Below the pieces are notes generated by a model. It was not told where the DNA came from. It searched no databases and worked only from the letters and a program-made list of their open reading frames with translations. Both the position numbers and the translations under genes were made by a program. Shown one piece after another: positions 1 through 32,711 of a DNA stretch of 32,711 bases (its first letter is position 1; each line of letters opens with the position of its first letter). Location of the stretch: the NCBI GenBank assembly GCA_023379605.1, contig JAMCQF010000050.1:1-32711 (forward strand), written 5' to 3'. This stretch comes from Actinomycetota bacterium (lineage in GTDB: Bacteria > Actinomycetota > Acidimicrobiia > Acidimicrobiales > JAMCQF01).

Positions 1-92
1 GGATCACGCCCATGAGCCCCGAGCCATGAGCCCCGCCGAGCCAGGATGAACGGTCCAATCTCATGGAAAGGGCACTAGTAGATAGCTGACCG

Positions 93-105
93 GGCGCTAA
101 GCGCC
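93..105. other. Inverted repeat in the aldehyde dehydrogenase leader
   Basis: GGCGCT-A-AGCGCC is a perfect 6+1+6 inverted repeat. It ends 21 nt before the TTG start of the aldehyde dehydrogenase and lies just upstream of its AGGAG ribosome site (117-121). It is too tight to form a hairpin, so an operator half-site pair is the more natural reading. Its role is unknown. Confidence 0.35.
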
Positions 106-126
106 ACAATCCAGACAGGAGATGCC

Positions 127-1650
127 TTGAGCACCACCCCGCTGCATTCCCCGCCTGCACCCCAGCCCGACCAGGCTCCGCCACCTTGGGCATCGCTGGC
201 GCCGTGGGCGGCACAGGTTCCCGAGTCCACCTCCGAGGAGGTGACAGCGGCTGTCGAGCGCGCCCGGGATGCCTCCATTGCCTGGGGAAACGCTAGCTTC
301 AAGGACAGGGCCCGTCACCTGAGGCATCTCCGCCATGCCCTGTCTAGACAGGCCGAGGAGATCGTCTCAGCCGTGGTGGGAGACACCGGCAAGATACCTG
401 CCGAAGCCCTATCTGGTTGGCCCGACCAGCGTTGCGAGCTGATCGCGTACTACGAGCGCCACGGCGAGCGCGCTCTGCAACCTCGCAAGGTCAACCCCGG
501 CCTCCTCATGGCTTACAAGTCTGCGGAGATCCGCTACGAACCGTTGGGGGTGGTGGGCGTGATCAGCCCTTGGAACTACCCGCTCGTGCTCTCGCTCGGA
601 CCTGTTGTGACCGCTCTTTTCGCAGGCAGCACAGTTGTCCTCAAGCCATCTGAGATAACCCCGCACGTCGGCCTTGAGGTAGGCAGGATCTTTGCTGAGC
701 TGGGTGAGGATGCTGGGAAGCACTCGGGGATACTCCAGGTTGTCACAGGTGCCGGAGCGGTGGGAGAGGCACTCGTGCGATCAGGAGTGGACAAGATCGC
801 CTTCACGGGCTCGGTCCGCTCCGGCCAGGCCGTGATGCGAGCAGCTGCCGATACCCTGACACCGGTCCTTTTGGAGCTGGGTGGGAAAGACCCAATGATC
901 GTGCTCTCCGATGCAGACTTAGAGCGCGCTGCGCACGGAGCGGTCTGGGGAGCATTCACCAATGCTGGCCAAACCTGTATGGCAGTAGAGCGAGTTTACG
1001 TCGAAGATCCAGCTTTTGACCCATTCTTAGAGCGTGTACTGGAGATCACCTCAAGGTTGCGCCAGGGTACAGGCACCGGCAGCGATCTCGGGGCTATCAC
1101 CTGGAAGCGCCAGCTGGAGGTGGTATTGCGTCACCTCGATGACGCGCTCTCCAAGGGAGCCAAGATCCTAACCGGAGGGCACAGGGTACAAGTGGGCGGG
1201 CGCGAGTCAATAGAGCCAACGGTGCTTGTGGACGTCGACCATTCCATGGCCGTGATGCGCGAGGAGACATTCGGGCCGCTCCTACCCATCATGAGGGTCC
1301 ACAGCGCCGACGAGGCACTCAAGCTGGCCAACGACTCCTCCTACGGGCTCAACTCTTCAGTTTGGGGAAAGAACCCCAGCTCCATAGAGAAGATCGTTGC
1401 GGGGCTAAAGGCAGGATCGGTGTGTGTGAACGACTGCATGATCTCCTATGCGATCCCGGGCCTTCCATTCGGCGGCATAGGACAGTCGGGGCTTGGAAGA
1501 ACCCATGGCATAGAGGGGCTCCGTGAGATGAGCCAGGTGAAGTCAGTTGCAAAGGACCGCCTTGGGCTCTCCAAGGAGCCGTACTGGATGCCACTGCCAT
1601 CGTGGAACGAGTCACTTGCCAGAGCAATCCTACGCCTACGCCACCGCTAG
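127..1650 (+). CDS. NAD(P)-dependent aldehyde dehydrogenase (ALDH superfamily)
   Basis: This soluble 507-residue enzyme is expected to oxidise an aldehyde to a carboxylate with NAD(P)+. The ALDH landmarks are all present: SPWNYP with the oxyanion Asn150, the ELGGKDP motif with general base Glu250, and NAGQTCM with catalytic Cys284. EETFGPLLP and the C-terminal PFGGIGQSGLGR segment also fit. The length is normal, with a Pro-rich N-terminal stretch of about 25 residues. The start is TTG, chosen because AGGAG (117-121) lies 5 nt upstream and no ATG precedes the conserved core. The substrate cannot be read from the sequence; the nearby acyl-CoA genes suggest medium or long aldehydes or a degradation intermediate, but that is inference. 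It converges on the next gene. Confidence 0.95.
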   Translation: MSTTPLHSPPAPQPDQAPPPWASLAPWAAQVPESTSEEVTAAVERARDASIAWGNASFKDRARHLRHLRHALSRQAEEIVSAVVGDTGKIPAEALSGWPDQRCELIAYYERHGERALQPRKVNPGLLMAYKSAEIRYEPLGVVGVISPWNYPLVLSLGPVVTALFAGSTVVLKPSEITPHVGLEVGRIFAELGEDAGKHSGILQVVTGAGAVGEALVRSGVDKIAFTGSVRSGQAVMRAAADTLTPVLLELGGKDPMIVLSDADLERAAHGAVWGAFTNAGQTCMAVERVYVEDPAFDPFLERVLEITSRLRQGTGTGSDLGAITWKRQLEVVLRHLDDALSKGAKILTGGHRVQVGGRESIEPTVLVDVDHSMAVMREETFGPLLPIMRVHSADEALKLANDSSYGLNSSVWGKNPSSIEKIVAGLKAGSVCVNDCMISYAIPGLPFGGIGQSGLGRTHGIEGLREMSQVKSVAKDRLGLSKEPYWMPLPSWNESLARAILRLRHR

Positions 1651-1705
1651 GCTGGATCCCAAAGCCGGCTGTTCCGCTGGTAGCTAGCGGTATGGAGCCC
1701 ATGGC

Positions 1706-2185
1706 TCAGAGTTTGCGATGGTCCCAGGATACTATCCGGTCCACATGTATCTTGACCACGACCCGCTTGGCGAGCATGGCCTCGATGAACGGGTGCATTT
1801 CCTCGGAATAGGTCCCGTAATACCGTTCGAATAGATTTACTCCAAGCTCCCACATGCGATCTCGATCCTCTACTATCTCGCCCCAGCCTACGAGCTCAAC
1901 CCCACGAAGCTCCTCGTATGTATCCCCATCCTCAACCAAGCAGGTCACCCTGGGATCACGCCGAATGTTCAGGGCCTTTTGAGCCTTGGCCTTTGTCTCT
2001 ACTGCCAGAGAGCCTTCCAGAAACCCATACCACATGGCTACAGCATGGATCGTCCCGTCGTGGTTCATCGTGCACATGGTCATAGGCCTTCGCTCGTGCA
2101 GGAATGCATCAACTTCTCCCGCGGACATCTTGACCACATCTCGCTGCTTTACGCCACCGGCCATAGGTCCTTTTGGCAGGCCCAT
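1706..2185 (-). CDS. PPOX-class (pyridoxamine 5'-phosphate oxidase-like) FMN/F420-binding protein
   Basis: This 159-residue protein has the split-barrel pattern of the PPOX superfamily that is abundant in actinobacteria. The N-terminal part reads as a strand with FLHERRPMTMCTMNHDG, followed by HAVAMWYGF, then KAKAQKALNIRRDPRVTCLVEDG, a basic segment of the kind that contacts the cofactor phosphate, and a GWGEIVEDRD strand. Members bind FMN or the deazaflavin F420 and reduce or sequester varied substrates; the cofactor and substrate cannot be told here. The ATG is preceded by AGGGGAG about 5 nt away, which supports this start over the ATG seven codons downstream. The gene stands alone, convergent with the aldehyde dehydrogenase and divergent from the small membrane protein. 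Confidence 0.85.
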   Translation of the reverse strand: MGLPKGPMAGGVKQRDVVKMSAGEVDAFLHERRPMTMCTMNHDGTIHAVAMWYGFLEGSLAVETKAKAQKALNIRRDPRVTCLVEDGDTYEELRGVELVGWGEIVEDRDRMWELGVNLFERYYGTYSEEMHPFIEAMLAKRVVVKIHVDRIVSWDHRKL

Positions 2186-2316
2186 GTACTCCCCTCTGTT
2201 GCAAATAGATGACCACAGCCAAGGCTAGCCAACCAGAATGCAGCGATGCTACCGGTGGGCACCCTTAGCGACTGGGCCGGCTGGGAGCTTGGGGGAGACT
2301 GCTCGCCAGGTGCTGC

Positions 2317-2322
2317 TAACGT
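2317..2322 (+). promoter_or_regulatory. Putative -10 (TAACGT) of a leaderless gene
   Basis: TAACGT lies exactly 6 nt before the ATG at 2329 and no Shine-Dalgarno sequence is present. This is the arrangement seen at leaderless actinobacterial genes. No good -35 is seen (TTGGGG at 2289-2294 is 22 nt away). Confidence 0.45.
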
Positions 2323-2328
2323 GATCAA

Positions 2329-2673
2329 ATGAGCTTTCTTATCGATCCCCCCCTGCTTGTGGGTACGGGGGCTGCCATTGAGTCAAGCGTCGACGATCCC
2401 AAGCTGGCAACCCGCCTGGAGCTAGGTGTTCTGGTCGTGTTCCTCCTCACCTCCGTGTCGCTCTATTTGAACTTGAGATGGACCGAATGGCTCTGGCGCA
2501 TGTGCGGCGCCCAGTCGGGTCGAGATTGGATGGTCAACTCGGGGGTTCTCAAGCTGGATCACGAGCACCTCTCGCCAAAGGCCCACACCGTCTCGGCTGC
2601 GATCTTTGCCACATACCCGTTGTGGATACACTTAGGGCGTAAGGCTGCCGCAGCCAGGAGAGCATGCTCCTAA
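2329..2673 (+). CDS. Small membrane protein of unknown function
   Basis: This 114-residue protein has two hydrophobic stretches: one at about residues 31-50 (LELGVLVVFLLTSVSLYLNL) and a weaker one at about 86-103. Between them lie a Trp-rich turn (RWTEWLWRMCGA) and a polar, charged loop (SGRDWMVNSGVLKLDHEH). The C-terminus is basic. I cannot assign a family or a function. The coding case rests on a coherent amphipathic and hydrophobic pattern and on a TANNNT hexamer 6 nt before the ATG. It lies between the divergent PPOX gene and the TetR gene, so membership of the TetR module is possible but not shown. Confidence 0.6.
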   Translation: MSFLIDPPLLVGTGAAIESSVDDPKLATRLELGVLVVFLLTSVSLYLNLRWTEWLWRMCGAQSGRDWMVNSGVLKLDHEHLSPKAHTVSAAIFATYPLWIHLGRKAAAARRACS

Positions 2674-2775
2674 AGCTGAAAGCCCTGAGGGTCGCCTCTG
2701 TCTGGCCTGCCGTCGCTTAGGGAAACCGTCCTGTCAAGTTGAAAGCCACTCACCCTGGAGAGGTGGCGTAGTACC

Positions 2776-2791
2776 GACTGACTTGTCAGTC
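2776..2791. promoter_or_regulatory. Palindromic operator, copy 1 (TetR autoregulation)
   Basis: GACTGAC-TT-GTCAGTC is a perfect 7+2+7 inverted repeat 29 bp before the TetR start, overlapping a -35-like TTGTCA (2783-2788). Size and position fit a TetR-family operator. A second, slightly degenerate copy lies at 3664-3679. Confidence 0.7.
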
Positions 2792-2808
2792 TGTTCATCG
2801 CCCGGTGC

Positions 2809-2814
2809 TAGGCT
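2809..2814 (+). promoter_or_regulatory. Putative -10 (TAGGCT) of the TetR gene, leaderless
   Basis: TAGGCT lies 6 nt before the ATG at 2821. TTGTCA (2783-2788) is a -35 candidate with a long 20-nt spacer, and it lies inside the palindromic operator. There is no clear Shine-Dalgarno sequence, so the transcript probably begins at or next to the ATG. Confidence 0.5.
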
Positions 2815-2820
2815 GGGGAT

Positions 2821-3669
2821 ATGCCCTCACGGCAAGCCATGGGTCCCCAACCTCCGAGAATGCTTTCACCTGCTAGGCCAGAGAGCCAGTTCGGAAAGAC
2901 CGAAGATCCTGCTCGTAGGCAAGACGAGCAGGCTTCTAGCCGCGCCGCAAAGACCCGCGAGCCACCCCGGGCGGTGAAGCGGGCCATGAACGACGAAGAC
3001 AAAGAGCACAGGCGCACGGAGATCCTAAGTGCGGCCAAGGTGGTTTTCGCCACCAAGGGGTTCCATGCCACCACAATTGCAGACATTGCCAGACAGGCAA
3101 AGCTCTCCTATGGCTCAATCTACTGGTACTTCGACTCCAAGGACGGGCTCTTCCACACGCTCATGGAGGTTGAAGGAGAGGCACTTCGCGACCACATCAA
3201 CCAAGCCCTTGCCTCCACTCCTGCATCTGCGGGACCACAGGGCCCCTTCCGCGCCGCGGTTCAGGCAACCTTTGAGTTCTTCGAGGCCGACAAGGCACTG
3301 GTCAAGCTGCTCTTTAGAGACTCCTATGCCCTGGGGGACAGGTTCGAAAAGCACCTTTTCGGCATCTATGAGGAGTTCATCTCAGATATCGAGGTCATGG
3401 TCAGATCAGGTCAGAAGGCTGGCATCATCGCCGATTACCCTCCACGCATGGTCGCCTTCGCCATCGCGGCGCTCATTGGCCAGATCGCCCACCGGCGCTT
3501 GGTGACCGACGATGGGCTGGAAGCAGGCGTTGTTGCCGAGCTCGTGGTATCGCTGCTCTTGAACGGCCTGCTCCCAAGGGACAGGACATCCTTTAGTGAT
3601 ATGTCAGCCGGCCTCACTGGAGCAGGTGTTTTCCCACGCCCCAAGGTGGGACAAGAGATCCTCGATTGA
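2821..3669 (+). CDS. TetR/AcrR-family transcriptional regulator
   Basis: This is a 282-residue DNA-binding regulator. The TetR N-terminal domain runs from about residue 64 (RRTEILSAAKVVFATKGF) through the helix-turn-helix TTIADIARQAKLSYGSIYWYF to about 110. The remainder is an all-helical ligand-binding and dimerisation domain of ordinary length. A basic, Pro-rich extension of about 55 residues precedes the HTH. ATG 2986 (MNDEDKEHRR) would give a family-typical length but has no good ribosome site, whereas ATG 2821 has a -10-like TAGGCT 6 nt upstream, so I keep the long form as a leaderless start. Matching palindromes at 2776-2791 and 3664-3679 suggest it represses itself and the following acyl-CoA operon. 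The ligand may be an acyl-CoA, by analogy with TetR repressors of fatty-acid degradation. Confidence 0.9.
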   Translation: MPSRQAMGPQPPRMLSPARPESQFGKTEDPARRQDEQASSRAAKTREPPRAVKRAMNDEDKEHRRTEILSAAKVVFATKGFHATTIADIARQAKLSYGSIYWYFDSKDGLFHTLMEVEGEALRDHINQALASTPASAGPQGPFRAAVQATFEFFEADKALVKLLFRDSYALGDRFEKHLFGIYEEFISDIEVMVRSGQKAGIIADYPPRMVAFAIAALIGQIAHRRLVTDDGLEAGVVAELVVSLLLNGLLPRDRTSFSDMSAGLTGAGVFPRPKVGQEILD

Positions 3670-3679
3670 TAGATCAGTC
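3664..3679. promoter_or_regulatory. Palindromic operator, copy 2 (on the thiolase-like operon promoter)
   Basis: GATTGAT-AG-ATCAGTC matches copy 1 (GACTGAC-TT-GTCAGTC) at 11 of 16 positions; both spacer bases and three transition sites (C/T, C/T, G/A) differ, and the arms still pair with one mismatch. It overlaps the TetR stop codon and contains most of the -35 TTGATA (3666-3671). Confidence 0.6.
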
Positions 3680-3694
3680 AGTAGCAGTTAACCT
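3666..3694 (+). promoter_or_regulatory. Sigma-70-type promoter of the thiolase-like/enoyl-CoA hydratase operon
   Basis: TTGATA (3666-3671), a 17-nt spacer and TAACCT (3689-3694) form a good housekeeping promoter, 5 of 6 at -35 with the ideal spacing. The -10 ends 6 nt before the ATG at 3701, which lacks a Shine-Dalgarno sequence, so the mRNA is probably leaderless. The -35 is buried in operator copy 2. Confidence 0.65.
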
Positions 3695-3700
3695 CTTGGG

Positions 3701-5203
3701 ATGGGCGACGAAGAAAGAATCCCCGTGATTCTTGCAACCGGGCAGGCAATTGAACGCGACAGCTTGGTGACCGCTTTGGACATGGCCGAGAGAGCCTCCT
3801 CCGCAGCCCTTTCCACCCTGGGCTCCATCAGTTTCTCAATTGAGCAGGTGTCGGTCGTGAACATCCTCTCTCCAGGCGGCCCAGCGCCGGCCTCTGCTCT
3901 GGCTAAGCGGCTCGGCCTCTCCCCCACCAGATGCGAGGTCACAACCATAGGGGGCAACTCCCCCCAGTGGTTGGTCAATCGTGCGGCCTCGGCAATAGCC
4001 TCAGGGCGCCTTGGCGCTGCTCTTATCGCTGGGGGCGAGGCTATGCGCTCGCTCAAAGCTGGCGGTAGCCGCACCGGAGCGCCGGATTCCTGGGATGGCA
4101 AGGATCCTGTCGTAGGCGAGGATCGTCCCGGGGTGGGAGCGGCCGAGAGCGCGATCGGTCTTATGCTGCCAGCCCACATCTACCCTATGTTCGAGAGCGC
4201 TCTCGCAGCTCGGGCTGGAAGGGACTTCCAGGCCCAGCGCGATCGCATTGGTGCTCTGCTGTCGCCATTTAGCGAAGTGGCAGCGAAGAATGCCTTCGCC
4301 TGGTTCCCCACCGCTCGCTCTGCTCATGAGATCGCAGAGCCATCGCCTTCGAATCGCTTAGTGGCTGAGCCGTACACAAAGCTCATGTCCGCCTTTCTTG
4401 GAAGCGATCATGGAGCTGCGGTGCTCGTCACCTCACTTGCTGCAGCCAGAAGAGCGCGCGCCAGCTCCCAAGCGGTCTTTGTGTGGTCGGGTGCGGATGC
4501 AACCGACGTCTGGGACCCCTCAGCAAGGCCAGATCCAGCCATGTCGCCCGCAATCGCAGCGGCAGGCCAAGCGGCCTTGGAGGCTGGCGGGATCGCAGTT
4601 GACGACGTAGGGATCTTCGACCTCTACTCCTGCTTTCCCTCTGCCATCGAGCTAGCCATGGAAGCTCTGGGCATTGACTACACAGATGACCGGCCGCTCA
4701 CGGTGACTGGAGGGCTTGCCTACTTTGGGGGTCCAGGCAACAACTACACCACGCACGCCATTGCCTCTATGGCAGGGGCAATCTTAAACGGCACTGGGTC
4801 CTCACAGAATCACCTCGGAGGCGGGAACCTCGGGTTGGTCTCTGCTCTGGGCTGGTATGCGACAAAGCACTCCATAGGCATATACGGCGACAAGCCTCCG
4901 CCGGAGGGCTTTCGCATGGGGGACACCCGCAAGGCTCAGCTTGCAATTGACAGCTCTGCGGTGAACGTGCTTCCCGGCTTTGACGAGGGTACTTTTGAGC
5001 AGGCGACAGTTGTGGCATCGACGGTGGTCTACAACAGGGATGGGCTGGCTCAGGCAGCTCCTGTGATCGCCAGGACCGATAGCGGCTGCCATGTGGTTGC
5101 CAGGGCAGCACCTGACGAGCTCGCTGCCATGCCAGGCCGCAATCTCGTAGGAACCAGGCTGTGGCTTTCGGGACGCCCGCCGGAGTACCGTCTCGCACAG
5201 TGA
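3701..5203 (+). CDS. Thiolase-like protein type 1 (TLP1-like, SCP2-thiolase relative)
   Basis: This 500-residue thiolase-fold protein has an extra C-terminal domain (about residues 415-495) of the kind found in mycobacterial TLP1. Canonical catalytic residues are altered. The N-terminal Cys-x-Ser-Gly nucleophile loop reads IGGNSPQ (G84-Q89). The usual GHP motif reads GGP within YFGGPGNN. The C-terminal Cys motif is replaced by NHLGGGNLG (His371). A Cys is kept in DLYSCFPSA (Cys311), and His352 lies in NNYTTHAIA. It therefore probably does not perform ordinary thiolytic cleavage; acyl-CoA binding, or another C-C lyase role as in thiolase-fold aldolases, is possible. It heads an operon with the enoyl-CoA hydratase and is probably controlled by the upstream TetR regulator. 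Confidence 0.85.
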   Translation: MGDEERIPVILATGQAIERDSLVTALDMAERASSAALSTLGSISFSIEQVSVVNILSPGGPAPASALAKRLGLSPTRCEVTTIGGNSPQWLVNRAASAIASGRLGAALIAGGEAMRSLKAGGSRTGAPDSWDGKDPVVGEDRPGVGAAESAIGLMLPAHIYPMFESALAARAGRDFQAQRDRIGALLSPFSEVAAKNAFAWFPTARSAHEIAEPSPSNRLVAEPYTKLMSAFLGSDHGAAVLVTSLAAARRARASSQAVFVWSGADATDVWDPSARPDPAMSPAIAAAGQAALEAGGIAVDDVGIFDLYSCFPSAIELAMEALGIDYTDDRPLTVTGGLAYFGGPGNNYTTHAIASMAGAILNGTGSSQNHLGGGNLGLVSALGWYATKHSIGIYGDKPPPEGFRMGDTRKAQLAIDSSAVNVLPGFDEGTFEQATVVASTVVYNRDGLAQAAPVIARTDSGCHVVARAAPDELAAMPGRNLVGTRLWLSGRPPEYRLAQ

Positions 5204-5208
5204 TCGCC

Positions 5209-5230
5209 GGTTGGGGCCACAGACCCAACC
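5209..5230. other. Stem-loop between the thiolase-like and hydratase genes
   Basis: GGTTGGG and CCCAACC form a perfect 7-bp stem around an 8-nt loop. It begins 5 nt after the TLP1 stop and ends 10 nt before the AGGAGG ribosome site of the hydratase. There is no U-tract, so it is more likely an mRNA-processing or stability element than a terminator. Confidence 0.45.
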
Positions 5231-5254
5231 AACCTTACCAAGGAGGTCTCCAAC

Positions 5255-6022
5255 ATGTCAGTAGAGCGGGCACGCCACGGCAAGACAGAGGTCTTGACAA
5301 TCAACCGGCCCGAAGCGCGCAACGCAATAGACGGGGCCACATCTCTGGCGCTTTCCAAGGCATTCGACGATCTGGAGCATGACCGCGACGTCTGGGCGGT
5401 CATCCTTACAGGAGCTGGGAGCAAAGCCTTCTCCGCCGGCATGGACTTGAAGGCTTTCGCCAGCGGTGAGGTGGGATCGATCGCCGGGGCAAAGGGGGGC
5501 TTTGCCGGCATAACCCAGAGAGACTTTCCCAAGCCGCTCATCGCCGCTGTCAATGGCTCAGCACTGGCGGGAGGATGCGAGATCATGCTCAGCTGCGATC
5601 TCGTGGTGGCAGCTGAGCATGCAACCTTTGGAATCCCAGAGGTGAAGCGTGGGCTCATAGCGGGTGCAGGTGGGCTCATCAGGCTCCCCAAGCGCCTCCC
5701 GTTGCCAATTGCCCTGGAGCTGGCCCTCACCGGCGACCCGATAGACGCATCCAGGGCCTTGGCTCTGGGGCTTGTGAACAAGGTCGTTCCCGCAGACCAA
5801 GTGCTACAGGAGGCTCTGGTCTTGGCCGAGCGCATCTGCGAGAACGCCCCACTGGCAGTCAGGGCCTCCAAGCGGGTCGTGACAAAAGCAGCTGGAAGCG
5901 CCGAGGAGGACGGGTGGAAGCTCAATGCAGCAGCGGTGAACGAGGTCTTCTCCTCTCCAGATGCCATGGAGGGACCCGTAGCCTTTGCGGAGAAGCGCAA
6001 GCCCAACTGGACCGGAGTTTGA
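5255..6022 (+). CDS. Enoyl-CoA hydratase/isomerase (crotonase family)
   Basis: This 255-residue crotonase-fold enzyme has the usual length. It carries the CoA/oxyanion loop GSKAFSAGMDLKAF at about residues 55-68, and LAGGCEIMLSCDLVVAAEHATFGIPEV with both hydratase glutamates present (Glu109 in GGCE, Glu129 in IPEV). With both residues, syn-addition of water to a 2-enoyl-CoA is the expected reaction, in beta-oxidation or a related acid-degradation route. The ATG is set by a strong AGGAGG (5241-5246) 8 nt upstream. It follows the TLP1 gene after 51 nt with a stem-loop between them, so the two are probably cotranscribed under TetR control. The chain length of its substrate is unknown. Confidence 0.93.
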   Translation: MSVERARHGKTEVLTINRPEARNAIDGATSLALSKAFDDLEHDRDVWAVILTGAGSKAFSAGMDLKAFASGEVGSIAGAKGGFAGITQRDFPKPLIAAVNGSALAGGCEIMLSCDLVVAAEHATFGIPEVKRGLIAGAGGLIRLPKRLPLPIALELALTGDPIDASRALALGLVNKVVPADQVLQEALVLAERICENAPLAVRASKRVVTKAAGSAEEDGWKLNAAAVNEVFSSPDAMEGPVAFAEKRKPNWTGV

Positions 6023-6166
6023 ACGCGCCCATTCCAAGGCCACTTTAGGCAGCGTTCTCCCAAGCCCACATCCCGATTCCCGCCCGCTCCGAAGAAGCTC
6101 TAACCTATGGTGTAAACCTGGTACTGGTCTCCACCCTCACCAAGGTCCATAGCAAAGGAGTCCCAA

Positions 6167-6394
6167 GTGCATCCCTTCATTGTCGCTGACATAGCCTCCG
6201 AGCCGGTCATCTTGATCGTCTTGTTCGTGATCGTTCTGGTCTTTGGAGCAGGCCAGCTGCCCAAGCTCGCTCGCTCGCTCGGCTCGGCCTCTCACGAGTT
6301 CCGCAAAGGCCAAGAAGAGGGCGCCAAGGGTCTCGAGGGTACCCAAGACGACTCCAAGAACGCTGATAACGGCGGTCGCAGCTCCTCGAGCTGA
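6167..6394 (+). CDS. tatA: Sec-independent protein translocase subunit TatA
   Basis: This 75-residue TatA/E-type subunit forms the channel-building component of the twin-arginine translocase, which exports folded proteins. A short periplasmic N-terminus leads into one membrane helix (about residues 12-27, EPVILIVLFVIVLVFG). The hallmark FGxxxLP hinge (FGAGQLPKLARSLG) and an amphipathic helix (SASHEFRKGQEEG) come next, followed by a polar acidic tail. The start is GTG, set by AAGGAG (6155-6160) 6 nt upstream. It is monocistronic, with tatB/tatC elsewhere. QcrA in this window has a twin-arginine motif and is a plausible client. Confidence 0.93.
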   Translation: MHPFIVADIASEPVILIVLFVIVLVFGAGQLPKLARSLGSASHEFRKGQEEGAKGLEGTQDDSKNADNGGRSSSS

Positions 6395-6480
6395 GCCCTG
6401 AATTGGGGGCTGTTCCTCTATAATCTTAGATCTCTGCAAGCCGTCATGGGCCTGAGAATTACCGGGCGTGCTTTAACAGA

Positions 6481-6511
6481 TTGCCTTAGCGCCTTAGCGC
6501 ACTGATAGCGT
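6481..6511 (+). promoter_or_regulatory. Putative leaderless promoter of the MBL-fold gene
   Basis: TTGCCT (6481-6486), a 19-nt spacer and TAGCGT (6506-6511) end 6 nt before the ATG at 6518, which has no Shine-Dalgarno sequence. A tandem octamer GCCTTAGC-GCCTTAGC (6483-6498) fills much of the spacer; it may be a protein-binding site or chance. Confidence 0.45.
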
Positions 6512-6517
6512 CATCGC

Positions 6518-7795
6518 ATGGCATCCGATGTCTTGGAGCTGGCCGAGAGGCTCTGGAACGGCGAAGTCGAGATCGAATCGGTCCACCCTGTCTCCTTACC
6601 GGTCACATCCAGGCTGGCAGAGCCAGCTCATGGTGTGGCTTTCGTTCCTTCCTTTGCGAACGTGAGCGCTGTGTCGACCGGGGATGGACTGGTGCTTGTG
6701 GACACCGGCAGCGCTCCCCTGGCAGCATCTGTTAAAGCTGAGATCCGCAGATGGAGCCCCGAAAGGCTCAACACCGCCATCTACTCCCACGGGCATATAG
6801 ACCACGTTTTCGGCGTGGGGCCGTATGAGGAAGAGGCCAGGTCCATGAACTGGCCAGCCCCTGTCGTGATAGCGCACCGTGGAGTTCCAGAAAGGTTCGA
6901 TCGCTACAAGCTGACCGCTGGGTACAACTCGGTCATCAACCAGCGCCAGTTTCAGCTGCCGGGCTTCTCCTGGCCCACCGAGTACCGCTACCCGGACCGC
7001 ACCTACGATCAACATCTCGCCTTGGACGTCGGGGGCGTGGAGGTGGAGCTTCACCATGCACTCGGAGAGACCGACGATCACACCTGGACCTGGGTGGAAA
7101 CTCACCGGCTGGTGTGCTGTGGTGACCTGTTCATCTGGGCCTCCCCAAACGCAGGCAACCCACAGAAGGTTCAGCGCTACCCCCTGGAGTGGGCAGCTGC
7201 ACTGCGGCAGATTGCCATCAAGGAGCCAGAGATCCTCCTTCCAGGCCACGGCTTTCCCGTCCTGGGAGCAGACCGGGTCGCCACAGCTCTCTTGGATACA
7301 GCTGAGCTGCTCGAGTCCCTCTGTGAGCAAACGCTCACCCTCATGAATCAAGGCGCGAGACTGGACGAGGTCCTTCACACTGTAACGCCCCCCGCCCAGC
7401 TGATGGAAAGACCTTACCTGCGCCCCATCTACGACGACCCGGAGTTCATAGTGCACACGATCTGGCGGCGCTACGGCGGCTGGTACGACGGCAACCCCTC
7501 GACGTTGAAGCCCGCCAGGGAATCGGCTGTAGCAGCTGAGCTAGCCAACCTGGCTGGAGGAGCCAAGGTGCTGGCCAACCGAGCCGTAGCCCTCATGGAA
7601 GCAGGGGACCTGCGCCTGGCGGCACACCTGGCCGAGCTCGCAGCTCTGGCCGCCCCAGCCGACATGAGCGTGCACGCAACAAGAGCGGAGGTGTTCTCAA
7701 AGCGGGCCATGGAGGAGTCCTCCACGATGGCAAGGGGCATCTTCGCGGCAGCTGCGGCAGATTCCAAGCAGGCGATGGGTCTAACTGCGAGCTGA
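6518..7795 (+). CDS. Metallo-beta-lactamase-fold hydrolase with alkylsulfatase-like C-terminal domain
   Basis: This 425-residue hydrolase has an N-terminal metallo-beta-lactamase fold. The dinuclear zinc signature HGHIDH sits at residues 91-96, with further ligand candidates His188 in ETDDHTW and His244 in LPGHG. From about residue 285 the helical segment (YLRPIYDDPEFIVHTIWRRYGGWYDG, then Ala-rich repeats) resembles the dimerisation domain of SdsA-type alkyl sulfatases, which contact substrate there. Hydrolysis of an alkyl sulfate ester or a similar lipophilic ester is a reasonable guess, not proven. No signal peptide is seen, so it is cytoplasmic. The start relies on a TANNNT hexamer 6 nt before the ATG. 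It is a single gene between tatA and ctaC. Confidence 0.85.
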   Translation: MASDVLELAERLWNGEVEIESVHPVSLPVTSRLAEPAHGVAFVPSFANVSAVSTGDGLVLVDTGSAPLAASVKAEIRRWSPERLNTAIYSHGHIDHVFGVGPYEEEARSMNWPAPVVIAHRGVPERFDRYKLTAGYNSVINQRQFQLPGFSWPTEYRYPDRTYDQHLALDVGGVEVELHHALGETDDHTWTWVETHRLVCCGDLFIWASPNAGNPQKVQRYPLEWAAALRQIAIKEPEILLPGHGFPVLGADRVATALLDTAELLESLCEQTLTLMNQGARLDEVLHTVTPPAQLMERPYLRPIYDDPEFIVHTIWRRYGGWYDGNPSTLKPARESAVAAELANLAGGAKVLANRAVALMEAGDLRLAAHLAELAALAAPADMSVHATRAEVFSKRAMEESSTMARGIFAAAAADSKQAMGLTAS

Positions 7796-7952
7796 CCATC
7801 GGGAGCTCCAGAGGCACTAGATGTGGCTCTCCAACTCTGAGCTCTGCCTATGTCCACGGTTGCGACCAGGGATTTGACCCCAAGTGACAGGCGGTGGACC
7901 CCAAAGGGAAAGTTAGGCTCTCCTCAACTTTATATTTGACCTTCCTTGCCGC

Positions 7953-7958
7953 TAGATT
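7953..7958 (+). promoter_or_regulatory. Putative -10 (TAGATT) deciding the ctaC start
   Basis: TAGATT lies 7 nt before GTG 7966. This favours 7966 as a leaderless start over GTG 7894 and GTG 7993 (the latter has GAGG 8 nt upstream). No convincing -35 is at the expected distance. Confidence 0.4.
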
Positions 7959-7965
7959 CTCATTC

Positions 7966-8850
7966 GTGACCGCCGAGCCCGAGGATCTAACGGTGCCTTC
8001 TGAGAGGGGAAGTGCCCGCAACTCAGCTATAAGCAAGCCGCACAGGAGCCGTGGAGCGCTGGCTCTCGCCGCACTGGTGGGGGCTGGAGTGCTCCTCGCC
8101 GGCTGCAACCTGCCCGCCTACGGTGCCCATCACGGATCCACGACTCAGGGGCATGACACCTTCAAGCTGTGGCAAGGGGACGTCACGGCGGCGATCGTTG
8201 TCGGTCTTATTGTCTACGGTCTTATCTTCTGGTCTGTCTTCCGCTACCGCCGTAAGCGCAGCGACAACTCCATGCCCAGGCAGTTCCACGACCATCCCAA
8301 GCTGGAGATCGTCTACACGATCATCCCACTCATAATGGTGCTAGTTATCTTCTACTTCGCGGTCCTCACGGAGAACAACGTCGATGCTGTCTCTAGCCAT
8401 CCCGACCTCACGGTCAAGGTGACCGCCTTCCAGTGGGGGTGGAAGTTCCACTACCTGGGCAAGGGCGTGGAGGTTATAGGCAACACCCAGCACTACCCCC
8501 AGATGGTGCTACCAGTAGACCAGCCGGTGAAGATCATCCTCGTCTCTGCGGACGTAGTCCACGGCTTCTACGTCCCCAAGTTCGACTTCAGCCGCTATGC
8601 CCAGCCAGGAGTAGTGAACCTGTTCGACCTGAACGTCCGCCACGTGGGGGTGTACCGGGGCCAGTGCAGCGAGTTCTGTGGGCTTTACCACTCGGAGATG
8701 ATCTTCTCGGTGAAAGCGATCCCTGACTCCCAGTTCCCTGCATGGCTTGCACAAGCCCGCACCACGAGCCCGAGCCACCTCCTCCCCGGCGCTCCGGTGA
8801 CTCCGGTGCCGCCCAACGTCACGCCGCGCCTGTCCACCCAAGTCCCTTAA
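7966..8850 (+). CDS. ctaC: Cytochrome c oxidase subunit II (aa3 type), lipoprotein
   Basis: This subunit accepts electrons from the QcrC cytochrome and passes them to heme a. From the chosen start it has 294 residues. It opens with a lipoprotein signal (hydrophobic run ending in LLAGC, lipid-anchored Cys47). Two membrane helices follow (AAIVVGLIVYGLIFW and IVYTIIPLIMVLVIFYF). The periplasmic cupredoxin domain has the aromatic AFQWGWKF segment and a complete CuA site: His199, Cys234, Cys238, His242 and Met245, with the backbone-ligand Glu between the cysteines (CSEFC). No fused cytochrome c domain is present, as expected with a bcc-aa3 supercomplex. Alternative GTG starts are 7894 and 7993. 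It is followed after 34 nt by ctaD. Confidence 0.93.
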   Translation: MTAEPEDLTVPSERGSARNSAISKPHRSRGALALAALVGAGVLLAGCNLPAYGAHHGSTTQGHDTFKLWQGDVTAAIVVGLIVYGLIFWSVFRYRRKRSDNSMPRQFHDHPKLEIVYTIIPLIMVLVIFYFAVLTENNVDAVSSHPDLTVKVTAFQWGWKFHYLGKGVEVIGNTQHYPQMVLPVDQPVKIILVSADVVHGFYVPKFDFSRYAQPGVVNLFDLNVRHVGVYRGQCSEFCGLYHSEMIFSVKAIPDSQFPAWLAQARTTSPSHLLPGAPVTPVPPNVTPRLSTQVP

Positions 8851-8884
8851 GACCCACCACGTCCATCACAGAGGTGCCACTTAA

Positions 8885-10687
8885 ATGACCATCCAGCAGG
8901 AGAGAGTCGAGGTCCTCCTCCCAGAGGAGCATCCCCACCACGCTGAGCCAACAGGCCTGCTCAAGTGGATGACCTCCACCGATCACAAGGTGATCGGCAA
9001 GAACTACCTCTACACCTCCATCGCCATGTTTTTACTGGCCGGCCTGATGGCCCTTGTCATGCGATCTCAGCTCGTAGAGCCCGACAACACCCTTGTGAGC
9101 TTCCAGCAGTACAACGAGCTGTTCACCATGCATGGCAGCTTGATGCTCTACCTCTTTGCCGGGCCATTCGCCTTTGGTGGGCTGGCAAACTTTATAATCC
9201 CGCTCCAGGTGGGCGCACCCGACATGGCATTCCCGAGGCTGAACGCCCTTTCATATTGGCTGTACCTCTCTGGATGCATAATAATGCTGGGCGGGTTCTT
9301 CACCACCGGCGGGGCCGCTGACTTCGGCTGGGTCTCTTACGCACCCTTGTCTGAGGCGACCAACTCCCCGGGTGCCGGCCCTGACATGTGGATACTGGCA
9401 ATCCTGCTAACCGGGTTCTCGGCGATCTTCACCGCAGTTAACCTTATCACCACGATATTCTATCTCCGGGCCCCGGGCATGACCATGTTCCGCATGCCGA
9501 TATTCACCTGGGGCATGCTCGTGACCGGCATCTTAATCCTACTGGCCTTCCCGGTGCTCTCTGCCGCGATGGTCATGCTCTTTGCCGATAGGCATTTCGG
9601 CACCCACATCTTCACGGTCCAGGGAGGAGGGGTGCCGGTCTTATGGCAGAACCTCTTCTGGTTCTTCGGCCATCCGGAGGTCTACATACTGGCGTTGCCA
9701 TACTTCGGGGTCGTCACCGAGATACTGCCTGTCTTCTCCAAGAAACCCGTTTTTGGCTACAAGGGGATGGTCTTTGCCACAATAGCGATAGCGGGGCTTT
9801 CCACCAGCGTCTGGGCACACCACATGTTCACAACCGGCGTAGTCCTGCTCCCGTTCTTCTCGCTCATGTCCTACCTGATAGCAGTGCCGACGGGGATAAA
9901 GTTCTTCAACTGGATAGGCACCATGTGGCGGGGACATCTCTCCTTCAAGACCCCGATGCTCTTCGCCATCGGGTTCCTCATAGTCTTCCTGACAGGCGGC
10001 CTGTCGGGGATACTGCTTGCATCTCCACCAATCGACTTCGCGGTGCACGACACCTACTTCGTGGTGGCCCATTTCCACCAGGTACTCGTAGGGACTGCGG
10101 TCTTTGCCGGCTTTGGAGGGTTTTACTACTGGTACCCCAAGATGACAGGGCGGATGATGAGAGAGCCCTTGGGGAAGGCACACTTCTGGACCTTGATGGT
10201 GGGGTTCTGGCTCACCTACGTACCAATGTACGCTCTCGGGCTCATAGGCATGCCGCGTAGAGAAGCTACCTATCCCGCAGGGCTCGGCTGGACGCTTTGG
10301 AACCAGATCTCAACCGTAGGTGCCTTCTTGATGGGGGCCTCTTTCATCTTCTGGCTGGTCAACATCTGGATATCGTGGCGCAATCCCATCCCAGCGGGAA
10401 GCGATCCTTGGGAGTACGGCCAGAGCCTGGAGTGGTTTACCACATCGCCTCCTCCGCATCACAACTACAACAAGCTCCCCCCAATTCGCTCCGAGCGGCC
10501 CACATGGGACTACTACCACCCCGAGGCTCCCAAAGTGGAGCGTAACGGCAAGCAGGTCATCCCTGCCCTGGTCGGAGCTTCCAGCGGGTCTCCCGATGCC
10601 TCTAATGGACCCGGTGCGGCTGGGAACGGTCGATCCGGAGGTGGCTCTAACCCGCCGGAAGGACATGAGGATGGAGGCCCTAGTTGA
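8885..10687 (+). CDS. ctaD: Cytochrome c oxidase subunit I (heme-copper, A1 type)
   Basis: This 600-residue membrane catalytic subunit carries out O2 reduction and proton pumping. All metal ligands are seen: His83 (TMHGSLM) and His398 for heme a, His396 (AHFHQ) for heme a3, and His263, His312 and His313 for CuB. The His263-Tyr267 crosslink motif HPEVY includes the Glu265 of D-channel A1 oxidases. About twelve membrane helices are apparent. A hydrophilic Pro/Gly/Ser-rich tail of about 60 residues follows the last helix. The ATG has AGAGGTG about 10 nt upstream. Its stop overlaps the TTG start of ctaF by 4 nt, so the two are translationally coupled; ctaC-ctaD-ctaF form one operon. Confidence 0.97.
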   Translation: MTIQQERVEVLLPEEHPHHAEPTGLLKWMTSTDHKVIGKNYLYTSIAMFLLAGLMALVMRSQLVEPDNTLVSFQQYNELFTMHGSLMLYLFAGPFAFGGLANFIIPLQVGAPDMAFPRLNALSYWLYLSGCIIMLGGFFTTGGAADFGWVSYAPLSEATNSPGAGPDMWILAILLTGFSAIFTAVNLITTIFYLRAPGMTMFRMPIFTWGMLVTGILILLAFPVLSAAMVMLFADRHFGTHIFTVQGGGVPVLWQNLFWFFGHPEVYILALPYFGVVTEILPVFSKKPVFGYKGMVFATIAIAGLSTSVWAHHMFTTGVVLLPFFSLMSYLIAVPTGIKFFNWIGTMWRGHLSFKTPMLFAIGFLIVFLTGGLSGILLASPPIDFAVHDTYFVVAHFHQVLVGTAVFAGFGGFYYWYPKMTGRMMREPLGKAHFWTLMVGFWLTYVPMYALGLIGMPRREATYPAGLGWTLWNQISTVGAFLMGASFIFWLVNIWISWRNPIPAGSDPWEYGQSLEWFTTSPPPHHNYNKLPPIRSERPTWDYYHPEAPKVERNGKQVIPALVGASSGSPDASNGPGAAGNGRSGGGSNPPEGHEDGGPS

Positions 10688-11076
10688 GGCACGAAGCCTA
10701 TCTCTACTTAACGATGCTCGCTTTCTTCGGTCTGGTAGCCGTTATCTACTGGTTCACATCGATAGAAGACTCTGGAACAATCATGCTCGCTGCGAGCGCT
10801 TTACTGGGTTTCCTGCCTGGGAGCTACTTCCTTTGGTGGTCAAGGAGGATGAGGCCGAGGCCGGAGGACAGAAAGGACGCCAGCATCCCAGATGGCGCAG
10901 GGGTGATCGACTCCTTCCCTGGGTCCAGCATCTGGCCATTCGTGCTGGGCATGGGGCTGGCACTTGTGGTACTCGCTCTTATCTTCGGCATCTGGACAGC
11001 TGTGCCAGGAGGAGCCCTCATCGCCTCAGCTATCATCGGCGTGACGGTGGAGAGTCGTAGAGGCGGCACGGTCTGA
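10684..11076 (+). CDS. ctaF: Cytochrome c oxidase subunit IV (actinobacterial CtaF)
   Basis: This 130-residue protein has four hydrophobic helices: about residues 4-24, 30-50, 84-104 and 106-120. A charged loop with the RRMRPRPEDRKDA segment lies between the second and third. Topology, length and position directly after ctaD match the small actinobacterial subunit IV of the aa3 oxidase, which has no counterpart in proteobacterial enzymes. The start is TTG, strongly supported by GGAGG (10673-10677) 6 nt upstream and by a TTGA overlap with the ctaD stop. No catalytic role is expected; it stabilises the complex. Confidence 0.85.
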   Translation: MRHEAYLYLTMLAFFGLVAVIYWFTSIEDSGTIMLAASALLGFLPGSYFLWWSRRMRPRPEDRKDASIPDGAGVIDSFPGSSIWPFVLGMGLALVVLALIFGIWTAVPGGALIASAIIGVTVESRRGGTV

Positions 11077-11215
11077 GCTCAATCTGGTGGCTGTCGGGTC
11101 GGCTGGAGCGCTGCTCTTCCTTCCTGGGCCAGCGCGCCCGTGCAATCCTCTAAGTTGGAGCTAGCAGGAGCGCTTGCCAAAGCGGTGGCGCCAAGAGCTA
11201 CTCGAAAGGACCGCC

Positions 11216-13918
11216 ATGGCGAAGGACAGTTTTGGTGCGCGGTCGCGCATTGTGGTGGACGGGGCGGAGCACGACTACTACAGCTTGGACGCGCTCTCTT
11301 CCTTCCAGGACATCTCGCGCTTGCCGTTTGCCATAAAGGTACTGCTCGAGAACCTACTGCGCCATGAGGATGGGGTGGCTGTGACAGCTGCTGACGTTGA
11401 GGCATTGGCTGGATGGGGACCTCACCTAAGCGGGAGGAGGGAGATAATGTTCTCCCCGGCCAGGGTACTGATGCAGGACTTCACCGGGGTCCCCGCCGTA
11501 GTGGACCTGGCTGCAATGCGAGATGCCATGGCTGCAATAGGTGGTAAGCCCTCCCAGATAAACCCTCTGGTGCCGGTGGATCTCGTGATCGATCACTCCG
11601 TGATAGCCGATCTCTCCGGCACTCCCGATGCCTTTTCCCGCAACGCAGCGCTTGAGTTGAGCCGCAACCGTGAGCGCTACGAACTGCTCAAGTGGGCACA
11701 GAGCGCCTTCGAGGGGTTCTCTGTAGTGCCACCTGACACTGGGATCTGCCACCAGGTGAACCTTGAGTACCTGGCCCAAGTGGTTTTCACAGGCTCAGAT
11801 GGCCTCGTCTATCCCGACACCGTTGTGGGCACTGACTCCCATACGACCATGGTCAACGGGCTTGGTGTGCTCGGCTGGGGTGTGGGCGGCATCGAAGCCG
11901 AGGCTGTGATGCTGGGTCAGCCCATGCCCATGCTGATACCACCGGTGGTGGGTCTTGAGCTAACCGGTGAGCTGCCGGCGGGGGCAACGGCCACTGACCT
12001 CGTTCTTACCATAACTGAGCTGCTCCGCTCCCACGGAGTGGTGGGAAAGCTTGTGGAGGTCTACGGCGAAGGGATCTCCACCCTGCCACTCGAGAACCGC
12101 GCCACCATAGGAAACATGTCCCCAGAGTACGGGGCCACCTGCGCTATATTTCCCATAGACGTAGAGACCCTCCGCTACCTCCGTCTCACCGGGCGCGACG
12201 AGCACCAGATAAAGCTGGTCGAGGCCTACGCCAAAGAGCAGGGTCTGTTCCACGAGCCATCCAGCTCCGCTGCCTACTCCGAGGTCGTCCGGCTGGATCT
12301 TGCCACCGTGGAGCCGAGCATTGCCGGGCCGTCGAGACCACAGGATCGAGTACCGCTGGCAAGTGCCAAGCAGGCATTTCGCGCATCGCTTGCCAAGATA
12401 TCCTCTTCCAACCCAAAGAGCGGGCCTTACCTTGAAGGCGCTGCCACACCGGCACCTCTGCCTCCCAACGGTTCAGGCGATTCTGGCGCAGCTTCCACAG
12501 CCAGGCAGGTACGCGACGGAGATGTCGTAATAGCGGCGATCACGAGCTGCACCAATACCTCCAATCCTCAAGTCATGATAGCAGCCGGGCTGCTGGCAGA
12601 GAAAGCCGTGGCCAGAGGGCTTCGCTCCAAGGAGTGGGTGAAGACTTCCTTGGCACCAGGTTCCAAAGTGGTCACCGAGTACTTAGACAGAGCTGGTCTA
12701 ACCTCACCACTCGAAAAGCTCGGCTTTAACCTGGTTGGGTACGGATGCACGACCTGCATAGGCAACTCCGGCCCTCTGCTTGACGGCATTGCCCAGGAGG
12801 TAAGTGATAGGGATCTGGCTGTCTGTGCCGTCCTGTCCGGTAACCGCAACTTCGAGGGGCGGATACATCCATCAGTCAAGATGAACTATCTAGCATCCCC
12901 ACCATTGGTAGTTGCTTACGCTCTGGCAGGGACGATGGACATAGATCTTGCGACCGAGCCACTCGGGACCGCCAGCGACGGACAGGCCGTGTACCTCTCC
13001 GATCTTTGGCCCACACCGGCAGAGGTTATAGAGGCAGCACGGTCTGCTATCCGCCCAGAGATGTTCGCCGAGACATACTCCAAGGCGTTCCAGGGCGACG
13101 AGAGCTGGGCAGCCCTGGGGGTCCCTTCAGGTGAGTCCTTTAGCTGGGACGAGGCTTCCACCTATGTTAGAAAGCCACCATTCTTTGACTCCATGACCAT
13201 CGAGGAGCCTCCTCTTGCTCCGATACATGCAGCAAGAGTGCTCGCGCTGCTTGGCGACAGCGTCACCACAGACCACATAAGCCCGGCTGGCTCCATCCCA
13301 CAAGGAGGTCCAGCCGGGCTGTACCTCCTGGGCAAAGGGGTAGCCAGGGCGGACTTCAACTCGTTCGGCTCCCGCCGTGGAAACCATGAGGTCATGATCC
13401 GCGGCACGTTCGCCAACATTCGCCTGAGGAACCTCCTTGCCCCACAGACAGAGGGAGGATGGACCCGCCACATGCCAAGCGGCGAGGTCATGACCATATT
13501 CGATGCCGCCACACGCTACAGGAGTGAGGGGGTGCCGCTCATCGTCCTGGCCGGAAAAGAGTACGGGTCAGGATCATCTCGCGACTGGGCGGCCAAGGGC
13601 ACTGTCCTGCTTGGAGTAAGGGCAGTGATCGCTCAAAGCTTCGAGCGGATCCACCGCTCCAACCTCATAGGAATGGGAGTGCTTCCCATCGAGCTCATCG
13701 GCGGAGCCACCGCCGCCTCCTTGGGGCTGACCGGCGAGGAAACCTACGACATAGCTGGCATCGAGAGCCTTGCTGAAGGCGAGCTCCCCGAGACAATAAC
13801 GGTTTTGGCAGATGGCAATCCCCTGCCCGTAAAGCTCAGGATAGACACGCCACGTGAGGCCGAGTACTACCGCAACGGGGGCATCCTTCCCTACGTTCTG
13901 CGCCAGCTGCGTAGCTAG
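11216..13918 (+). CDS. acn: Aconitate hydratase (AcnA type)
   Basis: This 900-residue TCA-cycle enzyme interconverts citrate and isocitrate. The [4Fe-4S] ligands are Cys445 (TSCTNTSNP), Cys511 and Cys514 ([13 protein letters not shown]). Other family marks include [21 protein letters not shown], the [16 protein letters not shown] stretch, and the C-terminal swivel domain with [16 protein letters not shown]. Length and domain order are those of AcnA/IRP1-type aconitases. The start is ATG 11216, chosen because AAAGGA (11205-11210) lies 5 nt upstream; longer in-frame forms begin in non-conserved sequence. It stands alone after ctaF (139-nt gap) and is convergent with qcrB. Citrate synthase is also in this window, at 30279-31547. 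Confidence 0.97.
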
Positions 13919-13996
13919 AGCTCACGTGGTCCAATTAGCCTCTGGGTAGCTTCGTCCGCTCCCTTTTGCGCTCTAGCCACCAACGCCGCTCGGGCG

Positions 13997-14030
13997 CATT
14001 TGCCTTTGGGCGGGTCGCTCATTTGCCTTT
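13997..14030. repeat. Short direct repeat between the acn and qcrB 3' ends
   Basis: CATTTGCCTTT occurs at 13997-14007 and again at 14020-14030, and in both cases GGGCG follows (with one inserted A in the second copy). It lies in the 134-nt convergent gap. No clear intrinsic terminator is seen here. Confidence 0.4.
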
Positions 14031-14052
14031 AGGGCGCCCCCAGCTCGGGCTC

Positions 14053-15648
14053 TCAGCGCTCCACTTGGCGTACACCAGCTGGGCCAGCCTCTGTGCCGGT
14101 CTCATCACCAAGACTCCCAGAACCCACGAGCTCGGCAACAGGCATGTGGACAGGAACGGGCTCGGGCTCCAGCTCCTCTGTGCCATCTCCGGGTCGGGGC
14201 TCTGCTGGCTCGGCAAGGTACTCACCCTGCGGTGTCCTCTCGACTATCATCGCTCGCTTGCGCTTTCCCGAATCAGGCAGGGCAGCCAGCTCTTTGGAGA
14301 TCTCGTAAGCGAGGAACCCTACTATGACAGGCACGACAAAGACGAGGACCCTAAAGCTCCACAGCACAGCGTTGAGCGAGACATGGAGGTAATTGGCCAG
14401 CACGTCTGTGGAGCTGGCCCCAAAGAGCACGAAGTAAAAAGCGAGGATGCCAGCTCCCAGACCGGTGCGTCGTGGCCTGTCACGGGGCCGGTCGAGGATG
14501 TGGTGCGGCAGGTAGTCACCCGTGAAGCGGGCCTCTAAGAACGGCCAGGCGTAGAACAGACCAAAGGTGAGCCCAGGCAGCACGACGGCGGGCAGAGTCA
14601 CTTCCAGCGGGATCGTATGTCCAAACCCGGCAAACTCCCAGCTCGGCATGATCCTGAGCGCTCCGTCCAGCCAGGCCATGTACCAGTCGGGTTGGACCGC
14701 ATAGCTGACCTTGTATGGGACGTAGGGCCCGAACTGCCAGATCGGGTTGATCTGGGCAAAGGCACCGAGGCCCAAGAGCACTGCCGCCACCATAGCCTGG
14801 AAGCCAGTGGTCTTGAGCATGAAGTTCGGCCACATGGGTGATCCGACCACATTGTCTTCCCTACGTCCAGGACCAGCGAACTGCGTGTGCTTCTGGCGCA
14901 CGAGCAGGAACAGGTGAGCTCCTATGAGAGCTGCGATGATGGCTGGGACAATGAGAACGTGGATTATGAAAAGGCGCGGGATGATGATCCCATTGCCCGG
15001 GTAGTTGCCCCCGAAGAGAAAAAAGGCGAGGTATGTGCCGATCAGCGGGATGGACAGGATGATCGAGAACATGATCCGAAGCCCGGTTCCTGAGATCAGG
15101 TCCCCTGGAAGTGAGTAGCCGATGAAGCCGTTTACTATGGCCAGTGTCAAAAGCGTGACACCCACGGCCCAGTTGAGCTCCCTCGGGCGGCGGAATGCTC
15201 CTGTGAAGAACACCCTGCACATGTGAACCGCTATCGCGCCCACAAAGACGTCTGCGGCCCAGTGGTGGGCCTGGCGCATCACGAGCCCGAAGCGCACCTT
15301 CAAGCTCAGGTTGACCGTCGAAAGGTACGCCTCTGACATCTTTCTACCCTTAAGGGGCAGGTAGCTCCCGTGGTATATGACCTCCTTGGAAGAGGGTATG
15401 TAGTAAAGGGTCAGGAATATGCCTGTCGCTACCAGCACTACGAAGGAGTACAGCGCGATCTCACCGAGCATGAAGGACCAGTGATCGGGGAAGATCTTGT
15501 CCATGAACGTCCTACCGGCCTTGGACACCCCAAGCCGGTCGTCTATCCAGTTGAGGCTCCGGTCAACTGCCGAGCCCTTCCTGTCCTTCCTGGCGGGCCT
15601 TGTACGGCTCTGTGGTCGCGTCGGCCCCTGGGCTGCTTGGGTGCTCAT
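14053..15648 (-). CDS. qcrB: Cytochrome bc1 complex cytochrome b subunit
   Basis: This 531-residue integral membrane subunit has the two b-heme His pairs in helices B and D: His128/His142 (in HHWAAD and AVHM) and His230/His245. The Qo-site motif is PDWY, in place of the mitochondrial PEWY, as commonly found in actinobacteria. GGNYPGNGIIIPRLFIIHV precedes helix D. About eight helices are followed by an acidic, Pro/Glu-rich cytoplasmic tail of about 70 residues. The start is ATG 15648, which makes a 4-nt ATGA overlap with the qcrA stop; a longer TTG form (15666) would overlap more without a better ribosome site. It oxidises menaquinol together with QcrA and passes electrons to QcrC. Confidence 0.96.
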   Translation of the reverse strand: MSTQAAQGPTRPQSRTRPARKDRKGSAVDRSLNWIDDRLGVSKAGRTFMDKIFPDHWSFMLGEIALYSFVVLVATGIFLTLYYIPSSKEVIYHGSYLPLKGRKMSEAYLSTVNLSLKVRFGLVMRQAHHWAADVFVGAIAVHMCRVFFTGAFRRPRELNWAVGVTLLTLAIVNGFIGYSLPGDLISGTGLRIMFSIILSIPLIGTYLAFFLFGGNYPGNGIIIPRLFIIHVLIVPAIIAALIGAHLFLLVRQKHTQFAGPGRREDNVVGSPMWPNFMLKTTGFQAMVAAVLLGLGAFAQINPIWQFGPYVPYKVSYAVQPDWYMAWLDGALRIMPSWEFAGFGHTIPLEVTLPAVVLPGLTFGLFYAWPFLEARFTGDYLPHHILDRPRDRPRRTGLGAGILAFYFVLFGASSTDVLANYLHVSLNAVLWSFRVLVFVVPVIVGFLAYEISKELAALPDSGKRKRAMIVERTPQGEYLAEPAEPRPGDGTEELEPEPVPVHMPVAELVGSGSLGDETGTEAGPAGVRQVER

Positions 15649-16592
15649 GTGGTGGTCCGCTCCCAAAAGCCCGGCCCGATCGGCTGGTCGTAGTCGGCCT
15701 GGGCACGTAGGTATCCCTGGTCATCGACCATGAGCGGGAGCTGCGGAAGCGGTCTCGGCGCAGGGCCGAACACCGGTACCGCACCGTCATAGATGTCGAA
15801 CAGCGATTGGTGACACGGGCAGAGAAGCTGTTGGAACTGCTCCTCATACAGGGTCACAGGACATCCAGCGTGAGTGCATACCTTGGAAAAGGCCAGGTAT
15901 CCAGCGGGCCCCCAGGTTTCCCGTCCTGGTTGGGTGACAATTGGCTCTGTGGCCACCCTGATCAGCAGCGTCTGGGCCACTGCAGAGCCCGGAGCCTGCT
16001 CGGGAAAGACCGTGAGTATCCCGCCCACCTCCAGGTCATCTACCGTGATAGCTCGCCCGCTGGCAGTGACGACTCGCGAGCCCTTGCGCCACGGCGTATG
16101 GAAGAGGGACTTGCCCGGAAGTGGGCCCAGCGAGCGCAGAAGGGGGAAGGCCATCACCACTGCTGTTATGCCCCCTGCCATGGCGAGAAGCTTGATCAGG
16201 AACGGGCGCCGGCCTATCACGACCTCTGCCCTTTCCACCACGGCAGCTTGGAAGGCCTCTTGCTCGAGCTGGGTTCCGTGCAGGATGTGGCGGGGCTCCT
16301 CGAAAGGACCGCGCGGGGTTAGGTACTTGCCCCACGCTGCTATGCCGAAACCCAAGGCGAACAGCCCTACTGCTAAGAACCCGCCCATCACCCGCTCGCT
16401 TGCAGCCTGCCAGTAAGAGGCTCCAAAGGCCGCAAGGCAGAGGATCGCAAAGATAAAGCATGCTGCTATGACCTTCTCAGCACGTGCGGGGTTCTTGGCA
16501 TAGGGCTGGAGACGGGGATCATCCGGTGGCAACGTCCATGGGCGCGCCAGCTCCTCGTGGTCCACCACGGCGGTCTCCTGCGTAGTGCTCAC
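15645..16592 (-). CDS. qcrA: Rieske iron-sulfur subunit of the bc1 complex
   Basis: This 315-residue Rieske protein of actinobacterial form has three membrane helices (about residues 40-60, 68-88 and 131-150) before the soluble domain. The [2Fe-2S] box is complete: Cys239 and His241 (CTHAGC), Cys258 and His261 (CPCH), with Cys244 and Cys260 for the disulfide. Just before helix 3 lies RRPFLIK (Arg128-Arg129), a good twin-arginine motif, so the folded cluster domain is probably moved by Tat after Sec-type insertion of helices 1-2, as known for Streptomyces QcrA. The start is GTG, which overlaps the qcrC stop by 4 nt (GTGA). Confidence 0.95.
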   Translation of the reverse strand: MSTTQETAVVDHEELARPWTLPPDDPRLQPYAKNPARAEKVIAACFIFAILCLAAFGASYWQAASERVMGGFLAVGLFALGFGIAAWGKYLTPRGPFEEPRHILHGTQLEQEAFQAAVVERAEVVIGRRPFLIKLLAMAGGITAVVMAFPLLRSLGPLPGKSLFHTPWRKGSRVVTASGRAITVDDLEVGGILTVFPEQAPGSAVAQTLLIRVATEPIVTQPGRETWGPAGYLAFSKVCTHAGCPVTLYEEQFQQLLCPCHQSLFDIYDGAVPVFGPAPRPLPQLPLMVDDQGYLRAQADYDQPIGPGFWERTTT

Positions 16593-17653
16593 GTCCTATC
16601 TCCAATCCAGTACCCGATCAGCATCAGTCCTCCCACTCCTATGAGAAGCGCCACAAAGCCTTCAGCCACAGGTCCAATGCCTCCAAGCCCAAAGCCGCCA
16701 GGGTTGTCGGGATGCTGGATTGGACCGGTCACGTAGGCAACGATGTCGTCAACCTGCTGGGTGCTCAGGTTGCCCGGACCGAACCTGGGCATGTTCCCAG
16801 GCCCGGTTCTGATCGCCTCTGCTACTTGGCGAGGGGTAGCAATGTGCAAGGTGGGGGCGAACGCGCCTCCCGATAGAGCGTCCCCTGCGCCTGTGATCGT
16901 GTGGCACCCTGCACAGTTCAACGTGAACAAGCTCTGTCCTTGGGCAAGGCTCGCATGGGAGAGGTCTACGAGAGGAACGCCTGGCCCGCCAGGATCCAGG
17001 GATGTGACCCACGCAACGACGTCGTGAGTCTGGGCCGGGTCCAGCCTTCTCGGCTTGATGGCCGCTTGTATATCTGCGTTGGCAAGCGGCATGCGGCCCG
17101 TTGACACCCAAAAGTCGATTGTGGCAGCGCCAAGGCCCTGAAGATTAGGAGCGATCTCAGTGCCGGCGGCATCTGGGCCGTGACAGCTAGCGCAGTTGGC
17201 CTGGAAAAGAGCGTAGCCCTCCTTTACGTTCGCATTCTTGAAGGTGATGGTCGGATACCCCGACTTGGGTGCGCCGTTCTCACCTGGCTGCAGACCGAAC
17301 TCCTCCGGTCCGGCGCTGCCCGGTTCGCTCGGAAGGTAACCAGAGCTGCCTTTGATCGGGAAGGGCTCGTGGGTGACAGAGGAGCTAGGGTCCGCTGCCG
17401 CGCTGGACCCAGAGCCTTTGGAGTGCGTGGATCCCTTAGGAGTAGAAGCGCTCGCTTTGGTAGCTGTCCCCGCCGACAAAAAGCCCACCGCCACCACTGC
17501 TACCACTACAGCCATCGGCAGCAAGCGGTAAAGCACCAGGGAGCTAGAGCTCTTCTGGCGCCTGGTGCGGCGCGCTCTGTGTGCACGGCTGGACCCGTCC
17601 CTGCCATCACCGTCGAAAGAGCGCTTTGATCGTGAGAAGCTGAACCTCTTCAT
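16589..17653 (-). CDS. qcrC: Diheme cytochrome c subunit of the bc1 complex
   Basis: This 354-residue membrane-anchored diheme cytochrome c replaces soluble cytochrome c in the bcc-aa3 supercomplex. A basic N-terminus of about 40 residues and one helix (about 46-62) lead to a Ser-rich linker. Two heme c domains follow, with C154ASCH158 and C247AGCH251. Met ligand candidates are Met188 (GRMPL) and the Met in GNMPRFG. A C-terminal helix (VALLIGVGGLMLIGYWIG) ends the chain. ATG 17653 is chosen because upstream in-frame sequence lies inside ctaE and does not resemble the family; AGAGGGG lies about 12 nt upstream, a little far. It sits between ctaE (17-nt gap) and qcrA (4-nt overlap). Confidence 0.94.
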   Translation of the reverse strand: MKRFSFSRSKRSFDGDGRDGSSRAHRARRTRRQKSSSSLVLYRLLPMAVVVAVVAVGFLSAGTATKASASTPKGSTHSKGSGSSAAADPSSSVTHEPFPIKGSSGYLPSEPGSAGPEEFGLQPGENGAPKSGYPTITFKNANVKEGYALFQANCASCHGPDAAGTEIAPNLQGLGAATIDFWVSTGRMPLANADIQAAIKPRRLDPAQTHDVVAWVTSLDPGGPGVPLVDLSHASLAQGQSLFTLNCAGCHTITGAGDALSGGAFAPTLHIATPRQVAEAIRTGPGNMPRFGPGNLSTQQVDDIVAYVTGPIQHPDNPGGFGLGGIGPVAEGFVALLIGVGGLMLIGYWIGDRT

Positions 17654-17670
17654 GGATCTGGATTCCCCTC

Positions 17671-18273
17671 TCACCCTGTTTTGAGCAGGAACAGGCAGCT
17701 GAAGATCCCGATCCACATGATGTCGACAAAGTGCCAGTAGTAGCTCACGGCCTGGAACACTGCGTGCTCGCCAGGGTCTCCTGCGGGGCCTTTCAACCTC
17801 GCGAGGAGGAAGATCATGGCCACCAAGCCCAGCAGGACGTGAAGGCCGTGGATGCCGGTCATGATGAAGAACAGAGACCCGTAGGCATTGGTCGAGGGAC
17901 GGGTCGTGAGCGTCGCCCACTCGTAACCTTGGTTCCCCAGGAAGGCTGCTCCCAGGATCAGCGTGAGCACGACCCAGCGCTTAGCCAGGTCCCTTCGCCC
18001 CTTCTCTTCGTGCCAGAGTGCCTTTTGCATGGTAGGGCTCGAGATGAGCAGCACCACCGAGAAGATCGAGGCCTGGATGAGGTCCAACTTTGTCCCTGGT
18101 GGTGGCCATACAGCAGCATGGGCACGAATGCTGAAGTAGGCGGCAAACAGCCCGCTGAAGAACATGAACTCCGAGCCAAGCCAGACCACCACGCCTACCG
18201 CCAGAAGCGGAGGGCGCCTCGCGGCCACGGTGTGGCCTGGACCTTGGTTCGGTACCGACACAGTCTGCGTCAC
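17671..18273 (-). CDS. ctaE: Cytochrome c oxidase subunit III
   Basis: This 200-residue subunit III has five hydrophobic helices. Conserved family segments are present: WLGSEFMFFSGLFAAYF near the N-terminus, GIHGLHVLLGL, and the terminal SYYWHFVDIMWIGIF. It is the short actinobacterial form lacking the first two helices of longer homologues. The start is uncertain. GTG 18273 (TQTVSVPNQ next) has AGGG only 2 nt upstream. TTG 18312 would add 13 residues but has no ribosome site. It is the first gene of the ctaE-qcrC-qcrA-qcrB operon, the order seen across actinobacteria. Confidence 0.93.
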   Translation of the reverse strand: MTQTVSVPNQGPGHTVAARRPPLLAVGVVVWLGSEFMFFSGLFAAYFSIRAHAAVWPPPGTKLDLIQASIFSVVLLISSPTMQKALWHEEKGRRDLAKRWVVLTLILGAAFLGNQGYEWATLTTRPSTNAYGSLFFIMTGIHGLHVLLGLVAMIFLLARLKGPAGDPGEHAVFQAVSYYWHFVDIMWIGIFSCLFLLKTG

Positions 18274-18327
18274 AGCCCTATTTCTTAGCCGATTACCCAC
18301 CCCCAATACCAAGTCGGGGAGAGCTCG

Positions 18328-18355
18328 AATCTACAAGAGATGCCGACCAGCTCAA
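18328..18355 (-). promoter_or_regulatory. Possible promoter of the ctaE-qcrCAB operon
   Basis: On the minus strand TTGAGC (18350-18355) and TAGATT (18328-18333) are separated by 16 nt; each matches the consensus at 4 of 6 positions. It overlaps the end of the upstream helicase gene and would leave a leader of about 48 nt before GTG 18273. Confidence 0.35.
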
Positions 18356-20814
18356 ATGCAATGCCCTAAGCCTTGGGCTAGAGATGGGGGAATCTGCTGG
18401 GAATGCACCACTGCAAGCCTTCTTGTGGCTCTCGTAAGGGCAACATAGAGCGCTCTAAGCCCTTGGGGAGCCTCTGTGAGCATGAGAGTGGGCTCTACCA
18501 CCACCACAGCGTCGAACTCCAGACCTTTGGCCATGCTCACAGAGACCAAGGTGATCCTCTCTCCAAGGCCTGATTTGGCTGCCTCCCCGAAACAGAGCCC
18601 AGCCTCATCCAGTGCGCTGGTAATCGAAGAACCAAGCGACGGGGGGAACACAACTCCCAGACAAGCGTGCTTGAGCGGGCTCGAACCGTCCAGGTCCCCA
18701 GGCTCTAAAGCCGCGAGCTCTTCTGCGACAACCCTGGCAGTTGTGCTGGCCAAACATCTCTTGCCAGCTTGAACGGCTCTGGGATGCGCGGTGCCGTAGC
18801 GCACCGGGGTCGGCCCCTTCACGCCAGGGAGGGCTTCATTTAGAACCGGGGTGGCAACTGCCATCACCGGTGCAGGTGTCCTATAGCCTACGGTGAGCTC
18901 CATGAGCTCAAAGGGCTTTTCAAAGCCCAAGTGCTCTACCACCTGCTCCCAGCTTGAAGGGGCCCACGGTCCAGTGGCCTGGGCCATATCCCCAACCATG
19001 GTCATGGATCCCGAAATGGATCGTCTCCCCAGCATCCTCAATTCCATCGGAGAAAGATCTTGTGCCTCATCTACTACTATATGGCCGAACTGTCGGACAG
19101 AATCAGGCGGGAGGTCCTCACTAATCTGAGACCGACCTAAAATTGCATGCTCTCCGTCCGAGAAGCCAGCCGAGACCTCCCAAAATCCATTGGCGCCATC
19201 CTGGGACTTCGAATGCTGCGCAGCCTTTGAGCGCTGGCGTGAGTGCCTGGATCCCAACAGGACAAGAGCCTCATCGAGAAGTGCTATATCAGAGCGAGTC
19301 CAGCGCACTTGCTCTACTGATGCACTTCGATCACGATAAAGCATGTCTTGCTCATCTGAGTCCAGGAGTCCTTTTGCGGCGGAGCTGAGAAGTGGTCGTG
19401 CACCGAACAGATCGTGAAGGAGCTCTTCTGGTGTAAGCCTGGGCCACATCCGCTCCAAGGCCTCTACGACTGCGGGATGTCTACGAAGGCGAACCCGAAG
19501 CTCGCTGTCGCCAGAGCTGGCTGAAGCACCGTTCAGATCTGTGCCGTCTCCTTGTTGGCGCCATGTTGAGCTGTAGCGCTCGGCCAAAAGCCTCAAAAGC
19601 GCTGCCTCCACATGCCGGCGTCGCTCGTTGTGAGATCCCCTTCGACGACGCGCTGCCTCCACGATGCGTGCGGTCTCCTCAGGTCTCACCCTCAGGACCT
19701 TCGAGCCGAACGGGAAGCTGAGCTGCTTGCGCAAGGGACGCTGCCTGTCGGCGACGGCTCGGCGAATTAGCTCAGCCATGCGCGGATCACCCTTGAGGCG
19801 GGCAGTTCTGGGCTCTTCCTCCATGGAGGTGCGGATGCGAGGGTAGAGACCACTTACGGTGGCTAATGTGACCCCGTTCTCCCCCAACGAAGGCAGGACG
19901 CGCTCTATATACCCCAAAAAGACAGGGTTCGGACCTACGACCAGCACTCCTTGACGCTCGAGGGGGAACCTGTGGGTGTAAAGCAGATAGGCCGCCCTAT
20001 GCAGGGCTACCGCGGTCTTGCCTGTTCCTGGACCACCCTGGACCACCAAAACCCCTGAAAGCCCGGCACGGATGATCTCGTCCTGCTCCTTTTGGACTGT
20101 CGCCACGATGTCGCCCATGCGCCCGGTCCTTGGCTTGCGCAGAGCGCTCAGCAATGCAGCCGAGCCAGCCACCGTGCCGTCCAGGTAATCAGACTCTGCG
20201 TGGGTGCCATCTCCGTCAGGCGTTTCTGGCTCTAAAACTCCAGGAACGCCGAGATCGATACCGCCCGGGTCGTCTCTAGCAAACCACTCGTCCTCAAGGG
20301 CCCGGATCGTTCTGGCAGCGATATCAAAGTGCCTGCGAAGCCTAAGACCCATAGGGTCCAAGGGCGTGGCCCGGTAGAACGGCTCTGCCACCGGAGCCCG
20401 CCAATCCACAATGAGAGGGTCTTGCTCCTCGTCCCAGACGGCCAGGCGGCCCAGATGCAGGACCTCTATGCCAGACGGGCCAGCCAGTTGGCGATCTCCC
20501 TCTTGGCCGACCTCCCCAGATTCCCCTTCCTGGCTGGCGACAGGCTGGTTCGCCACCTGGTCGATCCGGCCGAAGCACAGGGGCAAATCACCTATGTCCA
20601 GCTGAGCCAAGCGCGCCATACCCGTGCGCACCATGACATCTCTCTCAGTGCGTGCCTGGAAAGTGCCACCTCTGCTCTCTGCGAGCAGCGGCTCATAAAG
20701 AGACCGAGCGGCAGCACGCATGGCATCCAGGCGCTCGTAAGCCCTGTCTAGGAACTGCTGCTCTTCTTGGATGTCCTTGTCTGTAGCCACCTGGCTCCTG
20801 GTACTCGCACTCAA
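18352..20814 (-). CDS. HelD/HelR-like superfamily 1 ATPase (RNA polymerase recycling helicase)
   Basis: This 820-residue UvrD/Rep-fold ATPase has an N-terminal helical hairpin (EEQQFLDRAYERLDAM) as in HelD. Next come an ADVWDEEQDPLIVDWRAPVAEPFY-like module, a Gln motif (VATVQKEQDEIIRA), Walker A GGPGTGKT (residues 260-267), Walker B DEAQD (582-586) followed by MTMVGDMAQA, and a C-terminal ALYVALTRATRRL motif. HelD proteins remove stalled RNA polymerase from DNA, and actinobacterial HelR can also displace rifamycins; a resistance role here is only inference. The start is TTG 20814 (GGAG 3 nt upstream) or GTG 20790 (AGGAG 4 nt upstream), with little to choose between them. It lies upstream of ctaE and divergent from hemE. 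Confidence 0.88.
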   Translation of the reverse strand: MSASTRSQVATDKDIQEEQQFLDRAYERLDAMRAAARSLYEPLLAESRGGTFQARTERDVMVRTGMARLAQLDIGDLPLCFGRIDQVANQPVASQEGESGEVGQEGDRQLAGPSGIEVLHLGRLAVWDEEQDPLIVDWRAPVAEPFYRATPLDPMGLRLRRHFDIAARTIRALEDEWFARDDPGGIDLGVPGVLEPETPDGDGTHAESDYLDGTVAGSAALLSALRKPRTGRMGDIVATVQKEQDEIIRAGLSGVLVVQGGPGTGKTAVALHRAAYLLYTHRFPLERQGVLVVGPNPVFLGYIERVLPSLGENGVTLATVSGLYPRIRTSMEEEPRTARLKGDPRMAELIRRAVADRQRPLRKQLSFPFGSKVLRVRPEETARIVEAARRRRGSHNERRRHVEAALLRLLAERYSSTWRQQGDGTDLNGASASSGDSELRVRLRRHPAVVEALERMWPRLTPEELLHDLFGARPLLSSAAKGLLDSDEQDMLYRDRSASVEQVRWTRSDIALLDEALVLLGSRHSRQRSKAAQHSKSQDGANGFWEVSAGFSDGEHAILGRSQISEDLPPDSVRQFGHIVVDEAQDLSPMELRMLGRRSISGSMTMVGDMAQATGPWAPSSWEQVVEHLGFEKPFELMELTVGYRTPAPVMAVATPVLNEALPGVKGPTPVRYGTAHPRAVQAGKRCLASTTARVVAEELAALEPGDLDGSSPLKHACLGVVFPPSLGSSITSALDEAGLCFGEAAKSGLGERITLVSVSMAKGLEFDAVVVVEPTLMLTEAPQGLRALYVALTRATRRLAVVHSQQIPPSLAQGLGHCI

Positions 20815-20819
20815 CTACT

Positions 20820-20843
20820 CCGAGCGGGTGCCCAAGCGCTCGG
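20820..20843. other. Stem-loop at the helicase ribosome site
   Basis: CCGAGCG and CGCTCGG form a perfect 7-bp stem with a 10-nt loop. On the minus strand its 3' arm contains part of the GGAG preceding TTG 20814, so folding could hide that ribosome site. Confidence 0.4.
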
Positions 20844-20992
20844 AAGGCCAAACAGTCTACTGCCATCAGTTCACTTGCGATCAGCCTGGAGACCCGACCA
20901 AAGCCTGGCGCACTTAGGACGCAGCACCGGCCTTTGAAGCGACATGGCGCCCACTTCACCATGGGGGGGCGGACTTGGGATCAAGCCGGCGG

Positions 20993-20998
20993 TAGGGT
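20993..20998 (+). promoter_or_regulatory. Putative -10 (TAGGGT) of the leaderless hem operon
   Basis: TAGGGT lies 6 nt before GTG 21005 (hemE). No Shine-Dalgarno sequence is at a usable distance and no strong -35 is apparent. Confidence 0.45.
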
Positions 20999-21004
20999 CA
21001 AAAC

Positions 21005-22075
21005 GTGAGCTCTCCGCCTGCCAAGACCCATGTTTCCGAAAACAGGACCGACCCCGCCTTCCTGCTCGCCTGCAACTGCAGGAAAGCGCCTTATGTTCCT
21101 GTATGGTTCATGCGCCAAGCTGGGCGCTCTCTGCCGGAGTACAGGGAGCTGAGAAGCAGGGGGACCATCCTGGAAGCGATAATGGATCCCTCTGTGGCTG
21201 CTGAGATCACCCTTCAACCGATCCGCCGCTATGGAGTAGATGCAGCCATCCTATTTTCCGACATCGTGGTGCCCTTGGTGGCAGTTGGACTCGAGATTGA
21301 GGTCTCTCCCGGCACAGGACCGGTCTTGGCCAAACCATTCCGCTCTCGCTCCGACCTTTCCCGCCTGCGCCCCCTTGTCCCAGAGGAGGACATGGCCTAT
21401 GTGATAGATGCTGTCAAGCTCCTAAGAAGCGAGCTGCCTACGTCAATCCCCCTCATCGGCTTCGCTGGCGGACCGTTCACACTGGCCAGCTACCTAGTGG
21501 AGGGGGGCCCATCTAAGGACTTTGCCCTCACGAAAGCATTCATGTGGTCAGAGCCGGTGCTGTGGCGTGAGTTCTTGGACCTGCTGGCCGAGATAGCGCT
21601 TAGCTCTCTTCTGGCTCAGGTTGATGCGGGGGCGCGCGCCGTACAGGTCTTTGACAGCTGGGTCGGTGGCCTGAGCCCGGACGCATATGCCCGCTTCGTC
21701 CTGCCGTCGGCTCGCCGGATATTCGATGGGCTTCGGGCGCTCTCGGTTCCCAGCATCCACTTCGGAGTAGGAACCGGAGAGCTGCTGAGCCTCATGGGTC
21801 TCGCAGGGGCAAACGTCGTAGGTGTTGACTGGCGTGTGCCCCTCGACATAGCAAGGCAGCGTGTTGGCCAGGGCCGTGCAGTGCAAGGCAACCTCGACCC
21901 CGCCGTCTGCCTGGCTGCATGGCCAGTGGTAGCTAGGGAGGTAAGGTCAGTGCTCAAAAGCGCTGGCAGCGCACCTGGGCATATCTTCAACCTCGGCCAT
22001 GGGGTGCTTCCCTCCACCGATCCAGGGATCTTAAAGGCAGTGGTCGATCTGGTGCATGGGGAATCCACCAAGTGA
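21005..22075 (+). CDS. hemE: Uroporphyrinogen decarboxylase
   Basis: This 356-residue heme-pathway enzyme decarboxylates the four acetate side chains of uroporphyrinogen III to give coproporphyrinogen III. The signature PVWFMRQAGRSLPEYR places Arg37 and Arg41 in the substrate pocket, and Asp86 (LFSDIVVP) is the conserved catalytic aspartate. GFAGGPFTLASYLVEG, and FNLGHGVLPSTDP near the C-terminus, are also typical. The start is GTG, supported by a -10-like hexamer 6 nt upstream rather than by a ribosome site. It is the first gene of hemE-hemH-hemY; its stop overlaps the hemH start by 4 nt (GTGA). Confidence 0.97.
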   Translation: MSSPPAKTHVSENRTDPAFLLACNCRKAPYVPVWFMRQAGRSLPEYRELRSRGTILEAIMDPSVAAEITLQPIRRYGVDAAILFSDIVVPLVAVGLEIEVSPGTGPVLAKPFRSRSDLSRLRPLVPEEDMAYVIDAVKLLRSELPTSIPLIGFAGGPFTLASYLVEGGPSKDFALTKAFMWSEPVLWREFLDLLAEIALSSLLAQVDAGARAVQVFDSWVGGLSPDAYARFVLPSARRIFDGLRALSVPSIHFGVGTGELLSLMGLAGANVVGVDWRVPLDIARQRVGQGRAVQGNLDPAVCLAAWPVVAREVRSVLKSAGSAPGHIFNLGHGVLPSTDPGILKAVVDLVHGESTK

Positions 22076-23160
22076 GCATGAAGACTTATCGCCCAATTGG
22101 GGTGCTGGCCATGTCCTATGGGAGCCCTGCCTGCATGGACGAGGTGAGGGAGTACTACACAGACATCCGCCATGGCAGGCAGCCCTCCCAAACCGAGGTC
22201 GAGGAGCTGATGATGCGCTATGAGGCCATAGGGGGCCTGTCACCTCTCAGCCAGCGCACGCAAGCTCAGCTGGACGGTCTGGCTGCAAGGCTCGACGCCC
22301 TCTACGGAGAGGGGTCATATGTGGTGGCCGCTGGCACAAAGCACTCCAAGCCCTCCATCGAGGACGGCATATCCGCGCTTGGCCGGGCGGGAGTGCGCAA
22401 GGCAGTAGGGCTGGTCCTGGCGCCTCACTATTCGGCCATGAGCGTCGGTGAGTACGAAAGGCGAGCAATAATGGCCGCCAGGGCCGTCAAGCCCGCCATC
22501 GACCTGCAGATGGTGCGGAGCTGGCACCTACATCCGGGTTTGATCACCCTCCTCGCCGCCAGGGTGCGCGAGGCGTTCTCCAGGTTAGATGGTCCCACCA
22601 GAAAGGAAGAGCCCGCTCAGGACAGGGAAGGCCTCACCGAGCCGGACGGGACCGGCTGTGGAACCACTCCCGAAGATCCGAGCAGACCAAAAGCTCCAGT
22701 GCTATTTAGTGCCCACTCACTCCCCATCAAGGTTCTAACCACTGGCGATGCCTATCCGGCACAGCTACGCGCAAGTGCCACAGCAATTGCGGACCTGGCC
22801 GGTGTGACCTGTTGGCGCCTGGCTTGGCAGAGCGCCGGGAGATCCCACGAGCCCTGGATAGGGCCTGACCTATCAGAGACAGTAAAGGATCTTGCTCGCA
22901 ACGGAACTGGCAGGTGCGTTGTGTGCCCGCAAGGCTTCGTATCTGATCATCTCGAGATACTCTACGACATCGACATCCTCGCTCGAAATGTCGCCTTGGC
23001 GCACGGTCTCGAACTGGTAAGGACCGCCTCGCTAAATGACGATCCCCAGCTCATAGCAGTACTGGCAGACGTTGTCGCTACGGCGGCGACGTCCATGGGA
23101 GCGGCCGTCAAAAGGTCTCCTTTCCCAGGAAGTGGCGGCTCATCTTTGGAGCTCCGATGA
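22072..23160 (+). CDS. hemH: Ferrochelatase (coproporphyrin III type expected)
   Basis: This 362-residue chelatase inserts Fe2+ into the porphyrin. Catalytic His215 lies in FSAHSLP and Glu295 in SDHLEILYDID. A Gly/Pro/Glu-rich insert (about residues 173-208) precedes the active-site strand and is not part of the conserved core. I see no C-terminal cysteine cluster of the kind that binds [2Fe-2S] in some actinobacterial enzymes. In actinobacteria this protein usually acts on coproporphyrin III (CpfC), after HemY. The start is GTG 22072 (overlapping the hemE stop) or ATG 22078. It ends in an ATGA overlap with hemY. Confidence 0.95.
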   Translation: MSMKTYRPIGVLAMSYGSPACMDEVREYYTDIRHGRQPSQTEVEELMMRYEAIGGLSPLSQRTQAQLDGLAARLDALYGEGSYVVAAGTKHSKPSIEDGISALGRAGVRKAVGLVLAPHYSAMSVGEYERRAIMAARAVKPAIDLQMVRSWHLHPGLITLLAARVREAFSRLDGPTRKEEPAQDREGLTEPDGTGCGTTPEDPSRPKAPVLFSAHSLPIKVLTTGDAYPAQLRASATAIADLAGVTCWRLAWQSAGRSHEPWIGPDLSETVKDLARNGTGRCVVCPQGFVSDHLEILYDIDILARNVALAHGLELVRTASLNDDPQLIAVLADVVATAATSMGAAVKRSPFPGSGGSSLELR

Positions 23161-24596
23161 CAGAGCCAGCCCAGAGAATTGCAGTCATAGGCGGCGGTAT
23201 CTCCGGGCTCTCCGCTGCCTGGGAGCTCTCCGGTGCTGTCGATCCCTCCCAGACGCAGCTAGTAGTGCTCGAATCGGATCGCAGATGGGGAGGAAAGATC
23301 GATTCCTTCGAGTTCGAAGGTTCTCAAGTGGATCTCGGCCCGGACGCCTTCCTCGCCAGGCGCCCAGAAGCCGTGGGGCTCTGCCAGGAGCTTGGGATAG
23401 AAGCCGAGCTTGTGGCTCCTTCCGCCTCCAGGGCCTATGTGTGCTCACGCGGCAAGCTGAGGGCGCTTCCTTCGGGGCTGGTGCTCGGAGTCCCAACCCG
23501 CTTTCTACCAGTGGCTTCCTCAGGAATACTGCCGTGGCCTGGTCTCTTGCGGCTGGCAATGGACTTCATTGCGATATCACCTAGGACTTCGCTACCAAAA
23601 AGCGTCGGTGGATCCCAAAGGAGCCAAGACTGCTCCGTGGGGGACATAATTCGCACTCACATGGGTAGCCAAGTGCTGGACCGGCTGGTAGATCCGCTGG
23701 TAGGCGGCATTCATGCGGGAAGGGCAGCACGGCTCAGCGCTGCGGCAACATTTCCACAATTGCTCCAAGCCTGTGCCACCGGGCCAAGCCTTGCTCGCAA
23801 TCTGAGGCCGCCTGGCACCCCAGACAGAGCTGAAAAGCCTACGCAACCGATCTTTCTGTCCGTCCAGAGGGGCCTGTCCTACCTGATTGAGAGCCTGGTG
23901 GCACAGCTCTTGTCGCGGGGCATCTCGCTTCAACTGAGCACCACTGTCAGATCTTTGGGCCGCAGCGATGGGCGGTGGGTCATAGGTCTTGAGGAAGCCG
24001 ACCTTCAAGCCGACGGGGTGGTGCTGGCCGTCCCTGCGCCCGTCTCAGCTAGCCTGCTGGCTTCGCACTCAGCCCAGGCAGCTTCGCTTTTGGGCTCGCT
24101 TGAGCACGCTTCAGTTGCCATAGTCACCCTCGCGTACGCAAAGGAAGACGTGGCCACTGATCTGAGCGGGACCGGCTTTGTGGTGCCCGCTGTCGAGGGC
24201 CGGCTCCTCTCAGCCTGCACCTGGCTGTCGAGTAAGTGGAAGCACCTTGAGAAGCACGATGAAGTGCTCCTCCGAGCATCGGTCGGCCGCTTTGGCGATG
24301 AGAGGTTCATGGCCCTAGACGACGAGGAGCTGCTTTCGGCTGCCCACGCAGAGCTCTCCGAGATGCTCGACCTATCCGGTCCGCCTCTGGCCGGTAACGT
24401 AAGAAGATGGCCTGGCGCATTCCCCCAGTACGCTGTTGGACACCTGGAACTGGTCTCCCAGCTGCAAGACAGCATCTCGGAGCTGAGGGGCCTGGCCCTT
24501 GCAGGAGCCGCCCTCAACGGGGTGGGGATTCCTGCCTGCATAGCCAGCGCCCGGGCAGCTGCGCGGAAGGTCCTTGCCGATCAGCTCAGAAGATGA
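23157..24596 (+). CDS. hemY: HemY-type protoporphyrinogen/coproporphyrinogen oxidase
   Basis: This 479-residue FAD enzyme has the dinucleotide-binding motif IAVIGGGISGLSAAWEL at residues 8-24. GGKIDSFEFEGSQVDLGPDAFLARRPE forms the substrate-side segment, DRLVDPLVGGIHAG is a family motif, and GLALAGAALNGVGIPACIASA is the C-terminal FAD contact. It oxidises porphyrinogen to porphyrin with O2. With the neighbouring ferrochelatase it probably works in the coproporphyrin-dependent pathway (CgoX role); HemQ is not in the window. GGAG lies 6 nt before the ATG, and the start overlaps the hemH stop (ATGA). Confidence 0.95.
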   Translation: MTEPAQRIAVIGGGISGLSAAWELSGAVDPSQTQLVVLESDRRWGGKIDSFEFEGSQVDLGPDAFLARRPEAVGLCQELGIEAELVAPSASRAYVCSRGKLRALPSGLVLGVPTRFLPVASSGILPWPGLLRLAMDFIAISPRTSLPKSVGGSQRSQDCSVGDIIRTHMGSQVLDRLVDPLVGGIHAGRAARLSAAATFPQLLQACATGPSLARNLRPPGTPDRAEKPTQPIFLSVQRGLSYLIESLVAQLLSRGISLQLSTTVRSLGRSDGRWVIGLEEADLQADGVVLAVPAPVSASLLASHSAQAASLLGSLEHASVAIVTLAYAKEDVATDLSGTGFVVPAVEGRLLSACTWLSSKWKHLEKHDEVLLRASVGRFGDERFMALDDEELLSAAHAELSEMLDLSGPPLAGNVRRWPGAFPQYAVGHLELVSQLQDSISELRGLALAGAALNGVGIPACIASARAAARKVLADQLRR

Positions 24597-24654
24597 GCCC
24601 CCCTAGACCAGCTGATGGGCTGACTATCCGTGCACGGACCGACTAAGTGATCCC

Positions 24655-26250
24655 ATGAGCACCTCGGCCCCGGACAGCTCGATCAGGTTGGGCGAGCCAT
24701 CGAATCTGGCAATCGCGCAACAACTACCCGAGACGACTTCGAGCCGCCCGGTTCGCTTAGCTCGCTTGGCACTGCCCGCCCTTCTGGCAGGCATAGCACT
24801 TGCGGCTTCGATCCCCCCATGGGGATTTTGGATCCTGGCCTTTTTCGGTGCAGGCTTGCTGTACTGGCGACTGGACGGCCTGGGGATGCGCCAGCGGTTC
24901 CTGGTCGGCTTCCTAGCTGGCATTGGACTGTTCACCCCGGGTCTTATCTGGGCGACCTCGTTCAATGTCGCAGGGGGCCTTGTGCTGATCATTTTCGAGG
25001 CGTGCTTTTTGGGCTTGGCCGGTGCCGCAACGACCAACCGCGCCGGTAGGCTCCTCGCCTTCCCCGGAGCATTCACCCTGGCAAGCGCGTTTCGCCAGTC
25101 ATGGCCATTTGGCGGGCTTCCCTTGGGAGGAGTAGCCCTGGGTCAGGCGGTAGGACCCCTTGCCTACACCGCCCGCCTAGGCGGACCTGTGCTCGTAGGC
25201 GCGTGCGTCTGGATCGGGGGTGCTGGACTTGCCCAGCTGGTGGTGGGATCCCGGCAAGCAGGCTCACTGGCTTCGCGCGCTTGGGGCGCCTCAGCGCTGG
25301 TGGTGTTGGCTGCTCTAGGTCTGGCCGGTTGGATGGCCCCCAATGGGGGTCCTGCCACTGGGCACTTAAGGGTGGCTGCGATACAGGGAGGGGGAAAACG
25401 CGGCCTGCGCGCTATCCAAGTCAACCCCGATATTGTCTTTAGGGCACAGCTTGCGGCTACTGATCAGCTCTTCGACCTTCCCAAGGATCGCAGGCCGGAA
25501 GTGGTGCTTTGGCCAGAGGACGTCATAGCGCTTCCAGGAAGGCTGAAAGGCTCGTATCAAGATGCCGATGTGGCCTTTCTCGCCGAGCAGCTCCATGCAA
25601 CACTGCTGGCGGGGGTAACAGAGCCAGTTGGAACAAAGTACTTTCGCAATAAAGAGGTCGTCTGGGCTCCTTCAGGGAAGGTGGTTGCGTCCTATGAGAA
25701 GGTGCACAGGGTGCCCTTTGGCGAGTACGTCCCGTTCAGGTCGATCATCTCTCATTTCGCCAATCTCTCCGATATCCCCCGTGACGCAATCCCTGGAACC
25801 GGTACCGGAATGGTCCAGACACCAGTTGGGAAGCTCGGGATTATGATTTCCTACGAGGTATTCTTCCAGGATCGAGGGCGCTCAGCAACCCGGGCTGGCG
25901 CCAAGCTTCTCTTGGTCCCAACCAACACGTCCTCCTATACCACAAGCCAGGTGCCTACCCAGGAGATCGCAGCATCACGCCTGCAGGCGATATCGGAGGG
26001 CAGAGATCTGGTCCAAGCTGCCCCTACGGGTTACAGCGCTTTCATCACAAACGACGGCCAGGTGCTGATGCGCTCTGTGCTGGCCCGGCGTCAGGTCATC
26101 GTGGACTCTGTGGCAACCCGCAACGGCTCGACTATCTTCGAGCGCTTTGGCAGCAAGCCAATCCTGGTTCTGGGTCTAGCAGCGCTTCTGGCAGGCTGGT
26201 CGGCTTCCTATAGAAAGCGGCGCTCGGGTCGTCGACTGAAAGACGCCTGA
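24655..26250 (+). CDS. lnt: Apolipoprotein N-acyltransferase homologue (Lnt-like) with Ser at the Cys site
   Basis: This 531-residue membrane protein has about seven hydrophobic segments in residues 35-240, then a nitrilase-type domain (about 240-500) and a final helix (PILVLGLAALLAGWSAS). Lnt transfers an acyl chain to the N-terminal Cys of lipoproteins via a Glu-Lys-Cys triad. Here Glu288 (LWPEDV) and Lys349 (YEKVHRVPFGEYVPFR) are in place, but the Cys position reads Ser399 (MISYEVFF, codon TCC). SYTTSQVPTQEIAASRLQAI and LVQAAPTGYSA complete the nitrilase core. It could be a divergent acyltransferase or an inactive form. ctaC is a lipoprotein in this window. It is probably in the hem transcript (58-nt gap) and ends at a terminator. 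Confidence 0.85.
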   Translation: MSTSAPDSSIRLGEPSNLAIAQQLPETTSSRPVRLARLALPALLAGIALAASIPPWGFWILAFFGAGLLYWRLDGLGMRQRFLVGFLAGIGLFTPGLIWATSFNVAGGLVLIIFEACFLGLAGAATTNRAGRLLAFPGAFTLASAFRQSWPFGGLPLGGVALGQAVGPLAYTARLGGPVLVGACVWIGGAGLAQLVVGSRQAGSLASRAWGASALVVLAALGLAGWMAPNGGPATGHLRVAAIQGGGKRGLRAIQVNPDIVFRAQLAATDQLFDLPKDRRPEVVLWPEDVIALPGRLKGSYQDADVAFLAEQLHATLLAGVTEPVGTKYFRNKEVVWAPSGKVVASYEKVHRVPFGEYVPFRSIISHFANLSDIPRDAIPGTGTGMVQTPVGKLGIMISYEVFFQDRGRSATRAGAKLLLVPTNTSSYTTSQVPTQEIAASRLQAISEGRDLVQAAPTGYSAFITNDGQVLMRSVLARRQVIVDSVATRNGSTIFERFGSKPILVLGLAALLAGWSASYRKRRSGRRLKDA

Positions 26251-26276
26251 GCCTTCCGAGCCGGCTCAGCTCTTTT
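26247..26276 (+). terminator. Intrinsic terminator of the hem-lnt unit
   Basis: CTGAGCC and GGCTCAG form a perfect 7-bp stem with a 9-nt loop, followed by CTCTTTT. It overlaps the lnt stop codon and the last codons of the convergent cobT. The T-rich tail is on the plus strand only. Confidence 0.55.
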
Positions 26277-27411
26277 GCGCCACACCTGCGGAGTCAAAAG
26301 TCGCCATCTCAGCAAGCACGCGCGCTGCTGATTGGACTATGGGAAGGCAAAGACAGGCACCAGTTCCCTCCCCCAGCCTAAGGCCAAGATCCAGTAGGGG
26401 ATCTAGTCCCAATGCTTTAAGTGCCACGGAAGCCCCCGGCTCGCTAGAGCGATGCCCTGCTATGCAATAGTCGATGCAACCAGGGCAAAGTGCTTTGGCA
26501 ACGAGAGTTGCAGCGCAAGAGATCACCCCATCGATCAGCACCGGTACTCTCTGGGCCGCTCCGCCAACCACAAATCCTGCCAGCGCTGCGATCTCGAGCC
26601 CACCGAGACCTGCGAGGATCTCGAGTGGCGAACGCCCCCCTCCTAAGCGCTCGAACCTGGCAAGTGCCCGGGAGATCACGTCCACCTTATGAGCCAGCAT
26701 GGAGTCATCGATGCCGGTTCCCCGCCCAGTCACCTCGCTCGGAGCGGTACCCGTCAGGATAGATATGAGAGCTGCAGACGGTGTCGTGTTGCCAATCCCC
26801 ATGTCGCCGGTGATGAGGCAGTTAAAACCCTGTGAGACAAGCAAACACGCGACGCCTGCCCCTACGTCCAGCGCGCTTGTGGCCTCAGAGGTGCTCATGG
26901 CCGGGCCCTGTGCGATGTTGGCAGTACCGTCGCGTACCCGTGCCTGAACAAGGCGAGGGGAGCTCTCAAGGGGCGATGCCACACCAACGTCTACCACCAG
27001 GACTTCCGCGCCCACTTGGCGGGCAAGGACATTTATCGCCGCACCCCCGGCGCAGAAGTTCGCTACCATCTGGGCTGTCACCTCTGCTGGCCATGGGGTG
27101 ACCCCCTCGGATATCACCCCGTGATCGCCTGCAAATATAGCCACCGCTGCCCGATCCGGAAGAGGCGGCGGGCTGGATCCCGCCATCGCGGCCAAGCGGG
27201 CGCCGATCGGCTCCAGGGCACCAAGTGCTCCGCGGGGCTTGGTGAGCTTGTCCTGAAGCTCGCTGGCTTTGGCAGCCGCACCGGGATCGGCTGGTTCAAG
27301 CGCAGCCGCACAGCGGCCAAATGACCCGTCAAAGCGTCCCAGATCCCCAAAAAGGGCGCCCAGCGCTTGGCCGGAACCCGCAGCTGGGCTCTCTTGGTTA
27401 TCCTCTCTCAC
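26266..27411 (-). CDS. cobT: Nicotinate-nucleotide-dimethylbenzimidazole phosphoribosyltransferase
   Basis: This 381-residue enzyme makes alpha-ribazole phosphate for the lower ligand of cobalamin from nicotinate mononucleotide and a base. Family motifs are KPRGALGALE near residue 60, FAGDHGVISEGVTPWPAEVTAQMV, ITGDMGIGNTTPSAAL, GRGTGIDD and LEILAGLGGLEIAAL. The catalytic Glu is Glu348 (RLGEGTGA). The start is GTG 27411; TAAGCT (27419-27424, which contains the gtrA-like stop TAA) lies 7 nt upstream, and there is no Shine-Dalgarno sequence. It follows the GtrA-like gene by 10 nt, so either an operon or an internal leaderless promoter is possible. No other cobalamin genes are in view. Confidence 0.95.
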   Translation of the reverse strand: MREDNQESPAAGSGQALGALFGDLGRFDGSFGRCAAALEPADPGAAAKASELQDKLTKPRGALGALEPIGARLAAMAGSSPPPLPDRAAVAIFAGDHGVISEGVTPWPAEVTAQMVANFCAGGAAINVLARQVGAEVLVVDVGVASPLESSPRLVQARVRDGTANIAQGPAMSTSEATSALDVGAGVACLLVSQGFNCLITGDMGIGNTTPSAALISILTGTAPSEVTGRGTGIDDSMLAHKVDVISRALARFERLGGGRSPLEILAGLGGLEIAALAGFVVGGAAQRVPVLIDGVISCAATLVAKALCPGCIDYCIAGHRSSEPGASVALKALGLDPLLDLGLRLGEGTGACLCLPIVQSAARVLAEMATFDSAGVAQKS

Positions 27412-27418
27412 CGCAAAG

Positions 27419-27424
27419 AGCTTA
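27419..27424 (-). promoter_or_regulatory. Possible -10 (TAAGCT) before cobT
   Basis: On the minus strand TAAGCT ends 7 nt before GTG 27411. Because it includes the upstream gene's TAA stop, chance is a serious alternative. Confidence 0.3.
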
Positions 27425-27973
27425 GACCGACTCTGGCTCTGCCTCCGAAGCGGCCCCTCCTATGGCAGCCTTGTCGTGAGTCACAAACAGAAGGCGGTTG
27501 TAGAGGATGAACTTGGCAAGCCATAGCACCCCGAAGGCCGTGAGGTTCGCTGTGTTGACCAACACGCTGGCCGCAAGGTGTGAAAGGTTATTGGACTGCG
27601 CGAACCTCTGAGCAAAGTCCACTGTCATTATTGAAAGCGCCATACCGGCCAAAGAAGATGCCCAGAATGGAAGGACTTCCTTGAAAAGGTGGGAGCGACC
27701 TGACTTGCCCCACGCCCAGTTCCGGTTCAGGTAGTAGGAGGGCACCGCAGCCACGACATTTGCCACGATGTTGCATGCAACCGCTGGCCACAGCCTGAGC
27801 ACGCCGTAGGTAAGAAACAGCACTGCCTGGCTCACAATGGTGGAGACCACCGAGACCATGCTGTACTTCACCACTTTGCGCCCGAGTGGAGAGCGGATCC
27901 ACTCGATCAGGGACGCCACCCCCAGCCGGGAAGGGGGCACGTCAATCGTGTCAGGCATCAGCGGGGGCGCCAC
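27422..27973 (-). CDS. GtrA-family membrane protein
   Basis: This 183-residue protein has four membrane helices in the GtrA pattern: about residues 38-58, 62-82, 100-122 and 137-158. The family-typical loop SYYLNRNWAWGKSGRSH follows helix 2. GtrA-like proteins are thought to help move prenyl-linked sugars across the membrane for cell-envelope glycosylation, but many members have no proven role and no glycosyltransferase lies nearby. The start is GTG 27973 (TAACAT 7 nt upstream) or ATG 27958 five codons downstream. It lies divergent from the thioesterase and just before cobT. Confidence 0.85.
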   Translation of the reverse strand: MAPPLMPDTIDVPPSRLGVASLIEWIRSPLGRKVVKYSMVSVVSTIVSQAVLFLTYGVLRLWPAVACNIVANVVAAVPSYYLNRNWAWGKSGRSHLFKEVLPFWASSLAGMALSIMTVDFAQRFAQSNNLSHLAASVLVNTANLTAFGVLWLAKFILYNRLLFVTHDKAAIGGAASEAEPESV

Positions 27974-27980
27974 GGACCCA

Positions 27981-27986
27981 ATGTTA
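27981..27986 (-). promoter_or_regulatory. Putative -10 (TAACAT) of the leaderless gtrA-like gene
   Basis: On the minus strand TAACAT ends 7 nt before GTG 27973. No Shine-Dalgarno sequence is seen. Confidence 0.4.
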
Positions 27987-28060
27987 CAGGTTCTTCACAA
28001 ACCTTTGCGCTCGAGCTCTTCATGGCTCATGTGGCTCTAGCGATGACTCCCACAGAGCCG

Positions 28061-28080
28061 GCTGGGCACCGCTGCCCAGC
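28061..28080. other. Strong stem-loop before the tesB-like gene
   Basis: GCTGGGCA and TGCCCAGC form a perfect 8-bp, GC-rich stem with a CCGC loop. It ends 18 nt before the ATG at 28099. There is no U-tract on either side. It lies in the 125-nt divergent region and could be a 5'-leader structure or an operator. Confidence 0.5.
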
Positions 28081-28098
28081 ACCTGCAACTATGGCCGT

Positions 28099-28962
28099 AT
28101 GGGCGATGCACTCGATTCTCTTGTCATGCTCTTGGACATAGAGCCAATAGAGGTGAACATCTTCCGGGGGGTAAGCCCTAATGAGCCGCGCCAGCGCGTG
28201 TTCGGTGGACAGGTTGCTGCGCAGTCGCTAATGGCAGCTGGCAGGACTGTGGACCAAGGGCGCGTCCACTCCCTACACGCCTACTTCCTGCGCCCCGGCG
28301 ATCCCAATGCACCCATCCTCTACGAGGTCGACCGCATTCGCGATGGCCGCTCCTTTACAACCCGACGAGTGGTGGCCATCCAACACGGGCGGGCGATCTT
28401 CAACCTATCCACCTCCTTCCACATCGAAGAGGAGGGATTGGAGCACCAGATGCCAATGCCTGAAGTACCCCGCCCTGAAAACCTCAAGACCTTCCAGGAG
28501 CGGTTGGCTCCCTGGGCTGACCAGATAGACGAGACGCTCTTGAGAGCGCGCTCTATAGACATGCGCTTCATCGGAGAGCTTCCCTGGGACGAGCCGGCAC
28601 GTTCCCGGCCGCCTCGACAGCAGCTGTGGATCAAAGCAGACGGCGAGCTTCCAGAGGATCCTCTCCTTCACGCCTGCATAGTCACCTACGCCTCGGACAT
28701 GACACTGTTCGACTCAATACTCATGCCCCATTCAATCCGATGGGATGACCCCAGGTTCATGGGAGCGAGCCTGGACCACTGCATGTGGTTCCATAGACCC
28801 TTCAGAGCCGATGGCTGGCTCCTCTACGATCAGGAGAGCCCGGTGGCCTATGGTGCGAGGGGGCTGGCAAGAGCCAGCCTGTTTACCGAGCGCGGGGACC
28901 TTGCAGTGTCACTGGCCCAAGAAGGGCTAGTCCGGTACCGCCGCGCTAGCAAGGCTGGGTGA
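28099..28962 (+). CDS. tesB: Acyl-CoA thioesterase II (TesB family)
   Basis: This 287-residue double-hotdog thioesterase hydrolyses acyl-CoA to free acid and CoA. The N-terminal hotdog has RVFGGQVAAQSLMAAGRTV and HSLHAYFLRPGDP. The second has TYASDMTLFDS with the catalytic Asp, SLDHCMWFHRPFRADGWLLYDQESP, and AQEGLVR with the catalytic Gln. Length is that of TesB. ATG 28099 is chosen since the conserved N-terminus (MGDALDSLVMLLDIEPIE) begins there; no clear ribosome site is seen. Its last 17 nt overlap the 3' end of tyrS on the other strand. Confidence 0.93.
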   Translation: MGDALDSLVMLLDIEPIEVNIFRGVSPNEPRQRVFGGQVAAQSLMAAGRTVDQGRVHSLHAYFLRPGDPNAPILYEVDRIRDGRSFTTRRVVAIQHGRAIFNLSTSFHIEEEGLEHQMPMPEVPRPENLKTFQERLAPWADQIDETLLRARSIDMRFIGELPWDEPARSRPPRQQLWIKADGELPEDPLLHACIVTYASDMTLFDSILMPHSIRWDDPRFMGASLDHCMWFHRPFRADGWLLYDQESPVAYGARGLARASLFTERGDLAVSLAQEGLVRYRRASKAG

Positions 28963-30253
28963 ACCTGGCGGCACACCACTGCCTTTTCCCGCGCCGCAGG
29001 AGCACAATCGAGCCATCCAAGAGATCCGCGACGCCCACCATGCGTCCCTGACGAGCACGGGTTCCATTCACCATGATCGCTCCGTTGTCCAGATGCTCTC
29101 GTGCCGCACGCTTGCTCGTTGCCAGCTTTGTTGCCACAAGTAGATCTACCAGGTCCATCCCGCCTGCTTCGAGCAGTGAGATAGGAAGTTCCACAGTAGG
29201 CACTCCGTCAAGAACCTCGCCAAGGGCCTGGCTTCCTATGGAGCTGAGCTCGCCTTTGAAAAGCGCCTCCGAGGTTTCCTCTGCACGGGCTGCAGCCTGC
29301 TCCCCGTGAACCATGGCGGTGATCTCACGGGCCAGATGCCTCTGGAGAACGCGTTGCTCTGGAGCGGACCGGCTCTTGGAGAAGAGCCCTTCGAGATAGC
29401 GGCGATCCACGAGCGAGAAGTAGCGGGCAAACCTCTCTGCTTCCTCATCGGCAAGGTTTACGATGAACTGGTAGAGGCTGTAGGCAGAGGTTCGCTCTGC
29501 CGAAAGCCATACCGCCCCGCTCTCGGTCTTTCCAAACTTGGTACCATCCGAACGCAGCAGCAAAGGGCAGGTAAGTCCATAGGCTTCGCCGCGACATGTG
29601 CGGCGGATGAGGTCTATGCCAGCGACTATGTTGCCCCACTGGTCAGAAGCGCCCATCTGGACAGTAACTTCCTTGTCACGATAGAGCCTCAGAAAGTCAT
29701 AGGCTTGAAGAAGCGAGTAGCTGAACTCGGTAAAGGTGATCCCCGAAGCTGGATCCTCCAGGCGACGGCGGACGCTGTCCTTGCGGGTCATATCCGCTAT
29801 CGAGAAGTGCTTGCCCACATCCCTTAGGAACTCGATCACTCCAAGGCCAACGAGCCAGTCGGCATTGTCCACGAACTCGGGCATGGAGTCCTTGTCAAGC
29901 ACCCGCTCAAAGATGGACTCCAAGATCGACCGATGCCTCTGCACGTTGCGCCTTGCCTGGTCGGCGGTGAGAAGGGTCCTCTCGGCAGAGCGGCCCGAGG
30001 GATCTCCTATCAAGCCAGTCCCCCCGCCAAGCACTACGACAGCTCCCAAGCCTGCCCGCGCTGCCCGGACCATCAAGATGAGCGGCAGGAGATTGCCTAT
30101 CGTGAGCGACGGCGCTGTCGGATCAAATCCTATGTAGAACCTTCTATTACCCGCTGCAAGGTGGTCGATCAGCTCCTTTGGGTCCGTGCTGTCGTAGATG
30201 AGCCCCCTCCAGGAAAGGTCGTCGAAAAAAGCGCTCGGAAGGACTGGAGACAT
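28946..30253 (-). CDS. tyrS: Tyrosyl-tRNA synthetase, with altered HIGH motif
   Basis: This 435-residue class I synthetase charges tRNA-Tyr. The Rossmann core has YIGFDPTAPSL and GGGTGLIGDPSGR; the Tyr-binding segment has SYSLLQAYDFLRLY and QMGASDQWGNI. KFGKT (residues 239-243) is the KMSKS equivalent. A C-terminal S4 RNA-binding domain (about 365-425) is present. The HIGH motif reads T51-I-G-N54, so the first His, which stabilises the transition state in Bacillus TyrRS (His45), is Thr (codon ACG). Everything else looks intact, so it is probably the functional housekeeping enzyme. It lies 25 nt after gltA on the same strand, probably cotranscribed. Confidence 0.95.
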   Translation of the reverse strand: MSPVLPSAFFDDLSWRGLIYDSTDPKELIDHLAAGNRRFYIGFDPTAPSLTIGNLLPLILMVRAARAGLGAVVVLGGGTGLIGDPSGRSAERTLLTADQARRNVQRHRSILESIFERVLDKDSMPEFVDNADWLVGLGVIEFLRDVGKHFSIADMTRKDSVRRRLEDPASGITFTEFSYSLLQAYDFLRLYRDKEVTVQMGASDQWGNIVAGIDLIRRTCRGEAYGLTCPLLLRSDGTKFGKTESGAVWLSAERTSAYSLYQFIVNLADEEAERFARYFSLVDRRYLEGLFSKSRSAPEQRVLQRHLAREITAMVHGEQAAARAEETSEALFKGELSSIGSQALGEVLDGVPTVELPISLLEAGGMDLVDLLVATKLATSKRAAREHLDNGAIMVNGTRARQGRMVGVADLLDGSIVLLRRGKRQWCAARFTQPC

Positions 30254-30278
30254 GGAAGCTGAAGGGGAAGAGTTCGCT

Positions 30279-31547
30279 TCAGCGCTCGCTTATGGGGACA
30301 TACGGACGCTCTTGAGAGCCTATGAAGAGCTGGCGGGGACGCGCGATCTTCATGTCCTGGTCAAGCAGCTCTACCCAGTGAGCCAACCACCCAGAGGTCC
30401 TGGCGATGGCAAACAGCACAGGGAACATCGTGAGAGGAAAACCCATTGCCTGGTAGATGAGCCCGGAGTAGAAATCTACATTGGGGTAGAGGTGACGAGA
30501 CACAAAGTAGTCGTCGGAGAGCGCCACCTCCTCGAGCTTCAAGGCAATGTCCAGCAAGGGATTCTTGCCGGTCACCTCAAAGACTGCATCAGCGGTGCGC
30601 TTTATTATCTTGGCTCTGGGGTCGTAGGTCTTGTACACCCGGTGGCCGAAGCCCTGCAGACGGGTCTCGCCTGCTTTGACCGCAGCGATGAAGGCATCCA
30701 CCTCATCCATCGAGCCGATGGATGTGAGCATGCGGATAACCGCCTCGTTGGCTCCACCATGCCTGGGACCGTAAAGAGCTGCACAAGCTGCCGCGCATGC
30801 CGAATAGGGATCGGCATGCGACGAACCAACCACCCGCATCGCCGTGGTGGAGCAGTTCTGCTCGTGGTCGGCATGGAGGATGAACAGGATGTCCAGCGCC
30901 CTTGACAGGAACGGATCTGCCTGAAAATGGGGCTCAGCGACCTTCCACATCATAGACAGGAAGTTCGAGGTAAAATCCAGCGAGTTGTCTGGGTAGACAA
31001 AGGGCATGCCTACGCTGAAACGGTGAGTGGCAGCTGCAAGTGTTGGCATCTTGGCTATAAGACGGATGATCTGCTTGTTGCGAGCCTCTAGATCGAATAT
31101 GTCCTTGGCATCCAAGTAGAACGTCGAGAGTGCAGCTACTGCAGATACCAGCATGCCCATGGGGTGGGCGTCGTAGTGGAACCCTTCGAGGAAACGCTTG
31201 CGAACGTTCTCGTGAATGAAGGTGTGGTATGTGATCTCCTGGCGCCACATCTCGAACTGGTCCTTTGTAGGTAGCTCTCCGTGGAGCAGAAGGTAGGCAA
31301 CCTCGAGGTAGCTGGATTGCTCGGCAAGCTGTTCGATCGGGTAGCCCCTGTAGCGCAGGATGCCTGCCTCACCGTCTAAGTAGGTGATGGCGCTCTCGGC
31401 AGCAGCCGTGGACACGAACCCAGGATCGTAGAACCAGATCCCTGGCAGAAGCTTCTGCCAGGCAACGGCGGAAACGCCCCCGTTCTCGATGGGTATCTCC
31501 AGGCACTGCCCCGTGCGATTGTCTGTGATAGTTATGCTCTCGGCCAC
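30279..31547 (-). CDS. gltA: Citrate synthase
   Basis: This 422-residue type II (hexameric-length) citrate synthase condenses acetyl-CoA with oxaloacetate. The catalytic triad is His263 (GPRHGGANEAV), His302 (GFGHRVYKTYDPRA) and Asp358 (NVDFYSGLIY). HADHEQNCSTT (about 225-235) binds oxaloacetate. An N-terminal beta-domain (about residues 1-50) is present. The start is GTG with AAGGAG 10 nt upstream. It probably leads a two-gene unit with tyrS. Upstream lie a 9-bp tandem repeat and a 23-bp inverted repeat in a 324-nt gap. Confidence 0.97.
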   Translation of the reverse strand: MAESITITDNRTGQCLEIPIENGGVSAVAWQKLLPGIWFYDPGFVSTAAAESAITYLDGEAGILRYRGYPIEQLAEQSSYLEVAYLLLHGELPTKDQFEMWRQEITYHTFIHENVRKRFLEGFHYDAHPMGMLVSAVAALSTFYLDAKDIFDLEARNKQIIRLIAKMPTLAAATHRFSVGMPFVYPDNSLDFTSNFLSMMWKVAEPHFQADPFLSRALDILFILHADHEQNCSTTAMRVVGSSHADPYSACAAACAALYGPRHGGANEAVIRMLTSIGSMDEVDAFIAAVKAGETRLQGFGHRVYKTYDPRAKIIKRTADAVFEVTGKNPLLDIALKLEEVALSDDYFVSRHLYPNVDFYSGLIYQAMGFPLTMFPVLFAIARTSGWLAHWVELLDQDMKIARPRQLFIGSQERPYVPISER

Positions 31548-31601
31548 CGGTTCCAGCTCCTTTTTCGGTTGTCGACGCCCGGCGATCTAACGCCAAGCCT
31601 T

Positions 31602-31619
31602 TCTATTCCCTCTATTCCC
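31602..31619. repeat. Tandem 9-bp direct repeat upstream of gltA
   Basis: TCTATTCCC occurs twice in tandem (GGGAATAGA twice on the gltA-sense strand), 55-72 nt before the gltA start. It could be a pair of regulator sites in the promoter region. Confidence 0.45.
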
Positions 31620-31706
31620 GCAACAGCAACCACCACTGGCAATGTTGCGGTCCCAGCTCTTCGGTCCAGCTCCCAACACGACAGCCACCACGACCCAAGC
31701 ACTTAG

Positions 31707-31729
31707 CGATCCTAACCGGTTGGGGATCG
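31707..31729. other. Long inverted repeat upstream of gltA
   Basis: The arms CGATCC-T-AACC and GGTT-GG-GGATCG pair over 10 bp, broken only by a small T/GG internal loop. The centre is AACCGGTT (31714-31721) with no hairpin loop. It lies about 160 nt before gltA and 142 nt past the GNAT stop. It could be an operator, or less likely a cruciform terminator. Confidence 0.45.
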
Positions 31730-31871
31730 ACTTGGTATGCTCCAGTGCTCAACCACGAACATCCCACCCGAGCCTGCAAAGCAGAGCCTGGCCTAGACCC
31801 GAGACCCATGGGACCGATGCCTCCTGGCCGAGCGAGCTATGCGCGGCCGATGCGGATGTTACTGCCGAGGC

Positions 31872-32393
31872 TCAGCTCAAATCCAGCCTGTAGACGTTGG
31901 TCTCCCGGCGCTCGAAACCCAGCCGTGCATAGAGGCGATTGGCTGCCTCCCGAGAGGGCCGTGAGGTGAGGTCCACGTTCCTAGCTCCTACGGCCCGAGC
32001 CCTGGCCGTGGCCTCCATGACCAGAGCCCTGGCTACGCCATGGCCTCGCTGGTCTGAGTCCACCACCACGTCTTCAATCCAGGCCCTCACGCCGCTTGGG
32101 ATCCGAAAGGTGACAAGGGTCAACGTCCCCACTACAGCCTCCCACAGCTTCTGGTCCGCATTGCATGCGACGAGCACGGTGACCGCCGGGCTCGATAGCA
32201 TTTCGGCCAGCTCCTCTGAACCCATTGGAGCAGCGGTGGCAGAGAGCTGGGCAACCAGCCTGGAGAGGGCCTCGGCAGCTCCCTGCAAGCGCGCTGGGCT
32301 CCATACATGGCCCAGCGCACCACCAGGGCCATCTTGGACCAGATTGGTGAGCTCCTCTATGGTCACTTCCAGCTCGTGTGCCCCAGGCTCCAT
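31872..32393 (-). CDS. GNAT-family N-acetyltransferase
   Basis: This 173-residue protein transfers an acetyl group from acetyl-CoA to an unknown amine or protein. Motif A reads VVVDSDQRGHGVARAL, with the pyrophosphate loop QRGHGVA from residue 115. The C-terminal LYARLGFERRETNVYRLDL matches GNAT motif B and the last strand. The first 60 residues are helical and give no substrate clue. ATG 32393 is chosen because TACACT lies 7 nt upstream and longer forms run into non-conserved sequence that reaches past the divergent PAC2 start. Confidence 0.85.
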   Translation of the reverse strand: MEPGAHELEVTIEELTNLVQDGPGGALGHVWSPARLQGAAEALSRLVAQLSATAAPMGSEELAEMLSSPAVTVLVACNADQKLWEAVVGTLTLVTFRIPSGVRAWIEDVVVDSDQRGHGVARALVMEATARARAVGARNVDLTSRPSREAANRLYARLGFERRETNVYRLDLS

Positions 32394-32400
32394 CGTGAGC

Positions 32401-32406
32401 AGTGTA
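32401..32406 (-). promoter_or_regulatory. Putative -10 (TACACT) of the leaderless GNAT gene
   Basis: On the minus strand TACACT ends 7 nt before ATG 32393, with no Shine-Dalgarno sequence. It decides between this and longer forms of the gene. Confidence 0.4.
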
Positions 32407-32536
32407 GCTGGCGTGCTTTGAGCTACCGTGAGCGGTGCTGGCAGCTGCGCGGTTGAAATGTGCAGCCCATGTAGGCCTATCCAGACAGCGGAGCTGTAAT
32501 GGAACGGGCAGCTACCAATTGGACCCCTGGGGTCGC

Positions 32537-32542
32537 TACGGT
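32537..32542 (+). promoter_or_regulatory. Putative -10 (TACGGT) of the PAC2 gene
   Basis: TACGGT ends 6 nt before the ATG at 32549. The six nucleotides between are GGAGGT, which looks like a ribosome site but is only 1 nt from the ATG and so too close to work normally. Confidence 0.4.
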
Positions 32543-32548
32543 GGAGGT

Positions 32549-32711
32549 ATGGATGCGCTTCGTTGGTCGAGACGGCCACGGCTTCAAGAGCCGGTACTGA
32601 TAGCGGCTTTTGCTGGATGGAATGATGCCGGCGACGCTGCTACCAGCGCAATAAGGTATCTGGCGCGCTCGTGGGCTACAAGGCCCTTCTGCGAGATCGA
32701 TCCCGAGGAGT
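32549..32711 (+). CDS. PAC2-family protein, N-terminal part (cut by window end)
   Basis: The first 54 codons read a start of the actinobacterial PAC2 family: a short basic leader, then PVLIAAFAGWNDAGDAATSAIRYL and a W...FCEIDPEE segment. PAC2 proteins are related to eukaryotic proteasome assembly chaperones; actinobacterial members often occur in proteasome-bearing genomes, but their role is not settled. The gene runs off the window, so length and C-terminus are unknown. It is divergent from the GNAT gene. Confidence 0.85.
   Translation, partial: MDALRWSRRPRLQEPVLIAAFAGWNDAGDAATSAIRYLARSWATRPFCEIDPEE

Follow-up and report, generated by a model that had tools for sequence, protein, structure and literature searches.

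Bacillus FadR recognizes the operator TGAATGA-N4-TCATTCA. It regulates beta-oxidation and responds to acyl-CoA (PMC6449355). Azoarcus MbdR, the regulator of the 3-methylbenzoate pathway, is a repressor induced by a CoA thioester, and its operators lie over the -35/-10 elements, one of them before its own gene (PMC4424350). For M. tuberculosis FasR, structure titles record a structure with C20-CoA. These proteins are the closest described matches to a 282-aa TetR-family regulator encoded at 2821..3669 (+) in the window, by which we mean the whole 32,711-nucleotide stretch of Actinomycetota DNA analyzed here. The N-terminal HTH places the protein in the TetR family (PF00440, E 4e-18; 65.3 bits against a gathering score of 24), and its C-terminal part gave weak profile matches only. 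The predicted model showed the all-helical TetR fold (10 helices, mean pLDDT 76.7), with FadR and FasR as top fold matches.

Each of the three differs from the window TetR in some respect. FadR was the first structural match (3whb, TMt 0.88), yet identity in the structural alignment was 18%, and its operator would have A at the third base, where the window motif has C or T. FasR was the second (6o6p, 24% identity) and gave the best NCBIfam score, but the FasR model is named an activator, whereas the targets of the window TetR look catabolic. MbdR scored highest by sequence among proteins of solved structure (4uds, E 1.8e-13) and differs in operator, ATACN10GTAT, and in pathway. FasR and FadR were the nearest NCBIfam models, with scores below the equivalog cut-offs (62 bits vs 330 for NF053731 and 51.4 vs 200 for NF053878); KstR scored 23.6 bits against a cut-off of 280 (NF033703). 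Since FadR, FasR and MbdR all bind CoA thioesters, the ligand of the window TetR would be expected to belong to the same class. Among orthologues 46-76% identical to it, the sequence YGSxYWYFxSKD in the recognition-helix region is nearly invariant.

A sequence-only reading of this DNA had described two matching palindromes, and we found both. Predicted operator 1, GACTGACTTGTCAGTC, occupies 2776..2791, 5' of the TetR gene, as a candidate autoregulatory site and is a perfect 7-2-7 palindrome; predicted operator 2, GATTGATAGATCAGTC, occupies 3664..3679 at the thiolase promoter and carries one arm mismatch. Both match the motif GAYTGAYNNRTCARTC, for which a first-order Markov estimate gives 0.0015 expected matches in the window against the 2 observed. 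Their arms differ at positions 3, 7 and 10, all three being transitions as had been claimed. The TetR ATG lies 29 bases past the end of site 1 and the thiolase ATG 21 bases past the end of site 2. The promoter TTGATA-N17-TAACCT (3666..3694, +), which the same reading had placed on the second palindrome, was confirmed: the -35 TTGATA (3666-3671) falls inside operator 2, followed by a 17-base spacer, TAACCT (3689-3694) and, 6 bases on, the ATG at 3701. The reported overlap with the regulator's stop codon also held, with TGA at 3667-3669 within site 2. At the TetR promoter, a putative -10 element TAGGCT (2809..2814, +) lies 17 bases 3' of operator 1 and 6 bases 5' of the ATG, so placed that the TetR transcript may be leaderless. 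TANNNT close upstream of the TetR start is seen in relatives too.

Downstream of the regulator are a 500-aa thiolase-like protein of the PRK08257 acetyl-CoA acetyltransferase type (3701..5203, +; NF006104, E 2e-133, below the curated cut-off) and a 255-aa enoyl-CoA hydratase of the crotonase type (5255..6022, +; PF00378, E 5e-61; NF006100, above cut-off). Upstream, an aldehyde dehydrogenase (127..1650, +; PF00171, E 7e-128) is also syntenic with the TetR gene in relatives and is a possible pathway partner of the locus; we found no operator of its own within the window. Between these two genes, a 114-aa protein (2329-2673, +) gave no Pfam or NCBIfam match and is conserved at 51-63% in many relatives in the same position.

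Scanning the 2.5-Mb source genome for GAYTGAYNNRTCARTC returned 8 matches against 0.115 expected by a first-order Markov estimate (Poisson p about 7e-13), and the reversed motif, used as a control, gave 0. All eight sites lie 5' of catabolic-type genes, and not at the random loci that would have counted against a regulon. The perfect matches precede the TetR gene, the thiolase-enoyl-CoA hydratase pair, an acyl-CoA dehydrogenase, an LLM oxidoreductase together with a FadD-type ligase gene, a P450, and FAD monooxygenase-like, MiaE-like and NMO-like genes. Three of these have divergent partners: a PaaI-like gene opposite the acyl-CoA dehydrogenase, GH1 opposite the MiaE-like gene and GH31 opposite the NMO-like gene. 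To reach weaker sites, the pattern was also run allowing up to one mismatch, which gave 14 matches vs 2 in the control. One of the one-mismatch sites, a ninth site, lies 5' of an alcohol dehydrogenase gene and is followed by N10, TAAGCT, N6 and ATG, the geometry seen at the thiolase gene. Two others (C139:29127 and C170:14266) fall within predicted ORFs and look like chance matches. Thus the regulon proposed from the sequence, a regulator with its thiolase/hydratase operon, is supported by the sites and by the comparison with relatives but was drawn too small, as it comprises at least eight to nine sites. The GH1, GH31 and MiaE-like targets fit poorly with a beta-oxidation theme. In relatives, GH1 and GH31 genes recurrently adjoin operators, divergent to other targets (L016 5015, L017 10332, L144 8879, L155 3124).

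The thiolase promoter has a geometry that recurs elsewhere. In the window, in L137 of the same family and in L151, the thiolase gene is preceded by an operator, 9 bases, TANNNT and a start codon 6-8 bases on, and the window and L137 promoters can be aligned from the operator onward. In L137 and L151 the thiolase gene keeps this promoter at a distance from TetR, which argues that site 2 belongs, as an operator, to a promoter of the thiolase gene itself. The overlap with the TetR stop codon then follows from the placement of this promoter directly behind the regulator gene: the conserved TetR domain stops near a GLLPR motif, and an unconserved tail of ~30 aa runs on into operator 2. In most relatives with adjacent genes, thiolase directly follows TetR and is probably carried on its transcript; no second site between the two genes is conserved in these relatives, so the paired-operator arrangement is lineage-specific.

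A distal arm of the form GATTGAY contains TTGAY, 17 bp from TANNNT. Outside Mycobacterium, this 17-bp geometry was found at 6/19 sites with a GAT arm vs 0/22 with a GAC arm, and in mycobacterial NMO promoters TANNNT lies 9 or 10 bases from the operator in 28/30. At TetR's own promoters the distance from operator to TANNNT is variable, from 6 to 21. An asymmetry of the arms, T in the -35 arm, was considered as a general rule and set aside, being clear in Mycobacterium and at thiolase, ADH and NMO promoters but not at TetR's own sites. The flanks of 53 distinct sites show weak added symmetry, roughly YT 5' of the 16-mer.

TetR orthologues were found in Acidimicrobiales MAGs and in Mycobacterium, with the motif at most loci. 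We sampled 148 genomes of the order and 149 Mycobacterium genomes. Within the order, perfect sites were present in 16/23 genomes with TetR vs 9/125 without (Fisher p=3e-10), and within Mycobacterium in 20/20 vs 18/129 (p=1e-14), p-values that overstate independence because the genomes share ancestry. The remaining 7/23 genomes of the order have a TetR match and no perfect site, so either the motif may have drifted or some of these matches may not be orthologues. The targets that recur over relatives are ADH, CMD-like, PaaI, ACAD, NMO, thiolase, LLM/FadD and MiaE-like genes.

In mycobacterial NMO promoters, operator decay can be followed as a natural experiment. We compared 30 of these promoters, 15 from genomes with TetR and 15 from genomes without. 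The palindrome was perfect in 15/15 vs 2/15 (p=2e-6), so that two mycobacterial genomes retain a perfect NMO site in the absence of TetR. Under a looser criterion of up to one mismatch the counts were 15/15 vs 11/15 (p=0.10, not significant), and the contrast emerges with perfect sites. Of the 13 TetR-less promoters that could be aligned, 11 had an intact left (-35) arm and 2 an intact right arm, the changes being of several kinds; several of these species have one altered arm in common, so the independent losses are fewer than the count. Without the regulator, the arm shared with the -35 element thus mostly persists and the other does not. We consider it likely that Acidimicrobiales and mycobacteria share a conserved, previously undescribed actinobacterial regulon to which the uncharacterised Rv1534 would also belong, that one half-site of its operator serves at the same time as the -35 hexamer, and that after loss of the repressor the -35 arm survives as the repressor-only arm decays.

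Taken together, the sites, target genes, co-occurrence and promoter geometry make it highly probable that the window TetR represses its own gene along with a regulon for lipid/alcohol oxidation, through predicted operators on the -35 region, and is probably released by an acyl-CoA. A TetR homodimer would bind GAYTGAYNNRTCARTC. On operator 1 it would cover the -35 region of the TetR promoter; on operator 2 it would occupy the -35 hexamer TTGATA that serves the thiolase-enoyl-CoA hydratase pair, blocking RNA polymerase. The same sites would govern scattered genes of peripheral oxidation and beta-oxidation, namely those for acyl-CoA dehydrogenase, LLM oxidoreductase with FadD ligase, P450, alcohol dehydrogenase, and the NMO-like, FAD monooxygenase-like and MiaE-like proteins. 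An acyl-CoA intermediate of the pathway would probably release the repressor.

Repression by the window TetR has to be weighed against three other explanations. The regulator could be an activator or act in both ways, as the name of its highest-scoring NCBIfam model, FasR, might suggest; we regard this as improbable, since an operator over the -35 hexamer itself, as at the thiolase, ADH and NMO promoters, is expected to exclude RNA polymerase. It is less probable again that the palindromes serve another TetR paralogue and lie beside the window TetR incidentally. First-look candidates do suggest several TetR-like genes per genome, and the nine genomes of the order with perfect sites and without this TetR would fit such a paralogue. 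However, motif presence tracks the orthologue of the window TetR in two clades, the site stands immediately 5' of the orthologous TetR gene in many relatives, and one and the same mycobacterial promoter is perfect with TetR and mostly decayed without it.

Slightly less probable still is that only operator 1 functions, operator 2 being a chance likeness where the TetR coding sequence ends, with thiolase-enoyl-CoA hydratase expressed by read-through from the TetR promoter. The absence of a second site from most relatives with adjacent TetR and thiolase genes speaks for this. Against it, only ~9e-5 matches to the motif are expected within 1 kb on each side, and the operator-N9-TANNNT-start promoters of L137 and L151 serve thiolase genes away from TetR. 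Repression through both operators of the window is therefore the reading we retain, and we take the whole to be a genuine TetR regulon of an ordinary type, apparently not described before.

The genes neighbouring the mycobacterial regulator, ADH, CMD-like, PaaI and NMO, are presumably Rv1530-Rv1533 by the H37Rv gene order. The orthologous TetR genes stand 5' of an M-box riboswitch (L053 6821-6990, L045 6932-7101, L060 10144-10314), with ileS also present in L053. In M. tuberculosis the published order is Rv1534 - M-box - Rv1535 - ileS (PMC3207917). Because these orders match, the mycobacterial orthologues probably occupy the Rv1534 position, and M. tuberculosis Rv1534 itself is probably a member of the group. 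A 2015 survey listed the function of Rv1534 as without experimental evidence (PMC4482099). Our literature search found no described function or operator for Rv1534, and searches on the operator strings and on Rv1530-Rv1534 as a group returned nothing relevant. A TetR group without a described function in the literature searched now has an operator motif and a list of targets, and, with Rv1534 probably among its members, the targets and ligand of that protein become directly testable.

At some loci, two perfect operators are separated by 22-36 bases (L066, 5661 and 5697; L065, 4750 and 4783; L171, 4877 and 4899), a spacing that suggests tandem binding of dimers. L171 comes from a genome in which TetR was not found. 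In L070, from an Acidimicrobiia MAG, two TetR copies of the group lie on one contig, at 5408-5947 and 11304-11897.
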